Positions 1-64,000 of a DNA stretch of 64,000 nt are shown one piece after another (within the stretch, counting starts at the first letter, position 1; the number at the start of each line of letters is the position of its first letter). The stretch is from an uncultured Planctomycetota bacterium (lineage in GTDB: Bacteria; Planctomycetota; Phycisphaerae; UBA1845; Fen-1342): positions 1-64,000 of the forward strand of contig CAADGM010000016.1 in the NCBI GenBank assembly GCA_900696535.1, in the 5' to 3' direction. Under the pieces are notes generated by a model. The model was not told where the DNA came from, ran no database searches, and worked only from the letters and a program-made list of their open reading frames with translations. A program made the translations under genes and the position numbers.

Positions 1-209
1 ACCACGCCACCGTCGGGGCCAAGGCCGGCGTCACCAACACCGTCGGCCCTGGCGAAACCGTCCTCGGCCAACCCGCGATCCCGATCCAGGACGCCAAGCG
101 GCAGATCGTGTACGTAGGCCGCCTGCCAGAGCTCTACGAGCAGGTCAAGCGACTCGAGCGGCAGGTGGCTGAGCTCGAGAAGCGCCGCGATGTGAGCCGG
201 GTCGAGTAG
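1..209 (+). CDS. lpxD: LpxD C-terminal end (UDP-3-O-acylglucosamine N-acyltransferase), 5' truncated by window
   Basis: Reading frame 3 is open from the window edge to a TAG at 207-209 and gives about 69 residues. They contain a GETVLGQPAIP stretch, then a segment resembling AKRQ...RLPELYEQVKRLERQVAELE. This is the usual end of LpxD: the last left-handed beta-helix coils followed by a C-terminal helical tail. LpxD adds the N-linked acyl chain in lipid A synthesis in the cytoplasm. The active site and N-terminal uridine-binding domain lie outside the window. The family assignment rests on this tail alone but is characteristic. Confidence 0.8.
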   Translation, partial: HATVGAKAGVTNTVGPGETVLGQPAIPIQDAKRQIVYVGRLPELYEQVKRLERQVAELEKRRDVSRVE

Positions 210-228
210 AAGCTAGAACTTATCCCAG

Positions 229-346
229 CAACTGTGGAGCACCCGCGCTATCTGCGGGCTCTTTTCGCCTGGGGCCGAGTCGCAGGCCGTGATTCAATCC
301 GGCGTACCGTTCGACTGGCGCGACCCCCGCTGGCAGCGGGTGCTCC
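229..346. repeat. Inverted repeat of GGAGCACCCGC arms in convergent gap
   Basis: GGAGCACCCGC at 236-246 is the exact reverse complement of GCGGGTGCTCC at 336-346. The arms are 11 nt each and 89 nt apart, between lpxD (+) and the convergent lipoprotein gene (-). The same arm sequence recurs as a tight hairpin at 31147-31177, so it looks like a dispersed palindromic element and not a local accident. It may also help end transcription of the facing genes. Confidence 0.55.
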
Positions 347-374
347 AAGGACACGCACCAACGCGACCGCAGAT

Positions 375-1115
375 TCACTCCCCGGTTTCGACGCGCAGGG
401 TCCGAATCATCTCCAGGAATGCGTCGCGGTGCTCGCTCACTGTGTTCGGCGGCCCGCTCAGCTCGAAGCTCCACACGCCATCCGGGCCGGACACGAACGC
501 GGCCAGGAAGTGCTGCGGCCGGGGAAGCTCGCCTGCCGCCGTCGCCGCTAGGTCGCTCCGCGCTTCGGCCAGCGTAACGCCCAACCCATTCACCTCGAGC
601 GCCTCCGTCCGCACCTGTCCGTCGACGAGCGGCTGAGCGGCGCCCGCGTCAACCTGCCGTCGCCACGCCGAGAGCAGCGCCTCGACCGACGGCGCTGCCG
701 CACTCGGTGGCCGAACGATCAACTCCGCGTCCAAGCGATCACCCGCCGCGCGCGGCACGATGAACCGCTGTGGCACGGGCCCGGTGGCGCCGGCCGCAGC
801 GCCGAGCGGCACGCCCGCCCACCGTTCCGGCGTGCTGAAGATGAGCTGCGGCGCCGGCTTGGCTCTCCCCTCGGCCCGCGTTTGGGCAGCTTGCTCGGCG
901 TCTGCCTGGCCAGCCGAAACATCCGCCGCGACGAGCTGTACCAAGTCCGCCACGGTCTCGAGACGCGGGGCGCCCGCCATCGCACTGGGGTTCAGTGGTG
1001 GCTCACCCGGCGGCGCCGGCCGGCGGTCGCACGCGGGCGCCCCCGAGAGGCTGGCCACCAGGCCGACAAGCACGGCGACTCGCATCGGAATTCGCTTCAC
1101 TCGGGCGCGCTTCAC
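375..1115 (-). CDS. Probable lipoprotein of unknown function
   Basis: A 246-residue product from a GTG start; an internal ATG at 1085 gives 236. The N-terminus has Lys/Arg residues, a hydrophobic stretch (VAVLVGLVASLSG) and APAC, a plausible though imperfect lipobox. An Ala/Pro-rich linker leads to a globular C-terminal half (roughly residues 95-246). No catalytic motif is recognisable. The GTG was preferred because TACCCT lies 9 nt upstream of it (1125-1130, minus strand), like other SD-less genes here, and no Shine-Dalgarno precedes either start. It faces lpxD and probably belongs to the minus-strand run extending to 3.5 kb. Confidence 0.6.
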   Translation of the reverse strand: MKRARVKRIPMRVAVLVGLVASLSGAPACDRRPAPPGEPPLNPSAMAGAPRLETVADLVQLVAADVSAGQADAEQAAQTRAEGRAKPAPQLIFSTPERWAGVPLGAAAGATGPVPQRFIVPRAAGDRLDAELIVRPPSAAAPSVEALLSAWRRQVDAGAAQPLVDGQVRTEALEVNGLGVTLAEARSDLAATAAGELPRPQHFLAAFVSGPDGVWSFELSGPPNTVSEHRDAFLEMIRTLRVETGE

Positions 1116-1230
1116 GTCGCTATCAGGGTATCCGACGCAGTCACCGCAGCAAGCGGCTGGCGCACGTTCGATACGAAGCGACGCGGAGAGCGACGACTTA
1201 CGACAGAGCGAGGTGCGGACAGCGCAGTGG

Positions 1231-1809
1231 TCAGCGGGCCCGGCCGCGCCGCCCGCGCTTGATAGGAGGCGGGCTCGACCACCACAGGGCGTGCGGCGTC
1301 GGATAGAGTTGGCCGATGCGTGAGACCGCCGACGTGAACGCCTCGGCCGTCCAGGCCGGGTGCGCTCGGAGCCGCGCGACGAGTCGGCTGGCGTCGCCCG
1401 CGATGTCGTTTCGGACTCGGTAGGGCCGAATGTCCGTGTCACCCACGAGCACCACGTCGGTGTCGCCCTGCGCTGCCAGGCATTGGAGCATGCGTACACC
1501 GGCGGGTTCGGCGGCGTTGATCCAGTGCTCGAACGTGAAGTGGTCGTTGCGATCCAGCCGCAGCATGAGGACGACCACGAGCACGCCGTCCAGCTCCCAG
1601 TGCAGCAGTCGCAGGTCGGAGACCAGATCGCGGGGGTAGCGCGACAGCCCGAAGTCGTCCTCTCGCAGGTACACCGTCACCGCGTGATCGTGCGGGTAAG
1701 CGATCGTCCGGCCGCGCGGCAGCGTGAGAACCTGCTCGGGTACGGCGGCGCGCGCCCTAGCCCGCGCCCGGTCTGCCGCTCTCGCAGAAGTGACGCCGCT
1801 TGATGCCAT
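1231..1809 (-). CDS. Unknown protein
   Basis: 192 residues from ATG 1809. An in-frame TTG at 1953 would add 48 residues and overlaps the TGA of the upstream gene, so translational coupling from that codon is possible. The body (from about EQVLTLPRG onward) alternates hydrophobic and charged residues as a compact alpha/beta domain would, with ELDGVLVVVLMLRLDRNDHF and GDTDVVLVGDTDIRPY segments. The tail is basic. I recognise no family. It sits between the lipoprotein gene and the thiamine-binding-like gene on the same strand. Confidence 0.5.
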   Translation of the reverse strand: MASSGVTSARAADRARARARAAVPEQVLTLPRGRTIAYPHDHAVTVYLREDDFGLSRYPRDLVSDLRLLHWELDGVLVVVLMLRLDRNDHFTFEHWINAAEPAGVRMLQCLAAQGDTDVVLVGDTDIRPYRVRNDIAGDASRLVARLRAHPAWTAEAFTSAVSRIGQLYPTPHALWWSSPPPIKRGRRGRAR

Positions 1810-1949
1810 CAATGGTAGATCGGCGTGCGCGCCCGAGAGGCTGGGGAGTGCTTTCGGAATCTCGTCGGGTGCCGATAACGCCTTCGCCGTGGCCGCCGAC
1901 CCATGGCCAGCGATACGCCTGTCCGGGGTAACCCGCGGTCGACGATTTC

Positions 1950-2255
1950 TCAACCGGAGGCCAGCTTGGCCTCGACGCTGCGGATCTTGTCGGCCATGGA
2001 CTGCGGGCGGTCCGTCCGCGTTCCGAGGCGGATCGTCGTGCTGATGCGCGGCGCGCCCATTTCGTGCACAACCTCATGGCAGCGCTTCACGGCGGCGAAC
2101 ACCGCGTCCCACTCTCCCTCGATGTTCGTGCCGAAGGCGTGAAGCTGGGCGGTGAGCCCGGCCTCGCGGATGACCCGCTCGCACGCGGCAACGTAGCTGG
2201 AGACCGAAACGCCGACCCCCAGCGGCACAACGCACAGGTCGACGATGACGTGCAT
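1950..2255 (-). CDS. MTH1187/YkoF-like thiamine-binding family protein (DUF77)
   Basis: 101 residues. The start (MHVIVDLCVVPLGVGVSVS) and the body (YVAACERVIREAGL, HAFGTNIEGEWDAVFAAVKRCHEVVHEMG, RISTTIRLGTRTDRP) match the small ferredoxin-like MTH1187 family. Members bind thiamine or its precursors, and some are annotated as thiamine-binding proteins. Length is normal. ATG 2255 was chosen because GGGAG lies just upstream and the family starts at this hydrophobic strand. No thi genes are nearby, so the ligand is inferred from the family only. Confidence 0.8.
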   Translation of the reverse strand: MHVIVDLCVVPLGVGVSVSSYVAACERVIREAGLTAQLHAFGTNIEGEWDAVFAAVKRCHEVVHEMGAPRISTTIRLGTRTDRPQSMADKIRSVEAKLASG

Positions 2256-2303
2256 GACTGTCTCTCCCGATTCTCGCCCCGGCCCACGGAGCCCGGTCAC
2301 ACG

Positions 2304-2855
2304 CTACGCACCGCTCAGCGCCGGCTCGAGCCCGTTCGCCCCGCGCGGCCGGCGACGAAGAAGCGCCTCCAGGCACAAGAACCGCGACCGCGACAGCACC
2401 GTGATCAGCGAGCCGACAATGAGTGCCGCATTCTCGAGCAGCTTGCGGCAGATGAACACCTCGCCGGTTCCGCAACCGCAATCGAACTTCACCCAACAGA
2501 AGCCGGGGAACGCTCCGCTGGCGTACTCCTGCATCGCCCGGTAGACGAGCAGCGGGCAGAAGAAGAGCAGCATGGCCAGGATCGTGGCTCCCGCCCCGCG
2601 CAGGAGGAATCCGAAGATCAGCGCCGCGGCGCAGATCAACTCCAGGTACGGCAGCATGAGCGAGAGGAAGTTCATCAGTTGGGGCGGGTCGGCCGGGAAG
2701 ATCTGATACTGGTTGACCTGCTTGAGGAACTCGAACGGGTTGCTCAGCTTGAGCAGGGCCAGGTAGGCGAACATGCCGCCCACGGCGAGGCAGGCGATCA
2801 GGAGTGGAATGCCCGTCTCGTCGAGCCGGGTGAGAAGTCCGCGTCGGACCTGCAT
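2304..2855 (-). CDS. MauE/DoxX-like four-helix membrane protein
   Basis: 183 residues with four predicted membrane helices (about LLIACLAVGGMFAYLALL, FLSLMLPYLELICAAALIFGFLL, ILAMLLFFCPLLVYRAM and NAALIVGSLITVLS). It carries the WVKFDCGCG motif with paired Cys typical of MauE-like proteins. MauE relatives are membrane thiol/quinone-linked proteins, often near disulfide or rhodanese genes. The start at 2855 has GGGAG upstream and lies 2 nt downstream of the rhodanese stop, so the two genes are almost certainly co-transcribed and may act together at the membrane. Confidence 0.75.
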   Translation of the reverse strand: MQVRRGLLTRLDETGIPLLIACLAVGGMFAYLALLKLSNPFEFLKQVNQYQIFPADPPQLMNFLSLMLPYLELICAAALIFGFLLRGAGATILAMLLFFCPLLVYRAMQEYASGAFPGFCWVKFDCGCGTGEVFICRKLLENAALIVGSLITVLSRSRFLCLEALLRRRPRGANGLEPALSGA

Positions 2856-2857
2856 GT

Positions 2858-3502
2858 CTACTGCTCCCGGGCCGGGCCGGATTCGGTCGGCAGATCCGCC
2901 GCCTTCCAAGCTTCCCAACCGTCCTTGAAGAGACAGATCACGGTTCGCGGGATCCCGCGAAGCTCGAGCTCCTGGCAGACCAGCAGGCTGTCCTCGCATC
3001 GGCCGCCGTTGCAGTACACGATCACCTGCTGCGCCGCGAAGGCCGCGTCCATGACGCGCTCGATGTAGCCCTCGAGGCGGTAGTAGTCGAGTTGGATGGC
3101 GCCGGGGATTCGGCCGGCCTTATAGGCCGCGTCGTCGCGGGCATCGACCAGCACGATCTGCCCCACTTCGTAGAGCGGGTCATTCACCGCGGCACGCACC
3201 GTCTCCAGGTCAACGACGCGGTATGGCACAGCCGCGGGCGGCGCCTCGATCGCGACCCCGTTCTGCGCTTGTCCCGGGACGGCGGCGGGGGCCACGGGGT
3301 CAGAAGGGAGCGGCGCGGGCGCACGGCGTGCGAAATACGCGCGGTTGATGTCGATCCAGTTGCTCGGACGCCCGCCCGACGTGGCACCATTCCGCCCCGG
3401 ATCGTGCCCGCCCCGGCGCAGCTCGTTGGCGGTCAGCGCAACCGCCGACGCCACAGCAAAGAGCACGATCATCTGCCCCAGGGTGCGTGCGAGTACCTTC
3501 AT
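2858..3502 (-). CDS. Membrane-anchored rhodanese-like protein
   Basis: 214 residues: an N-terminal membrane anchor (about 8-27), a proline-rich periplasmic linker, then a rhodanese domain in the last 120 residues. The domain has VDARDDAAYKAGRIPGAI and the Cys loop YCNGGRCEDS, where the first Cys is the expected persulfide carrier. A second Cys inside the loop is notable. ATG 3502 has AGGA upstream. The MauE-like gene follows directly, suggesting sulfur-transfer or thiol chemistry outside the cytoplasm. The substrate is unknown. Confidence 0.82.
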   Translation of the reverse strand: MKVLARTLGQMIVLFAVASAVALTANELRRGGHDPGRNGATSGGRPSNWIDINRAYFARRAPAPLPSDPVAPAAVPGQAQNGVAIEAPPAAVPYRVVDLETVRAAVNDPLYEVGQIVLVDARDDAAYKAGRIPGAIQLDYYRLEGYIERVMDAAFAAQQVIVYCNGGRCEDSLLVCQELELRGIPRTVICLFKDGWEAWKAADLPTESGPAREQ

Positions 3503-3713
3503 GCGTGGGTCCTGGCTGGGGCCTGAGGCTCGCAAACGGCGGCCCGCAGCAGGATTATACGGTCGAATCGGGGGCTGGCAGCAGGCGATCTCCGGCATCA
3601 CACGGGCGCTTATCGGCCGCGTAAGTCGGCCTTACCCGCAGTGCGCGCAGCGTGCGCGCGAACCGGCGCGACCGCGCAGGTCCCGGCGGCCGCGGGCGCA
3701 CCGCGCGGCCACC

Positions 3714-3920
3714 CTACGTGTCGCTCAAGATCGGGTCCCAGAACGCCCGAGCGAGCGAAGGCGGAAAGTCGCCACGCCCGGCCTCGACCACGGGGATGTG
3801 CACCGCCAGCTCGGGGTGGCGAAGTCCCTCGTCAATGAACGCGGAAGTCTCCGCGACCATCCGGTCCCGGACCTGCTCCCACGTCTCACGGCGACGCTCA
3901 TTCCACCACAGCAGGTGCAT
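3714..3920 (-). CDS. Small conserved-looking protein of unknown function
   Basis: 68 residues beginning MHLLWWNERRRETWEQVRDRM, rich in Trp and charged residues, ending near RAFWDPILSD. No signal peptide or membrane segment. There is no Shine-Dalgarno. Instead TACAAT (minus strand, 3928-3933) ends exactly 7 nt before the ATG, arguing for a leaderless transcript starting at or next to this codon. That promoter match is the main support for the start and for treating this short frame as real. Confidence 0.55.
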   Translation of the reverse strand: MHLLWWNERRRETWEQVRDRMVAETSAFIDEGLRHPELAVHIPVVEAGRGDFPPSLARAFWDPILSDT

Positions 3921-3927
3921 ACGCGCT

Positions 3928-3933
3928 ATTGTA
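3928..3933 (-). promoter_or_regulatory. -10-like TACAAT, 7 nt from ATG 3920
   Basis: TACAAT on the minus strand matches the sigma70 -10 consensus in 5 of 6 bases. The 7-nt gap places the transcription start at or next to the ATG. No good -35 box is visible (TTCGAT at 17 nt). Confidence 0.4.
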
Positions 3934-3964
3934 CGTCGCTCGATGAGAAGATCGAACCCGCCCG

Positions 3965-4861
3965 TCAGTGGCGACCGGCGTGCTTCGGCTTGAGGCTCGC
4001 GCACAGCGCCGCGATGCCGACGCTCACCATCTCGATGGGCAGCGGCCGCACGAGCCCCCAGGCCGGGATGACATCCTGCTGCCGGTACGGCTCCGGCAGC
4101 ATCAGCGCCGGCGACCAGATCGCCACGAGCACCCCGATCACGCCGAGCACGATCGGCAACGGCCAGAGCCACGCGAGCGGCCGCACTGGCGAGAGCTTGC
4201 CAGCCACGTAGACGCCCAGGATGAAGCCGACCGCGACGGCAAAGTACACCTGTCCGCGCAGGGTGACGAACGTCGCCGGCCCGGTCGCGAGCACGATCAC
4301 CAGCCCCGAGACGATGAGCACAGTCGCGAACGACGCGGCGGCGGACTGGAGGTCCTGCACGGCGGCGCGCGGCCCGGCGGTGCCGGTGGCCGGCTGCCCG
4401 TCCGCGAGGCGGGCAGCGACGAAGCTTGCTGCGACGTAAGCGCCGGTCAGCCCAATCGCAAGGTACAAGTAATCGAGCAGGAGCGGCCAGTACGGCGCCG
4501 CATTGGCCGGCCCGGGGCGCTCGTGCACGAGCACGAGCCACTTGTCCATCGTGCCGCCGGTGCCGCCGCGCTCGAAAACCCATGCCGCGGCGCCCAGCCC
4601 CAGCGCGAACAGAGCCCGCCGCGCGTCCGGCCCGCCAGCAACGACAGCGGCGAGGGCGGCTGCGACCGTGAAGGCCAGCGCCACGCTGATGCCGCCGAGC
4701 GGCGAGACGGCCGCCAGCACGATCGGCCGGTCCGGCCCGCCGCGGAAGAAGGTCGCGCCGACGGTGAAGTGCAAGCCGGCCCAGACAAGCGACGCAGCCA
4801 GGAGCAGGCGCAGTCGCGCCGTCCAGTCGGAAACCGCGGATACCGCAGGAGACGAGGCCAT
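3965..4861 (-). CDS. Polytopic membrane protein of unknown function
   Basis: 298 residues with about seven or eight hydrophobic helices spread through the whole length, and a Lys/His-rich C-terminus. A loop (AWVFERGGTGGTMDKWLVLVHERPG) separates the third and fourth helices. No family motif recognised. ATG 4861 lacks a Shine-Dalgarno but sits 7 nt after a TAGCCT -10 with a TTGACC -35 at 17 nt. This fixes the start and argues against the longer in-frame form reaching 4930. It is divergent from the ABC ATPase gene. Confidence 0.65.
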   Translation of the reverse strand: MASSPAVSAVSDWTARLRLLLAASLVWAGLHFTVGATFFRGGPDRPIVLAAVSPLGGISVALAFTVAAALAAVVAGGPDARRALFALGLGAAAWVFERGGTGGTMDKWLVLVHERPGPANAAPYWPLLLDYLYLAIGLTGAYVAASFVAARLADGQPATGTAGPRAAVQDLQSAAASFATVLIVSGLVIVLATGPATFVTLRGQVYFAVAVGFILGVYVAGKLSPVRPLAWLWPLPIVLGVIGVLVAIWSPALMLPEPYRQQDVIPAWGLVRPLPIEMVSVGIAALCASLKPKHAGRH

Positions 4862-4868
4862 GGGCTGG

Positions 4869-4897
4869 AGGCTAAGCGCCGCCGCCGGGCGGGTCAA
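4869..4897 (-). promoter_or_regulatory. Sigma70-type promoter for the 3965-4861 membrane gene, leaderless geometry
   Basis: On the minus strand, TTGACC (4892-4897), a 17-nt spacer and TAGCCT (4869-4874) are followed by 7 nt and ATG 4861. The -35 matches 5 of 6 consensus bases and the spacing is ideal. The predicted start point falls at or within 1-2 nt of the ATG. Confidence 0.6.
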
Positions 4898-4910
4898 CGC
4901 GCGGTCCGCG

Positions 4911-4938
4911 TTGTGACGTGCGCGCGGCACGCCTACAC
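4911..4938 (+). promoter_or_regulatory. Promoter for the ABC ATPase gene, leaderless geometry
   Basis: TTGTGA (4911-4916), a 16-nt spacer and TACACT (4933-4938) are followed by 7 nt and ATG 4946. It lies back-to-back with the opposing promoter at 4869-4897 inside an 84-nt divergent gap. Confidence 0.5.
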
Positions 4939-4945
4939 TGCCTCA

Positions 4946-5761
4946 ATGCTGGATGCTCGCTCAACCGCCGCCGACCCCGCCGCCACCCCGTCGCCCGAGG
5001 CGGCGCCGGGACTTTCTGCTGCTGAGAGCGTCGTGTCGGTCCGCGGGCTGGAGAAGATCTACGATTCGTCCGGGCGGCGCGTGAGAGCACTGGCCGGTGT
5101 CGACCTGGACGTGCCCCGCGGCGCGTTCTTCGCGATCATGGGGGCCAGCGGTTCGGGCAAGAGCACGCTCCTGCACCTGGTGGGCGGGCTGACCCGCCCG
5201 ACCAATGGGCAGGTGCTGGTGGAGGGCCACGACCTGGCCGGGCTGTCGGACCGGGCGCGGACCGTGTTCCGCCGACGCCGGATGGGCATCATTTTCCAGG
5301 ACTACAACCTGCTGCCCACGCTGACCGCCCGCGAGAACGTGGCCCTGCCGATGCTGCTCGAGGGCACGTCGCTGGCCGCGTGCGAGCAGCGCGTTAACGA
5401 GCTGCTCGCGGCCGTCCACCTCTCGGAGCGCGCTCATCATCGGCCCGACGCGCTCTCCGGAGGTGAGCAGCAGCGCGTCGCGATCGCCCGCGCGCTGCTG
5501 AACGACCCGGCGATCGTCCTGGCGGATGAGCCGACCGGCAACCTCGACTCGAAGCAGTCGGTGGAGATCTGGGCGCTGCTGCGCCGCTTCGCCAGCGAGC
5601 AGGGCAAGACGATCCTGATGGTGACCCACGAAGCCGCGGGCGCGGCCTTCGCGGACCGGGTCATCGTGCTCAAGGACGGGCGCGTGGTCGGCACGCTGGC
5701 CCCGCAGGGTTCCCTGGATGCAGCACTGGTTGCAACTGGCTACCAGCAACTGGCGGGCTAA
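4946..5761 (+). CDS. ABC transporter ATP-binding protein, LolD/MacB type
   Basis: 271 residues. After an Ala/Pro-rich leader of about 28, the domain shows Walker A GASGSGKST (66-74), Q-loop FQDYNLLP, signature LSGGEQQRVAIARAL and Walker B with D-loop IVLADEPTGNLDS. That motif set is typical of the LolD/MacB/FtsE group, which drives extracytoplasmic lipoprotein or mechanotransmission processes instead of a classic import channel. The gene overlaps the 932-residue permease downstream by 44 nt, so the two form one transporter. The ATG start is supported by the TACACT-N7 promoter. Confidence 0.88.
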   Translation: MLDARSTAADPAATPSPEAAPGLSAAESVVSVRGLEKIYDSSGRRVRALAGVDLDVPRGAFFAIMGASGSGKSTLLHLVGGLTRPTNGQVLVEGHDLAGLSDRARTVFRRRRMGIIFQDYNLLPTLTARENVALPMLLEGTSLAACEQRVNELLAAVHLSERAHHRPDALSGGEQQRVAIARALLNDPAIVLADEPTGNLDSKQSVEIWALLRRFASEQGKTILMVTHEAAGAAFADRVIVLKDGRVVGTLAPQGSLDAALVATGYQQLAG

Positions 5762-8516
5762 GCCGCTGCGCACGCTCGCGGCCCTGCTGGCGATCGCCCT
5801 GGGGGTCGGGGCGGTCGTCTGGGTCACCTGCTGCTACGAGTCGGTGCGCCGCGCGACCGCGGACTGGGGCGCTTCGTACGTCGGCAAGTCGCAGATCAAC
5901 ATCCAGTCGCCGCTGGGGCGCTACGACACGCTGCCACAGCGCCTGGCCCGCAAGATCGAGCAGCTCGAGGGTGTCGAGCGCGTGACGCCGCTGCTCGTGC
6001 AGCGCCTTCCCGCCGCCGTGTACCGCAGCCCGGACACGCCCGAGGGGCGGGCGGACCGGGTCGCTGGCCGCTATTGGAGCAACCAGCTCGATGTCCACGG
6101 GATCGACCTGGAACGCGAGCCGGCGATTCGCGACTGGAGCCGCATGCTCGTGGCCGGCAGGTTGCTGACGCCCGAGGATGACAACGCGTGCGTCCTCGAA
6201 GCTTCGATCGCCCGCGAGGCCGGGGTCGGGCTCGGCGACCGCGTCATGCTCTATCGCGGGACCGGCGCGCCGGAGTCGGCCACCGAGCTCGAGATCGTCG
6301 GGCTGATCGAGCGCCGCCGCATCGCCCGATTCCTGAAGGGCGTCGCGCTGGTGCGGCTGCCGGTGCTCCAGCGCATCGCCGCCAAGCACGCGCTGCTGAC
6401 ATCGATCGACGTCGTGCTGGCCGAGAAGGATGAGCGCAGCGTCGTGAATGCGGCGGCGCGCATCCGGGCCGCACTCCGCGGCGACGCCCCGACCGCACAG
6501 GTGCGCAGCGCGGCGGCCCGGCTCTCGCAGGTCAGCCGGGCGCAGGACCAGCAGGAGGTCGTGCTCGTTCTGCTGAGCTGCGTGGCCATGCTGACGGCGC
6601 TGTTCATCATCCTCAGTACGCTGAGCATGGGCCTGGTGGAGCGCGTCGCGCAGATGGGGCTGCTGCGGTGCGTCGGCACGACGCGCGCGCAACTCGCGAC
6701 GCTGACGCTCGCGGAGGTGCTCCCGCTTGGCGTGGTCGGGATCGCCGCGGGCGTGCCGATCGGACTCGGGCTGACGCTGCTGACCGTCCAGCTCGTGCCG
6801 CAATACGTCGGCACGTTCGCCGTGAGCTGGCGGGGCGTGATGCTGGCGTGCATCGCCGGGCTGGCGACGACGCTGGTGGCCGCCGTGCTGCCGGCCCTGG
6901 CCGCCGCGCGCGTCTCGCCGCTCGAGGCCACGCGGCCCCGCGCTCGCCTCCCGCACCCGGCCCTGATGGCCGTCCCGCTTCTTGTGGCGATCGCGGCGCT
7001 GGCGCTGCAATGGTACGTCGTCACCGAGCGCGTGCGCCGCGACATGGACTTCGTCCAGTGGGCCGCGACAGCGGTGGTGCTGCTGTACGTCGGGTACGCC
7101 GCCGCGGCCCCGGTCGCGGTCTGGCTGGTCAGCCGCCTGGCCGTCCCGTTGGTGGCCGCCCTGCTGCGAGTGCGCCTCAGCCTGCTTCAGGACCAGGTTG
7201 GGCGGGCGGTCTGGCGCTCGGCCGGTATCTGCTGTGGCTTAATGGTCGGGCTCTCGCTCATCGTCGGCCTCGTGGTGGTCAGCGAGAGCTTCAAGTCCGG
7301 CTGGCAGTTCCCGCGGCAGTTCCCGGAGGGGTACATCTGGAGCTACGAGCAGATCGAGGGGGACGCCGCCGCCGTCATCGCGAGCACCCCGGGCGTGCGC
7401 AACTTCACGGTCGCCAACGCGGTCAATGTCGTGGTCGAGGAGCGGCCGCTGCTGATGGAGCAGGTTCTGCTCTCGGTCACGTGGTTCCTCGGCACCGAGC
7501 CCGACAGCTTCCTGGACCTGGTCCGCCTCGAGTTCATTCCGGGACAGGGCGACGAAGCCACCGCGCGCCGCCTGCTGCGACAGGGTGGCTACGTGCTCGT
7601 CGCGGCCGACTTCGCCCGCACGCGCCGCAAGGGCATCGAGGAAGTGCGCGACGAGAACGGAAACATCGTCGTCAGCAATCGCGTGCGCGTCTGGTTCAAC
7701 GACCGCTGGACCGAGTTCAAGGTCGCGGGTGTGATCGACTCGCCAGCGCTCGACATCGCCGCGGGGTACTTTCAGCTCGAGAGCGAGGCGTACGTCGTCG
7801 CGTCCGGGTCGGTCATCGGGACGAACGCGGACCTCAAGCGGCTGTTCAACGTCGACGGGGCCCGCATGGTCCTGCTGAACTTCAACCTGCCCGATACGCC
7901 CCCCCCGCCCGACTGGCAGCCGCCCGGCTCCGACTCGCCTCTGGGCAAGCCGACCGACGACCTGCTCAATGCGACGCTGCCGCGCGAGAGCCGCTGGCGT
8001 TACTACCAGGAGGCGCAGCTTCTCCAGGATCTCAAGATGAAGCTGGGCGCGCACCAGGCGTTCTGGGGCACGGCCCGCGAACTCAAGGACCAGATCGACC
8101 GCGAGCTCACGCAACTCACCTACCTGCTCACCGCAGTGCCGGCCGTGGCGCTTCTGGTGGCGGCGATCGGCGTGGCGAACCTGATGACCGCGAACGTGGC
8201 CGCCAGGACGCGCCCCATCGCAATCCTGCGCGCCGTGGGAGCGACGCGCGGGCTGATCGCGCGCTTGATCATCGGCGAGGCACTGGTGCTGGGCGTGCGC
8301 GGCAGCGGACTGGGCCTGGCGCTGGGAATGCACCTGGCCGTCAACACTACCGCCATGACCGCACAGATGTGGGGACTCCAGGCACCGTTCATTGTGCCCT
8401 GGCCGCTGGTCTCGGCGGCGGTCGCGCTCACGATCTCCCTGTGCATCATCGCCGGGCTGGCCCCGGCTCGGCACGCCTCGCGAACGAACGTGATTGACGC
8501 CCTGCGTGTGGCGTGA
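5718..8516 (+). CDS. Large FtsX-family ABC permease with two FtsX domains
   Basis: 932 residues, about twice the length of a simple MacB-type permease. It begins with a cytoplasmic helix and TM1 (about 20-40), followed by a periplasmic MacB-PCD-like domain. A first FtsX block follows (about 275-400, LLSCVAMLTALFIILSTLSMGLVERV and a GLLRCVGTTRAQL coupling helix). Then come central helices, a second periplasmic domain (about 520-790) and a C-terminal FtsX block (AILRAVGATRGLIARL). Two FtsX repeats in one chain suggest one polypeptide supplies the whole membrane part, like LolC/LolE fused. The substrate is unknown; lipoprotein or lipid export is the family-based guess. Confidence 0.85.
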   Translation: MQHWLQLATSNWRAKPLRTLAALLAIALGVGAVVWVTCCYESVRRATADWGASYVGKSQINIQSPLGRYDTLPQRLARKIEQLEGVERVTPLLVQRLPAAVYRSPDTPEGRADRVAGRYWSNQLDVHGIDLEREPAIRDWSRMLVAGRLLTPEDDNACVLEASIAREAGVGLGDRVMLYRGTGAPESATELEIVGLIERRRIARFLKGVALVRLPVLQRIAAKHALLTSIDVVLAEKDERSVVNAAARIRAALRGDAPTAQVRSAAARLSQVSRAQDQQEVVLVLLSCVAMLTALFIILSTLSMGLVERVAQMGLLRCVGTTRAQLATLTLAEVLPLGVVGIAAGVPIGLGLTLLTVQLVPQYVGTFAVSWRGVMLACIAGLATTLVAAVLPALAAARVSPLEATRPRARLPHPALMAVPLLVAIAALALQWYVVTERVRRDMDFVQWAATAVVLLYVGYAAAAPVAVWLVSRLAVPLVAALLRVRLSLLQDQVGRAVWRSAGICCGLMVGLSLIVGLVVVSESFKSGWQFPRQFPEGYIWSYEQIEGDAAAVIASTPGVRNFTVANAVNVVVEERPLLMEQVLLSVTWFLGTEPDSFLDLVRLEFIPGQGDEATARRLLRQGGYVLVAADFARTRRKGIEEVRDENGNIVVSNRVRVWFNDRWTEFKVAGVIDSPALDIAAGYFQLESEAYVVASGSVIGTNADLKRLFNVDGARMVLLNFNLPDTPPPPDWQPPGSDSPLGKPTDDLLNATLPRESRWRYYQEAQLLQDLKMKLGAHQAFWGTARELKDQIDRELTQLTYLLTAVPAVALLVAAIGVANLMTANVAARTRPIAILRAVGATRGLIARLIIGEALVLGVRGSGLGLALGMHLAVNTTAMTAQMWGLQAPFIVPWPLVSAAVALTISLCIIAGLAPARHASRTNVIDALRVA

Positions 8517-8711
8517 GCGCGCGACGGCACCACCGCGCCACGCCCCTTCCGGCACCGGTTTCCAGCCGCTGCGGTGCCTGCGGCAATTGTCTCTGACCGT
8601 CGCCGTGCGAACACGCTCCTGCCAACTCAGCATGGCTTTCGGGGCAGGCGGATGATGCCCTAGACTGCACCACGCGCGGCACCGTCCCGTGGCTTTGCGC
8701 GGTCTTCGCCT

Positions 8712-9755
8712 ATGCGCACCATCGCGACCTTCATCGCCGTCCTCCTGGTTCTCTCCGGCCTCGCGGTGTACTTCACGCTGCGCGCGGTGTCTGACGTCGG
8801 CGCAGCCCCTCAGGCACGTGCACCAGCGCCGGCCGCAACCGACCGCCGCCTCTCCGCGACTCCGCCCCCCTCAAGAGAACCGGTACCCGCCAACGTCCAG
8901 CCGGACTCGGAAACCGCAGCCACTCCACCGGCGACACCTCCGCCGGCCGCAGCGTCAGTCCCCCCGTCGCGCGAGCCGAACGTGCAATGGGCCACTCCGC
9001 CCACGACGGCCGCCGAGCGCAAACTTTCCGCTGCCCGCGCCGCACTGCACGACGACCCGCAGAGCGAGGCGGCCCGGCGCGATGAGCTTGCCGCCCTGGT
9101 CGAGCTGGGGCGCTGGGACGAGGCTGAGCGCGCGGTCCGCGCACTACGCGACTCGAGCCCGGACGACCGGCAACTCAAGTACGAGCACGCCGCCGTCCTG
9201 CTTCGCCTGCGCCGCGCGACGGACGCGATCCGGCTGCTAGACGATGTCGTAGCCGCCGAGCCTGACAATGCACGAGCCTGGCACAACCTGGCCGTGGCCC
9301 GCACGTGGCTCGGGCACCTGGCGGCGGCCCGCGCGGCATGGGACCGGACGATCGCCCTCGAACGCACGCCCGGCGTCGAGGCGCACATGCAGCGCGGCAC
9401 GGTTCTGCTGGACCTCCAGGAGTGGGCTGCGGCGGCGCTCGACTTCGAGGCGGTGCTCGCCCTCGACCCCAACGTCATCGACGCGTCACACAACCTGGCA
9501 CTGGCCTACGGCCACACGGGCCGCTTCGATGAAGCCCGCGCCGTGCTGGCGGCGGCGCATCAGCGCCACCCGAACCACGTTCTCACGCTCAATCGTCTTG
9601 CGGCCCTGACGTTCCGCGTGTCGCACCTCCCGGACCGAAACGAGGCCGCGCTGCGTGCCGAGGCCGCGCAGTACGTCCTGCGGTCGCTCGAACTGGATCC
9701 GAATCAGCCGGAGATGCGCAACCTCCTGGCCCAGATCAACAGCCGGTCGCCGTGA
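8712..9755 (+). CDS. Membrane-anchored TPR protein
   Basis: 347 residues: one N-terminal membrane segment (about 4-24), a Pro/Thr/Ala-rich linker (about 35-95), then tandem tetratricopeptide repeats to the end. Recurrent helix pairs such as DNARAWHNLAVARTWLGHLAAARAAWDRT and DASHNLALAYGHTGRFDEARAVL show this. It is probably a periplasm- or cytoplasm-facing scaffold. No Shine-Dalgarno precedes the ATG; a TAGACT (8661-8666) could be the -10 of a short leader. The 195 nt before it hold no other gene. Confidence 0.75.
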   Translation: MRTIATFIAVLLVLSGLAVYFTLRAVSDVGAAPQARAPAPAATDRRLSATPPPSREPVPANVQPDSETAATPPATPPPAAASVPPSREPNVQWATPPTTAAERKLSAARAALHDDPQSEAARRDELAALVELGRWDEAERAVRALRDSSPDDRQLKYEHAAVLLRLRRATDAIRLLDDVVAAEPDNARAWHNLAVARTWLGHLAAARAAWDRTIALERTPGVEAHMQRGTVLLDLQEWAAAALDFEAVLALDPNVIDASHNLALAYGHTGRFDEARAVLAAAHQRHPNHVLTLNRLAALTFRVSHLPDRNEAALRAEAAQYVLRSLELDPNQPEMRNLLAQINSRSP

Positions 9756-9788
9756 CTCCAGCGGCGCGAGCGAGCCAGCCGCGACGCA

Positions 9789-10302
9789 ATCCGAAGGGCT
9801 GCCAGCGCATGACTGAGAGCGGTCGGGACTTACCGGCGACTCGATTCCGCGCGGCGGCGCGCGCACGCGGAGCACGAGGGCGGCGCGCGCATCCGGAGCA
9901 CGCGGGCGTCGCGCGCACGCGCAGCAGCCCGAAGGGCTGCCAGCGCTTGGCTTAGAGCGGTTGGGACTTACCTGCGACTCGATTCCGCGCGGCGGCGCGC
10001 GCGGAGCACGAGGGCGGCGCACGCGGAGCACGAGGGCGGCGCGCGCACGCGGAGCACGAGGGCGGCGCGCACGGAGCACGAGAGCGCCGCGCGCACGCGG
10101 AGCACGAGGGCGGCGCGCACGGAGCACGAGAGCGCCGCGCGCACGCGGAGCACGAGGGCGGCGCGCGCACGCGGAGCACGAGGGCGGCGCGCGCACGCGC
10201 AGCAGCCCGAAGGGCTGCCAGCGCTTGGCTGAGAGCGGTTGGGACTTACCGGCGACTCGATTCCGCGCGGCGGCGCGCACGCGCAGCAGCCCGAAGGGCT
10301 GC
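9789..10302. repeat. Composite repeat block: about 80-nt units with GCAGCCCGAAGGGCTGC palindrome
   Basis: Three long copies start near 9789, 9922 and 10199, and a fourth is truncated at 10283-10302. Each holds the hairpin GCAGCCC-GAA-GGGCTGC followed by AGCGGTTGGGACTTACCGGC and GACTCGATTCCGCGCGGCGG (small variations). The tandem array at 10003-10195 fills the space between copies. All frames are Arg/Ala-rich low-complexity translations, so I read it as non-coding repeat DNA. Confidence 0.8.
10003..10195. repeat. Tandem array of GGAGCACGAGGGCGGCGCGC units, 48-nt higher-order period
   Basis: GGAGCACG starts at 10003, 10025, 10051, 10073, 10099, 10121, 10147 and 10173. The steps alternate 22 and 26 nt, except the last (26). 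This gives an exact 48-nt higher-order period across 10003, 10051, 10099 and 10147. Two further copies lie outside at about 9869 and 9896. Confidence 0.85.
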
Positions 10303-10305
10303 ACG

Positions 10306-10441
10306 ATCGTAGCCGGGGGCCAGTCCGCCGCAGGCGGACGCCGCCCCCGGTTAACGCGGCGAGCGCCAGCACGACCCTGTAAGGGTCGTCGAAGCCGCCC
10401 CCGACGGCGGCGGCTTTGGCTGCGCTGCGCCCCGTCCCCGT
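10306..10441. other. Intergenic hairpin cluster
   Basis: Between the repeat block and the dehydrogenase stop are three palindromes: AGCCGGGGGC paired with GCCCCCGGTT around 10310-10352, enclosing GTCCGCC-gca-GGCGGAC; ACGACCC-tgta-GGGTCGT at about 10371-10389; and GCCGCC/GGCGGC around 10394-10412. They could end transcription of the facing TPR (+) and dehydrogenase (-) genes. No gene is seen here. Confidence 0.5.
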
Positions 10442-11392
10442 CTACTTCCGCTCAGGACTTCGAGCTGAAGTGTCGGTTTCCGTTTCACGTAGCCGCGCTA
10501 GAACCGCGTCCACGATGCCGAACATCCGCCGCAGGCCCTCGTGCGTCCGGGCGGCAATGTGCGGCGTGAGCACACACGCGTCGATCGCGAAGAGCGGATG
10601 GCCTGCGGGGAGCGGCTCCGGGTCGACCACATCGAGCGCGGCCCCGCCGAGCCGCTTGGTCTGCAACGCCGCGGTCAGGGCAGCCGTATCAACGACCGCT
10701 CCGCGCGACGTGTTGACCAGGATCGCCCCCGGCTTGAAGCGCGACAGGGCGGCCGCATCGACGAGCCGCCGAGTCGCTTCGGTCAACGGCACGTGCAGCG
10801 AGACGATGTCGCTTCGCTCCCAGATCTCCCCCTTCTCGACCGGCGTGGCCGCGAAGTCGAACGGGCCGACCGGCACGATGTCGTTGTAGATGACGCGGGC
10901 GCCGCAGGCCGCGCTGCGCCGCCCGACCGCCGAGCCGATGCGCCCCATTCCCACGATGCCCACCACGCAGCTGGCGAGCTCGCGGCCGTGCGGATGCTCA
11001 CGGGCCGCGTGGAAGGCGCCGGCCCGGTACGCGGCGGCGAGGCGACCGACGGGCCGAAGCTGGTGCAGGATCAGCGCCAAGGTCAGGTCTGCGACGGCGT
11101 CCGTCGCCGCGGCAGGCGTACTGAGCACGGCGATGCCGAGCTCCGCGGCAGCCTTGACATCCACCCGGTCGACGCCGACACCCGCCACACCGACCACGCG
11201 CAGCCTCGGGCCAGATTGGAGCACGGCGCGCGTGACGGGCGTGCTCGTGCGCGCCACCAGCGCATCGCAGTCGCCGATGAGCCGGCAGAGCGTGAGCGCG
11301 TCGCACGCCGGCGCGCGAACCACGACGGCGCCGGCCGCAAGTCGGGCCTCGCTCTCCGGGTCGAGCGGCTCGGCCAGCAGAACGCGGAACAT
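10442..11392 (-). CDS. D-isomer-specific 2-hydroxyacid dehydrogenase (phosphoglycerate dehydrogenase-like)
   Basis: 316 residues, about normal for the short form without an ACT domain. The NAD-binding motif GMGRIG is at 148-153. Catalytic residues fall where expected: Arg230 (NTSRGAVVD), Glu259 (DVVDPEPLP) and His278 (TPHIAART). The N-terminal substrate domain contains VGVAGVGVDRVDVKAAAELGI. It oxidises or reduces 2-hydroxyacids with NAD(P)H in the cytoplasm. 3-Phosphoglycerate is one possible substrate, but without an ACT domain or ser genes nearby the substrate is open. GGGAGGGG precedes the ATG. Confidence 0.88.
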   Translation of the reverse strand: MFRVLLAEPLDPESEARLAAGAVVVRAPACDALTLCRLIGDCDALVARTSTPVTRAVLQSGPRLRVVGVAGVGVDRVDVKAAAELGIAVLSTPAAATDAVADLTLALILHQLRPVGRLAAAYRAGAFHAAREHPHGRELASCVVGIVGMGRIGSAVGRRSAACGARVIYNDIVPVGPFDFAATPVEKGEIWERSDIVSLHVPLTEATRRLVDAAALSRFKPGAILVNTSRGAVVDTAALTAALQTKRLGGAALDVVDPEPLPAGHPLFAIDACVLTPHIAARTHEGLRRMFGIVDAVLARLRETETDTSARSPERK

Positions 11393-11433
11393 GGGCCGGG
11401 CCCCTCCCTCTCCGCGAGGGATACGGGTCGGTC

Positions 11434-12669
11434 TTACTTCGGCGGCGTCGGCGGCGGGGCCTCCGGGCGATTCGTGGTTGGCGCGAGCGGAGCCGCTGGC
11501 TGGGTCGTGGCGGGTCGGGCCGGCGGGACGCGGCGAACCACCTTGATCTCCAGCTTCTGGTACTCGGGCGCCTTGTCGTCGGTCATTAGCGTGATCATGC
11601 CGCCGGTCTCGGGGATATCCTCAAACTTGGGCACCCGCACCTTGACCCGCTGTGTGATCTGCGCGACGCCCTCAGGCTGGGGCTCGGGCGGCAGAATCTC
11701 GAACGCGAACCCCGGGATATCGCAACGGGCCTCGGTCACCTTGGCCTGCGGCGCGCTCTGCGTGATGACCGTGATCATCTCGTCGTACGACTCCGTGCGG
11801 TTCGGGGGCACGAAGATCGAGAACGGAGTCGAGAACACGCGGGGCTGCGCGTTGGCAAAGACGCTGACCTGGAGCGGCGGAATCTTCGGATCGCTCGTCT
11901 CCAGCTCCACGGTGGCGTGGTTCGAGCCCATCCGCAGCGGGGGCTTCGTCGTCGCCACGAGCTCGTAGACCTTCTGTGGCTCGACCTCGCGCAACTCGAT
12001 GTCGAACGTACCGAAGTTCTGCCCCTCCTTGAGCTTCAGCGACAGCGGCTTCTCGTACTTATTTTCAAGCCGCATCATCTGCGTCGAAACCGAGGTCACT
12101 TCAAGTGAGGGGAACGAGATCGCCGACGAAGGCGTCATCGTGAACACCGGGTTCACTGTGCCCTCGACCTTGATCACGATGCTCGAGCGCTGCGGGTCGT
12201 TGCTCGTGATCGTCACGGTCTTGTTGGCCGGGCCCGGGCGCTTCGTGTCGTAAGTGATCGTGAACGTGGTCGACTCGCCCGGCGGCAGCGGCGACTTCGG
12301 AGTCGTCGCGACAGTGCATCCACACGAGCTCTGCACCTTTGTCGATAGTGCCCCGTCGCCCGTGTTCTTGATCGTGAATTCCCGCGACATCGGCGTGCCG
12401 GCCCACACCTCCCCGAAGCGGAACTCCAGCGGGCTGACTTCCATCTTTGGCGTGCCACCGTCCGCGGGGGGCGGCAGCGGCGTCTGCGGCCTGGTCAGCA
12501 CCGGGGACGGCTGCGCCGGCGGCGTAGCCGGAGGCGGGGCGTGCGGCGTCGGCTGAGTCGCCGGCGACGGCGTCGGCTGCGGAGCCGTCGCACCCGTCTC
12601 CTGCGCCCACCCGCTCGATGTCACCAGGACCACTGCCAACAGCAAACCAAGCGCCGTTCGCGCACTCAT
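11434..12669 (-). CDS. Secreted DUF1573-domain protein
   Basis: 411 residues: a signal peptide (1-23, ending about SSGWAQ), a Pro/Thr-rich linker (about 25-78), then a DUF1573 immunoglobulin-like domain (about 80-175). The domain has FGEVWAGTPMSREFTIKNTG, the SSCGCT motif and TITSNDPQ. Two more beta-rich segments of similar style follow and a Pro-rich tail ends the protein. DUF1573 proteins are extracytoplasmic and common in Planctomycetes and Bacteroidetes; their job is poorly known. AAGGAGG lies 9 nt before the ATG, a strong Shine-Dalgarno that sets the start. Confidence 0.82.
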   Translation of the reverse strand: MSARTALGLLLAVVLVTSSGWAQETGATAPQPTPSPATQPTPHAPPPATPPAQPSPVLTRPQTPLPPPADGGTPKMEVSPLEFRFGEVWAGTPMSREFTIKNTGDGALSTKVQSSCGCTVATTPKSPLPPGESTTFTITYDTKRPGPANKTVTITSNDPQRSSIVIKVEGTVNPVFTMTPSSAISFPSLEVTSVSTQMMRLENKYEKPLSLKLKEGQNFGTFDIELREVEPQKVYELVATTKPPLRMGSNHATVELETSDPKIPPLQVSVFANAQPRVFSTPFSIFVPPNRTESYDEMITVITQSAPQAKVTEARCDIPGFAFEILPPEPQPEGVAQITQRVKVRVPKFEDIPETGGMITLMTDDKAPEYQKLEIKVVRRVPPARPATTQPAAPLAPTTNRPEAPPPTPPK

Positions 12670-12853
12670 GGAACTCTGGCCTCCTTCGTGAGCTCTGCTA
12701 CCCTGGCGCCCGACACGCTCGCCGCGGGCGAGGGGCAGAATCAGGCAGTCTATCGGTCGCGCCGGCGGACTGCAACAGCAGTGCCAGGCGTCTACCGCCC
12801 GAACCGCCCCCCGCACGCCCGCTCCTGGTGCCGTAATCGCCCCCCGGCAACGC

Positions 12854-13948
12854 TTATCCGGCCTCCGCCGCCTCGACCGCCCGCCGGCGGAGCTGCCCGC
12901 AGGCCGCGTCCACGTCCCGCCCCCGCGAGCGACGCAGGTGGGCGTTCACGCCACGCTCACGCAGCTCACGCTGGAACGCCTGCGCGGCCTCGGCGGACGG
13001 CCGCGTGTACGGCAACCCCGCCACGGGGTTGTACCGCAGCAGGTTGACGTTGCAGCGGAGCCGCCGGCAGATGGCGGCCAGGCGGGCGGCGTGCGTCGGC
13101 GCCATGTTGACCCCTTCGAGCAGGACGTATTCGAGCGTGATCTCGCGACCGGTCTGCTGGAAGAAGTCGTCGCAGGCGCTGAGCAGGTCCTCGATCGGCA
13201 CCTTGCCCCACGGAATCAGCTCGCGGCGCAGGGCCTGCTCCGGCGCGTGCAGCGACAGCGCCAGGTTGATTTGCACGCCCTCCCGAGCCAGCCGGCGAAT
13301 CTGCTGCGGCAAGCCGACCGTGCTGACCGTGATGCGACGGGCGCCGATGTTGAGCCCCCACGGCGCGTTCAGGACGCGGATCGCGGCGATCACGTTGTCG
13401 TAATTGGCCAGCGGCTCACCCATGCCCATGAAGACCACGTTGGTCAATCGAGCCGGCTTGCCCTGCTCGTCGGCAGGGCCATGCTCGGCCACCAGGCGGC
13501 GGACGCGCCAAACCTGCTCGACGATCTCGCCGGCCGTCAGGTTCCGCTTCACGCCATCCAGGCCGCTGGCACAGAAGCGACACCCGACCGGACAGCCGAC
13601 CTGCGAGGACACGCACACCGTGTGCCGATCGCTCTCCGGAATCCACACCGTCTCGACCGACTGCCCATCCGGCCAAGTCATCAGGAGCTTGCGCGTGAGG
13701 TCGCTGGCCACCGACTCTGCCGCGACCCGGCCCCGCGAAATGACGGCGTCGCGCTCGAGCCGCTCGCGCAGGCGCTTCGAGAGATTCGACATGACCGCGA
13801 ATGACTCGGCATCCTTCGCGTAGATCCAATCGAGAATCTGGTCGGCGCGGAACGGCGGCTCGTCCATGGCCGCCAGCGCGTCGCGCAGCGCCACGCGGTC
13901 CAGGCCGAGCAGGTGCAGCCGCCGATCATCGGAAAGCATGTCGAGCAT
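12854..13948 (-). CDS. rlmN: 23S rRNA (adenine-2503-C2)-methyltransferase RlmN
   Basis: 364 residues, the normal family length. A radical-SAM enzyme with the iron-sulfur motif GCPVGCRFC (Cys119, 123, 126). It also shows the helical N-terminal domain (PPFRADQILDWIYAK), NVVFMGMGEPLANYDNV, RRITVSTVGLP, NLALSLHAP and the C-terminal NLLRYNPV region. It methylates A2503 of 23S rRNA and often A37 of certain tRNAs, using two SAM molecules. No Shine-Dalgarno is seen; TATCCT ends 9 nt before the ATG, so leaderless initiation is possible. ATG 13939 is an alternative start. Confidence 0.95.
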   Translation of the reverse strand: MLDMLSDDRRLHLLGLDRVALRDALAAMDEPPFRADQILDWIYAKDAESFAVMSNLSKRLRERLERDAVISRGRVAAESVASDLTRKLLMTWPDGQSVETVWIPESDRHTVCVSSQVGCPVGCRFCASGLDGVKRNLTAGEIVEQVWRVRRLVAEHGPADEQGKPARLTNVVFMGMGEPLANYDNVIAAIRVLNAPWGLNIGARRITVSTVGLPQQIRRLAREGVQINLALSLHAPEQALRRELIPWGKVPIEDLLSACDDFFQQTGREITLEYVLLEGVNMAPTHAARLAAICRRLRCNVNLLRYNPVAGLPYTRPSAEAAQAFQRELRERGVNAHLRRSRGRDVDAACGQLRRRAVEAAEAG

Positions 13949-14334
13949 CGCGTCACAAGGATAGCACCTGCGGGAAAGGAAGCCACCGCAAGCGCTTGCA
14001 GCGGGCGACCGAATCCGACGCCGTCCCGCTGGATTCAGCCGCCGCACGGCTTGAGCGCTCCCCCGCCCACGCCTATCCTGCCGGCATGCTGCCAGTCACG
14101 CGCACCGCAGGCCGCGCATCGGGGGGCGATAATCGCAGTGGGCGAATTCGTTGCACTAACGCCTCGCGACCGCCGTATGATGGATTGGCACGCGGCGCTG
14201 CACATCCCAGGGCCCCGCAGGAGGCGCGGCACTTTCCTCGGCGCTTCGTGTCCTCGGCAGCTTGACCGAGTCATTCGGCAGGACGCCGGTCCTGCACGTC
14301 GTCCGCGTAGTTCGAAGTTCTCTGGAGGCGCCCC
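13949..14334. promoter_or_regulatory. Divergent rlmN/ilvE intergenic region
   Basis: 386 nt without a gene. A TATGAT hexamer at 14176-14181 with TTGCAC at 14151-14156 (19-nt spacer, weak -35) could serve ilvE. AGGATA at 13958-13963 is TATCCT on the minus strand in front of rlmN. Nothing else stands out. Confidence 0.35.
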
Positions 14335-15414
14335 ATGAGCACCCTCGCCACGCGTCCCTCCCTCGCCAGCGCCAACACCCCAGTGACCAAGGCCGACCTC
14401 GACTGGCAATCGCTGAGTTTCGGCTACACCAAGACCGACTACAACGTGCGCTACACGTTTCGCGAGGGCCAGTGGGACCGCGGGGTGCTCACGAGCGACG
14501 AGTACCTCCCGCTGCACATGGCGTGTACGTGCCTGCACTACGGGCAGGAGTGCTTCGAGGGGCTCAAGGCGTTCGAAAACCGGCGCGGGGAGGTGGTGGC
14601 GTTCCGCCCGTTCGAGAACGCCCGGCGAATGGTCGTTTCGTGCCGCAAGATTCTGATGCAGCCACCGCCCGAGGAGATGTTCATCGAGGCGATGGAGCGG
14701 GTGGTGACGGCGAACCTGCGGTTCGTGCCGCCCTACGGCACGGGCGCCAGCCTCTACATCCGCCCGTTCGTGATCGGGCTCGGCCCGCAGGTGGGCGTCA
14801 AGCCGGCGGCGGACTACATGTTCATCACGTTCGTGTCGCCGGTGGGGCCGTACTTCAAGACCGGGTTCGCCCCGATCGACCTGATCGTGGAGGAAGCCGT
14901 TGACCGGGCCGCGCCGCTGGGCGTGGGGGACGTGAAGGTGGGTGGGAACTACGCCGCCGGGATGCGGGCCAGCGTCAACGCGAAGAAGAAGGGCTTCGCC
15001 GACGCGTTATTCCTGGACGCGAAGCACAAGCGGTACGTGGACGAGTCGGGCCCGGCGAACTTCTTCGCCATCACGCGCGACGGGCAGTACGTCACGCCGG
15101 CCAGCGACTCGATTCTGCCCTCGATTACGAACAAGTCGATCATCACGCTGGCCGAGGAGATGGGCCTGCGCCCGACGCGCCGGCCGGTCGACGTGGAAGA
15201 GCTCGCCGACATGACCGAGGCGGGCTGCTGCGGCACGGCCGCGATCATCTCGCCGGTCGGCTCGATCACGTACCGCGATCGCAAGTTCGTGTACAGCAAG
15301 GACGGCCGGCCCGGGCCGATCTGCACCGAGCTGTACCAGCGGCTGCGGGCCATCCAGCTCGGCGATGCGCCAGACAAGTACGGCTGGATGTACCTGATCC
15401 ACCCGAAGGCGTAG
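14335..15414 (+). CDS. ilvE: Branched-chain amino acid aminotransferase
   Basis: 359 residues, fold-type IV PLP enzyme of the eukaryote-like BCAT subgroup. YGQECFEGLKAFENRRGEVVAFRP, the PLP-lysine segment GDVKVGGNYAAGMRAS and EAGCCGTAAIISPVGSI match family motifs. It interconverts Leu/Ile/Val with their 2-oxo acids using 2-oxoglutarate. GGAGG lies 8 nt before the ATG. The gene stands alone; no other ilv or leu genes are seen nearby. Confidence 0.93.
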   Translation: MSTLATRPSLASANTPVTKADLDWQSLSFGYTKTDYNVRYTFREGQWDRGVLTSDEYLPLHMACTCLHYGQECFEGLKAFENRRGEVVAFRPFENARRMVVSCRKILMQPPPEEMFIEAMERVVTANLRFVPPYGTGASLYIRPFVIGLGPQVGVKPAADYMFITFVSPVGPYFKTGFAPIDLIVEEAVDRAAPLGVGDVKVGGNYAAGMRASVNAKKKGFADALFLDAKHKRYVDESGPANFFAITRDGQYVTPASDSILPSITNKSIITLAEEMGLRPTRRPVDVEELADMTEAGCCGTAAIISPVGSITYRDRKFVYSKDGRPGPICTELYQRLRAIQLGDAPDKYGWMYLIHPKA

Positions 15415-15845
15415 CGCAACCCGGAGCGCCGAGCCGCAGCCGCGAGCGCATTGTCGCGCGCATTGGAACCGGACCACGCCCGTGCGCAAGCGGTCGTCGG
15501 TTCGGCGGGCGCTGCTCCCTTACAGTCGCCGATCAGACCGCGGGAGGCCGCCCCCCTCACGGTTGCGGGTCGTATCAACGGGTGCGCTGCCGGTGGCACT
15601 TGGGCGTGGCGGTTCGGATTGAAAGCGCGTTGGGTCGAGGCGCTTCGCGCGCTTGGGCTGCTGGCTCCGGGCGTGTCAAGTGCCGGCGCGCACCGCGTGT
15701 TCTGAAGAAGTACAAGGCCGGCCGCAGGCCGGTCCCCCACGCACGGGAGGCCGGCGTATCGAGGCCCAGCAGTCCCTTACCGCCAAGCTCGCCCCTTTCT
15801 CTCCCCCCGATCCTTGGCCCCTCCGCTCCTCGACTCCTCAACACC
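15415..15845. other. Convergent ilvE/phaB gap
   Basis: 431 nt with no supported gene. It holds one copy of the dispersed GTACAA hairpin element (15710-15739) and other short GC palindromes, and it separates two facing genes, so it probably contains terminators. The short frames through it have no family signature. Confidence 0.5.
15710..15739. repeat. Dispersed hairpin element, copy 1 (GTACAA + 8-bp stem + CCCCA)
   Basis: GTACAA is followed by stem GGCCGGCC (15716-15723), a 3-nt loop and GGCCGGTC (15727-15734), then CCCCA. A second copy with identical geometry lies at 59839-59868. Stem bases differ between copies but stay paired. Confidence 0.6.
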
Positions 15846-16592
15846 TCACCCCATATACATCCCACCATTGACGTTCAGCACCTCGCCCGTGATGTACGAG
15901 GCGCCCGGCAGCGCCAGGAAGCGGACCGCCTCGGCGACCTCCTCGGGCTTGCCGAGCCGGCCAACGGGCGTCATCTGACAGACGCTCTGAATGACGCTCT
16001 CGGGCACGCCGCTGGTCATGTCCGTCTCGACGTAGCCCGGCGCGACGCCGTTGACCGTGATGTTCTTCCGCGCGAACTCGCGCGCGAGCGTCTTGACCAG
16101 GGCGATGAGGCCACCCTTGGCGACGGCGTAGTTGCTCTGGCCGAAGTTACCCATCTGGCCGACTACGGAGGTGATGAAGATCACGCGCCCCCATCCGTAA
16201 TTGACCATGTGTTTGAGAGCCTCGTGCGTGATCATCGCCTGGCCCGTGAGGTTCACGTCGACCACTTCCCGCCACAACTCCTGCGTCATCTTGGCGAAGC
16301 TGCGATCGCGGGTGATGCCCGCATTGTTGACGAGGATGTCAATCCGGCCGAAGTCCTTGACCACGTCCTCGATCATCTGGTGGTTCTGGTCATCGTCGCC
16401 GACATTGGCCTTGTACGCCTTGGTGCGCACGCTGAGCGCGCCGACCATCCGCACAGTCTCGGCCGCCGCCTCGTCGTTGCGGAAATAGTTGACCGCGACG
16501 TCGGCGCCCTCGGCCGCCAGCGCCGTGCAGATCGCACGCCCGATGCCACGCGAGCCGCCCGTCACCAAGGCCACCTTGCCCTTGAGCTGCAT
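15846..16592 (-). CDS. phaB: Acetoacetyl-CoA reductase / 3-oxoacyl reductase (SDR)
   Basis: 248 residues, a classical short-chain dehydrogenase: cofactor motif TGGSRGIG (11-18), NNAG (89-92) and the catalytic set Ser142, Tyr155, Lys159 (SNYAVAKGG). The NNAGITRDRSFAKMT stretch resembles PhaB more than housekeeping FabG. In the PHA locus it would reduce acetoacetyl-CoA to (R)-3-hydroxybutyryl-CoA with NADPH, the monomer for PhaC. FabG remains possible since the two families overlap. GAAGGAG precedes ATG 16592, ruling out the longer in-frame form. Confidence 0.85.
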   Translation of the reverse strand: MQLKGKVALVTGGSRGIGRAICTALAAEGADVAVNYFRNDEAAAETVRMVGALSVRTKAYKANVGDDDQNHQMIEDVVKDFGRIDILVNNAGITRDRSFAKMTQELWREVVDVNLTGQAMITHEALKHMVNYGWGRVIFITSVVGQMGNFGQSNYAVAKGGLIALVKTLAREFARKNITVNGVAPGYVETDMTSGVPESVIQSVCQMTPVGRLGKPEEVAEAVRFLALPGASYITGEVLNVNGGMYMG

Positions 16593-16941
16593 CCTGCCTG
16601 ACTCCTTCCGTTCCGGCGTCACCAGGGTCGAATCGCGTGTCTCGCTCACCGCGGCGCGCGCCGCCACCGGCGCGCTGCCCGTCTCCGATCCCGAGCGTGT
16701 CATGACACTGCCTCCGCTGCCCGAAACAACTGTCCGCACGACGCGCGGCGTGGAAGTGACTCAACCGCGCTGCCACTCTAGCCCGTCAAGCCCGTGGCCT
16801 GCCCGCACCACCCGGATGTACCGTCCGGCCGCGCCGGCGGCCAAAGCCCGCGGCACGTCCACGGCGGCGCCCGGCGGTGCCGGTCACGCCCACTGAAGTG
16901 TATCCACCGCCAAACCCGATCGCCAGCCGAATCGTGATCGA
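16593..16941. other. Gap between the two reductase genes
   Basis: 349 nt on the minus-strand side between the SDR stop (16942) and the phaB start. No gene is supported. Short GC palindromes (GCCGCGCCGGCGGC around 16828-16841) are present. The gap may hold a separate promoter for phaB, but I cannot point to convincing boxes. Confidence 0.4.
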
Positions 16942-17829
16942 CTACGCGACCGGATGCCAGCCGGCGTCGGCCCAGAGCTGCCCGCTCACCGCCGAATTTC
17001 GGATCATGAACACGATCGCGTGGGCGATCTCCGCCGGGTGAATCAGCCGGCGAAGCTGCGTCTGCGGGAGAATGTTCTCGTCGATGAACCGCTCACCCAG
17101 GGCCCGGACCATCGGGGTATCCGTGTAACCCGGGTGGATGATCGCCGAGCGCACACCGTAGTAGATCGCCTCGGCCGCCAGTGTGGCCTGGGCACCCTCG
17201 AGCCCGGCCTTGGCGGTGGCGTACGAGATCTGGCCGCGGTTGCCGGCCGACGACACCGAGCCGATGAAGACGATGACGCCCTCGACCGCCTCGCGGCCGT
17301 CCCAGCGCTTCAATCCCCGCCGCGCACGGTCCCGCGCGACGCTGGCGATCGTCGAGATGGCCCAATAGATCGGGGCCACCAGGTCGATCTCCATGACCCG
17401 GCGAAACTCCTCTTCGGCGTAAATGTCGGGCTCGCCCGTGTCCTTGTTCAGCCGCACGGACAGGCGGTCGCGCGTGACCGCGGCGGCGGGCACGCAGATC
17501 GAAACGCAGCCGAAGCGGCGCTCCAGGTCGGCGAAGACCTGGGCGCGGAAAGCGGCGTCGGTGGCGTCGCCCTGGTAGGCGAGCAGCGCCTCGCGACCGA
17601 GCTTTTCGTTGACCTCGCGGCAGAACGGCCCGACCTGCGGACCGATGTCCACCACGCCGACCGCCTTGACACCCTCGCGAACGAGCTCGATGCAGGTCGC
17701 GCGGCCAATGCCGCCCGTGCCGCCCGTGACCACCGCAACGCGGTTGCTCAGGTCGAGGCGCGTATCATGCCAGTCGCCCGCGTTGCCGTTCGTACCCGCC
17801 CGACCGAGTTCACCGTGATCCGGACTCAT
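16942..17829 (-). CDS. Short-chain dehydrogenase/reductase in PHA locus
   Basis: 295 residues. An unusual 25-residue N-terminal extension precedes VAVVTGGTGGIGRA; SSAGNRGQISYATAKAG gives the catalytic Ser, Tyr and Lys, and HPGYTDTP follows. It differs from phaB by a longer loop after PAAAVTRDRLSVRLNKDTGEP. Its place directly behind phaC (76 nt) suggests a second reductase for PHA monomer supply or turnover, but the substrate cannot be read from sequence. AAGGTGG lies just before ATG 17829. Confidence 0.8.
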   Translation of the reverse strand: MSPDHGELGRAGTNGNAGDWHDTRLDLSNRVAVVTGGTGGIGRATCIELVREGVKAVGVVDIGPQVGPFCREVNEKLGREALLAYQGDATDAAFRAQVFADLERRFGCVSICVPAAAVTRDRLSVRLNKDTGEPDIYAEEEFRRVMEIDLVAPIYWAISTIASVARDRARRGLKRWDGREAVEGVIVFIGSVSSAGNRGQISYATAKAGLEGAQATLAAEAIYYGVRSAIIHPGYTDTPMVRALGERFIDENILPQTQLRRLIHPAEIAHAIVFMIRNSAVSGQLWADAGWHPVA

Positions 17830-17905
17830 CTTGTCCACCTTGCGGCCTGCGGCCGCCGGCAACCGCGAGCGCGACTCCGCGCGCCCCAGCAGGGCCAAGG
17901 GCTGC

Positions 17906-19006
17906 TCAATCGGTGAGCGGCTCGGAGCGCTCGCCCAGCCACTGTACCACGCTGGGCCACAGGTCGCGGTGCGACTTGCTGCTGACGGCCAGCCCGATGT
18001 GGCCGACCGGGAAACTGACCACCTTGCGATCCGTCGAGCTGATCACGTCGTTGAAGGGCGTGCTCTGGCCGGGCAATACCAGGTGGTCGTGCTGCGCCAC
18101 CAGGTTCAGCACTGGGCAGCGCACGTTGCGCAGGTCCACCCGCTCGTCCCCGATCGTGAGCTTGCCCTGGATCAGCAGGTTGCGCTGGAAGCAGTACTTG
18201 ACGAACTGCCGGAAGATCTCCCCCGCCACGGGAATGTTGTCGTTCAGCCACGTTTCCATGGCGAAGAAGTCCTCGAGGAACTTCTCGTTGTCGAGGTTCT
18301 CGTAGAGGTTGACCCACTTCTCGACCAGGTTGGCCACGGGGCGCAGAAGCTGGAACGAGACCTGGAGCCACTCGGCCGGGGCGTTTCCGTACACGTCCAT
18401 CATGCGGTCGATGTCGAAGTACTTCTCGTCCGACCACAGCGCCAGCAGGCTGTCCTTGGTCGACCAGTCCACCGGGGCGGCCATCAGCACCAGGTTGCGC
18501 ACCTTCTCCGGCCGCAGCGCCGTATACATGGCGCTCATCGTCCCGCCCATGCAGTAGCCGATCAGGTTCACCCGGTCCACGCCGCACCGGCGCCGCACGA
18601 CGTCGACGCAATGGTCCATGTAGCCCAGGACATAGTCTTCCAGGGCCAGGTGACGGTCGCCCGGCGTGGGCGTACCCCAGTCTACGTTGTAGCAGTCGAA
18701 GCCCGCCCCGAGGAAGTGCGCGATGACGCTCTTGCCCGTCTTCAGGTCCAGGATGTACGGACGGTTGACCAGCGCGAAGACGAGCAGCAGCGGCGTCTTG
18801 TACTTCCGTGGCGCGTCCGTTTCGTACTCGAGCAGCCGCAGACCGTCTTCGCGGTACACCGGCCGCGTGGGCGTCGCTCCGACGCGCGTGCGGCGCATGA
18901 CCTCGATGACCTTGGGCATGGCGAAGAACTTCGCGTAGAAGTCCTGCCAGGGCTGAAGATAGGTCTCCGGAGTCATCATCCAGGGCATCTGCGTCGCGGT
19001 CGACAT
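17906..19006 (-). CDS. phaC: Class III poly(R)-hydroxyalkanoate synthase, catalytic subunit PhaC
   Basis: 366 residues, the class III/IV size. An alpha/beta-hydrolase with the synthase box GYCMGG (nucleophile Cys152), Asp307 (AQHDHLV) and His336 (GHIGL); the conserved Trp lies in VDWGTPTPGD. It polymerises (R)-3-hydroxyacyl-CoA into PHA granules and normally needs PhaE. The phaE-like gene lies 65 nt upstream, then a phasin. AAGGAG sits 9 nt before ATG 19006. All catalytic residues are present, so the enzyme should be active. Confidence 0.95.
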   Translation of the reverse strand: MSTATQMPWMMTPETYLQPWQDFYAKFFAMPKVIEVMRRTRVGATPTRPVYREDGLRLLEYETDAPRKYKTPLLLVFALVNRPYILDLKTGKSVIAHFLGAGFDCYNVDWGTPTPGDRHLALEDYVLGYMDHCVDVVRRRCGVDRVNLIGYCMGGTMSAMYTALRPEKVRNLVLMAAPVDWSTKDSLLALWSDEKYFDIDRMMDVYGNAPAEWLQVSFQLLRPVANLVEKWVNLYENLDNEKFLEDFFAMETWLNDNIPVAGEIFRQFVKYCFQRNLLIQGKLTIGDERVDLRNVRCPVLNLVAQHDHLVLPGQSTPFNDVISSTDRKVVSFPVGHIGLAVSSKSHRDLWPSVVQWLGERSEPLTD

Positions 19007-19071
19007 CGCCGCCGGCTCCTTCCACACGCGCCGCGCTGGCGAGCCGCCTGGGCCCGCGACGCGGCGGGCGC

Positions 19072-19518
19072 TCAACCTTTCGAACGTGTGCGCTCGGTCT
19101 TGTCGGCCCCCCGCGGTGCGGCTTTCTCGAGCTTCTCGATTCGCTCGGCCAGGCCGTCCAGCCGCGAGAAGAGCCGATCTTCCAGGCCGCGGATCATCGC
19201 CACGAGCTGCTCCGAGTCGGCTCGCGAGGGCATCTGTGCGGCCTGGAGCCCCTTCTGGAGATACTGGTTCATGGACGCCTGCCATGCCAGGGCATTGTCC
19301 ATGGACTGTTTCATGGCCTGGAGAAACGCCTCGCTCCGCATGAACTCGTCGCAGTACTTCGACATGGCGTCAAAGAACGAACGCCGCAACTGCTCGGCCA
19401 TGTCAGCCGGCGGCGTCGCAGGCGTAATGCCCGCCGCGACCATCTTGCTGAAGAAGTCAGTCCAGAAGCTCGTGAAGGGATTCATACCTGGCATGGAGCC
19501 GAACGGGTTGCTGGCCAC
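19072..19518 (-). CDS. phaE: PhaE-like PHA synthase subunit (short)
   Basis: 148 residues from GTG 19518, which has GGAG 7 nt upstream. The N-terminus (NPFGSMPGMNPFTSFWTDFFSKM) and the central helices (EFMRSEAFLQAMKQSMDNALAWQASMNQYLQKGLQAAQMPSRADSEQL, given here only as landmarks) are followed by a C-terminal coiled coil (LEDRLFSRLDGLAERIEKLEK). Position between the phasin and phaC, and the helix plus coiled-coil design, suit PhaE. Typical PhaE is over 300 residues, so this is about half size and the call rests partly on context. Confidence 0.7.
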   Translation of the reverse strand: MASNPFGSMPGMNPFTSFWTDFFSKMVAAGITPATPPADMAEQLRRSFFDAMSKYCDEFMRSEAFLQAMKQSMDNALAWQASMNQYLQKGLQAAQMPSRADSEQLVAMIRGLEDRLFSRLDGLAERIEKLEKAAPRGADKTERTRSKG

Positions 19519-19806
19519 GGGCGATTCTCCGTTGCTGGCGATCGGGCGCGATTCTAACGCCCGCAGGCAGGGGCACAATTCGGGCGACGCCGTTCGCCTG
19601 CCCGAGCACACCGCGCGGACCGGCGAGAGGCGCGCGGGCCGCGTCGGGAGCCCGCCCACGACGCCTGCCACACCGACCGCCTCTCGCCCGCCGCGCTGGC
19701 CGAACCGCGCCCTGCCCCGCTCGCGCTGCCACACCGAAGCGAGACGCACGGGCGAGCTGCGCGTCGGTGGCACAGGCGGGTGGTGCCGGCAGCGCCGGCA
19801 ACGAAC

Positions 19807-20247
19807 TTACTTCTTGCCGGCCTCGCTGCGGTAGACCTGCGAGTAACCGTCGATCAGCTCGGCCGTCGCCTTGGCAGCCGTCGCGACCGAGTCGCGAAGC
19901 GTCTCGAACGACGTACGCCACATGGCGGCGACGCGCTCGCACGCCTCGGCCGGGTTGCTCATGCAGGTCGGATCCAGCATGTACGGCGTGAGGGACGCGT
20001 TGCGGCGCGTCTGCTCCTCGAAGAAGGCCTGGAACCGCTCGAAGTTCTTGCGGTTCAGATCGCCCATGTCCGCGATGGTCTTCTCGACCCGCGCGCGGCC
20101 TTCCTCGGCCCCCTTGGCCGCCAGGTCCGCGTAGAGCTTGGCCGTGTCCTCGTAGAACTTCATCCCGGCCTGGAAGGTCTTGGTGTAGTTGTCCGCGACC
20201 TGGCGGAACGTGTCGGCCCACACGTTGCTGAAAGTTGCCGTGCTCAT
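19807..20247 (-). CDS. Phasin-like PHA granule protein
   Basis: 146 residues, almost entirely helical and amphipathic. Landmarks are QVADNYTKTFQAGMKFYEDTAKLY and RTSFETLRDSVATAAKATAELIDGYSQVY. This is the pattern of phasin-family proteins, which coat PHA granules and control their number and size. It is first in the minus-strand PHA cluster and divergent from phaR, the usual phasin repressor. AAGGATG precedes the ATG. A 288-nt gap follows before phaE, so it may have its own terminator. Confidence 0.8.
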   Translation of the reverse strand: MSTATFSNVWADTFRQVADNYTKTFQAGMKFYEDTAKLYADLAAKGAEEGRARVEKTIADMGDLNRKNFERFQAFFEEQTRRNASLTPYMLDPTCMSNPAEACERVAAMWRTSFETLRDSVATAAKATAELIDGYSQVYRSEAGKK

Positions 20248-20435
20248 GTCGTGTCATCCTTTCTCGGGCGCGGGCCCGAAAGTGCAAGCGCTGGCTCGCT
20301 GCGTCGGCGCAGGAGCGGGACTTCGCGCAGCTCGCCGATCCTGCGACGGCCTGGCGGTTGTCCGGCACGCCGCCGAGCAACCGTTCGGCGCCTGCCGGAA
20401 ATATAGACGCGCCTGGGGCGGAGTGCAAGTGAAAA

Positions 20436-20451
20436 TTGTGCTTACGCACAA
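20436..20451. promoter_or_regulatory. Putative PhaR operator 1 (TTGTGCTTACGCACAA)
   Basis: A perfect 6+6 palindrome with a 4-nt centre, in the AT-richest stretch of the phasin/phaR gap. PhaR proteins are known to bind TGC/GCA-type sites in front of phasin and phaR genes, and this has that form. Confidence 0.5.
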
Positions 20452-20523
20452 AATATTTTGCGACACGTAAAATCATATAGAAAATGTGCTTGAGATTCAC
20501 TCACACGAGAACTACCATTCTTC

Positions 20524-20539
20524 TGTGCGTTAGTGCACA
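20524..20539. promoter_or_regulatory. Putative PhaR operator 2 (TGTGC-N6-GCACA)
   Basis: TGTGC (20524-20528) and GCACA (20535-20539) repeat the half-sites of the 20436 palindrome with a 6-nt centre, 39 nt before phaR. A third, different palindrome CCGTG-tcgat-CACGG lies at 20554-20568. Confidence 0.45.
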
Positions 20540-20577
20540 CTCCAGATTCCGACCCGTGTCGATCACGGAATTGAGCA

Positions 20578-21279
20578 ATGAACGCGACGCCCGATAACGT
20601 CCTACGCATCAAAAAGTACCCCAATCGCCGCTACTACGACAGCACGCGCGGCGAGCACGTCTCGCTCGCCGGCCTCCACGACCTCGTCTGCGCCGGTCAC
20701 GAGATCCAGGTCACGGCCTCCCAGACCGGCGAAGACATCACGCACGTCGTGCTGACGCAGATCATTCTCGACCACCACGCACCCAAGCTCGCGATCTTCC
20801 CGGCCGCAATCCTCCACCAGATCATCCGCACGCAGCAGGCGTTTCTCGGTGGCGTTATCGAGCAGTTCGTTCGCCAGTCGCTGGCCGTGCAGCAGCAGAC
20901 CCAGGAGCAGTGGTCTCGCATGTGGCAGTCGGCCCTCGGGCTGCCCCCGGCGCCGGCTGCGCCAACCGCGCCGCCGACGCCCGCCGCGGCGCCCGCATCC
21001 GCGGCCCCGCCGCCCCGGGGGGGTGCCACCCCGTTTGACTGGTCGCGGGCCTGGATCGACGCGCTCACCGCCGCGACTCGAGCCCCAGCGCAGCCCGACG
21101 CGCGCTCGGCCCGGCAGCCGCCGGACGCCCCCGCGGCGACTCCAGCGCGGGACGAAAGCGACGAACTCCGCGAACTTCGCGAGCAGCTCGCCGCGCTGAC
21201 ACGCCGACTGGAGGCGCTGGACGCGCGCGAAGCACGGGCCCACAGGGCTGGCGAAGGCGCGTCGGGTCAGACCCGATGA
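20578..21279 (+). CDS. phaR: PHA accumulation regulator PhaR
   Basis: 233 residues. The first 60 are the PHB_acc_N DNA-binding domain (LRIKKYPNRRYYDSTRGEHVSL, GHEIQVTASQTGEDITHVVLTQIILD), followed by a PHB_acc-type helix region (AAILHQIIRTQQAFLGGVIEQF). A Pro/Ala-rich linker (about 120-150) and a C-terminal coiled coil (ELRELREQLAALTRRLEAL) complete it. PhaR represses phasin and its own gene when no polymer is present and binds nascent granules. It is divergent from the phasin gene over palindromic sites that suit autoregulation. Confidence 0.9.
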   Translation: MNATPDNVLRIKKYPNRRYYDSTRGEHVSLAGLHDLVCAGHEIQVTASQTGEDITHVVLTQIILDHHAPKLAIFPAAILHQIIRTQQAFLGGVIEQFVRQSLAVQQQTQEQWSRMWQSALGLPPAPAAPTAPPTPAAAPASAAPPPRGGATPFDWSRAWIDALTAATRAPAQPDARSARQPPDAPAATPARDESDELRELREQLAALTRRLEALDAREARAHRAGEGASGQTR

Positions 21280-21428
21280 TGCGCTGAGTCGCCAGAGTGC
21301 CGGCGGGGTCGAGGCACGCATCAAGGGACTGTCGCCAGGCACGCAAGCGCCGCGCGCAGCGGGTCACTTCGCGTCCGTCGACGACCGCCGCGACAGACCC
21401 TCGGACACTCGGGTATCCTGGCGCCCCC

Positions 21429-21920
21429 ATGCACCGACCAGGCGACACGCAACCGGGCGCACTCGGCCCGGCGGACGCGCCCGAGGCAGCCGAAGCGCTC
21501 GTGGCGCACCTCTTGGACGTTGACGCCAACTGCCCTGCGTGCTCGGCGCCACTCCGGGGGCTGGCCGCACCGGCGTGCCCGACCTGTCGCCAGCCGCTCG
21601 TGCTGAGCCTTGATGACCGGCCGCCACGCTTCGGGTGGTTCCTCGTGACAGTGATGCCGGGCTGCATGACGGGTGGCGTGGCGTTCATACTCGTTCTGGT
21701 GATCTGCTGGTTCGGACTCCAGCCTCGCCCAGCGTGGCCCATGTTCGCGACCGTCATGACGCTGGCCCTCACCGATGCCATCCTCGGCAGTTGGGCCTAC
21801 GCGCATCGCGCGCGGCTCATCTGGCAGCCGCCATCGCGCCAGCGGCTGCTGGCGTTGGCCGCGTGGGGCGCCCACGTGCTCGTCGTCGTAGGGGTGAACC
21901 TCGCGGCACACTTCCTGTGA
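21429..21920 (+). CDS. Zinc-ribbon membrane protein, paralogue 1
   Basis: 163 residues. A soluble N-terminus carries a zinc ribbon (CPACSAPLRGL...CPTCRQPL), followed by three hydrophobic helices (about FLVTVMPGCMTGGVAFILVLVICWF, MFATVMTLALTDAILGSWAYA, LAAWGAHVLVVVGVNLAAHFL). A CxxC...CPxC head plus membrane tail is frequent in Planctomycetes and of unknown role. No Shine-Dalgarno; TATCCT (21414-21419) ends 9 nt before the ATG. The next gene is a diverged copy. Confidence 0.65.
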   Translation: MHRPGDTQPGALGPADAPEAAEALVAHLLDVDANCPACSAPLRGLAAPACPTCRQPLVLSLDDRPPRFGWFLVTVMPGCMTGGVAFILVLVICWFGLQPRPAWPMFATVMTLALTDAILGSWAYAHRARLIWQPPSRQRLLALAAWGAHVLVVVGVNLAAHFL

Positions 21921-21934
21921 GCCGGAGACCTCTC

Positions 21935-22441
21935 GTGCAGCCACACGCTCACACAGCGGGAGAGCAGAAGTCGACCGCGTCCGGCGCGCGGTCGCGCGCG
22001 GTCGCGGACCGCGTTGCGGCATTCCTGCATGACCGCGACGTACTCTGCCCCGCCTGCCGGTACAACTTGCGCAACCTCGCGACGGCGGCCTGCCCGGAGT
22101 GCGGGCGGATCCTCAGCCTGCATGTGAACCTGGACACGCCTCGATTCGGGGCGCTGCTCGCGACGGTCGTCCCCATGCTGGCGTACACCGGGGTCATGGG
22201 GCTGGCGGCTGGCGGGCTGGCGCTGGCGATCCTTCACGATCCGCGCACGGTGATGGAAGTGCCCGGCCACATCTGGCTGCTGCTGCTGCTGGTGCCCGTG
22301 GACACGCTGCTGGCGGGGCTCATTTACCGGCAGCGGCTCGGGTTCCTGGCACTGCACCGCGGCGCGCGGGCCGCCATCGCGCTTGCATCCTGGGCGGGTC
22401 ACCTCGCACTGACGCTGTGGACCCTGTTCGTGATTCCATGA
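21935..22441 (+). CDS. Zinc-ribbon membrane protein, paralogue 2
   Basis: 168 residues from GTG 21935 (GGAG 7 nt upstream; no in-frame ATG fits better). It holds CPACRYNLRNLATAACPECGR, then RFGALLATVVPMLAYTG and two further helices ending in TLWTLFVIP. Order, spacing and the DTPRFG/DRPPRFG junction mirror the preceding gene, so the pair arose by tandem duplication. The 14-nt gap implies one transcript. Function unknown. Confidence 0.7.
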   Translation: MQPHAHTAGEQKSTASGARSRAVADRVAAFLHDRDVLCPACRYNLRNLATAACPECGRILSLHVNLDTPRFGALLATVVPMLAYTGVMGLAAGGLALAILHDPRTVMEVPGHIWLLLLLVPVDTLLAGLIYRQRLGFLALHRGARAAIALASWAGHLALTLWTLFVIP

Positions 22442-22501
22442 GCGCGCGGGAGAACGTAGCGCGGGCCCGGCGCAGGGTCCGCTCGCCGCGCGCCGCGCCG
22501 C

Positions 22502-24733
22502 TCACCGGCCGCGTGCGCCGGTCGCTGCGAGCCAGCGGGCGCAGGTCACCCGTAACGTCGCGACATTGATTGGCTTCGTCAGGTAGTCGCTGCATCCCGC
22601 CATCAGGCACCGCTCCCGGTCGCCCGGCATGGCGTGCGCGGTGAGCGCGATGATCGGCAGGTCGAAGCCATCCGCGCGCAACGCCCTGGCCGCGGCGTAG
22701 CCGTCCATCTCCGGCATCTGCATGTCCAGCAGCAGGAGCGCGAACGGCTTGCCCTGCTCGCGGGCGGCGGCAATAGCGCGGATCGCATCCCGCCCATTCT
22801 CCACCACGTCGACGAGCGCACCATGCCGGCTCAGCAGGTGCTCGATCAGCCGGCGGCTGTCGGGACTGTCCTCGGCCAGGAGGACGCGCGCACCGGTGAG
22901 CACCGGCTCGGCCGGCGCCGCCTCCGGCACGCGTCGCGGCGGGCCAACCCGAGTCGGAAGTCGCTTGAGTGGAACACTGAGCGGAACGCCGTCGAGCGGC
23001 CCCGTCGGCAGCGTGAGTGTGAACGTGCTGCCCCGGCCTGGCTGCGACCGCACGGTGATCTGCCCGCCGAGGATGTGAGCGAGGCGCTGCGAGATGCACA
23101 GGCCCAGGCCAGTGCCGCCAAAGCGGCGCGCCGCGGAGGCGTCGACCTGGGAGAAGGGCTGGAAGAGGTGGGCGAGCTGCGCGGCACTCATTCCGATGCC
23201 GGTGTCCACGACATCCACCTGGATCGCCGGCGCCGCCTTATCCGCGCCGACGAGGCGCACATCCACCCGCACGGACCCGCGATCGGTGAACTTGAGGGCG
23301 TTTCCGATCAGGTTCATCAGGATCTGCCGGACCCGGATCGGGTCGGTCCGGACGACCTCGGGCAGTGGCGTCAGGAAGTGCATCTCGAGCGGCAAGCGCT
23401 TCTCGGCCGCCCGGACCTGGAGCAGCGTGCAGACCTCCTCGATGATGTCGGGCAGCGCAACGTCCTGCGGCTCGACCTCCATCCGCCCGGCCTCGATCTT
23501 CGAGAGATCCAGAATGTCGTTGATGATCGCGAGCAGGTGCTCGCCGTTCCGGCGAATCGTGTCGATCTGCTCGTCCGGATCGTCGCGCTCGTGCGGGTCC
23601 GCCAGCAGGTCGACGTAGCCCAGGATGGCGGTCATGGGCGTGCGAATCTCGTGGCTCATGTTCGCCAGGAACTCACTCTTGGCCCGGCTGGCCGCCTCGG
23701 CCTCCTCCTTGGCCCGCTGGAGCTCCTGCTCGCCGCGCTTCAGGTCCGTGATGTCGTTGAAGATGCCGAGCACGCCAGGGATTTGGCCCTGCGCGTCGCG
23801 GAGCGGGACCTTGCTCGTGAGCAGGACGCGCGCTTCCCCGTCGGCCCGGCGCAGCGGCTCCTCGATGTTCAGCAGCGGCTGCCCGGATTCCATCACGCGC
23901 CGATCGCACGACACGAAGAAGTCGGCCTCTTCAGGCTTCCAGGGCAGCTCGTAGTCGGTCTTGCCGATCAGGTCGGCCGGCCGCCCCATGCCAGCTACGC
24001 GAGCGAAGTTGTGGTTGCACCCCAGGTAGCGAGAGTCGCGGTCCTTCCAGAAGACGAAGTGCGGGATGTGCTCCAGCACGTTCGTCAGCAGGTCACGCTG
24101 CTCGCGAAGCTCGCGCTCCGCCAGATCCCGCTGGATCGCCGCTCCCGCCAGGCCGGCCGCGGCCCGAAGGGCGTCGAGCTCGGCGACTGACCAGCGGCGA
24201 CGGGTCGTGCAGTCATCGAATCCGATGAACCCCCACCAAGCCTGGCGCACGAATATCGGCACGATGAGGATGCTGATGATGCCCTGTGACTCGAGCAGCC
24301 GTCGGACGTCGGGCGGCATCTCAGCCGCAACGCCGCTGACGGTCTCTCCTGCCGCTAGCTGGTCGCGCCACTTCTCGAATCCCATCCCCTCCCAGGGCAG
24401 TCTCTGGAGTTGCGGATTGTCGAGCTCGGCGGTGGCGAGCCCGTCGGTCCACTCGTACCGCTGCGACATGCACGGCCGGCCCGCGTCGTCCTGCTCGTTC
24501 TCGAAGATGTAGACGCGGCTCGCGCCGGTCGCCGCGCCGAGCCGTGCCAGCAGGACGCCAATCGGCGACGCGGTTCCCTCCCGACGGACGATCTGCTCGG
24601 CCGCGTCGGCCACCGCCGCGAGAATCAGTGCCCGCCGTTCGCCGTCCGACACGGGTCCGTGCACGCACGCAGGACAGCCTCCGGGCCGCAACTCACCGGC
24701 CGAACACGTTGCACCGGTGTTGTAGGACGTCAT
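22502..24733 (-). CDS. Hybrid sensor histidine kinase (GAF-PAS-HisKA-HATPase-REC)
   Basis: 743 residues, no membrane helix, so a cytoplasmic sensor. A Cys-bearing N-terminus (Cys10, 20, 23) leads to a GAF domain (about 52-200) and a PAS domain (about 213-332, ending [14 protein letters not shown]). HisKA has the phosphorylation site His361 ([10 protein letters not shown]). The HATPase domain has its N box at Asn478, DTGIG (510-514) and GGTGLGL (539-545). A receiver domain (about 615-740) has Asp670 and Lys720. The phosphate goes intramolecularly to the receiver; no output gene is fused. A diguanylate cyclase gene follows on the same strand side. GGAG precedes the ATG. Confidence 0.92.
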
Positions 24734-24944
24734 CGACGGTCTCCGGCTGCTCTCTCGCGCGGACCTGGCCGCGGGCCCCGCCGTTGCGGGCGCTCAACGT
24801 GGTATCGGGCAAGCACGGCCGCGGGTTCGCGGGCACGTCCTAGTCCGCGCGACGGCTACCACGATACGCTCGGCCGCGTGGCTCGCGAGCACACTTATCT
24901 GGAACCCACCCCGAGTGGGCCGCCCATATCCACTGACGCGCGCA

Positions 24945-26003
24945 TTAGACGGCGCACTTCCGCCCGCAGGCACCGCTGCACGGAAGCGTGCCCCCGTTCG
25001 GTGGCGGGCTCTGATCCGCGCGGCATGCGTCGGTCACCCCGTCGACCGTGACGCGGTTGCGCCCGCCCTGCTTGCTGGCGTAGAGCAGGCTATCGGCCCG
25101 CTGAAGGATGCGCTCGGCGTCGTCGCCTGGCCTTACGATCGTGGCGCCCGCGGAGACCGTCACGCTGAGCACGTCGTTGGCGATCCTGACACCCGAGGAG
25201 GCGACCAGCATGCGCAGCCGCTCAGCGACCTCGTGCAAGCTATCGGAATCCGTGTGGCCGACGAGTACCAGAAACTCCTCCCCACCCCAACGGCCCGCAA
25301 CGTCGTACGGCCGGCAGCAGAGCGACAACGTGCCGGCCACGGTCTTGAGCACTTCGTCGCCAACCGCGTGGCCGTGCTGATCGTTAAACGCCTTGAAGCG
25401 GTCCACGTCCACCAGAATCACGCCAAAGCGGACGCCCAGGCGCGTGAACTCGCTGAACCGGGCTTCGAGCGCCTGGTCCAGGCAACGGCGATTCGCGATG
25501 CCGGTCAGCACGTCCGTCAGCGCGGCTTGCTCGAGTTGCCGCGCGCGTTCGCGGGCGGCCAGCGAGGATGTGGTTTCGGAGAATGTCTCGAAGGCCCCGA
25601 TGATCGTCCCGTCAAAGCTGCGAATCGGCGCGGCATGCACGCGAACGGGCACGCGCTTCCCGGACTTGTGGTGGAGGAAGACCTCGGCGGCGCGCGGCCT
25701 GCCGTCCTCGATCACCGCCGCCAGCGGGCAACCCTGCGTGCAGAGCTGGCGTCCCTGCGCGTCGACGTGACGCAGCAGGTTTTGCGCACAGCAGTTCCCC
25801 AGCGCCTCTTCGGCGGTGTACCCCGTGATGCGCGCGGCCCCGGATGACCAGTAGACGATGCGCCGCGCTCGATCGACGATGTAGACCCCGTCTTCCATCC
25901 GGTCCAGCAGGTCCCAATGGAACCCGGCGGCGACACCGTCCAGGAACTCGTCGAGCTTGCATATTTCCGCAGCGAGGCGGACGCTCTCAGGCAAGTCGCA
26001 CAC
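24945..26003 (-). CDS. PAS-GGDEF diguanylate cyclase
   Basis: 352 residues from GTG 26003 (GGGAG 8 nt upstream); a longer in-frame version begins at 26102. A PAS domain (about 33-150) contains a Cys-rich pocket segment (GNCCAQNLLRHV, LCTQGCPL). The GGDEF domain (about 160-320) has DVDRFKAFNDQHGH, an intact active loop GGEEF (240-244) and an RPYD inhibitory site (231-234) placed 5 residues before it. It should make cyclic-di-GMP and be product-inhibited. The tail is Cys-rich and may be disordered. Likely functional partner of the adjacent sensor kinase, but that is only positional. Confidence 0.9.
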   Translation of the reverse strand: MCDLPESVRLAAEICKLDEFLDGVAAGFHWDLLDRMEDGVYIVDRARRIVYWSSGAARITGYTAEEALGNCCAQNLLRHVDAQGRQLCTQGCPLAAVIEDGRPRAAEVFLHHKSGKRVPVRVHAAPIRSFDGTIIGAFETFSETTSSLAARERARQLEQAALTDVLTGIANRRCLDQALEARFSEFTRLGVRFGVILVDVDRFKAFNDQHGHAVGDEVLKTVAGTLSLCCRPYDVAGRWGGEEFLVLVGHTDSDSLHEVAERLRMLVASSGVRIANDVLSVTVSAGATIVRPGDDAERILQRADSLLYASKQGGRNRVTVDGVTDACRADQSPPPNGGTLPCSGACGRKCAV

Positions 26004-26243
26004 GTCATGAGCTCCCGGGCTGCGCCACGGCGAACAACAATTCGGCGGCTTGCGAGGGTATCGAGCCGGTCCCGAAAGCGCTTGAATTCGTACGGTCGGC
26101 ACCCAATTCGTGCGGCAAATTGTTCGTGCCAGGTCCGCATTTGACCCCCCGCCTCCATGAACGTAGTCTGCCGCGGCGTCGCACGAAGAGGTCGCCGATA
26201 ACGTGCCGCGGTTAGCGCGTGCGCGTTCGCCAGGAAAGACAGG

Positions 26244-27863
26244 ATGAGCCAGGGAGCGTCGTCGCTTGCGGGGCCAACTCAGCCGGGCGCATCACCGCCA
26301 CGGGGCGGGTCGGCCGCGCCTCCCAAGGAGCACTGGACCGAGCAGGCGGCCTCGTTCATCGGGTTCTTCATATACCTGCTGATTCTCAAGACGTTCTTCG
26401 TACCGCTCTTCATCATTCCGACCGGCTCAATGGCCGAGGCCCTGCGCGGAGCGCACTCGATCCATCGCTGCCCGAATTGCGGCGTGGAGTACGCGGTGAA
26501 CGAGCCGCTGCTCCGTGGTCCCAGGGAAGGCGACCCACCGTCGATCATCTGCCCCAACTGTCGCTGGCGCGAGTTCATCGGGCCACTGCACGAGCTGGTC
26601 GCGCGCGGTCTCGAGCCTAACGAGCGTCTGGCGGCCCCGCTACGGCCGGCCGCCGGCGACCGCATCTTCGTTCACGGTTGGGACTATGGTCCGCCGCTCG
26701 TGCCCGGCCTGACGCCGGGCCCGCAGCGTTGGGACGTGGTCGTGTTCAAGGTGCCCAACGACGGTCAGACGAACTACATCAAGCGGCTGGTCGGCCTGCC
26801 GGGCGAGTCGATCGAGCTCATCGACGGCGACGTGTTCGTCGACGGCACGATCACGCCGAAGACCGCGGACGCCCAGCGTTCGCTTTGGTTCCCGGTGTAT
26901 AACCACGACTATCCGCCCCGCGGGCCCACGCGGCGCGAGCCGTACCACCCCCGCTGGCTGCCGCTGTCCGAGGACTCCGCCTGGCGCGACCTCGACCAGC
27001 GCGTGATTCGATTCGATGGACCGGATCGGCGGCAGGACCAGATCCAGTTCGTCACCGAGCCCGGCCCGACCCGCACAGCCGGCCGCATCACGGACTTCTA
27101 CGGCTACAACACCATCGTGAACCTTGTGCGCGGGCACCTCGTGAGCGACGCGCGCGTCTCCGCCGAAGTCGCCTTCGAGGCTGGCGACGGCTTCATCGAG
27201 CTCTTGATCACGAAGTACACGGACCTGTTCCGCGCCCGGCTGCACGCCAGTGGCCGGCTCGAGCTGATCCACGAGCCGGTTGAGGAGGCGGGCGGGCTGG
27301 CACAGGTCTGGGACGAGACGACCGTCGACGCGTCTCAGCCGCTCCGCGTCGCGCTGGGCTGCGCCGACTACCGCGTCATGGTTGACGTCAACGGACGCAC
27401 CGTGCTCGCATCGACGCCGTGGCAATTCACGATTACCGCGAAGGCCGCCCGCCAGCGCGCCGCCCAGCCGCAGTCCGCGTCGGTGCGGATCGCGGGCGAG
27501 CGGGTCCGCGCGACGCTTCGCCACGTGCTGATCGAGCGCGACGTGTACTACTCGGTCGATCCGGATGTGCGCGAGCGGCCGGCGGTTGCGGGCACGGGCA
27601 GGCCGCTGCGCGTCCCCGATGGCCACTACTTCTGCCTCGGCGACAACAGTCCGAACAGCCTCGACGGGCGCTACTGGTATGAGGAGACGGTCGGACCGCA
27701 CCTGGCGGCGGCGTTCCGCGCGGGGCGGTATGTTCCCGGGACCGTGCCGGCCGACCAGATGCTCGGGCGCGCGTTCTTCGTCTACTGGCCGGGCTTCCTG
27801 GAGCTGCTTCCGCGCCTGCCGAACTGCCTGCCCGACCTCGGTCGGGCGCGGTGGATTCGGTAG
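26244..27863 (+). CDS. lepB: Signal peptidase I with zinc-ribbon and beta-sandwich insertions, copy 1
   Basis: 539 residues, much longer than usual bacterial LepB. One membrane helix (about 36-57) leads to catalytic Ser62 (IPTGSM); the general base is Lys180 (NYIKRLVGLPGE) and box E starts at 466 (GDNSPNSLDGR). Between Ser and Lys sits a CPNC...CPNC zinc ribbon (76-79, 103-106). Between Lys and box E is about 250 residues including a LamG-like beta-sandwich (VRGHLVSDARVSAEVAFEAGDGF ... RVMVDVNGRTVLAS ... VRATLRHVLIERDVYY, landmarks only). It should cleave signal peptides at the membrane. AGG just before the ATG serves as RBS. Confidence 0.88.
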   Translation: MSQGASSLAGPTQPGASPPRGGSAAPPKEHWTEQAASFIGFFIYLLILKTFFVPLFIIPTGSMAEALRGAHSIHRCPNCGVEYAVNEPLLRGPREGDPPSIICPNCRWREFIGPLHELVARGLEPNERLAAPLRPAAGDRIFVHGWDYGPPLVPGLTPGPQRWDVVVFKVPNDGQTNYIKRLVGLPGESIELIDGDVFVDGTITPKTADAQRSLWFPVYNHDYPPRGPTRREPYHPRWLPLSEDSAWRDLDQRVIRFDGPDRRQDQIQFVTEPGPTRTAGRITDFYGYNTIVNLVRGHLVSDARVSAEVAFEAGDGFIELLITKYTDLFRARLHASGRLELIHEPVEEAGGLAQVWDETTVDASQPLRVALGCADYRVMVDVNGRTVLASTPWQFTITAKAARQRAAQPQSASVRIAGERVRATLRHVLIERDVYYSVDPDVRERPAVAGTGRPLRVPDGHYFCLGDNSPNSLDGRYWYEETVGPHLAAAFRAGRYVPGTVPADQMLGRAFFVYWPGFLELLPRLPNCLPDLGRARWIR

Positions 27864-27924
27864 GACGACTCGTCCGGGGCCGCGGCCGCGCGAGAGTCAG
27901 CGCCTGGATACTGCTACCAGCACC

Positions 27925-29478
27925 ATGTCGTCCGGCGCGACCATCCGCCCGCGAGGAACGAGCCGCCCCGTGAACCGCGACGTGTCACCGACCGACGGTA
28001 CAGCGACAGACTTGCTGGCGCCGGCGCCGGCGGCCGACGAAGCTGTGCCTCGGCCGCGCCGCGCCGGCCTGCACGCCGCCGAGGTGACGCAGACTGTTCT
28101 CGTCGGCCTGACGCTCGCACTGATCTTCCGGGCGTTCTTCATCGAGCCGTTCGTCATCCCCACGGGCTCCATGTCTCCCACACTCCTCGGGGCCCATGCC
28201 ACCCAGCGCTGCGCGGACTGCGGGTGGCAGTACGACTTCTGCCCACTCTCAGCCGGCGGTGCAACCTTCGAGCTGCCGCCACGGGTCATCTGCCCGAACT
28301 GCCGGGCGCACCTCCGCCCCGAGCCGGACCGGACGCCGCCCCGGGCGGGCGACCGCATCCTCGTTGAGAAGTGGCCGGTGTCGCTGGGCCTGCCGCTTCA
28401 GCGGTGGGACGTGGTCGTCTTCCGCGAGCCGATCACGCTCCAGCAGCATTTCATCAAGCGGCTGGTCGGGCTGCCGGGGGAGGCGGTCGAGATCATCGAC
28501 GGCGACGTATACATCGACGGCGCCATCGCTCGAAAGCCGCCCCACGTTCAGGAGGGCTTGTGGCAGGACGTCTACGACCAATCGCACGTACCTCGGCCGG
28601 GCACGCCGGCCGCCCAGCTTGCCCGCTGGATCGCGCCCGACAACACGGCCGACGGCGAGGGCTGGCATGGGCTCGACACGCGCGTCATCCGCTACCACAG
28701 CCGCGGGGGCGCACGCCGGCTGTGCTTCACCCCCGCCGACCGGGACTACTTCGAGGACTTCTCCCCGCACAACCGCGGGACGGCGGACAACGTCGTCCGC
28801 GACGTGCGGATCAGTTTCGAGCTGACGCCCCTGGCTGACGGCGAGCTGGTCTGCGAGATCGTCCGGGGACCACTCCGGCTCCAGGCGCGCGTTCGCACGG
28901 GCGCGGGAGCATCGCTGGAGCTGGTCGATCGCCGTGATGGCGCAATCGCCTGGTCAGCACTCGTGGCGCGCCCCTCGGTGGTCTTGAAGCCCGGCCAGCC
29001 CGTCGCCGTCGAGGTGGCGTACGTGGACCGGCGCGCGTACGTCCGGCTGGAACGCCAGACCCAGTTCGACACCGGCGCGGACCTGGACCGCATCGACCTC
29101 CCGGTTGAGGCCGCCCCCCAGCCGGTCGGTGTCACACTGCTGGCGGGAGACTTCGCCTGCGAGCTGCGCCGGTTGCGGATCGATCGCGACGTGTACTACA
29201 CGCGGACGCGCGAGACCCGCCGGGCCCTGCCGGGGGAGCCGTTCCAGCTCGAGGCTGACGAGTACTTCGTCCTCGGCGACAACAGCGCCGACAGCCACGA
29301 CGGCCGGGAGTGGGCCGCGAGCCCCGGCTGGACCGCCGTCGGCGTCCGGCCCGGTGTGGTGGCGGGCGGTCAGATTGTCGGCCGCGCCGTGTTCGTGTAT
29401 CTTCCCGCCCTGCTGCCGATGGACTCCCAAGGCCGCTGGCACATCCCCAACCTGGGGCAGGTGCGATGGATACGTTGA
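27925..29478 (+). CDS. lepB: Signal peptidase I with zinc-ribbon and beta-sandwich insertions, copy 2
   Basis: 517 residues from ATG 27925; GTG at 27970 is an alternative and neither has a clear Shine-Dalgarno. Same plan as the gene before it: helix (about 53-76), Ser82 (IPTGSMSPTL), ribbon CADC...CPNC (96-99, 123-126), Lys178 (HFIKRLVGLPGE), beta-sandwich insert, then GDNSADSHDGREW. Both copies keep the Ser/Lys dyad, so both should be active. The tandem pair is 61 nt apart and probably arose by duplication; the divergent N-termini and inserts suggest different substrates. Confidence 0.87.
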   Translation: MSSGATIRPRGTSRPVNRDVSPTDGTATDLLAPAPAADEAVPRPRRAGLHAAEVTQTVLVGLTLALIFRAFFIEPFVIPTGSMSPTLLGAHATQRCADCGWQYDFCPLSAGGATFELPPRVICPNCRAHLRPEPDRTPPRAGDRILVEKWPVSLGLPLQRWDVVVFREPITLQQHFIKRLVGLPGEAVEIIDGDVYIDGAIARKPPHVQEGLWQDVYDQSHVPRPGTPAAQLARWIAPDNTADGEGWHGLDTRVIRYHSRGGARRLCFTPADRDYFEDFSPHNRGTADNVVRDVRISFELTPLADGELVCEIVRGPLRLQARVRTGAGASLELVDRRDGAIAWSALVARPSVVLKPGQPVAVEVAYVDRRAYVRLERQTQFDTGADLDRIDLPVEAAPQPVGVTLLAGDFACELRRLRIDRDVYYTRTRETRRALPGEPFQLEADEYFVLGDNSADSHDGREWAASPGWTAVGVRPGVVAGGQIVGRAVFVYLPALLPMDSQGRWHIPNLGQVRWIR

Positions 29479-29907
29479 CGCGCATTGCGCCAGCGACGGG
29501 TGCCGACTCACCGACCGGGCCGACCCGGCTCGTGGCTCAGTCGTACGTAGCCGGGGCCCCGCGCGGGATTGGGACGTACAGGTTTGCCCCAGGGCGGTGC
29601 GGCCGGGCCGGTCCCGGACCAGTTGTCAACATGTCCCAAGCCGCGTGTTCGGCCAGCGGAAAGTCGGAGCTTCATGGTCCTCAATCGCCCACTCCGCAGT
29701 CGTCCTCGGCGGGGCGACATTCGGCGTCGTTTCGCCATAACCATTGCGCTGTCAACGCCGTGCGCGATTTAGGAATTGGTTAAGAAGTGCGGTCTGACTC
29801 GTTAGTACAGCGCGGCTCCGGTGACGCCAGGCCGACATGGAATCGCCGAGCGGCGCCGTCTCTGCACAACTTATCCACAACCGGGACTGCTCGTCCAGGA
29901 GCTGACT
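29479..29907. other. Intergenic region between lepB copy 2 and lptB
   Basis: 429 nt with no supported gene. It holds a palindromic stretch bounded by GTACGT (about 29543) and ACGTAC (about 29574) around CGGGGCCCCG. A comparatively AT-rich patch (29736-29815) may hold the lptB promoter. A single perfect DnaA-box-like 9-mer lies at 29871-29879. Confidence 0.4.
29871..29879 (+). promoter_or_regulatory. Single DnaA-box-like sequence TTATCCACA
   Basis: Exact match to the Escherichia coli consensus DnaA box, 29 nt before lptB. Only one copy is seen and no dnaA or dnaN gene is near, so an origin is not supported. A regulatory role or chance is equally possible. Confidence 0.2.
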
Positions 29908-30699
29908 GTGCTGCTGGCCGTTGAGAACCTCGTCAAGTCCTACTCGGGTCGCACCGTCGTCGATCACGTCAGCTTCGCGGTCGATGCCCGCGAGATCGTC
30001 GGCCTCCTGGGCCCCAATGGCGCGGGAAAGACCACCAGCTTCCGCATCGCCGTCGGCATGATTCGACCGGAGGGCGGCAAGGTCCACTTCAGCGGGGACG
30101 ACATCACCGACCTGCCCATGTACAAGCGGGCCCGGCGCGGCATCGGCTACCTCTCGCAGGAGCCGAGCGTCTTCCAGCGGCTCACCGTCGAGCAGAACAT
30201 CCTCGCGATCTGCGAGACCATGCACATGACCCGGGCGCAGCGGCGCCAGACCGTCGAGTCGCTCCTCGAGCAGTTCGGCCTGGCCAAAGTTCGCGACAAC
30301 CTCGCCAAGCAGATCTCCGGCGGCGAGCGCCGCAAGCTCGAGATCGCCCGGGCACTCGTGACCAACCCCAAGCTCATCCTGCTCGACGAGCCCTTCAGCG
30401 GGGTGGATCCGATCGCGGTAGAGAGCCTGCGGCGGGAGATTCTGCGTCTCCGCGAGCAGGGCATCGCGATCCTGCTCACCGACCACAATGTGCACGAGAC
30501 GCTCAAGACGACCGATCGGAGCTACGTCATCCACGAGGGAAAGGTCATCTGCTCCGGTGCGCCGGCCGAGCTGATCAATGACGTTCGCGTCCGAGAGGCG
30601 TACCTGGGCAACACGTTCCGCGGTGACGAGTTTGGCCCGCGCGAGGCGGACCGCGCCGTCCCGTCGGTCGTGCCAGAAGTCCACGGCGATGGCCGCTGA
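29908..30699 (+). CDS. lptB: LPS export ABC transporter ATP-binding protein
   Basis: 263 residues from GTG 29908, which has AGGAG 7 nt upstream; the in-frame ATG at 29821 is unlikely. Walker A GPNGAGKTT, signature ISGGERRKLEIARAL and Walker B LILLDEPFSGVDP, with GYLSQEPSVFQRLTVEQNI, are diagnostic of LptB. The C-terminus extends about 20 residues beyond usual. LptB powers LptFG to extract lipopolysaccharide from the inner membrane, which agrees with lpxD at the window start. lptF/G/A/C are not in this window. Confidence 0.92.
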   Translation: MLLAVENLVKSYSGRTVVDHVSFAVDAREIVGLLGPNGAGKTTSFRIAVGMIRPEGGKVHFSGDDITDLPMYKRARRGIGYLSQEPSVFQRLTVEQNILAICETMHMTRAQRRQTVESLLEQFGLAKVRDNLAKQISGGERRKLEIARALVTNPKLILLDEPFSGVDPIAVESLRREILRLREQGIAILLTDHNVHETLKTTDRSYVIHEGKVICSGAPAELINDVRVREAYLGNTFRGDEFGPREADRAVPSVVPEVHGDGR

Positions 30700-31000
30700 G
30701 TCTCGCGGGCTCGTTGTCACCCGGACCGATCGGGGGGTCGAATTCGGCGTCAAGGTCGTCCCCGGCGCTTCACGAGCCCGGGTAGTCGGCGTGCTCGGCC
30801 CTGACCTGAAGCTCGCGGTCTCCGCGCCCCCGGAAGGTGGCCGTGCCAACGAAGCTGTCGTGGAGCTGCTGGCCCAGACCCTGGGCGTGAGGCGCGGCGA
30901 CGTGACGATCGTCGCTGGCCTGACAACGTCGCGCAAGCGCGTCGCCGTCGCACATGTCGACGCGCAGCGCGTCGTCCAGGCGCTGCGCGACCGCGCCTGA
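30689..31000 (+). CDS. DUF167 (YggU-family) protein
   Basis: 103 residues, the normal size. VEFGVKVVPGASRARVVGVLG and LKLAVSAPPEGGRANEAVVELLAQTLGVRRGDVTIVAGLTTSRKRVAV (landmarks) are the conserved DUF167 segments. The small alpha/beta fold has no settled function. The ATG lies inside the end of lptB (11-nt overlap), so translation is coupled. Confidence 0.88.
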   Translation: MAAESRGLVVTRTDRGVEFGVKVVPGASRARVVGVLGPDLKLAVSAPPEGGRANEAVVELLAQTLGVRRGDVTIVAGLTTSRKRVAVAHVDAQRVVQALRDRA

Positions 31001-31128
31001 CCACGGGCCGACCGCTCGCCCAGCCCGAGGATGGCGGCTCCCGGCCGTCGCGCGGCGCGGCGGGCTGGTATCCCGCGCCGCTTTCGAGGCGCCATCCCCG
31101 CGCCGTTCACGGCCCTCGTCTCGGCCTG

Positions 31129-31208
31129 GAACCGATCCGAGAACCTGTGGAGCACCCCCGATCAGCGGGTGCTCCACGTCGTGCTCCTCCGGGTTCCGGG
31201 ATCGGTTC
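31129..31208. terminator. Nested long hairpin between convergent DUF167 and anchor-L genes
   Basis: Three nested stems: GAACCGATCC (31129-31138) with GGATCGGTTC (31199-31208); GAACC (31141-31145) with GGTTC (31192-31196); and GTGGAGCACCC (31147-31157) with GGGTGCTCCAC (31167-31177), a perfect 11-bp stem with a 9-nt loop. It ends at the stop codon of the minus-strand gene. It probably acts as a two-way terminator and shares its inner stem with the 229-346 repeat. No T-run follows. Confidence 0.6.
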
Positions 31209-33334
31209 TAGAAGCCCTCTTGAAACATGGCGAAGTCGCCCATGTCCACGTCACCGTCGATGTCGAAGTCGTAGCCTGACGGGTCCGGACAAGTCGGCCA
31301 ATTGTCGGGACCTGCGAGGCAGTCGAGCATCCCGCCGAAGCCCGTTTCGGTCGTGATACTCAACGAGAAGGCAATGCACTCGACGTCCACCGGCCGGCAG
31401 TCAATCATCAGGTAGTAGACCCCTGGAGCCAGGGACACACTTGGGATCGTGGCGACAGTCCCTTCGGTAGTCGCCATGGCGATGCAGTTTTGCCCGGGGG
31501 GACAGGTGCTTCCGAGCGCGACCCCGATTCGGCGGTCGTTCGGAGTGGCGCCGCTGACCGTGATCGCGACGGTCTGCGGCACGGCGACGTGCAACTCGTA
31601 GATGATGTCGTCGCCGTTGTCGTAGTTGCCCAGGCAGGTGTTCGAGTAGTCCTCGTGCTTGTCACAGGTCGTATTGACATTGGCGTACGGCAGCCCGTTG
31701 ACAACGAGCGGGTACTCGCAGTCGCGGCCTACGCCCTGTGGCGGCGTGGTGCAGGGCGGGATGAGCTGGCTGCAGGCGAGGCCCATCGACCAGACGTCCC
31801 CCGGCGCCTGGCAGTCGGCCTGCGGCACGTTTTCGTCGCAGAGCTGCGCGGTCGTGTGGCAGCATGCGCCGGTCGGCGCGCCGCTTGTGATCGTCAACGT
31901 GAAGTCCATGCAGTTCAGTGCCGACGGCCAGCGATCGATCATCAGGTAATACGTTCCGGCCGGCAGCGCGAGATCAGTGATCGTCGCGACGGTGCCGCTG
32001 GTCGTCGCGTAGGCGATGCATGGCTCACCCGGAGGGCACGTGTCACCCACGGCCACGCCGATCCAGTTGTCTGCCGGCGTGGCGCCGGCGACAGTGATGT
32101 TGATGCTCAGCGGGCTGGAGAGTTGCAGCGCGTAGATAATGTCGTCGCCGTTGTCGAACGTGCCCAGGCACGTGCTCGAGTAGTCGTTGTCCATTGTGCA
32201 CGTGGAATTCACATCCACGAACGGCAGCGCCCCGATCGCGATCGCGTGCTGGCAATCCTCTCCTCCCTGGTGCTGAACCTGCACGCACGGCGGATTGAGC
32301 TGGTCGCAGAACAGGCCCACGCTCCAGACGTCGCCGGGTTCCTGACACGCGGACTGGGGCATGTAGTCGTCACACGTCAGCGTGCCCGTGTGGCAGCAGG
32401 CGCCGACCGGCGTGCCGCACGAGAAGCTCTGCCCCTGGATGAACACGTTGGAATCCAGGACGCGGTCACCGGCGTCGGCAACCGCGAGCTTGATGTGATT
32501 CGTGCCGGCCTGGAGCGTGCCCGTCGCGGTCAGCACGACGGTGAAACCGTCCATTTCGATGTCACGCACGCCGGCGCACGGGAAGGTCCCCGGGGGAATG
32601 TCGCTGCAATCGTTGTTCACGTAGAGGTTGCAGAAGCTGCCGTCCGGCGGGTTGTAGGGGTTGCTGCAGTTGACGTTGTTGATGCTGACCGCCATCCCGC
32701 CGCTGCCCGGAACCAGCGCGATGTTCTGGCCGTTCAGGAAGAAGCCGAAGACGTCGTTGTAAGGCGACGCGACCCACTCGTTGTACTCCTCCGAGGTGAG
32801 GACGTATCGGAAGACGACCGTCTGCGGGCCGTCGCAGACGAAGTCGAACTCGAGGATACAGGCGTCAAACGTCTCGTAGCCGGGGATCAGCCCGTCGAGA
32901 TCCGCGTCGCCCGCCAGGCCGTTGTCCGCAGTGACGTCATCCATCGAGTTCGGGCCCGGAACAAAGCCGATGTTCCCGCTGCTGAGGATGATCCCGCTTT
33001 CGAACCCCACGATGCCCGTGCCGCCCGAGAACGTCCCGGCCGCGGTCAGCGCACCGCTGAACTGAATCTGGGAGGCCGCCACACCCGGGCCAAGCAGGGC
33101 GTTCACCACGTCCGCCGGCGTCAGGCCGGAGGCCAGGTCGTGCGTGGTCAGTGCCCGCGAGGCCGGCTGAGCCGGCGGCTTCCAGTTACTGCCGCCGGGC
33201 CCCACCTGCGGGCGGCGCGGCGCGTCCGCTGCGTGCGCGGACGCCACGAGCAGCGCGCAGAGCAGCAACCCGGTGCCAATGCCGACACGATGCCTTTGCC
33301 ACTCCTCGGACGTTGAGTCAGGTTTCTCGCACAT
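31208..33334 (-). CDS. Secreted choice-of-anchor-L protein with duplicated Cys-rich modules
   Basis: 708 residues. Signal peptide (about 1-36). Choice-of-anchor-L domain (about 60-300; GIVGFESGIILSSGNI, FRYVLTSEEYNEWV, NDVFGFFLNGQNIALVPG, NNVNCSNPYNPPDGS). Then come two homologous modules of about 170 residues. Each opens with GACCH and a Cys-rich segment with a PGDVWS motif, and continues with a beta-rich domain (DNGDDIIY, IGVA.G.TCPPG, VYYLMID). The C-terminus has one calcium loop like a half dockerin (DFDIDGDVDMGDF). Probably a cell-surface or matrix protein; the anchoring mechanism is unknown. Start codon support is modest (GAGGGC before ATG). Confidence 0.85.
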   Translation of the reverse strand: MCEKPDSTSEEWQRHRVGIGTGLLLCALLVASAHAADAPRRPQVGPGGSNWKPPAQPASRALTTHDLASGLTPADVVNALLGPGVAASQIQFSGALTAAGTFSGGTGIVGFESGIILSSGNIGFVPGPNSMDDVTADNGLAGDADLDGLIPGYETFDACILEFDFVCDGPQTVVFRYVLTSEEYNEWVASPYNDVFGFFLNGQNIALVPGSGGMAVSINNVNCSNPYNPPDGSFCNLYVNNDCSDIPPGTFPCAGVRDIEMDGFTVVLTATGTLQAGTNHIKLAVADAGDRVLDSNVFIQGQSFSCGTPVGACCHTGTLTCDDYMPQSACQEPGDVWSVGLFCDQLNPPCVQVQHQGGEDCQHAIAIGALPFVDVNSTCTMDNDYSSTCLGTFDNGDDIIYALQLSSPLSINITVAGATPADNWIGVAVGDTCPPGEPCIAYATTSGTVATITDLALPAGTYYLMIDRWPSALNCMDFTLTITSGAPTGACCHTTAQLCDENVPQADCQAPGDVWSMGLACSQLIPPCTTPPQGVGRDCEYPLVVNGLPYANVNTTCDKHEDYSNTCLGNYDNGDDIIYELHVAVPQTVAITVSGATPNDRRIGVALGSTCPPGQNCIAMATTEGTVATIPSVSLAPGVYYLMIDCRPVDVECIAFSLSITTETGFGGMLDCLAGPDNWPTCPDPSGYDFDIDGDVDMGDFAMFQEGF

Positions 33335-34229
33335 GCCCTCACACTTCCCTTCTCAGGTTGCGACACCGTCGCCGTGGACGCGGCGGTGCCAATGTGCAGA
33401 AGCGCCCGAGCGCAGGCCCGGGTGCGCTTCGCCTCGATCACGCAACTCCCAAAGAAAACGAGTAGCCCGGAGCTTAGTCAGCACAGCCCGGGCTGATTCA
33501 AGTGTTCATTACTCGCTGGTGACCAAGGTGCTCGTGCGTTGAGGGATTCGCGCGATTCACCTGCCGCGCACCGCGAGAACTCTCGCCTCGCGACGTTCGC
33601 CAGGCAGTCGGCCCAGACTCCGGCGGACCAGCCGCGAGGCCGGAGCAGGCAGGCCCACGGCCAGCGGCGCCGTGCGTATACAAGCTTGTGCCCGACAAGC
33701 CCGCGATTCTAGCCACCACCCGACGTGCATGCAAGAGAAAACGGGGGCGCGAACTCCTGAAACAGCCGGCCTGGCACCGACGGGGCGGCAGGCTCACGGG
33801 CAAACGGGGCCCTCGTGGGGCGCGTGCCCGCCGCCCGCCGGCATGGTTCGGTCTGCAGCCTCTGGTCGGCCCGGTTCGTCCAGCCGACGCCGGGCGGGGC
33901 CGCCCGTCGGATGCGCGAACCCGCGTCGGGAGCCGCCCGGCACCACACGCGACACTTCGCGACAGCACGCCGCGTCTGACCACGTTGACTTGCACGACCG
34001 AGCGGGGGAATGATCGAACGAGGATGCGCGTGAGCCCCCGCGCGTTTCATCGTCGTCTCGACCGGCTCGCCATCATCGTCATCATCCGCCCTGCCGGGGT
34101 TCGCGTCCTCCACTCAGCCCAGCTCGCCTGATCCGCACGCTCGTGCCGGGTCGTCGCGCTCGAGCGTCGCGGCGCCGGCCGCGGCCGCGCGTGCTCGCTG
34201 CGTCTTCGCCGGCGCCAGGAGGACAAGCC
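33335..34229. other. Long divergent gap without a supported gene
   Basis: 895 nt between two divergent genes. Short frames exist on both strands but show no family motif or coherent Shine-Dalgarno. AGCCCGG (33464-33470) and CCGGGCT (33488-33494) can form a hairpin. I looked for RNase P, SRP and tmRNA core motifs and saw none. It presumably contains the promoters of both flanking genes, and an undetected small RNA cannot be excluded. Confidence 0.4.
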
Positions 34230-35924
34230 ATGTCGCGCTCGCCTGACGACCCCCGTCACACGCTCGTCGCCTGGTTCGTGAGACGTAACCCCACCTATCT
34301 GCTCAGCGCCGCCGCAATGGCCGTCGGCGCAAAGCTCTACCTGGACGACCCCGCTGCCCTGCCTGGCCGCGCCGGGCACATCCTGCTGACGCTCGGGCTG
34401 CTCCAGCTCTACGAAGCCGCGGTCCTGGCCGTGCTCGTCTGGCTGCACCGCGCCCGGCGCAGCCCGGAGGACGTCGGCGCTCTGCTCCTCGTCGGCGCGC
34501 TCTTCTGGACCGGTCCGCTTGTGGCGACGCTCGAGTTGACGGCCCGACACGGGCCGCTGGGCGCGGGCCTGGCGGTGCGCGTGGCGATGATCGCACTCGC
34601 GGAACTGGGCTCGCTCCGCGCCCTGATCGGGCTGCGGCTCAGCCCGCCCGGAAACGCACTCGCGGCAGTCGTGCTCGCCCTCGTGGCGCTGCTGCCCGCG
34701 GCGCTGCGCGTTCCGTACGGCAGCATCGGGACGGACGAATTGATGCTCTACGCAGGCTGGTGGCTTCTGGCGATGGCCACCCTTCTGGCCGCGCCGGCCG
34801 CCCGATGCTACGCCACGCCCGGGAGCGCCCGCGAGCCCGGCGCCGCCCGGACAGAGGCCGTGTTCCTCGCCGTCCTGGTGGCCGCCGGGGCGACGCACCT
34901 CTACGCGATGAACCATGCCTTCTTCGGACACGCGCGACCGGCGTACCCGGCCCCGTTGCTGGCCGCGATCACCATCGTTCTGTACGAGGCACTGGCGTTG
35001 CTGCGCGTGCGGCACCCGCTGCTGCTCACCGCCGCAGCCGCGCCGGCGCTGGTGGGAGTCCTGCTGTCGACGGGGTCGTTCCACTCCAGCCTGACGAGCG
35101 CGGGGCTGCCACCCGCCGCACACAGCCCTTTGAAGGTCGCGCTCCTGCTCGCCGCGGTCAGCTTCTGGTTCGGGGCCGCGCGGCTGCGCTCGCGTGGGCT
35201 GCTGCACGCGGGCACGGCGGCGCTCGGGCTGGCTCTGCTCGTCACGCTGCGACTCGGCGGCGGCGCAGATGCCATTCTTCAACCGCCGCCGGCGATCCCG
35301 CCACTGCCTGTCGGCGTGGCGCTTGGGGCGGGCGGGGTCGCAGCGTATCTTCTCGTGGTCGGCCTGGTGTGCCGGTCGTGCGGCGAACTCCGCGCGGCGC
35401 TGCTGGCCCAGCTCGTCGCGGGCAGTGCCTACGTGTGGGGACGCTTCGCGGCGGATGACCTCATTGTGCTCCTCCTGCTGGGTTGGACGGCGCTCGCCGC
35501 CTCGCACCTCGCTGACGGCGTCGTGAGGCGGGCGCGGACTCTCGCGGTCGTGCTTCTGACGGCCGCGTGCTGCCTGTACGACGGCACGCAATCCGCTGCG
35601 TGGCTCGCGCGCGGACACATGCTCACGATGGTCGTCACCCTTCTCGCGATCGGGCTCCTCCGTCCGCGAACGGGGTACCGATGGATGAGCGTCGCCGCGG
35701 GCGTCGGATGGTCTGCGTTCCTGGGTGTCCGGGCCGGGTACGACGCACCGAACCCGCTGGCGGCGGGGGCCGTGCTGGCGGCGTTCAGCCTGCTGGCCGC
35801 CGGCGCGACGATCAGTTGGCACAAGCAGCGCTGGCTCAGCGCGGTGCAGAGTGATCCGCCCGGTGCGGGCACCGCCGACGAGCCAGCTCCACCACCGGGC
35901 GAACCGTCTGCCCAGACGCACTGA
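34230..35924 (+). CDS. Large polytopic membrane protein of unknown function
   Basis: 564 residues with at least twelve hydrophobic helices in a nearly continuous series, short loops, and a Pro-rich hydrophilic C-terminus. Conserved-looking polar spots are HLYAMNHAFFGHARPAYPA and STGSFHSSLTSAGLPPAAH. I do not recognise the family; a transporter or multi-pass enzyme are both possible. CAGGAGG sits 8 nt before ATG 34230, much better than the upstream in-frame ATG at 34143. The long overlapping minus-strand open frame is a GC-rich shadow. Confidence 0.65.
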   Translation: MSRSPDDPRHTLVAWFVRRNPTYLLSAAAMAVGAKLYLDDPAALPGRAGHILLTLGLLQLYEAAVLAVLVWLHRARRSPEDVGALLLVGALFWTGPLVATLELTARHGPLGAGLAVRVAMIALAELGSLRALIGLRLSPPGNALAAVVLALVALLPAALRVPYGSIGTDELMLYAGWWLLAMATLLAAPAARCYATPGSAREPGAARTEAVFLAVLVAAGATHLYAMNHAFFGHARPAYPAPLLAAITIVLYEALALLRVRHPLLLTAAAAPALVGVLLSTGSFHSSLTSAGLPPAAHSPLKVALLLAAVSFWFGAARLRSRGLLHAGTAALGLALLVTLRLGGGADAILQPPPAIPPLPVGVALGAGGVAAYLLVVGLVCRSCGELRAALLAQLVAGSAYVWGRFAADDLIVLLLLGWTALAASHLADGVVRRARTLAVVLLTAACCLYDGTQSAAWLARGHMLTMVVTLLAIGLLRPRTGYRWMSVAAGVGWSAFLGVRAGYDAPNPLAAGAVLAAFSLLAAGATISWHKQRWLSAVQSDPPGAGTADEPAPPPGEPSAQTH

Positions 35925-35969
35925 GAACGCGGCAGGTTGGACGAATGCGCGGCGGGCCTTGCGCCCGGG

Positions 35970-35975
35970 TATAGT
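35970..35975 (+). promoter_or_regulatory. -10-like TATAGT, 7 nt from ATG 35983
   Basis: TATAGT ends 7 nt before the archease ATG, consistent with a leaderless transcript. A -35 box at normal spacing is not obvious. Confidence 0.4.
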
Positions 35976-35982
35976 CGTGCGC

Positions 35983-36402
35983 ATGGAGGCGCGCTACGAG
36001 CTGTTCGATCACACCGCCGACATCGGCGCTCGCGTCGTCGCCCCGACGCTCGACGCGCTGGCACGGACCGCGGTCGAGGCCCTGTACGGCGTCATCGGGT
36101 CGCTGGCCGTGGCCGGGTCGGGAGAATCCGCCCGTTTCGCGTACCAGGGCGACGATGCGGCGGTGATGATCCGGGACTGGCTCGCGGACCTGCTGGTCGA
36201 GTTCGAGTCGCACGGACGATGCCTGACTGATGTGGTGGTCGAGTCGTTCGACGGCGCGCACCTGCGCGCGGCAGGCGTCTTCCGGGCGATCGATGCGTCA
36301 CGGAGCGAGTTCCATCGCGAGGTCAAGGCGGTGACATACCACGAATTGGCGCTGCGAACCGTGGACGGTGGCTACGAGTTGGTGTTCATCGTGGACATCT
36401 GA
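35983..36402 (+). CDS. Archease
   Basis: 139 residues, the normal archease length. The start YELFDHTADIGARVVAPTLDALARTAVEAL carries the conserved DHTAD acidic motif, followed by DWLADLLVEFES, REVKAVTYHEL and a C-terminal VFIVDI (the last Asp is part of the metal site in this family). Archease activates the RNA ligase RtcB by promoting its guanylylation. No rtcB gene lies in the window. It has a TATAGT-N7-ATG promoter arrangement and no Shine-Dalgarno. Confidence 0.92.
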   Translation: MEARYELFDHTADIGARVVAPTLDALARTAVEALYGVIGSLAVAGSGESARFAYQGDDAAVMIRDWLADLLVEFESHGRCLTDVVVESFDGAHLRAAGVFRAIDASRSEFHREVKAVTYHELALRTVDGGYELVFIVDI

Positions 36403-36711
36403 TGCGTGCGCCGCTCGCAGCTTGCGACCTGCCAGACCCGTGGCTATCGTCGCTTCCGAGGGACCGGCCGAAAACCCGGATCTACAGGAGCCAGAGAAAC
36501 GAGGTATGGGCTGTGTCGAACGATTCGACACTCCCCCGCTCCCTCCCCGGGGAGGGGGGTGGGCCAAGAGATAGCCACGGAAACCATGTGGGCTTTCGAT
36601 TCGTATCCGGCCGGTGACTGCGGGCCACTGCGGCGTTCGCGCTCTCCACGGGTTGACCGCGCGGGGGCTCGTTCTGCCTCGTGCAGCCCGTCGGTGCGGC
36701 TCCATTGTGAG
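36403..36711. other. Gap upstream of the metal-handling cluster
   Basis: 309 nt with no supported gene. A perfect palindrome CCCTCCCCGGGGAGGG lies at 36541-36556. No clear metal-regulator operator could be recognised by eye, though the position would suit one. Confidence 0.35.
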
Positions 36712-38097
36712 ATGGTTGTAGGTCGCCCCAAGCCAGCACCGCACCGGTTCAAGTCCGCTGCCACAGCGCTTCGGCGGGCTCTGACGACTGCCGTGCTCGG
36801 CTTGACCTTGCTCGTCGCACCCGCTGGGGCCGTGGCACACCCAGGCATCAGCGTCAGTTTGAAGATCGCGATCAATGACCAGGCCATTGAATACACCGCC
36901 CTCCTGTCCGCGGACCTTGTGCATCAGATCGAGTGGGACTCGGGACAGAAGATCCCGCGACCGCGGATCGAGGCCGGCCGGACCTCTTACGAACGCGACG
37001 AGCAGGCCGAGACCGCGCGCACCATGCTGGTCGCGCTGCTGCCCGAGACGATCGTGACTATCGACGGCGTCGCCGTGCGCCCGATCATCGAGGAAGCCGC
37101 GTTCATACCCGCAATGTCGGCACCGGTCGGCGGAGAGCCGGTCGACTTCTGGCCGCCCGACGCGCGCTTCGTCCTGCGCTACCCCACCACGGGGCGACCC
37201 CGCCAGGTCGCGCTCGTCTGGCACCTGTTCCCGCTCGACCCGATGCGGACCACATTCGGGATGCCGCCGGAGATCGAGATCGTGGCCGAGCTGGACGCGT
37301 ACGACGAGAACCGGCTCATCATCTTCAGCAAGGACGAGCCCGAGGTGATCTGGCACGCTCCGACTGCCCCGCCCCAGCAGCGCGTCTGGCCCGTGCTCAC
37401 CGACGCGCCCCCGCGCGCGACGGTCACGTTGCCGCTGGCCACCGTGGGACTCGGCCTGATCGCCGCCGCCGCGGGGTCGTTCGCCGCTTTGCGGTGGCGG
37501 CGGCCGCGCGTCGCTCGACCGGCGCTGGTCGCTGGCGTCGGGGCGGCGGTGCTGGCGGCGGTCGCCTGGCCGGCAGCGCGGTCCCCGTTCGAGCTGCCGT
37601 GGCCGGGCGAGTTGCGTGCCCCGTCGGATGCCGAGGTGCGGGACATCTTCGAGCGGCTCCAGAAGAATGTGTACCGGGCCTTCGAGTACAAGAAGGAGAG
37701 CGACATCTACGACGTGCTGGCCCAGAGCGTGGATGGACCGCTGCTCGACAGCGTGTATAACGAGGTCTATCAGAGCCTCGTGCTTCGCGACCAGGGCGGG
37801 GCCGTCGCGCGCGTCAAGGACGTGAAAATCGTCAGCACGGACATTCTCTCCACCGGGCGCGAGGCCGATCGCGGCGCCGTCGCGGTCCAGCTCGCCAGCA
37901 CGTGGCAGGTCGACGGGTCCGTCTTCCACTGGGGGCACACGCACAACCGCACCAACCAGTACAGCGCCCTCTACACGCTGGCGCAGCGCGGCGACCGCTG
38001 GAAGATCACCGGCGTCGAGGTGCTGTCGCACGAGCGCATCATCAAGGAAGGCGACGACCCCCTGCCCCTGCTCAGCGTCCCGCCGGGCTCGTCATGA
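36712..38097 (+). CDS. Secreted/membrane protein heading a putative metal-transport operon
   Basis: 461 residues. Signal-type helix (about 20-42, ending AGAVAHPG) so the mature chain starts near His. A periplasmic beta-rich domain follows (about 45-235), then two membrane helices (about 240-262 and 270-290). The last 160 residues (APSDAEVRDIFERLQKNVYRAFEYKKESDIYDVL ... WQVDGSVFHWGHTHNRTNQYSALYTL, landmarks) resemble a small cone-shaped SnoaL/Tim44-like fold and contain HWGHTHNRTN, rich in His. Its stop overlaps the ABC ATPase start (ATGA), so it is part of that system. I do not recognise the family. The start has no clear RBS. Confidence 0.65.
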   Translation: MVVGRPKPAPHRFKSAATALRRALTTAVLGLTLLVAPAGAVAHPGISVSLKIAINDQAIEYTALLSADLVHQIEWDSGQKIPRPRIEAGRTSYERDEQAETARTMLVALLPETIVTIDGVAVRPIIEEAAFIPAMSAPVGGEPVDFWPPDARFVLRYPTTGRPRQVALVWHLFPLDPMRTTFGMPPEIEIVAELDAYDENRLIIFSKDEPEVIWHAPTAPPQQRVWPVLTDAPPRATVTLPLATVGLGLIAAAAGSFAALRWRRPRVARPALVAGVGAAVLAAVAWPAARSPFELPWPGELRAPSDAEVRDIFERLQKNVYRAFEYKKESDIYDVLAQSVDGPLLDSVYNEVYQSLVLRDQGGAVARVKDVKIVSTDILSTGREADRGAVAVQLASTWQVDGSVFHWGHTHNRTNQYSALYTLAQRGDRWKITGVEVLSHERIIKEGDDPLPLLSVPPGSS

Positions 38098-38762
38098 TCG
38101 ACGTTCGCGACCTGCGCTTTCGTTACGGTGACGGCGGCTTCGAGCTGGTCGTGCCGCGCCTGGTCATCGCTGCCGGGCGCAAGGTCGCATTGATCGGGCC
38201 CAGTGGCTCGGGCAAGACCACGCTCGTCCATCTCGTGGCCGGCATCCGCAAGCCGCTGGGCGGGCGCATCGTCGCCGACGGCTTCGACGTGGTGGCCGCA
38301 GGCGAGCGGCAGCGCCGGCAGTTTCGCGCCGCGCGCCTGGGGCTCGTGTTCCAGGAGTTCGAACTGCTCGAATACCTCACGGTCCGCGAGAACATCCTGC
38401 TGCCGCACTACCTGAGCGGGGCGGCGTGGCGACTCCCGGCGGTGCGGCGCGAGGCGGACGCGCTCGCGGCCAGTGTCGGCCTGGGCGACAAGGTCGGCCG
38501 GCACCCGACCACGCTCTCGCAGGGTGAGCGGCAGCGCGTGGCCATCGCCCGCGCGCTCGTCACCAGCCCGCGACTGATCCTGGCCGACGAGCCGACGGGC
38601 AACCTCGACCCGGACGCAACGGCAGCCGTCCTGCGGCTGCTCCTCGACGAGGTGGAGCGGCGCGGGGCGACACTGGTGATGGTGACGCACAACCACGGGC
38701 TACTGGGCGCGTTCGACCAGGTCATCGCCATGGAGGACGTTGTGCGGGGGGGCTCCGCGTGA
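38094..38762 (+). CDS. ABC transporter ATP-binding protein, LolD/MacB type, in metal cluster
   Basis: 222 residues. Walker A GPSGSGKT (35-42), Q-loop FQEFELLEYL, signature LSQGERQRVAIARAL (Gln replaces the first Gly) and Walker B with D-loop LILADEPTGNLDP. It belongs to the LolD/MacB group, not to the ZnuC/MntB group normally paired with metal-binding proteins. Start and stop overlap both neighbours by 4 nt, so the three genes are translationally coupled. Confidence 0.88.
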   Translation: MIDVRDLRFRYGDGGFELVVPRLVIAAGRKVALIGPSGSGKTTLVHLVAGIRKPLGGRIVADGFDVVAAGERQRRQFRAARLGLVFQEFELLEYLTVRENILLPHYLSGAAWRLPAVRREADALAASVGLGDKVGRHPTTLSQGERQRVAIARALVTSPRLILADEPTGNLDPDATAAVLRLLLDEVERRGATLVMVTHNHGLLGAFDQVIAMEDVVRGGSA

Positions 38763-39943
38763 GGTCCGTGCTCCTGCTGGCGTGGCGCTACGTTGCGTAC
38801 AACCGCGTCAAGACGGCCATTCTCACGGTGTGCCTGACCCTCACGATCCTGCTGCCGCTGGCGACGCAGGAGATCATCTCGCACTACGACGCCGATCTGC
38901 GGGCGCGGGCGGCAGCGACACCGCTGGTCGTCGGCGCCAAGGGCAACCGCTTCGACCTGGCGCTCAAGGCGCTGTACTTCACGCCCGCGCCGCTCGACCC
39001 GGTGTACATGAGCGAGTACGAGTGGCTGCTCGATCCGCCCATCGAGGGCCTGCGGCTGGAGCCGATCCCGCTCGAGCTCAGCTTCACCGCCCGCGGACAC
39101 CCCGTCGTCGGCACGGGCCCGGAGTACTTCGACTTCCGCGGCCTGCGCGTCGAGCGCGGCCGGTTGTTTCAGCGCATCGGGCAGTGCGTCCTGGGCGCTC
39201 GCGTCGCGGCGGAACTGAAACTCGGCCCCGGCGACAGCCTGTTCTCCGACCAGCGCCGCCTGTACGACTTCGCCGGCACGTACCCGCTCAAGATGCAGGT
39301 CGTCGGCGTCCTCGCCCACAGCGACGGCCCCGACGACCGCGCGGTCTTCGTCGACTACAAGACCTGCTGGATCATGGCGGGCCTCTCGCACGGGCACGGC
39401 GACGTCACCCGGGCCGACCCGAACAGCGGGCTCATCCTGGCCCGCTCCCAGGAAGAAGTCCGCACCGTCCCCGGAATCGTCGAGTACAACGAGGTCACCG
39501 ACGAGAACTTCGCCTCCTTCCACACCCACGCCGCGCCCGACCGGCTTCCCCTGTCGGCGATCATCGTCGTGCCCGCGGATTCCAAGAGCGCGACCATCCT
39601 CCGAGGCCGCTACGCGACACCAGACCTGCCCACGCAGCTCCTCGTCGCCGCCGAGGTCGTCGACGAGCTCATGCGGCGCGTGTTCGAAATCCAGCGCTTC
39701 TTCAATGCGGCGTTCGTGCTCGTCGGGCTCTCGACGGTCCTGTTCGTGACGCTCATCATCATGCTTTCGCAGCGGCTGCGCCGGCGGGAGATGGAGACGC
39801 TGCACAAGCTCGGCGCGAGCCGGGCCATGACCGTGTGGCTCCGGGTGGCCGAGTTCGCGATCATCTTCGCGCTGGCTCACGGGGCCGCGGCCCTGTTGGC
39901 CTGGGCGGCCGTGCTGGCCGCGCCGCGGATCGTCGGGCTATGA
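38759..39943 (+). CDS. FtsX/MacB-type ABC permease in metal cluster
   Basis: 394 residues from GTG 38759, which overlaps the preceding TGA. One N-terminal helix (about 14-36) is followed by a periplasmic domain of about 230 residues and a C-terminal FtsX block with three helices (FFNAAFVLVGLSTVLFVTLIIML, coupling helix REMETLHKLGASRAMT, then EFAIIFALAHGAAALLAW). The total length matches MacB/DevC-like permeases of four helices. It would form a dimer driven by the preceding ATPase. Translocation of metal through such a permease would be unusual, so substrate is an open question. Confidence 0.85.
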   Translation: MRSVLLLAWRYVAYNRVKTAILTVCLTLTILLPLATQEIISHYDADLRARAAATPLVVGAKGNRFDLALKALYFTPAPLDPVYMSEYEWLLDPPIEGLRLEPIPLELSFTARGHPVVGTGPEYFDFRGLRVERGRLFQRIGQCVLGARVAAELKLGPGDSLFSDQRRLYDFAGTYPLKMQVVGVLAHSDGPDDRAVFVDYKTCWIMAGLSHGHGDVTRADPNSGLILARSQEEVRTVPGIVEYNEVTDENFASFHTHAAPDRLPLSAIIVVPADSKSATILRGRYATPDLPTQLLVAAEVVDELMRRVFEIQRFFNAAFVLVGLSTVLFVTLIIMLSQRLRRREMETLHKLGASRAMTVWLRVAEFAIIFALAHGAAALLAWAAVLAAPRIVGL

Positions 39944-40041
39944 TCCGGGCGGGCTGCTCATAGACGGACTGGATGGTACGTTTCGCGCTCACGGCGTATT
40001 CCCTTTGGCCGCGGACGGGTAATGGACTTGGAGGACACGTG

Positions 40042-40965
40042 ATGAGACCGACCACGATTCTGGCGAGCGTGCTGGCAACAGTCATGGCCGGCGCCGCGTT
40101 TGCCCAGCCCGGCAAGTCCGGCGAGAAGCCGGTCGTCTACACGACCTTCTATCCGACAACCTACTTCACGCAGCGCATCGCCGGCGACCTGGCCGATGTC
40201 GTGAACCCCTGTCCGCCGGACGCTGACCCGGCCTTCTGGGTGCCGGACGAGGCCACGCTCGCGGCCTACCAGAAGGCCGACCTGGTCGTGATAAACGGCG
40301 CCGACTTCGAGAAGTGGGTCGCCAAGGCGTCGCTGCCGCGCCCGCGGATGGTGGAGACGACGCGTCCGCTGCGCGGCGAGCTCATCACGATCAAGGACGC
40401 GATCCGGCACAGTCACGGACCGGGCGGCGAGCACACGCACGAGGGAACCGACGGCCACACGTGGCTCGATCCGCTCAATGCCAAGGTCCAGGCCGAGCAG
40501 ATCCGCGACGCGCGCGCGCGGCTGCGCCCGGAGCACAAGGCCGCGTTCGACAAGGGCTTCGCCGAGCTGGCCGCCGACCTCGACAAGCTCGATACGCGAC
40601 TCAAGGCCCTGTCGCCGAAGCTGACCGACGTTCAACTCCTGGCCAATCACCCGGCGTGGAACTACCCCGCCCGGCGCTACGGGTGGAAGGTGCAGAGCTA
40701 CGGCGTGGATCCGGAAGAGATGCCCGATGAGAAGACGCTCGAGCAGATGCGCGCGTTCGTGGCCAAGCACCCGGCCAAGCTGATGCTGTGGGAAGAGGAG
40801 CCCAAGCCTGAAGTCGCGGAGAAGCTCAAGGCCGCGCTGGGCGTCGCGCACGTGGTCTTCGAGCCCGGCGAGAGTCTCTCCGAGGAGCAGGCCAGGGCCG
40901 GCAAGAACTACCTGACCATCATGAACGCCAACATCGATCGGCTGGAAGCCGCGCTGGGCAAGTAG
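40042..40965 (+). CDS. ZnuA-like metal ABC substrate-binding protein
   Basis: 307 residues with a signal peptide (about 1-21, AGAAFAQ) and a Shine-Dalgarno GGAGG. The cluster A-I fold is visible: VVYTTFYPTTYFTQRIAG, ADLVVINGADFEKWV, DGHTWLDPLNAKVQAEQIRDA, LANHPAWNYPARRYGW, LMLWEEEPKPEVAEKL. His-rich loop HSHGPGGEHTHEGTDGH. The first metal ligand, normally the His of a DPHxY/F motif, is replaced: DADPAFWVP. Later ligands (DGHTW, ANHPAW) are kept. It should bind zinc or another divalent metal in the periplasm, maybe with altered geometry. Confidence 0.85.
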   Translation: MRPTTILASVLATVMAGAAFAQPGKSGEKPVVYTTFYPTTYFTQRIAGDLADVVNPCPPDADPAFWVPDEATLAAYQKADLVVINGADFEKWVAKASLPRPRMVETTRPLRGELITIKDAIRHSHGPGGEHTHEGTDGHTWLDPLNAKVQAEQIRDARARLRPEHKAAFDKGFAELAADLDKLDTRLKALSPKLTDVQLLANHPAWNYPARRYGWKVQSYGVDPEEMPDEKTLEQMRAFVAKHPAKLMLWEEEPKPEVAEKLKAALGVAHVVFEPGESLSEEQARAGKNYLTIMNANIDRLEAALGK

Positions 40966-41032
40966 CTCGCGCGCGAGGTGCCGTGGGAAACCGGCCCAAC
41001 CGCGAGACATCGGCCGGCCGAGCAGGGATTCC

Positions 41033-41734
41033 GTGACGCCGAGTGAACTGACTTTCCTGGCGACCTCGTTCGGGCTCGGGGCGCTGCACGCGCTCGAGCC
41101 GGGGCACGGGAAGTCCGTCGTGGCGGCCTACATGCTGGGCAACCGCGGGCGGTGGCACCACGCGGTCCTGCTCGGCGGCACGGTGGCTTTCACGCATACC
41201 GCCGGCATCCTGGTGCTGGGGCTGATCGCCTGGTACGCGGCGGTCAAGCTCGACATGGCCCGCATCCAAAGCGGCGTGAGCGTGGCGGCCGGCGTACTCA
41301 TTCTCGCGGTCGGCGCGTGGATGCTCTGGCGCGGGCTGAGCGCGCGGGGCGGCCACTCGGGTCACGCGCACCCGCATGACCATCACGAGCACCATCACCC
41401 CCCCGCCGCCGGCCACGCCGCCTCCTGGTGGAGCGTCACCGCGATCGGGTTGTCGGCCGGCATCCTGCCCTGCCCGGCGGCGCTGGCGCCGCTGCTATAC
41501 GCCTTCGGCGTGCGCAAGGGCGCCCAGGGCGTCCTGGCGACGGTCCTGTTCTCGCTGGGCCTGGCGCTGATGCTGACGCTGGTCGCGCTGCTCGTGCTGC
41601 GCGCCCGAGGCTGGGCCGACGAACGGTTGGAGCGCGCGCGTTGGATGAGGCATCTGCCGATCGTCAGCGCCGTCATCGTCTGCGTGCTCGGAGTTGTCGT
41701 GTTGGTACGCGGGATCCAGACGACTGCGACGTGA
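41033..41734 (+). CDS. NicO/RcnA-type nickel-cobalt transporter
   Basis: 233 residues, GTG start with GCAGGG upstream. Six or so helices; the first carries the signature GALHALEPGHGKSVVAAYMLG and the fourth LSAGILPCPAALAPLLYAFG, both typical of the NicO family. A His-rich cytoplasmic loop lies between the two halves (HSGHAHPHDHHEHHHPP). NicO proteins move Ni or Co, usually outward. It follows the binding-protein gene by 67 nt and likely shares its transcript, completing a metal-handling set. Confidence 0.9.
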   Translation: MTPSELTFLATSFGLGALHALEPGHGKSVVAAYMLGNRGRWHHAVLLGGTVAFTHTAGILVLGLIAWYAAVKLDMARIQSGVSVAAGVLILAVGAWMLWRGLSARGGHSGHAHPHDHHEHHHPPAAGHAASWWSVTAIGLSAGILPCPAALAPLLYAFGVRKGAQGVLATVLFSLGLALMLTLVALLVLRARGWADERLERARWMRHLPIVSAVIVCVLGVVVLVRGIQTTAT

Positions 41735-41789
41735 TCGCCGCGGAATTCACTGTGCCAAGCAGAGAACGGCCGGGGCCGGCTGAAGACCA

Positions 41790-41811
41790 CTGCCAGACAG
41801 AGCACTGGCAG
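41790..41811. terminator. Hairpin CTGCCAG-N8-CTGGCAG between convergent genes
   Basis: Perfect 7-bp inverted repeat midway in the 108-nt convergent gap between the NicO gene and the malK-type gene. A GC palindrome (CCGGCCGGGGCCGG, around 41768-41780) lies just before it. No T-run, so the terminator call is tentative. Confidence 0.45.
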
Positions 41812-41842
41812 GAAACCGGTGCCAGCGGGGCCGCGCGACCGT

Positions 41843-43021
41843 TCAGGCCGCGTCGCCGAGCGTGAGGTTCCGCCCGTCCGTCCCGGGCGCGAAGAAATGC
41901 ACCCGCTCCATATCCACCTGCATGGAGACCGCCGCGCCCTCGTCGACCCGCGTCTGCCCGTCCACGCGGCAGATGAGCTGCGCGTGCCGCGCTGTGCCGC
42001 AGTAGATGTCCGTCCGGTCGCCCAGCGGCTCCACCACGTTCACCTTGACGCGCAGCGTAGCGGCCTCGCCTCCCCCCGCCGGCCGCAGCATCTCCGGCCG
42101 GATGCCGCAGACGATCGGCTGACCAACGAGGCGTTCGAGCACGGCGCGGTGTCGCGCGGCGACGGGCAGGCGGTTGTCGCCCTCGTCAAAGATGAGCTGC
42201 GCCCCCTCGCGGACCAAGTTGCCCTCGAGGAAGTTCATCGGGGGCGTGCCGACGAAGCTGGCGACGAAGCGGTTGACGGGGCGCTCGTAGACATCGTACG
42301 GCGACGCGACCTGGTGGATGATCCCGTCCTTCATCACGACGACGCGGTCGCCGAGCGTCATCGCCTCCTCCTGATCGTGCGTCACGTAGATGGTGGTCGT
42401 CTGCACGCGCCGATGAATGCTCTTGAGCTCGGCCCGCATCCCGATGCGCAGCTTGGCGTCCAGGTTTGACAGCGGCTCGTCGAACAGGAACGCCTTGGGC
42501 TGCCTCACGATCGCCCGGCCAACCGCCACGCGCTGCCGCTGCCCGCCGGACAGCGCCTTCGGCCGCCGCTGGAGCAGCTCGCGGATGCCCAGGATGTCGG
42601 CGGCGTGCATGACGCGGCGATCGATCTCGCGGCGCTCGTCGCGGGCCTGCCGCCACGCGCCGGGTGCCACGAGCGCGCCGAGTGGATTGTCCCAGAGGCC
42701 GTGCTTGCGCCGCAGGAGCAGCCCGAAGGCCATGTTCTTGTAGACGGTCATGTGCGGATAGAGCGCGTAGTTCTGGAAGACCATGGCGATGTCGCGGTCC
42801 TTGGGGGCGACGTTATTCACCACCCGATCGCCAATCCGAATCTCGCCGGAGCTGATATCTTCCAGGCCCGCGACCATGCGCAGCGTCGTACTCTTGCCGC
42901 ACCCGGAGGGGCCGACCAGGACGACGAACTCGCGGTCCTTGATGTGCAGGCTGACGGCGTCGACCGCCTTCACGTTGCCCGGGTAGATCTTGGTGACGTC
43001 CGTGAGGATGACTTCCGCCAT
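41843..43021 (-). CDS. MalK/UgpC-type sugar ABC ATP-binding protein
   Basis: 392 residues: nucleotide-binding domain with GPSGCGKST, FQNYALYPHMTVYKNMAFGL, LSGGQRQRVAVGRAI and AFLFDEPLSNLDA, then a TOBE/regulatory C-terminal domain (about 245-392) with PMNFLEGNLV and GIRPEML. A 33-residue segment rich in Arg and Trp (RRKHGLWDNPLGALVAPGAW) is inserted after the Q-loop. It energises sugar or polyol importers. No permease or binding-protein genes are adjacent, so it probably serves transporters encoded elsewhere. GAGGG precedes the ATG. Confidence 0.9.
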   Translation of the reverse strand: MAEVILTDVTKIYPGNVKAVDAVSLHIKDREFVVLVGPSGCGKSTTLRMVAGLEDISSGEIRIGDRVVNNVAPKDRDIAMVFQNYALYPHMTVYKNMAFGLLLRRKHGLWDNPLGALVAPGAWRQARDERREIDRRVMHAADILGIRELLQRRPKALSGGQRQRVAVGRAIVRQPKAFLFDEPLSNLDAKLRIGMRAELKSIHRRVQTTTIYVTHDQEEAMTLGDRVVVMKDGIIHQVASPYDVYERPVNRFVASFVGTPPMNFLEGNLVREGAQLIFDEGDNRLPVAARHRAVLERLVGQPIVCGIRPEMLRPAGGGEAATLRVKVNVVEPLGDRTDIYCGTARHAQLICRVDGQTRVDEGAAVSMQVDMERVHFFAPGTDGRNLTLGDAA

Positions 43022-43237
43022 GAGGCCCTCGATTCCCGGCCGCGGGGCGAGCCAGGTCGCGTGCGGAAGTCGAATATAGGGAAGCGCTTTCAGCAGCGTC
43101 AAGCCGCCGGTCGGACAGCGCGGCCCGCGCGGCCAGCCGAGGCGCGAGCCCGCGGCGACCGGAGCCGGCCCGCCAGGTGAAAACGTGCCCCTTCCCGCCT
43201 AACCTCCTTGGAGGCTGCAAGCCGGAGAGGACGACAC

Positions 43238-43549
43238 ATGGCCGAACGGATGGTTCATTGCGCGAAGCTGGGCCGCGAGCTGCCGGCCATCGACGAGAGC
43301 ACGCCCGAGGGTCGCTCGGCGCTCAAGCTGGCCCTGCTGATCGGCGGACCAGAGCTCAAGAAGCGGGTGCATGAGCAGATCTCGATCGACGCCTGGCGAA
43401 TGTGGAAAGACCACATGCTGATGGTCGTCAACGAGTTCCGCCTGGATAACACCAACCCGGAGTCGAACCGAATCCTGGGCGAGCAGATGGAGGCGTTCCT
43501 CTTCGGCCCCAGCCAGCACGTGCCCGGCTACGTGCCACCGACTGCGTAA
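43238..43549 (+). CDS. yggX: YggX-like probable Fe(2+)-trafficking protein
   Basis: 103 residues. The start MVHCAKLGRELPAID with its single conserved Cys, and KKRVHEQISIDAWRMWKDHMLMVVNEFRLDNTNPESNRIL...EAFLFG (landmarks), match the YggX family along the full length. YggX helps protect iron-sulfur enzymes from oxidative damage. ATG 43238 has GGAGAGG upstream. It ends 20 nt from the facing thpR gene. Confidence 0.92.
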   Translation: MAERMVHCAKLGRELPAIDESTPEGRSALKLALLIGGPELKKRVHEQISIDAWRMWKDHMLMVVNEFRLDNTNPESNRILGEQMEAFLFGPSQHVPGYVPPTA

Positions 43550-43568
43550 GCCGCGGCGCCTCCCGCGC

Positions 43569-44123
43569 CTATCCGAGGCTGGCCGTCGCCAGCACCTCGT
43601 ATCGGGCCCCGCCGCGCCCGAGGACGCTCTCGTAGACGGTGACGTGTGCGACCCGCATAGTCGGCCCGGCGGGCAGCGTGGCGCGCTCGAGAACGCCGCG
43701 GAGAACGTCGCTCCCGGCGCTGCTGCGGCTACGACCGAGCGTGATATGCGGCGTCAGGGCCCGCGTCTCCTGCTTGTAGCCGATGGCCTCGAGCTCCGGG
43801 TCCGCCAGTTCCACCCACCGGCGGCAGCCATCGGCTGCGTCCTGCACGCCCGCCCACAGAACGCGCGGGTTTCGCGGCGCCGGGAAGCAGCCCAGGCCGG
43901 TCAATCGGATTTCGAACGGTGGAACCGCCCGGCTCACGCGCGCCGCGATGTCGCACACCTTGGGCAACGTCGCCGTAGGCACCTCGCCGAGGAACTTGAG
44001 CGTGATGTGCAGTTGCGGCTCGGAGCACCACTTGACGCCGTCCGCGCGCGGAAACCCACGCAGGAGCTGGACGAGCGGCCGCCTGGTCGGCGGGTCAAGC
44101 TCGATGGCTATGAACGTTCGCAT
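43569..44123 (-). CDS. thpR: RNA 2',3'-cyclic phosphodiesterase ThpR (2H family)
   Basis: 184 residues, normal length. MRTFIAIELDPPTRR, then the two HxTx motifs HITLKFLGE and HITLGRSR spaced as in the 2H phosphoesterases, and LTGLGCFPAPRNPRVLW between them. It hydrolyses 2',3'-cyclic phosphates at RNA ends. It lies 28 nt behind the PfkB kinase gene and is likely in the same transcript. Confidence 0.93.
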   Translation of the reverse strand: MRTFIAIELDPPTRRPLVQLLRGFPRADGVKWCSEPQLHITLKFLGEVPTATLPKVCDIAARVSRAVPPFEIRLTGLGCFPAPRNPRVLWAGVQDAADGCRRWVELADPELEAIGYKQETRALTPHITLGRSRSSAGSDVLRGVLERATLPAGPTMRVAHVTVYESVLGRGGARYEVLATASLG

Positions 44124-44151
44124 CCCTGAGCACGCTCTCGGAGCCCCGGCA

Positions 44152-45057
44152 TCACTCGAACCGCAGCATGTCGCGCAGCGCGGCCAGCCGCCGCTCGACT
44201 TCCGCTGACGTTACCCGCGCCAGCGCCTCGATGGAGAACGACTCGAGGACCAGCGAGCCAATGACCGACCCGCGGGCCATGGCAGCGCGCAGCGTCGCCC
44301 GGTCGCAGCGGTCCTGCTGCGCGAGGTAGCCCATCATGCCGCCGGCGAAGCTGTCCCCACAGCCCGTCGGATCCACCACGTTCTCGGTCGGGTACGGCGC
44401 CATCAGGAACACATCGTCGCCGGAGACGAGCAGGCTGCCGTGCTCGCCCTTCTTGATGACCACAAAGCGCGGCCCCATCCGGAGGATCTCGCGGCCCGCG
44501 GTGACGAGGTTGGTCCGCCCGGTCAGCAGCCGCGCCTCACCCTCGTTCAGCACGACGCCGTGCACCACCCCGAGCGTCTTGCGCAGCTCGGCGCTTTCCG
44601 TGTTGATCCACAGGTCCATCGTGTCGCAGACGATGAGCCGGGCGTGGTGGAAGCGGGTGGCCATCTCGCGCTGGAGCGCCGGGTGCGTGTTGGCCAGGAA
44701 GACGAACGTGCTGTCAAGGAACCCGGGCGGGACCGTCGCGCCGCGCTCCGCCAGCACGTTGAGCTTCACGTCCAGCGTCTCGGCGGCGTTCATCGCGCCT
44801 GCGTACCGGCCGTGCCAGCGGAAGGTGCGGCTACCCGCGCGGACCTCGACGCCGCTCGTGTCCACGCCGCGATCCTGAAGCGGCTTGAACTGCGCCAGGT
44901 CGAAATCCTCGCCGACGACGCCGACCATCCGCACGGGGCCGAAGAGCGAGGCCGCCAGCGAGAAGTAGACCGCCGAGCCACCCAGCACGTCTTCCGCGCG
45001 GCCCTGTGGCGTCTCCACCGTGTCGATCCCGATCGAACCTGTTACGAGCAAGGACAT
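44152..45057 (-). CDS. PfkB-family carbohydrate/nucleoside kinase
   Basis: 301 residues. LVTGSIGIDTVETPQGRAEDVLGGSAVYFSLAASLFG (landmark) is the N-terminal ribokinase motif, and DPTGCGDSFAGGMMGYLA is the second signature with catalytic Asp. ATP-dependent phosphorylation of a sugar or nucleoside; specificity is not clear. Similar genes are often called sugar kinase or adenosine-kinase-like. ATG 45057 has AGGAG upstream, which excludes the longer in-frame start. Confidence 0.9.
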   Translation of the reverse strand: MSLLVTGSIGIDTVETPQGRAEDVLGGSAVYFSLAASLFGPVRMVGVVGEDFDLAQFKPLQDRGVDTSGVEVRAGSRTFRWHGRYAGAMNAAETLDVKLNVLAERGATVPPGFLDSTFVFLANTHPALQREMATRFHHARLIVCDTMDLWINTESAELRKTLGVVHGVVLNEGEARLLTGRTNLVTAGREILRMGPRFVVIKKGEHGSLLVSGDDVFLMAPYPTENVVDPTGCGDSFAGGMMGYLAQQDRCDRATLRAAMARGSVIGSLVLESFSIEALARVTSAEVERRLAALRDMLRFE

Positions 45058-45228
45058 TGCGGCAGGCTCCTGGGCGTTGTGGGCGCAATGGCTGCGACCG
45101 CGCCAGAGCTTACCCGTCCGTTCGAGACACTGCACGCACGCGGACCGGGACCGCTTCCCACGCGTTGCTCGCACCGGCGCGAACCGGCGGCACGGGGGCC
45201 AGCGACGCGGCCAATAGCCACGGCGGTT

Positions 45229-46098
45229 TCAGTGGCGTCGCGTCGTCGTCGCGGCGGCGAAGTGTGCCCGCCCACCTTCGTCAAGCTGCACGAGCAGGTC
45301 GCCCTCGTCGGTCACATCGATGATCGTGCCCGCGTAGGTGCGGCCGGCCGAGTCGAGCACGATGCGCGAACCCAGCTCGGAGCAGTGCCGCTTCCAGGCC
45401 GACAGGACCTCTCGCCGCCCACCGGACGCCGCACAGGCTGCGCACCATGCGTCCAGGCGTTCGAGCAGCGCACGGGCCACCGTGGCGCGATCAACCGGCT
45501 CGCGGGACTCGATCTCCAACGACGTGGCGCTCTCGCGCAGGGTCGGATCGAAATGGCCCGCCTGCTGGAGACAATTGATGCCGACGCCGATCACGAGCCC
45601 TACGCATCGCGTCGCCGACTGCATCGCTCCACCAGGGGGCCCTGCCGCGTCCGGCCAGGCGAAGCACTCGGCCAGCACTCCCCCCAGCTTTCGGCCGTTC
45701 ACGTACAGGTCGTTCGGCCAGCGCACGACCGGTCGACACAAGCTCGCGGCGGACACGGCCTCGCACGCCGCCAGGGCCCCGACGATGGCCGCCAGCCCAA
45801 CCAGCGCCGAGGACTCCGGCTCGCGCAGGAGGACGCTGAGGAGCACACCCGCGCCGCGCGGGGACTCCCATCGGCGTCCCTGGCGCCCGCGCCCCGCGGC
45901 CTGGTGCTCGGCCCACGCCACGGCGCCGTCGCCAAGCTCCGAAGCATGCTGCCGGAGGAACGTGTTGGTGCTGTCGATCGTCTCGAGCGCGCGAATGACG
46001 CGCCCGACGCGGAGCGGTTCCGCGCTGGGCCGAAGGTCCGCGGGCGTGAGCGGGCGATGCGCGTCCGAGACGCGCACGGTCGGGCGGTGCGAGACCAT
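45229..46098 (-). CDS. birA: Biotin-[acetyl-CoA-carboxylase] ligase
   Basis: 289 residues: catalytic domain plus small C-terminal SH3-like domain (TYAGTIIDVTDEGDLLVQLDEG), without an N-terminal helix-turn-helix, so it is not a repressor. ETIDSTNTFLRQHA, the ATP/biotin loop GRGRQGRRW, WPNDLYVNGRKLGGVLAE and GVGINCLQ are present. The usual KWPND lysine is Arg (RWPND). It attaches biotin to carboxylase carrier protein. Start 46098 is supported by TTGAGA-N18-TACACT-N7-ATG. Confidence 0.92.
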   Translation of the reverse strand: MVSHRPTVRVSDAHRPLTPADLRPSAEPLRVGRVIRALETIDSTNTFLRQHASELGDGAVAWAEHQAAGRGRQGRRWESPRGAGVLLSVLLREPESSALVGLAAIVGALAACEAVSAASLCRPVVRWPNDLYVNGRKLGGVLAECFAWPDAAGPPGGAMQSATRCVGLVIGVGINCLQQAGHFDPTLRESATSLEIESREPVDRATVARALLERLDAWCAACAASGGRREVLSAWKRHCSELGSRIVLDSAGRTYAGTIIDVTDEGDLLVQLDEGGRAHFAAATTTRRH

Positions 46099-46105
46099 CG
46101 GAGGG

Positions 46106-46135
46106 AGTGTAGGCGGTGGTCGTACGCGGTCTCAA
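46106..46135 (-). promoter_or_regulatory. Sigma70-type promoter for birA, leaderless geometry
   Basis: Minus strand: TTGAGA (46130-46135), an 18-nt spacer and TACACT (46106-46111), followed by 7 nt and ATG 46098. The -35 matches 5 of 6 consensus bases. There is no room for a Shine-Dalgarno. Confidence 0.6.
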
Positions 46136-46235
46136 GCCGTCTCCCCCACGGCCAGGAAGCGGCTCTATGCTGCCGGCGCGGAAGCCCTCGACAAGACCTC
46201 GGCCACGGAATGGCGTCCGTTCGCAGGTCCGACTT

Positions 46236-47207
46236 TCACTTCCGCCGCCGGGTCGCGTCGATCGAGTAGATCAGCAGGGCCGCCCAGATGCAGCCGAACG
46301 CGACCAGCCGCTCGCGCGAGAGCGGCTCGCCGAAGGCCAGCACAGCCAGGAGAAACTGCCCGGTCGGTGCGAGGTATTGCAGGAACCCGATGGTCGCGAG
46401 CCGGAGCCGGCGGGCCGCGGCAGTAAACCAGATCAGCGGGAGCGCCGTGACGACTCCCGCCAGCGCCAGCAGGATGGTCAGTTGTGGACCAGCGTGGATG
46501 AACGCCGTCTGCCCGCGCAGGCAGGAGACGACCAGGTAGGTGGCGGCCAGCGGAGAGAGGATGAGCGTCTCGACCGTGAGCCCGAGCAGCGCATCCGCAC
46601 GGACGGTCTTGCGCAGCAGGCCGTAGAACGCGAAGGTCACAGCGAGGAACAACGCCAGGGTGGGCGGCTTACCGAGCATGATGGTGAGGTATGTCACGCC
46701 GGCGCCGGCCAGCAGGACGCAGAACACCTGTACGCGGCGGAGCCGCTCGCCCAGGAACACGACGCCGAGCAGGACGCTGACGAGCGGGTTGATGAAGTAC
46801 CCGAGGCTGGACTCGATCACGCGATCGTTGGCGACGGCCCAGATGTACACGAGCCAGTTGCTGGCGATCAGGACGGTCGAGAGGCAGAGCGTCGCCAGCA
46901 CGCGACCAGGGTGGGTGAGCGTTTGCACGACCTCGCGCAGGCGTCGCCGGGAGAGGGAGAGCGCGACCAGGAGCACCGCCGACCAGAAGATGCGGTGCAT
47001 GAGGACTTCGAGCGGCACGGCCTGCTGAACGGCCTTGAAGTACAGCGGGAAGAGCCCCCACGCGCCGTACGCCGCCACGCCGTAAAGAACGCCCATGCGC
47101 ACGCGTGCCCCGCCGGTGCGTTCCGGGTCGTCAGCACTGGATGCGGGATCGGACGGCGCGGGCAGTGCTCCGGCGAGGCTCGGCGCCCGGTCAACGGTGC
47201 GGGGCAT
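46236..47207 (-). CDS. rarD: RarD-type EamA transporter
   Basis: 323 residues with ten membrane helices. YGVAAYGAWGLFPLYFKAVQ, HRIFWSAVLL, SNWLVYIWAVANDRVIESSLGYFINPL and GFLQYLAPTGQFLLAV are typical of the RarD subfamily of drug/metabolite permeases. The substrate is not established for the family. A 40-residue hydrophilic N-terminus precedes TM1; ATG at 47096 would remove it. Neither has a Shine-Dalgarno, but TATCAT ends 9 nt before ATG 47207. Confidence 0.88.
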   Translation of the reverse strand: MPRTVDRAPSLAGALPAPSDPASSADDPERTGGARVRMGVLYGVAAYGAWGLFPLYFKAVQQAVPLEVLMHRIFWSAVLLVALSLSRRRLREVVQTLTHPGRVLATLCLSTVLIASNWLVYIWAVANDRVIESSLGYFINPLVSVLLGVVFLGERLRRVQVFCVLLAGAGVTYLTIMLGKPPTLALFLAVTFAFYGLLRKTVRADALLGLTVETLILSPLAATYLVVSCLRGQTAFIHAGPQLTILLALAGVVTALPLIWFTAAARRLRLATIGFLQYLAPTGQFLLAVLAFGEPLSRERLVAFGCIWAALLIYSIDATRRRK

Positions 47208-47289
47208 GGCGGGGAGATGATACCCGGACGGCGTCCGGGCCGCGGACGCGCGACCGGCGGCGCTCAGGCACGTGGCTGGAATACGCGAA

Positions 47290-47922
47290 TCACGGGCGGC
47301 GGCCGCCCGGCGGTCCACCTGGGCCACCGGGGCCACCCGGGCCGCGCCCCGGGCCCATCGGGATCTGGATGCCGCGGGCCTCGGCCCGCGCCCGCATCGC
47401 CGCGAAGTACGCCATCATCCGCGCCTGGCGGTCCGGACTGCGGCTCTCCGAGCGCGCCTTGCGCTCCTGCTGAGTCATGGCGGCGAAGTTCGGTCGCGGG
47501 GGGCGCTGGCCCGCGGGCTGCGTCTGCGGGCTTGCGGCGGCCTCCTCCGCGCGGCGCTGCTCCCGTCGGCGCTGCTCGTCCTGCCAGTCGGCTTGCAACT
47601 CGTCGATGTGCCGATCGAGGATCGCGGAGCGGTCGCTCTCCGAGGCGTTGAAGTACTCGTCCAGTCGCGTGTCCATTCGGGCCTGCCAGGCCTCGCGCAT
47701 CTGCTCGCGCAGAGCGCCGCGCTGCTGGTCCGTAAGGTCCGCGCGGCGCATCTGTTCACGAAGCTGATCGATGTCGGGCGGTGCGGATGGCGCCGACCCA
47801 GGCGCCACTAGCAGGTACGTGCCCAGCGCGATTCCGCCGAGCAGCACAACGCCTCCGCCGGCCAACATCCACGTGGAGCGAGGTGATGGCGACGCCTTGG
47901 ACGCAGGTGAAATAGCGGACAT
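47290..47922 (-). CDS. Membrane-anchored charged-helix protein of unknown function
   Basis: 210 residues: one membrane helix (about 19-40), then a long Arg/Glu/Gln-rich helical region (about 48-135; LREQMRRADLTDQQRGALREQMREAW, DRHIDELQADWQDEQRRREQRRAEE, landmarks), a QQERKARSESRSPDRQARM segment and a Gly/Pro-rich tail (GPGRGPGGPGGPGG). It lies 12 nt behind the pseudopilin gene, with TAGGAG before its ATG, so the two are probably co-expressed. The helical part could be a coiled coil. Confidence 0.65.
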   Translation of the reverse strand: MSAISPASKASPSPRSTWMLAGGGVVLLGGIALGTYLLVAPGSAPSAPPDIDQLREQMRRADLTDQQRGALREQMREAWQARMDTRLDEYFNASESDRSAILDRHIDELQADWQDEQRRREQRRAEEAAASPQTQPAGQRPPRPNFAAMTQQERKARSESRSPDRQARMMAYFAAMRARAEARGIQIPMGPGRGPGGPGGPGGPPGGRRP

Positions 47923-47934
47923 GGACGCAGGCTC

Positions 47935-48516
47935 CTACATTTCGAAGTCTGTCACGCGCCCGTCGCCATAGAGATAGCGGCGTGCTCCCGGCTTGCCGCC
48001 GGGGGCGTGGAAGTTGTTGTAATCGCGCAGGATGAAGATGTCGTTGGGGTTGATCCGTGTGTCGGTGAACTCGCTCATGCGCTGGGCGAACTCCTCGAGC
48101 GTGCGGCCGGCCAGGCGGAACTGGTACTCGTAGCTGGACCGCTCCGTCTCGAAGTAGCTCTTGCCCGTATTCGGGGCCGGGCGCTCGATCGTGCCGTTGT
48201 CGTTCGGGCAGTGGAAGTGATCGCTCGCCTGTCCGGCGTCCGCCGCGAGGACGTCCGCAAGGTAGATCGGTTCGGGCGTCTCCAGTGGCATCGAGCCGAG
48301 AGACGGCATCGCCGACGCGTACGGGTAGCGGTCGCGCGAGGCATTGAGGTAAGACCGGAACGCGATTCCGATCTGGCGCAGGTTCGACGCGCAGGCCGTG
48401 CGTTTCGCGCTGCCGCGGGCTTGCGAGAGGCTCGGCATGACGATGGCGATGAGCAGCCCGATGATCGCGATGACGACCAGCAACTCGATCAGCGTGAACG
48501 CTTGCCTGCGAGCCAC
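47935..48516 (-). CDS. Type II secretion/type IV-like pseudopilin with prepilin leader
   Basis: 193 residues from GTG 48516, which has AGGAG upstream and gives a short basic leader (MARRQA) directly before [19 protein letters not shown]. That is a classical type III-signal prepilin N-terminus cleaved before Phe, with Glu5 present. The globular C-terminal part has [21 protein letters not shown] and a Gly/Asp ending ([11 protein letters not shown]), resembling the large pseudopilin family abundant in Planctomycetes. The longer upstream frame is not needed. Confidence 0.88.
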
Positions 48517-48892
48517 GCACTGACTCTCCTGGCGGGACTTGACGACTTGGCCGCGCCGCGGAACGGCCGCGCGCCAAGCAGCGGTGCTGATCCCCGCGCA
48601 TCTGGCACCTTGTACGTCCGAACGCCTACGATGGTAGCATGGCCGGCGCGCAATGCACGCGACGGGCACAGCGACCTTGGGGGCCGGCCCGGCCTCGTGC
48701 GGCCCCTATCCATAAGCTGAACAAGCACTTACAAAGGAACATGCCACACCAGGGCGGCGGGTTTGGCCGAGCGCCGTGGTCTTTACCGGCCGCGCCGGCC
48801 GGCGCTGTCACTCGCTCGGCGCCACGAGACCGATGCGACGGGCGGAAGCGAAATCGCGCTCCCTATACTCCGCGTATCGGTGGAGGAAGCGG

Positions 48893-49363
48893 ATGCGCAC
48901 GACCACAGCGCCGAAACGACGCGAGCTCGAGTTTCACGCATTGGACGACGTACGACGCGACGTGGATGCGCTGCATGCGGCCGGCTATCACCGCCTCGGA
49001 AACTGGACGCTGGGGCAGACCTGCGAGCACCTGGGGATCTTCTTCCGCGGCTGTCTCGATGGGTTTACCCAAAGGGCCCCGTGGTACACCCGCCCGTTCG
49101 GCGGGCTCATCCTCCGGCGTGTCCTGCGAAGCGGGCGCATGCCAACCGGCGTAAAGGTCCCCGCGGACTGGCTGCCTGGGCCACCGACCGGGGACGACCG
49201 GGCGGCCGTGGAGCACCTTGTTGCGCTCCTCGCGCGCTTCGAGCAACACGCGGGACCGCTGCATCCGTCGCCGCTGTTCGGTCCGCTTTCGCGCGAGACG
49301 TGGGCGCGGCTGCACCTGATCCACTGCGCGCACCATCTGAGCTTCCTCGTTCCCGCCCGCTGA
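48893..49363 (+). CDS. DUF1569 protein (DinB-like fold)
   Basis: 156 residues. RRELEFHALDDVRRDVDALHAAGYHRLGNWTLGQTCEHLG and the C-terminal RLHLIHCAHHLSFLVP show the His-rich four-helix DinB/DUF1569 pattern (landmarks), with His residues that may bind a metal. A thiol-transferase or hydrolase role is typical of the superfamily but not proven here. GGAGG lies 7 nt before the ATG; TATACT at 48864-48869 is a possible -10. Confidence 0.82.
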   Translation: MRTTTAPKRRELEFHALDDVRRDVDALHAAGYHRLGNWTLGQTCEHLGIFFRGCLDGFTQRAPWYTRPFGGLILRRVLRSGRMPTGVKVPADWLPGPPTGDDRAAVEHLVALLARFEQHAGPLHPSPLFGPLSRETWARLHLIHCAHHLSFLVPAR

Positions 49364-49749
49364 CCGCCTCGGCGGATTACTCAGCACGAAGCGCACGAAG
49401 CGCGGGCCGGTACGTGTGCATGTGACGGCGTTCGGGTGTGCGGGTGCGGGACCGGGCGGTGATCGCTTGGGGAGGTGAGGAGGTGGGGAGGTGAGGGGCT
49501 GTTGGGGCACGGGTTCGTGGCAGCGCAGGTGGCTCCGTAACACTCCACACGCACACACCCGCACACCCGAACACGTCGTTCGCTTCGTGCTCTTCGTGCC
49601 CTTCGTGGTTGCACGTTCGCCCGTTGCGCCGTCCCGTCCGGTTCGTGGTCCCCGGAAGTGCCGATGGATAGAATGCCGCTTCGCGCCGCGGACGCTGCTG
49701 CCCGCCGGCCGTGGCCCGAGGCATGGAAATCTCAACCGGGACGCACCGC
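49364..49749. repeat. Low-complexity intergenic region with CACGAAG repeats
   Basis: 386 nt before glnS without a gene. GCACGAAGCGCACGAAGCG lies at about 49384-49402. A G-rich run (GAGGTGAGGAGGTGGGGAGG) follows at about 49473-49492 and ACACGCACACACCCGCACAC near 49549-49568. The complement of CACGAAGGGCACGAAGAGC lies around 49580-49608. The CACGAAG unit is the same one found inside glnS at 51518-51550. TAGAAT at about 49670 may be the glnS -10. Confidence 0.6.
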
Positions 49750-51762
49750 ATGGCCCAGCCAAACAATCCCATCGAAGGCCGCGACACCGGCGCCGCGACG
49801 CCGCGCGACTTCATCCGCGAGATTATCGACGAGCACAACCGCACAGGCCGCTTCGGCGGACGCGTGGCCACGCGTTTCCCGCCGGAGCCGAACGGCTACC
49901 TGCACATCGGTCACGCCAAGAGCATCTGCCTGAACTACGGGCTGGCTGCCGAGTACGGCGGCACGTTCAACCTTCGCATGGACGACACGAACCCCTCGAA
50001 GGAGGACCAGGAGTACGTCGACTCGATCATCGATGACGTGCGCTGGCTGGGCGCCCGCTGGCCGGGTATGCGCGACGACGACAAGTACGCCGGCGTGCTG
50101 TGGGCCAGCAACTACTTCGACCAGATGTACGCCTGGGCAGTCGAGCTCATCCGCAAGGGCAAGGCGTACGTTTGCGACCTGTCCGCCGAGGAGATGAGCC
50201 GCTCGCGCGGCACGCTCACGCGGCCGGGCCAGCCGAGCCCGCACCGCGACCGCTCGATCGAGGAGAATCTCGACCTGTTCGAGCGCATGCGCCGCGGCGA
50301 ATTCCCGAACGGCGCTAAGACACTCCGCGCCCGGATCGACATGGCCCACCCGAACCTGAACATGCGTGACCCGGTCATGTATCGCATCGTTCACGAGTCC
50401 CACCACAACACCGGCGACGCGTGGTGCATCTACCCCATGTACGACTGGGCCCACGGCTTCGAGGACTCCATCGAGGGCATCACCCACAGCATCTGCACGC
50501 TCGAGTTCGAGATTCACCGCCCGCTCTACGACTGGTTCATCGACACCGTCAACGAGGGCCGCACCGACGACGGCTCCGGCCCCTGGGGCCGCAGGATTCA
50601 CCACCCCCAGCAGATCGAGTTCGCCCGGCTCAACCTGACCTACACGGTCATGAGCAAGCGGCGGCTGCTCGAGCTGGTCAAGGGTGGCCACGTCCGCGGC
50701 TGGGACGACCCGCGCATGCCGACCATCAGCGGCATGCGCCGTCGCGGGTATCCGGCCGAGGCGATACGGGAGTTCTGCCGTCGCATCGGCGTTTCAAAGA
50801 CCGACAGCGTGATCGACCTGGCCCTGCTGGAGCACTGCGTGCGCGACGAGCTGAACCGCACGGCTCCGCGCGTCATGGCCGTGCTCCGCCCGCTGCGCGT
50901 GGTGATCGAGAACTACCCCGACGACCAGGTCGAGGAGTTCGAGCTGGTCAACAACCCGGAGAATCCCGCGGCCGGGACGCGAAAGGTCCCCTTCTCGAAG
51001 GTGCTGTACATCGAGCAGGACGACTTCCGCGCCGAGCCGCCGCCAAAGTACTTCCGCCTCGCGCCGGGACGCGAGGTGCGGCTCCGCGGCGGCTACTTCA
51101 TCAAGTGTGTCGACTTCAAGACGGGCGCCGACGGACAACCGGTCGAGCTGCGCTGCACATACGACCCGGCGACCCGGAGCGGCGACGCCCCGGACGGGCG
51201 CAAGGTCAAGGCGACCATTCACTGGGTCTCGGCGGCGCACGCGCTGCCGATCGAGGCGCGGCTGTACGAGACGCTGTTCACGAAGCCCGACCCCGACGAC
51301 GTGAGTGATGACGCAATCCGCGCCGCTGAGGCGACTGGCCTGGCTGGCGCGGCCGCGACGGTGGCGGCGCCCGCGACGGATTGGAAGTCCAATCTCAATC
51401 CGCGCTCCGAGGAAGTCGTGCTCGCGTATGTGGAGCCCAGTGTCGCCGGGGCGCGGGTCGGCGCGCGGTACCAGTTCGAGCGGCTGGGGTACTTCTGCGT
51501 GGATCCGGACACAGAGCAGGCACGAAGGCACGAAGGCACGGAGGCACGAAGGGGAGAGGAGCAGAGGGGCGAAGGAGCGGAGGAGCGGAGGGGCCAGGGG
51601 ACCGAGGGGCGGCGGGCCGAAGGGGCGGAGGGGCGAAGGAGTGGAGCGGCGGATGCGCCGGCCGCGAGCACGCCGGCGATGCCGCGGCTGGTCTTCAACC
51701 GCACGGTGACGCTCAAGGACGAGTGGGCGAAGGTCGAGAAGCGCGGATCGGACCGCCGCTAG
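49750..51762 (+). CDS. glnS: Glutaminyl-tRNA synthetase with in-frame repeat insertion
   Basis: 670 residues; Escherichia coli GlnRS has about 550. Class I signature HIGH (52-55) in [21 protein letters not shown] and the KMSKS equivalent [11 protein letters not shown] are present, followed by the two beta-barrel anticodon-binding domains. The C-terminus [14 protein letters not shown] ... [19 protein letters not shown] is normal GlnRS, but residues 588-644 between them are an Arg/Glu/Gly low-complexity insert coded by a purine-rich repeat. The frame is kept, so the protein is probably functional. GTG 49711 would add 13 residues; ATG 49750 fits the family better. Confidence 0.93.
51511..51681 (+). 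repeat. Purine-rich CACGAAGG/GGGGCGAAGG repeat inside glnS
   Basis: 171 nt, a multiple of 3, starting with repeated GGCACGAAGGCACGAAGG and passing into degenerate GAGCGGAGG/GGGGCGGAGG units. It encodes residues 588-644 of GlnRS. The same CACGAAG unit occurs in the intergenic DNA before the gene. Confidence 0.8.
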
Positions 51763-51882
51763 GAGCCGGCCCAGCTTAGCGCCGAATTAACACTCCGGTC
51801 CGTAATGCTCCGAAGCTGTCTACGTTCAGCCTCCTGACCGCTCCGCTGATTGTCGGGCCGGTCGCAGCAGGAGGCTTATAAC

Positions 51883-53163
51883 ATGGCTTGCCGTGTTGCT
51901 GTTCTCATCACGTTGCTGGGGCTAATTGGAGCATGCGGGCCGATGTCGACCCGCGGAAGCGATCAGACGGTCGGGTCGCCGACCTACGACTTCAGCGCAG
52001 TCGATGAGTTTCTCTCCCAGTCGATCGAGCTGTTCGAGGGGAACGTGCTGGTCATCATCCTCGAAGGCGGGGTTCCGATCTACCAGTTTCAGCTTGGTAA
52101 CATCGGCCCGGACACGGTCGTACATATGGCGTCAGCCACCAAGCTGATCTCCGCTGGCGTGATCCTTTCGGTGGTCGACTCGGCGCAACTCGGGTTGAAT
52201 GATCGCGTCGGCGACCACGTGTCGTCCATGGAGCTGGCCGGCAAGGGCGATATCACAGTTCGGCAGTGCTTCTCGATGACCAGCGGGCTCTTCGGCGGCT
52301 TGCGGCACGAGATCAACCCACTGCTGACACTTGAAGAGTCCGTGACCCGGATCGCTAGTTCCACGCCGGTCGTTTTCCCACCCGGCACGCAAATGGCGTA
52401 CGACGGCAAAGGTATGCAGGTCGCCGGCCTCGCGGCCCAGAATGTGACCGGGATCGACTGGCGTCTGCTTGCCGCGCAGCGTCTCTTTTCGCCGCTGCAA
52501 ATGACGAGCACCTCCTACACCGAGTTCGGCCTCAACCCGGCCGTAGCCGGGGGAGTCCGCACCTCCGCAAACGACTATCTGCGTTACCTTCAAATGATCC
52601 TCGACGGCGGCGTGTGGGATGGGCAGAGGATTCTCTCACCGGAGTCGATCGCCGAGATCTTCACGAACCAGTCCTACGGACTGCCGATATACCACCTGCC
52701 ACCAGGGTTCGCTGGCGGTTCCCCGTGGTTCCCGTATAACGCGGAGACGATCTGGTACGGATTTGGCGCGTGGGTTCTAGCTCGAAACCCGGTCTCCGGC
52801 CGCGTTGAGGAGATCACCAGTCCCGGCGCATGGGGCAGCTTCGCATGGATCGATCGGCGACGCCAGACCGTGGGAATGCTCGTCACCGACGTCCCGGCTG
52901 GCTCGGCCCAGGCCGTCGATCCGGCGCTGCACGCGTTCGAACTGATTCGCCAGGCGATCGACCGCGCCACCTTGGGTGACGTCAACTGCGACGGGCAGAT
53001 CGACTTTGCGGACATCGAGCCGTTCACCATAGCTCTGGCCGGCGAGGCAGCCTACGAGCAGGCGTATCCGGACTGCCGCTACCTCCGAGCCGATTGCAAC
53101 CGCGACGGCGGCGTCGATTTCGCGGACATCGACGCGTTCGTGGCCCAAATTGCACGGAACTGA
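51883..53163 (+). CDS. Beta-lactamase-family serine hydrolase lipoprotein with dockerin-like repeats
   Basis: 426 residues. Lipobox LIGAC puts the lipidated Cys at 18. The beta-lactamase/class C fold has the catalytic SxxK motif S84-A-T-K87 and VRQCFSMTSGLFGG. The second motif, usually Tyr-x-Asn, is Tyr173-Asp-Gly. After about residue 365 come two dockerin-type calcium loops (GDVNCDGQIDFADIEPF and ADCNRDGGVDFADIDAF). Probably a surface or outer-membrane-anchored esterase/peptidase. AGGAGG precedes the ATG. Codon use looks less GC-extreme than its neighbours, a weak hint of separate origin. Confidence 0.85.
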   Translation: MACRVAVLITLLGLIGACGPMSTRGSDQTVGSPTYDFSAVDEFLSQSIELFEGNVLVIILEGGVPIYQFQLGNIGPDTVVHMASATKLISAGVILSVVDSAQLGLNDRVGDHVSSMELAGKGDITVRQCFSMTSGLFGGLRHEINPLLTLEESVTRIASSTPVVFPPGTQMAYDGKGMQVAGLAAQNVTGIDWRLLAAQRLFSPLQMTSTSYTEFGLNPAVAGGVRTSANDYLRYLQMILDGGVWDGQRILSPESIAEIFTNQSYGLPIYHLPPGFAGGSPWFPYNAETIWYGFGAWVLARNPVSGRVEEITSPGAWGSFAWIDRRRQTVGMLVTDVPAGSAQAVDPALHAFELIRQAIDRATLGDVNCDGQIDFADIEPFTIALAGEAAYEQAYPDCRYLRADCNRDGGVDFADIDAFVAQIARN

Positions 53164-53318
53164 GCACACCTGGGCTACCATTGGGGCACATTGCGCGAGT
53201 CACTCACACCGGATCGCGTGAAAGCCGCGGCAACTACGATTGACTGCTGCGCCCCGCGTGGCGAGAATCCCCCGTCGTTCGGGCCCCGCATCTGACCATC
53301 CACGCAGGAGCCGCATCG

Positions 53319-54791
53319 ATGTCCACCGCCATACCCACCGCTCGTGATGTCAAGCTTGGCCCCACCCGGATGCTCATCGGCGGCGAGTGGGTCAACGCCG
53401 CCAGCGGCAAGACGTTCGAAACCGTCAACCCGGCCACGGAGGAGTTGATAGCCCGCGTGCCCGATGCGGACGAGGCGGACGTAAACCGCGCCGTCGCCGC
53501 CGCCCGCCAGGCCTTCGACAGCGGGCCCTGGCGGAAGATTTCCGGCAGCGAGCGTGGCCGGCTCATGACGCGCCTGGCCGACCTCATCGAGGCCCACAAG
53601 GACGAGCTGGCCCGCCTGGAAACGCTCGACAACGGCAAGCCGCTGGGCGACTCACTGGCGGCAGACTTGCCGCTGACGATCGCCTGCTATCGCTACTACG
53701 CCGGCTGGGCCGACAAGCTGCACGGCAAGACGATCCCGGTGAACGGGCCGTACTTCTGCTATACGCGGCATGAGCCGGTCGGCGTCTGCGCGCAGATCAT
53801 CCCGTGGAACTTCCCGCTGCTCATGCAGGCCTGGAAGCTCGGCCCGGCCCTGGCGGCGGGCTGCACGGTCGTGATGAAGGTCGCCGAGCAGACGCCGCTC
53901 TCGGCCCTGCGAGTCGGCGAGCTGATCCAGGAGGCGGGGTTCCCGCCGGGGGTGGTGAACATCCTGACGGGCTTTGGCCCCACCGCCGGCGCGCCGCTGG
54001 CCCGGCACATGGACGTCGACAAGGTCGCTTTCACCGGCAGCACCGAAGTCGGGCACCTCATCATGAAATACGCCGCCGAGAGCAACCTGAAGCGCGTCAC
54101 GCTCGAGCTCGGCGGCAAGAGCCCGAACATCGTGTTCGCCGACACGGACCTGGACGCGGCCGCCGAAGGGGCTCACTTCGCCCTGTTCTTCAACCAGGGG
54201 CAGTGCTGCTGCGCCGGTTCGCGGCTGTACGTCGAGGACTCGATCCACGACGCATTCGTGGCCAGGCTTGTCGCCAAGGCGCGGGCCCGCAAGGTCGGCG
54301 ACCCCTTCGCCCGCGACACCCAGCAGGGGCCGCAGGTCGACAAGACCCAGTTCGACAAGGTCATGGGCTACATCGAGGCGGGCCAGCGCGACGGCGCCCG
54401 GCTGGAGTGTGGCGGCGGGCGCGTCGGCGGCCGCGGGTTCTTCATCGAGCCCACCGTGTTCACCGGCGTCGACGAACAGATGAAGATCGGTCAGGAGGAG
54501 ATCTTCGGCCCGGTCATGTCCGTCATCCGCTTCAAAACGATTGACGAGGTCATCCAGCGGGCGAACCGCACCGTCTACGGCCTGGCGGCCGCCGTCTGGA
54601 CGCGGGACATCGAGAAGGCCCTCGCGATCGCCAATGGCGTCCGCGCCGGCACCGTGTGGGTCAACTGCTACGACGTCTTCGACGCGGCGGCGCCGTTCGG
54701 CGGCTTCAAGCAGTCCGGCATCGGCCGCGAACTGGGCGAGTACGGCCTCTCGAACTACCTCGAAGTGAAGACCGTAACGGTGAAGGTCTGA
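53319..54791 (+). CDS. NAD-dependent aldehyde dehydrogenase (ALDH1/betaine-aldehyde-like)
   Basis: 490 residues, full length. [31 protein letters not shown], general base Glu263 ([11 protein letters not shown]), nucleophile Cys297 ([12 protein letters not shown]) and the C-terminal [26 protein letters not shown] (landmarks) identify an ALDH close to the retinal/betaine aldehyde group. It oxidises an aldehyde to its acid with NAD(P)+. The natural substrate is not determinable from this sequence. AGGAG precedes the ATG by about 11 nt. Confidence 0.93.
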
Positions 54792-54833
54792 CGCCGGCGC
54801 AGCGCGTTGCACGCGACCGCCACCGGCGGCGGA

Positions 54834-56783
54834 CTATTCGCGGCTGCGGCCGCCGGAGCCTTCGCCGAGCTTGACCTCGATCGTCAGTTCCTTCCCTTCG
54901 CGCACCACGGTGACGGGGACGGTCTGGCCGGGCCGCATGTTCTTGAGCGCCGCCATGTACCCGTAGATGTCCTTGATGGGCTGGTCGCCGATCTTGACGA
55001 TACGGTCCTCGTCCTTGAGCCCGGCCGCCTTGGCCGGTCCGCCTTCCGTCACGGCCTGGATCACCACGCCCGGCTCGCCGTCGGTGGCGTAGTCGGGCAC
55101 GATTCCCAGGCGGACGCGGGGCATCTGCGGCTGACCGACGTCGGGTTCGGTGTCGTCGCGCGGCGGACCGCCGGCGCGGGCCTGGCCGTTGTCCTGCTGC
55201 TGCTGCTCGAAGGCGGGCGGCGGCGGCGTGTCTTCGTCGCTCGGCTTCTCCGTCGAGCGCTGGAACGTGGGGCCGTCGCGCAGGTCGGCCAGGTCTCGGA
55301 TGATCGCGTGGAACATGGTCAGCAGCCGCGCGGCGCCCTCCGCGTCGATCAGTTCGGTGTCGTCCTCCGGCCGGTGATACTGGCGATGCATACCGGTGAA
55401 GGGGAACAGGTACGGAATCTCGCGATACAGGAAAGGCGCGTGATCGCTGTTGCCGGACAGGGCCCGCGGCGCTCGGTAGGTGAGCCCGACGCGGTCGGCC
55501 GCGGCCTTGACGATCGGCTCGAACTCCGGGGCGCTGGGAATACCGAAGATCGTAAAGCGCTCCTGCCCCACTCGGCCGACCATGTCGAAGTTGATCATGG
55601 CCTTGACGTGGGCGATCTCTTCGCCACCTTGCCGGACGAAGTGCTTGCTGCCGTGCAGGCCCATTTCCTCGGCGCTGAACGCCACGAACACGATGTTGCG
55701 CCGCAGGTCACGCTCCCGGGCCAGCGCGCGGGCAAGCTCGAGCACCGCCGCGGTCCCGGATGCGTTGTCGTCCGCGCCGTTGTGGATAAACGCCGCGTCA
55801 CTCGTTCGCTCGAATTGCCGCGGCACGTTGCCCAGGTGGTCGTAGTGCGCGCCGACCACGATCGTCTCGGTCGTGTCGTGCGCCGCCGGCAGCCGAGCGA
55901 TGACGTTCCGCGTCGCGACCGTCAGGGGCCGCACGCCGGGCCGGAGCGAGACATCGAGCCCCAGGTCTCGCGTCAGGGGTTTGCGCTCCTTCTCCAGACG
56001 CTCGACGAGCGTCGCGAGCGGCTCCGCGCCGGCCTTCTCGAGAATGGCCTCCGCCAGCGCGGCGCTGACATGGGCAACCGGAATGTCGAACGTCTGCCGG
56101 CTCAGCTCGTCGCTGAAGCGGAACAGATTGCCGCTGCTTCGCGCGTGGCCGGGCGGGTCGACGATGAGCAGCGCCTTGGCGCCGCGGCGAGCGGCGGTGG
56201 CCGCCTTGCTGCGGAACTCGCTGAAACGCGAGGGCCGCGCGCCGCCGAAGTCCGCTTCGTCGTCGTCCGCGCGGGGCTCGAATCGCAGAATGAGCAGAAT
56301 CTTGCCCGTCGCGTCAAACTCGGCGTAGTCGTTCCAGCCGAACTCGTCGGCCTTGATGCCGTACCCGGCGAACGCGACCGGTCCGCTGGCACTGTCCATG
56401 GCGCTGAATGGCAGCGGGATCCAATCTACGCCGACGCGCGGAACCGTCGGCAGACCGTCGACCTCCAGCTCGGCCTCAGCTTCGACGAGCTGTTTACCGC
56501 GTGTGACGGTGAACTCCTGGAACCAGGTCCCGTCCGTGCCGCCGGGCTCGAGCCCGAAGCACTCGAACTGGGCGGCAATATAGGCCGCGGCCGCCTCGAT
56601 GCCGGGCGTGCCGGGCTGGCGGCCCGCGAGGGCGTCGGAGGCCAGGAACCGCACGTGGGCCAGGTACTCGGCCGGCGAGAACGTGACGTCTTCGGCGCTG
56701 GGCTGGGACGTGGCCGCGGCGAGGGTCGTACTGGCACAGACGAGCAGGACGAGCGGAAGCGTCCAATGGAGCCGGGTGGTCAT
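54834..56783 (-). CDS. Secreted M28 metallopeptidase with PA insert and C-terminal PDZ domain
   Basis: 649 residues. Signal peptide (about 1-22). A PA-like lid (about 105-245) interrupts the region before the M28 zinc-peptidase domain (about 265-500). Its metal ligands are recognisable: GAHYDHLG, NGADDNASG, FSAEEMGLHGSKHF, INFDMVGR and a late His (MHRQYHRPEDD). A Gln/Pro-rich linker and a PDZ domain (about 560-645; VIQAVTEGGPAKAAGLKDEDRIVKIG, landmark) follow. Likely an aminopeptidase working outside the cytoplasm. TAGAAT at 56825-56830 (minus) may be its -10; AGGAG lies before ATG 56783. Confidence 0.92.
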   Translation of the reverse strand: MTTRLHWTLPLVLLVCASTTLAAATSQPSAEDVTFSPAEYLAHVRFLASDALAGRQPGTPGIEAAAAYIAAQFECFGLEPGGTDGTWFQEFTVTRGKQLVEAEAELEVDGLPTVPRVGVDWIPLPFSAMDSASGPVAFAGYGIKADEFGWNDYAEFDATGKILLILRFEPRADDDEADFGGARPSRFSEFRSKAATAARRGAKALLIVDPPGHARSSGNLFRFSDELSRQTFDIPVAHVSAALAEAILEKAGAEPLATLVERLEKERKPLTRDLGLDVSLRPGVRPLTVATRNVIARLPAAHDTTETIVVGAHYDHLGNVPRQFERTSDAAFIHNGADDNASGTAAVLELARALARERDLRRNIVFVAFSAEEMGLHGSKHFVRQGGEEIAHVKAMINFDMVGRVGQERFTIFGIPSAPEFEPIVKAAADRVGLTYRAPRALSGNSDHAPFLYREIPYLFPFTGMHRQYHRPEDDTELIDAEGAARLLTMFHAIIRDLADLRDGPTFQRSTEKPSDEDTPPPPAFEQQQQDNGQARAGGPPRDDTEPDVGQPQMPRVRLGIVPDYATDGEPGVVIQAVTEGGPAKAAGLKDEDRIVKIGDQPIKDIYGYMAALKNMRPGQTVPVTVVREGKELTIEVKLGEGSGGRSRE

Positions 56784-56908
56784 GGCGGCAGTGCACTCCT
56801 GTTCGGCTTCGAACCGATCGCGGCATTCTAGCCGCCCGCCCGCGCCGCGTCGCAGCGACCCCACGCTAGAATGCAGCCGGCCGGAGACAGCCCGGCACGA
56901 GGTCCGCC

Positions 56909-57226
56909 ATGCCGCACGCGGCACAGCAGTTCGTCGGCCAGGTTGTGGTGCTGGATACGCAGGGCCCGCTGGTGTACATCGGGAAGCTTGAGGCCATCGA
57001 CGCCGACGGCTACTGGCTGACCGAGGCGGACGTGCACAACCGCCAGGAAGGGCACAGCACGAACGAGCGCTACGTGAACGACGCGGTGCTGCTCGAGCAG
57101 GCCGGTGCGCGCAACGTCAACCGCCGGCGCGTCTTCGTCCTCGTCTCCGCGGTCGTGAGCATCTCGCGGCTGGAAGACATCGCCGCCGAGGGACCCTCGG
57201 CCAACCCGGGAGCATGGCTGAAATGA
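56909..57226 (+). CDS. Small protein of unknown function coupled to the epimerase gene
   Basis: 105 residues, probably a compact beta-barrel: FVGQVVVLDTQGPLVYIGKLEAIDADGYWLTEADVHNRQEG resembles an Sm-like or SH3-like strand order (landmark), followed by an Arg-rich strand (NVNRRRVFVLVSAVVSISRLEDI). No family recognised with confidence. GAGG precedes the ATG, and its end overlaps the next gene by 13 nt, so the two are translated together. TAGAAT at 56867-56872 is a plausible -10. Confidence 0.6.
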   Translation: MPHAAQQFVGQVVVLDTQGPLVYIGKLEAIDADGYWLTEADVHNRQEGHSTNERYVNDAVLLEQAGARNVNRRRVFVLVSAVVSISRLEDIAAEGPSANPGAWLK

Positions 57227-58236
57227 AACTGAGCTGGCAGCGCCTGCGCATCCGCCCTAAGCACCGCTTCGCGACCTCCCAGTGGCACACCGACGAGAAG
57301 GAGACCATCGTCCTCCAGCTCGAGCACGCGGGCGTGGTCGGCGAGGGCGAGATTGTCCCCTCCTCGCTCTACGGGCAATCCCTCGAATCCTCCGAAGCCG
57401 CCCTGGCCGCGGCACGCCCTCTGCTCGGCGACGACCCGTTCGCGATCGAGGCGATCGTGCAGCGGCTGACGGCGGAACTGAACGACCAGCGGGCCACGGT
57501 CGACGGCCTGGATGCGGCCCTGCACGACTGGGTCGGTAAGAAGCTGGGCGTGCCGGCGTGGCGACTGCTCGGGCTGGAGCAGCCGCGCAAGCAGACCACG
57601 TTCACGATCGGCGTGGCCGACCCGGAGCTGACGCGGACGAAAGTCGACGAGGCCCTGGCCGCGGGGTTCGATGCGCTCAAGATCAAGGTCGGTACGCCGA
57701 CCGACGACGACACGCTGGGCTACATCCGATCGAAGTTCGACGGCCCGCTGTTTCTCGACGCCAACATGGCCTGGAGCCCGCGCGAGGCCGGGGCCCGCAT
57801 CAGCGCGCTGGCGCGCTACCGCCCCACGATCATCGAGCAGCCGCTGGACCGCGCCGACTGGGAGTACATGCAGCCGCTGCGCGGGCTGGGCGTGGCGCCG
57901 ATCTTCGCCGACGAGAGCTGCGAGCGGCCCGCGGACGTGGTCCGGCTGCACGGCTACGTGGACGGGATCAACATCAAGTTCAACAAGTGCGGGGGCATCC
58001 GCGAGGCGCTGAAGATGATCGCCCTGGCGCGGGGGCTGGGTATGAAGGTCATGCTGGGCTGCTTCGTGTGCAGCAGCCTGGCCATCGCGCCCGCGCTCAC
58101 CATCGCGTCGCTCGTCGATTACGCCGGCCTCGACGGCGCGCTGCTGCTGGCCGAGGATCCTTACGAGGGCATCGAGCGGACCGGCGGCTTGCTGAGCCTG
58201 TCCGACGCGCCGGGACTGGGCGTGCGGCGGCGGTAG
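57214..58236 (+). CDS. Enolase-superfamily dipeptide epimerase-like protein
   Basis: 340 residues. Muconate-lactonizing subgroup with catalytic KxK Lys156/Lys158 (ALKIKVG), metal ligands Asp182, Glu208 and Asp233 (LDANMAW, IIEQPL, FADESC) and a later Lys255/Lys258 (INIKFNKCGG). The C-terminal motif is GLDGALLLAEDP, whereas L-Ala-D/L-Glu epimerases usually have an Asp-x-Asp there, so one specificity Asp is missing. All acid/base residues are kept. Probable dipeptide epimerisation in peptidoglycan or peptide turnover; other racemase activities are possible. Confidence 0.85.
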   Translation: MAEMKLSWQRLRIRPKHRFATSQWHTDEKETIVLQLEHAGVVGEGEIVPSSLYGQSLESSEAALAAARPLLGDDPFAIEAIVQRLTAELNDQRATVDGLDAALHDWVGKKLGVPAWRLLGLEQPRKQTTFTIGVADPELTRTKVDEALAAGFDALKIKVGTPTDDDTLGYIRSKFDGPLFLDANMAWSPREAGARISALARYRPTIIEQPLDRADWEYMQPLRGLGVAPIFADESCERPADVVRLHGYVDGINIKFNKCGGIREALKMIALARGLGMKVMLGCFVCSSLAIAPALTIASLVDYAGLDGALLLAEDPYEGIERTGGLLSLSDAPGLGVRRR

Positions 58237-58268
58237 CAGAGCGGCGGAGCCGGTGCGTAGTAGCGCTG

Positions 58269-58289
58269 GCGGCCGCGACTCACGGCCGC
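58269..58289. terminator. GCGGCCG-N7-CGGCCGC hairpin
   Basis: Perfect 7-bp stem 33 nt after the epimerase stop codon, facing the minus-strand top6A gene. It could be a terminator stem. It precedes the 38-nt tandem repeat. Confidence 0.4.
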
Positions 58290-58322
58290 GAGGGGGGTCG
58301 CGACGCGCGCGGTGATCCGAGG

Positions 58323-58456
58323 CGATCGCGCAAGCGATCGGACCGGGCCGGAATCAGAGCCGATCGCGCAAGCGATCGGACCGGACCGGAATCAGAGCCG
58401 ATCGCGCAAGCGATCGGACCGGACCGGAATCAGAGCCTATCGCGCAAGCGATCGGA
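58323..58456. repeat. 38-nt tandem repeat with GCAA-tetraloop hairpin
   Basis: Three full 38-nt copies (58323-58360, 58361-58398, 58399-58436) and a partial fourth to 58456, nearly identical and without spacers. Each has the palindrome CGATCGC-GCAA-GCGATCG (7-bp stem, GNRA loop) followed by GACCGGACCGGAATCAGAGC. A further hairpin CCGACAGC-tcgc-GCTGTCGG follows at about 58480-58499. Confidence 0.85.
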
Positions 58457-58547
58457 AGGGCAACTCCTTTGCGGTAGGACCGACAGCTCGCGCTGTCGGC
58501 TCAGAATCCAGGCGACGCCCGCGCGCCGGCTGAACGCAGCCGACCAC

Positions 58548-59720
58548 TCAATCCAACCACCTCTTCTCCCGCATCTTCCGCGGCAGGTACTCCTCCGTGA
58601 TGAAGCTGAAGTTCTTATTGCTCAGCGCTTCGAGCTCCAGCTTCACCCCCAGCCGCTCCATGTGCTGAATCTCGCGCTGCCAGGGCTTGCTCTGAAACCA
58701 CGGGTACGCGCGGATCTCCTTCGCACGCCGGCGGTCCTCGTCCGTCAGCGGCATCGGCACGTGGCTGGGGATGTCGAACTCGTCCGCGTCGAAGCTGCTC
58801 ATGCCAATGAAGCGGGCCGCGGGGATCGCCATCCGCTGGCTCTCGAACGCCAGGTTGATTGAGCCCTGCTTGACCACGCTGTAGATGTAGTAGCCCCACG
58901 GGTCGTTATCGACCAGCACGTACACCGGCAGCTTCAGTTCGTTGTGCATGCGGTAGACGAGCCGGCGGACGCCCCGCGGCGGCTGGCCCCCGCCGTGGAT
59001 GATCACGCATTGGTGCTTCTCCCAGAAGCGGTCCTTGTTGAAGCGCTGCCAAACCGCCCCCTTCTCGATCAGCAGGACAAACTGGGCCCGCGACTTCACG
59101 AACTGGATCACATCGGCCTCGACAATGCTCGGCACCGCCCAGCCGCCGGAGCCCATCGCCGTCAGGTCGATCGTGTCGCCGTTGTCGACGATCGTGAGCG
59201 GGCCGACCATGGCGCCCTTGGTCTCGGCGTGCACGCCCAGCTCCTCGCGCAGGGCCGAGACGGTGACCTCGATGTCCTCGATGATCGGGTCGCTCTCGGA
59301 CTGGTCGAGGAAGATCAGCTCGCGGCTGCGCGGCGTTCCGGGGGGCGTCTTGATCGGCACCTTGAGGTTGTAGAACAGGTCTCGCAGGCTGGTCGAGTCG
59401 CCGGCGTCGATCAGCCGCTTGCAGACCTCAGCCACACGGACGGTCTGCATGAACTTCTTGGCCTGGCTGCCTTCGCCCTTACGGCGGCCGAGCAGGCTGA
59501 AGAAGTACCGCCGCTGCGTCCCTCCCTGAAGTTCGATGATCCCCTTCTTCGCGTTGAACTGGACGTTGGAGAGCGTGCGTGCGGGGATGTCCACGAAGGG
59601 GTCGTCTGCGCCGCGCACGGTCTGCACGACCGAGCGGGCCAGCTTCACGATGCGCTCGCCCGCAGCCGCTCGATCGCGCCCGGAAGTCCCTCGACCCGCC
59701 TTCGCCTTCGACTTTGCCAC
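58548..59720 (-). CDS. top6A: DNA topoisomerase VI subunit A (Spo11-like)
   Basis: 390 residues, GTG start with AAGGAG 6 nt upstream. Winged-helix CAP domain with catalytic Tyr117 (SLRDLFYNLK) and a Toprim domain with Glu219 (LLIEKGAVW) and Asp271/Asp273 (VYVLVDNDPWGYY). The middle and end (SSFDADEFDIPSHVPMPLTDEDRRRAKEI, NKNFSFITEEYLPRK, landmarks) are as in archaeal Top6A. Topoisomerase VI relaxes and decatenates DNA as A2B2; the ATPase subunit B, normally adjacent, is not in this window upstream or downstream. Confidence 0.92.
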   Translation of the reverse strand: MAKSKAKAGRGTSGRDRAAAGERIVKLARSVVQTVRGADDPFVDIPARTLSNVQFNAKKGIIELQGGTQRRYFFSLLGRRKGEGSQAKKFMQTVRVAEVCKRLIDAGDSTSLRDLFYNLKVPIKTPPGTPRSRELIFLDQSESDPIIEDIEVTVSALREELGVHAETKGAMVGPLTIVDNGDTIDLTAMGSGGWAVPSIVEADVIQFVKSRAQFVLLIEKGAVWQRFNKDRFWEKHQCVIIHGGGQPPRGVRRLVYRMHNELKLPVYVLVDNDPWGYYIYSVVKQGSINLAFESQRMAIPAARFIGMSSFDADEFDIPSHVPMPLTDEDRRRAKEIRAYPWFQSKPWQREIQHMERLGVKLELEALSNKNFSFITEEYLPRKMREKRWLD

Positions 59721-59838
59721 GGGTTACTCCTTGCGATTCAGCGAGCAGCATAGTGCAGCCCAGCCGGCAGGTGGCCGGATAGGCCGGCTGTCAGGATTAC
59801 CGGGGTCGCGCGCCTGGTGGCAAGGGCGACCGGAGGCA

Positions 59839-59868
59839 GTACAAGACCGGCCTGGGGTCGGTCCCCCA
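59839..59868. repeat. Dispersed hairpin element, copy 2
   Basis: GTACAA, stem GACCGGCC (59845-59852), a 3-nt loop and GGTCGGTC (59856-59863), then CCCCA. Same layout as 15710-15739. Confidence 0.6.
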
Positions 59869-59907
59869 AAGTCCGGTGCTCCGGGGGCCGGCGGCCCGAT
59901 CAGCCCG

Positions 59908-61038
59908 TCAACGTACGCCGGCCTTCTGCTCGAGCTTGGGAAGCTGCTCGCGAAGCAGCTTGGCCTGCGGCGAGTCCGGGTAGCGGCCGATCAGCGTCTG
60001 CGCCCGGCGCAGGGCCTCGGTGTAGCGCTTCTGGTGAACGAGCTCGCGAATCTCGTGCTCCATCGCCTGTCGCGTCTGGATCTCGGCGTTGGCCTGGAGG
60101 ACCGGAAGCTGGAGCCGCAGGTCGCGGGCCTCGAGCGACTTGGGGAAGCGCTCCAGAACCTCCTCGACCGTGCGCAGCGCGTCGACCCAATTGCGCTGGT
60201 TGGTGAACTCCTGGGCGCGGGCCATCAGCCGGGTGCGCTCCTCCGCGGTCGCCTTGTCGCGCTGCGTGCTGACGCGGCGGACGAGCTCGGCGGCGGCCTC
60301 CGAATTGGGGTGGCGGTGCTGAGCCTCGAGGGCCGCGTTCGCGGCCCGGTCCCACGCGCCCAGCGCGATCATCTCGTCAACCTCGCGCGTGGCCCGTTCA
60401 ATGTCCTGGGCCTCGTACTTCATGCGGGCCTGCTCGACCTGCTCGGCGAGCGTGTCCCACACCGACAGCGCCGGGAACCGCAGGCGGGCATCCTCGACGC
60501 GGTGCCGGGCTTCATGCCAGTTGTGCTCGCGGAGCAGGACCGGAATGTCGCGCTCGAGCTGCTCGACCAGGGCCCGGCTCTCACCACGTGAACGCAGGTT
60601 CCGCTCGTGCTCGCTGAGCAGCGCGATGTCCCGCTGCTCGCGGACAAGGTGAACGAGCTGTTCGAGGAAGCGGGCCTGCTGATCCGCCTGCGGCGCTTCG
60701 GCACGCCCCCGCCGCCCCGTCGCAGCCGCCGATTCGGCGCTATCGCGCAGCACGGCATGGAGGTCGGCCCGCAGGTCCTCCGTGCGAATCACGATGCGGG
60801 CCTGCCCCCACAGCAGCGCCGCCCACGACCACCAGAACAGCGTCACCACGACGATCGTGGCCACGCCCAGCACGTGTCCGCCGGCGGGCAGCGTCATACT
60901 CGACAGAGAGTACGCCCCCACCAGCGCCCAGATCGCCCCCGCGATCGCCAGCAGAACGCTGCAGATGGTCAGCGCCGCCGCCGAGGCGCGGTTCTGATTG
61001 AGTGTGCCCGGGTCGTCGTCGAACTGAAACTCGGCCAT
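59908..61038 (-). CDS. Membrane protein with cytoplasmic TPR/coiled-coil domain
   Basis: 376 residues. Two membrane helices at the N-terminus (about 21-43 and 53-76), then a long helical region of repeated amphipathic pairs (about 115-370). Examples are REHNWHEARHRVEDARLRFPAL, LGAWDRAANAALEAQHRHPNSEAA and QKRYTEALRRAQTLIGRYPDSPQA (landmarks), read as diverged tetratricopeptide repeats. It is probably a scaffold. GGAGG lies before ATG 61038. It sits between top6A and the methyltransferase on the same strand, with no obvious functional link. Confidence 0.7.
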   Translation of the reverse strand: MAEFQFDDDPGTLNQNRASAAALTICSVLLAIAGAIWALVGAYSLSSMTLPAGGHVLGVATIVVVTLFWWSWAALLWGQARIVIRTEDLRADLHAVLRDSAESAAATGRRGRAEAPQADQQARFLEQLVHLVREQRDIALLSEHERNLRSRGESRALVEQLERDIPVLLREHNWHEARHRVEDARLRFPALSVWDTLAEQVEQARMKYEAQDIERATREVDEMIALGAWDRAANAALEAQHRHPNSEAAAELVRRVSTQRDKATAEERTRLMARAQEFTNQRNWVDALRTVEEVLERFPKSLEARDLRLQLPVLQANAEIQTRQAMEHEIRELVHQKRYTEALRRAQTLIGRYPDSPQAKLLREQLPKLEQKAGVR

Positions 61039-61159
61039 GTCCGCGACCTCCGATGCCTGCCCGATTATCAGGGGTTCGCGGTGCCTTGACTAGGGGCTCC
61101 ACCAACCGCGGCGGGCAACTCGCACAGCAGCTCGCCGGCAGCCCCGCAGTGGGCGACAA

Positions 61160-62263
61160 CTAGACGGCCGGCAGCAGCAGTGCCGGGTCCTCGCCGCCGC
61201 GGTGCGATGTCCGCCTGCGCCGCACGCGCTGAATGCGGCGCGCGTAGCGTTTCCCCTCGTTGGTCTCGTGGTTGCGGGCAACGAACGGACGGTCGTTCGG
61301 CAGCTTGGGCAGCAGCGGCGTCGAGGCGACGCTCTCGAGCATCCGGGCCACGTCACCGGCGGAGTACGCTCGGCCGGCGCGCTGACTGAGCGACGCCGCC
61401 ACGACCTGCATGGCGACCTTGTTCGGAAGCAGGTTCGACAGGCTCACCTTCGTTTCGCGGTAGAGTTGCAGCAGCATGTCCATGTGAAGCGGCGGCCACG
61501 CGTCACCCGCGGCCTGCGGCTCACGATGCTCCGGCAGCGACGCCAGCCGCGCGCGGACGTGGCGGCAATACTCCGACGATACGTCAATCCCAACGTATCG
61601 GCGGCCCAGGCGCGCGGCCGCGACCGCGGTCGTGCCACTGCCGACGAAGGGATCGAGCACGATGTCGCCGGGGTTGCTGCTGGCCATGACGATGCGCATC
61701 AGGAGCGCCTCGGGCATCTGGCAGCCGTGGAAGCCCGCCCGCTCGCGAAACGTGCCGCAGACGCGCGGGAACTCGTCCCACACGTCGTCGGGCAGGCGGC
61801 CCTTTCTGTCGGCCCGCAGGTCCTGGTACTCCGTGTGGCGGGCGCTGGGGAAACGAAGCAGGTGATCGTTGAACGTGAAGCGCTTCGCGTCCTTCGTGAA
61901 GTAGAAGATGTGCGTGTGGCTGCGGGCGAACTTCGTCCGCGCGTTCTGGCCGAACGCGTAGTGCCAGATGATCCAGTTCCGCAGGTGCAGACCCAGCGCC
62001 CGCCCCAGCACCCGGATGTCCGCCGCGAACTCGTCGCCGATGGCGATGTAAAACGAGCCGTCCGGCCGCAGCACCCGGCAGCACGCTTCCATCCAGGCAC
62101 GCGACCACGCCACGTACTCCGCGTCCGGCACGTCGTCGGCGTAGCGGTCGTAGACGTACCCGATATTGAATGGCGGGTCCGCAAAGACGAGGTGGACGCT
62201 CCCGGGCTCCCACTTGCCGAGGATCTTGACCGAATCGCCACAGTATATGGTGTCCGGATTCAT
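61160..62263 (-). CDS. Beta-class DNA methyltransferase (N4-cytosine or N6-adenine)
   Basis: 367 residues. Motif IV DPPFN comes near the N-terminus (LVFADPPFNIGYVYDRY) and SAM-binding motif I FVGSGT near residue 210 (VLDPFVGSGTTAVAA). This order makes it a beta-class enzyme like CcrM/HinfI-type methyltransferases. About 130 C-terminal residues, ending in a basic RRIQRVRRRR segment, could be a target-recognition or DNA-binding part. No restriction endonuclease is nearby, so it is an orphan or solitary methyltransferase here. GGGAG lies 5 nt before ATG 62263. Confidence 0.88.
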   Translation of the reverse strand: MNPDTIYCGDSVKILGKWEPGSVHLVFADPPFNIGYVYDRYADDVPDAEYVAWSRAWMEACCRVLRPDGSFYIAIGDEFAADIRVLGRALGLHLRNWIIWHYAFGQNARTKFARSHTHIFYFTKDAKRFTFNDHLLRFPSARHTEYQDLRADRKGRLPDDVWDEFPRVCGTFRERAGFHGCQMPEALLMRIVMASSNPGDIVLDPFVGSGTTAVAAARLGRRYVGIDVSSEYCRHVRARLASLPEHREPQAAGDAWPPLHMDMLLQLYRETKVSLSNLLPNKVAMQVVAASLSQRAGRAYSAGDVARMLESVASTPLLPKLPNDRPFVARNHETNEGKRYARRIQRVRRRRTSHRGGEDPALLLPAV

Positions 62264-62374
62264 AGACGCTCCCAAGCGGTGGTATATCGAACGGAGCTGC
62301 CAGAAACAAGCCCCGCCCCTCCAAGCCGACTAATCCTGCCCCGGGAACGCTTCCGCCGGCAGGCCCGCGCCGCG

Positions 62375-63004
62375 CTACGAACCCTGCGGAGCCGGCGCCG
62401 CGTCCCCTTCCACCCCGGTTGTCGGAACGCTCTCCGGGCCAGCGGGCGCGATCTCGACGCCGGACACGAGCCAGCGATCGCCCACGCGGCTCACGCGGAA
62501 CCGGAGGCGGCGAGTCTTCTCGCCATCGCTGACGAGCGCGTGCACTTCGGCCCGGCTCGGCGTGCTCGCCGGCGCGAGCGCCAGCCCGTCGTCACGCAGC
62601 GTCGGCAGGTAGTACGCTAGCATCGCCGACCACTGCTCCACGGTCTTGCGGACCGCGGCCGCCCCCAGCTTGCCCGCCGCGCCCGTGCTGAGGCCGTGCG
62701 CAGCCGCGATCTCGTCGCGCGCCGCCAGGTGCCAGGCGGCCTGCGCGATCGCCGCACGCGCTCGCCGCGGGTCGCGCGCCCGAGTTGACTCGACATCCTC
62801 GCGGAAGAACGTCACCAGCGCGCGGACCGTGTCGAGCGGCGACTCTGTCCCAATCCGCGCATCCGGCGGAGGCGGGGCGAGGTCCGCCGTGTCCGCTTCG
62901 CCGCAGCCGCCCGAGAGCATCAGCAGCGCCACGACGAGCGCCCCCCCAGCGACAGCGGAACCCAGACAGTTCGAGGCGTACTGCGCGACGCGTTGCATCA
63001 CCAT
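62375..63004 (-). CDS. Lipoprotein of unknown function
   Basis: 209 residues. A hydrophobic N-terminus ends in LSGGC, a good lipobox (lipid Cys at about residue 34), so the mature protein should be membrane-attached. The rest is a helical Ala/Arg-rich segment (about 55-145) and a small beta part (VHALVSDGEKTRRLRFRVSRVGDRWLVSGVEI, landmark). No family recognised. The start is only 3 nt past the metG stop, so it is the last gene of that transcript. ATG 62998 is an alternative start. Confidence 0.65.
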   Translation of the reverse strand: MVMQRVAQYASNCLGSAVAGGALVVALLMLSGGCGEADTADLAPPPPDARIGTESPLDTVRALVTFFREDVESTRARDPRRARAAIAQAAWHLAARDEIAAAHGLSTGAAGKLGAAAVRKTVEQWSAMLAYYLPTLRDDGLALAPASTPSRAEVHALVSDGEKTRRLRFRVSRVGDRWLVSGVEIAPAGPESVPTTGVEGDAAPAPQGS

Positions 63005-63007
63005 GAT

Positions 63008-64000
63008 CTAGCCCAGTGCATCCGGTTCGAGGTTGCTGAAGAGGAGAGTCGGCGGCCCGAGCGCGTGACCGGCCGAAAGCGGCGCTGGCGGAGACCACGT
63101 CGGCGCCTCGGTCGGCAGTCCCAACATGCCCTGGATCTTCGCCGTCACGCCCGGCATGAACGGCCAGCTCATCACCGCGAGCACCTGGATCGATCGGATG
63201 CAGGTGGCGATCGTCGCGGCACACTCGGCCAGGTCGGACTTTCGCGACGCCCACGGTGCACGCGCGCTGAAGTACTCGTTGCAGGCGCGGGCGAAGGCCA
63301 TCAGCGACTCCAGCCCAGCGCGAAATCGGCACTGCTCGAGGCAGGCGCCGACCTCGCGCAGCGACGCCTCCCCCCGAACGACGTGCTGACGATCCGCGTC
63401 CGTGGACGCACCGTCGTCGGGCACGCGGCCCTCGAAATAGCGGGCGGCGAACGTCAGCGCCCGGTTCACGAAGTTGCCGTAGGCCGCCACGAGCTCGGAG
63501 TTGTTCCGCGTGATGAACTCGGCAGGATCGAAGTAGGTCCGGGCGCCCTCGGGCGCGACGCTCGTCAGGTAGTAGCGCAGCGCGCTGGGATCGAGCCCCT
63601 TCTTGAGATACTCCTCGATCCACACGGGCGCATCCGGCGGCGTCGAGCTCTTGCTGATCTTGCGGGGCTCGCCGTCCACCCTCAGGTTGAGATAGCTGTT
63701 GGCAACGACGGCGTGCGGAAGCTGCCAACGGCCGTCGGCCATCAGCATCGCCGGCCACGTCAGGGCGTGGAAGACGGTGTTGTCCTCGCCGATGAAGTGG
63801 ACGATCGCCGTTTCCGGGTCGGCCCACCAGCGTTCGTACGCCCGCCAGTCGCCTTCGTGCAGCTTGCACCACTCCGCGGTGAACGACATGTAGCCGATGG
63901 GGGCGTCGAACCAGACGTAGAGCACCTTGCCCTTCGCGTCCGGATCATCCAGCGGCACGGGCACGCCCCAGGTGATGTCGCGCGTCATCGAGCGCTCGGG
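63008..64000 (-). CDS. metG: Methionyl-tRNA synthetase, 3' part (5' end beyond window)
   Basis: About 330 residues are in the window and the frame stays open to its edge. GKVLYVWFDAPIGYMSFTAEW, IVHFIGEDNTVFHALTWPAML and the KMSKS-type loop RKISKSS are MetRS landmarks, followed by the helical anticodon-binding domain (NSELVAAYGNFVNRAL). The HIGH motif and zinc-binding part lie outside. The end is about where Escherichia coli MetRS lacks its C-terminal dimer domain, so a monomeric form is likely. The downstream lipoprotein gene follows at once. Confidence 0.93.
   Translation of the reverse strand, partial: PERSMTRDITWGVPVPLDDPDAKGKVLYVWFDAPIGYMSFTAEWCKLHEGDWRAYERWWADPETAIVHFIGEDNTVFHALTWPAMLMADGRWQLPHAVVANSYLNLRVDGEPRKISKSSTPPDAPVWIEEYLKKGLDPSALRYYLTSVAPEGARTYFDPAEFITRNNSELVAAYGNFVNRALTFAARYFEGRVPDDGASTDADRQHVVRGEASLREVGACLEQCRFRAGLESLMAFARACNEYFSARAPWASRKSDLAECAATIATCIRSIQVLAVMSWPFMPGVTAKIQGMLGLPTEAPTWSPPAPLSAGHALGPPTLLFSNLEPDALG

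Follow-up and report, generated by a model that had tools for sequence, protein, structure and literature searches.

In a stretch of 64,000 nucleotides from an uncultured Planctomycetota bacterium (hereafter the window), we identified an operon of four genes, encoding an exported protein designated P1, an ATPase, a permease and a ZnuA-like protein, that is conserved among bacteria of at least 14 phyla. The operon is apparently undescribed so far, as no earlier description was found in the open-access literature. The four genes (positions 36712-40965) probably specify a Zrg-like system that handles transition metals in the periplasm and is powered by a MacB-type (type VII) ABC transporter, and zinc uptake is its most likely role, as proposed for Vibrio zrgABC.

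Gene layout in the window

All five genes that the initial annotation had assigned to this locus are present as open reading frames on the forward strand (Table 1). The overlaps of 4 nt between the P1 and ATPase genes (ATGA) and between the ATPase and permease genes (GTGA) are exact in the sequence, as is the spacing of 98 nt between the permease and ZnuA-like genes; the NicO gene starts 67 nt past the ZnuA-like stop codon. P1 had been described as a protein without a recognised family, and neither Pfam nor NCBIfam gave a match. Zur- or NikR-like sites, for which the intergenic region upstream of P1 had been singled out, do not stand out there: Zur-, Fur- and NikR-like boxes 5' of P1 in the window and in 57 relatives were not above those in shuffled sequences. 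A sigma-70 promoter scan of the same intergenic region gave no match. Near the operon, the window also carries a YggX-type Fe(2+) trafficking gene (43250-43546; Pfam 1.3e-18) and an archease gene (35983-36399; Pfam 1.9e-27). The reverse strand encodes, at 31208-33334, an exported protein of 708 aa in which GACCHT...C blocks recur and the C-terminus is dockerin-like; this protein has no Pfam match.

Table 1. Features of the locus, with positions in the window.
Feature	Position	Strand	Remarks
Intergenic region 5' of operon	36403..36711	+	contains 8-bp inverted repeat GTGTCGAACGATTCGACAC
P1, exported/membrane protein, 461 aa	36712..38097	+	ATG start; no Pfam/NCBIfam family
LolD/FtsE/MacB-type ATPase, 222 aa	38094..38762	+	Pfam ABC_tran 2.3e-31
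FtsX/MacB-type permease, 394 aa	38759..39943	+	GTG start; Pfam MacB_PCD 8.9e-9, weak FtsX 2e-5
ZnuA-like (TroA-fold) protein, 307 aa	40042..40965	+	Pfam ZnuA (PF01297) 2.7e-53
NicO/RcnA-type transporter, 233 aa, His-rich loop	41033..41734	+	GTG start; Pfam NicO (PF03824) 5.7e-13, above cut-off

Conservation of the four-gene unit

Relatives of P1 were found in 87 of 392 Planctomycetota genomes. At 43 of the 60 Planctomycetota P1 loci, the ATPase, permease and ZnuA-like genes follow P1 in the same order and on the same strand, and the four-gene set is therefore not a chance arrangement. At four of these loci P1 was accompanied by just the ATPase and permease genes, and at ten it stood alone, contig ends explaining some of the latter. 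At one further locus (L045), P1 is directly followed by the ZnuA-like gene, the ABC genes being absent between and after them in the available stretch, which suggests that P1 and the ZnuA-like protein can function as a pair. Within the window's own family, P1 occurred in five of 26 relatives, three of which have the full four-gene order. An M28 zinc-aminopeptidase-type gene lies just 5' of P1 at 27 of the 60 loci (e.g. L040, L064, L053 and L067), head to head with P1 in 21 cases and co-directional in 6 (e.g. L049); PDZ was seen in one protein read. The M28 gene, which may be a client or a co-regulated gene, is also found upstream at some loci having P1 alone.

The unit also occurs on plasmids of Methylomagnum ishizawai and Paracoccus liaowanqingii, with permeases 41-43% identical to that of the window. 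The M. ishizawai operon adjoins a TonB receptor and NikR, and that of P. liaowanqingii is flanked by DUF4198 genes. On the Methylomagnum plasmid (L116:862-12523), the operon has sialidase-type and CopC genes on one side and the TonB receptor with NikR on the other, a region that is possibly a multi-metal island.

A scan of 84,980 species genomes with a permease profile yielded 304 relatives, the best 80 of which represent at least 14 named phyla, including Planctomycetota, Verrucomicrobiota, Pseudomonadota, Acidobacteriota, Myxococcota, Cyanobacteriota, Nitrospinota and Gemmatimonadota. P1 alone as the query gave no match in a contig scan; the permease alignment succeeded. Neighbourhoods were compared for 82 permease loci, namely these best 80 and the two plasmids. 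The permease gene adjoins the ATPase gene at 80 of the 82 loci, the ZnuA-like gene at 70 and a P1/NTF2 gene at 55. The linkage of the ZnuA-like gene to MacB-type ABC genes thus holds across phyla. A constant association of P1 with the ABC genes was not borne out: P1 can occur alone, and at 27 of the 82 permease loci an NTF2 match was absent nearby, contig ends explaining some of these. An obligate role of P1 was ruled out, as some permease loci with upstream sequence present are devoid of an NTF2 gene. The flanking genes in the cross-phylum sample are diverse, and no further recurrent partner genes were found among them.

The NicO gene had initially been counted as a member of the set, but it is a neighbour in the window genome only and lies outside the conserved unit. 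No NicO match was found near the 60 P1 loci, in same-family relatives or near the 82 permease loci by single-sequence tblastn, which a very distant NicO could escape. It is absent from a relative of the window's own family with ample 3' sequence, and the contigs of two relatives stop right past the ZnuA-like gene. With no match beside about 140 related loci, NicO was rejected as a conserved component. It may be co-transcribed with the operon in the window genome.

Predicted properties of the proteins

The AlphaFold2 model of P1 (pLDDT 85.5) comprises a signal/TM helix (residues 15-35), a periplasmic alpha/beta domain resembling ZrgA and anglerases (about 44-240), a TM hairpin (242-285) and a second, NTF2-like domain (about 291-443); the hairpin would place both domains in the periplasm. 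Foldseek searches with the whole model returned two kinds of matches, the one consisting of Cu-bound Ang-1 of HupE/UreJ-2 (9gce), ZrgA of V. cholerae (8ezw, E 1.9e-4; also 8f1b) and PA4063 (7bgo, E 8.8e-4), and the other of NTF2-like ARC6/PARC6/Tim44 domains. Judging by the sequence in which strands and helices follow one another, we read the ZrgA/Ang-1 matches as N-terminal and the NTF2 matches as C-terminal. The likeness of the predicted P1 fold to ZrgA is structural only, with about 10% identity and a TM-score of about 0.5-0.6 on the shorter chain. The ZrgA family PF10986 matched neither P1 nor any other product of the window genome at E <= 0.01, and the P1 sequence profile had no match among solved structures. 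Planctomycete PF10986 matches were rejected; they are short or partial, none coincides with a P1 gene, and the best belongs to a His-rich protein whose gene has no ABC genes beside it.

The NTF2-like domain bears the motif HWGHTHNRTN (HxxHxH: H406, H409 and H411), and these three His residues are invariant in 57 P1 homologues, orphans included. Near the N-terminus, the junction of AVA and HPG suggests that the mature protein would begin with His, as in anglerases (PMC12537917). A His near this point is common, not universal, among P1 homologues. Members of a Gimesia-like genus (L054, L057, L062 and L063) have a longer and different P1 N-terminus with an EVRHE motif, similar to the EVRHE of the Methylomagnum protein.

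The ATPase has intact Walker A (GPSGSGKT), signature (LSQGE) and Walker B (LILADEP) motifs in its sequence, and the NCBIfam FtsE/LolD/DevA subfamilies match it below cut-off. The permease has four predicted TM helices and a large periplasmic domain containing D192-D193, H211-G-H213 and H255-x-H257. Its AlphaFold2 model (pLDDT 92.5) gave MacB (5gko) and LolCDE as the top Foldseek matches, and the heme exporter HrtBA was also matched. All six residues are invariant or nearly so in 44 permease homologues. Among the best 80 of the 304 cross-phylum relatives, HxH was present in 80 and DD in 77; HGH was part of the scan pattern, so that its conservation in this sample is built in, which does not apply to HxH and DD. 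The DD/HGH/HxH residues are mostly absent from more distant permeases of Rhizobium and Deinococcus. A common gene layout is seen for the more distant permeases of Rhizobium, Deinococcus radiodurans and Shinella (L118, L119 and L120), namely an alkaline phosphatase, a small exported protein with a CPFC motif in both cases that were read, the ATPase and the permease.

The ZnuA-like protein was described as a ZnuA-type binding protein, and this stands for the fold (PF01297) but not for an ordinary ZnuA. In the window protein, zinc ligand 1 is replaced (A64) and H139, H203 and E251 are retained, together with a loop H123-S-H125-G-PGGE-H131-T-H133. When 40 homologues were aligned to YcdH, the best PDB sequence match, the ligand-1 His was lost in all 40, ligands 2 and 3 were kept in 31 and 32, respectively, loop His 123 and 125 in every homologue, and loop His 131 and 133 in 36. 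Among 111 ZnuA-like proteins linked to the operon, none has the ligand-1 His and all have HxHG; two text matches to PHxW among them were discarded as ligand 1, as they lie outside the ligand site. Outside Planctomycetota, ligand 2 is likewise replaced in many of the linked proteins (AFTTW). In a phylogenetic tree, the 111 linked proteins fall on one side of a branch (SH-aLRT 100) and 13 canonical ZnuAs, a small canonical sample, on the other.

One of these 13 is the window genome's own canonical ZnuA, which keeps PHAY and is encoded beside an ATPase and an ABC-3 permease (PF00950) on contig 40. ABC-3 permeases were detected in 327 of the 392 genomes; no ABC-3 match was obtained for seven genomes that carry the operon in full (G132, G135, G158, G186, G196, G236 and G351; completeness 76-93%), so that the ZnuA-like protein there has no ZnuB to serve, a conclusion that incompleteness weakens slightly. 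Given these seven genomes and the separate, intact ZnuABC of the window genome, ZnuB need not be the partner of the ZnuA-like protein.

Comparison with known systems

The operon shares with zrgABCDE of Vibrio cholerae and PA4063-PA4066 of Pseudomonas aeruginosa a separate LolD-type ATPase and a MacB-like permease that has four TM helices and a large periplasmic domain (PMC9820375, PMC11481552), as well as an adjacent gene for an exported metal-binding-type protein of ZrgA-like fold. The analogy with Vibrio Zrg drawn in the initial annotation is strengthened by the predicted structural likeness of the N-terminal domain of P1 to ZrgA and PA4063. In contrast to Zrg, P1 fails the Pfam ZrgA model and adds a TM hairpin and an NTF2-like domain, the operon adds a ZnuA-fold protein, and a Zur-type site does not stand out upstream against the shuffled background. 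No ZrgD/ZrgE-type gene was recognised among the five products, and there is no small exported ORF between the genes. Because the ZrgA family model fails, ZrgE is unrecognised, and NTF2 and ZnuA-fold parts are added, the operon is regarded as working like Zrg and not as a proven Zrg member.

With ZnuABC and other cluster A-I importers, the operon has in common a protein of ZnuA fold (PF01297) that bears a His loop. However, its permease is MacB/FtsX-like and not of the ABC-3 type, which is encoded elsewhere (contig 40), and the linked ZnuA-like proteins all miss the ligand-1 His and many the ligand-2/3 His, the HxHG of the first loop being invariant instead. The permease and ATPase folds and the gene layout are those of the type VII ABC systems MacB, LolCDE and HrtBA, whereas the conserved periplasmic DD/HGH/HxH residues and the metal-binding-type partners are particular to the operon. 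No MacA adaptor, TolC or LolA-type partner is present among the operon products, nor is there a recurrent adaptor in the flanks (HlyD in 2 of 99 downstream proteins). HupE/UreJ-2 proteins with the Ang-1 'anglerase' metal-capture domain (PMC12537917) resemble P1 in its modelled N-terminal domain (9gce) and likely mature N-terminal His, but P1 does not contain the HupE transporter domain; it runs on into an NTF2-like domain and is encoded beside an ABC transporter.

Proposed function and alternative explanations

What the computations show directly is the conservation of the unit across phyla, the folds predicted for its proteins and the conserved His/Asp motifs in each of the three components other than the ATPase. 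We consider it very likely that the system handles transition metals, and zinc has a somewhat better than even chance of being the main one; zrgA is needed for growth of a V. cholerae znuA mutant at low zinc (PMC9820375). For inward transport, as proposed for Vibrio zrgABC, the chances appear evenly balanced. In the proposed mechanism, P1 would capture the metal by means of its ZrgA/anglerase-like domain, probably with an N-terminal His after cleavage, and the HxxHxH of its NTF2-like domain. The ZnuA-like protein, having lost ligand 1 from the standard site, would carry or relay the metal via its HxHGxxGxHxH loop, the periplasmic DD/HGH/HxH residues of the permease would accept it, and ATP hydrolysis by the LolD-type ATPase would drive the transfer. 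More tentatively, the operon could represent a widespread, uncharacterised class in which a type VII ABC transporter relays a transition metal along periplasmic His motifs, with a ZnuA-fold partner devoid of the classical zinc pocket. The relay might then, equally tentatively, consist of the P1 HxxHxH, the HxHG loop of the ZnuA-like protein and the permease DD/HGH/HxH. Nickel or cobalt may also be handled, in view of the NikR and DUF4198 genes beside the plasmid-borne operons, DUF4198 being a family for which nickel binding was shown (PMC12537917), and of the local NicO. Such nickel-linked genes next to the operon speak against zinc being the sole metal.

Counting against uptake, MacB-type ABC transporters are mostly exporters or mechanotransmission machines. 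It is unlikely, yet worth weighing, that the operon encodes a MacB-type exporter of a metal or metal chelate, whose periplasmic binders receive or hand off metal on its way out or inform the exporter; MacB and LolCDE have the folds nearest to that of the permease, HrtBA is also among the matches, and NicO/RcnA, often an efflux family, adjoins the operon in the window genome. Such an exporter would correspond to PA4064-4065 in Pseudomonas, where export of cobalt-pyochelin was proposed for PA4063-4066 (PMC11481552). However, no recurrent MacA-like adaptor or TolC gene stands alongside, the partner proteins are related to binding proteins that serve uptake, and the NicO linkage is not conserved. 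Slightly less probable again is periplasmic metallation, in which ATP-driven strokes of the permease shift metal among the ZnuA-like protein, P1 and exported metalloenzymes and no membrane is crossed. Mechanotransmission in the MacB/LolCDE family needs no passage of substrate across the membrane, as established for LolCDE, and both the largely head-to-head M28 genes of the Planctomycetota loci and the alkaline phosphatase genes beside the more distant permeases would suit metallation. Across phyla, however, M28 is rare (3 of 96 upstream proteins), and it is absent at the window locus.

That two unrelated functions merely adjoin each other, a LolCDE/MacB-like envelope ABC transporter with P1 and a ZnuA serving the genome's ZnuBC, is highly improbable and already largely refuted. 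The 98 nt that separate the permease and ZnuA-like genes, together with the frequency of ABC-3 permeases in the genomes, would fit such an arrangement, but the linkage is kept across at least 14 phyla, the linked ZnuAs form their own branch, and the ZnuBC of the window genome already has an intact ZnuA of its own. Moreover, an ABC-3 permease was not detected in seven of the genomes that carry the operon, and at L045 P1 lies directly beside the ZnuA-like gene without ABC genes.

Implications

Our results indicate that proteins labelled 'zinc ABC transporter substrate-binding protein' beside FtsX permeases are not ordinary ZnuAs. The Zrg system is a recent puzzle, since its MacB-like ABC transporter is of the exporter type, whereas genetic data point to zinc import in Vibrio and to cobalt-chelate export in Pseudomonas. 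Metal-linked MacB-type ABC transporters extend far past Vibrio and Pseudomonas, to at least 14 phyla, and the operon described here adds a ZnuA-fold partner with a partly stripped classical site. The conserved His/Asp positions provide targets for mutation by which direction and mechanism could be settled. If the more tentative reading as a metal relay is correct, a type VII ABC transporter would serve metal uptake or the loading of exported metalloenzymes.
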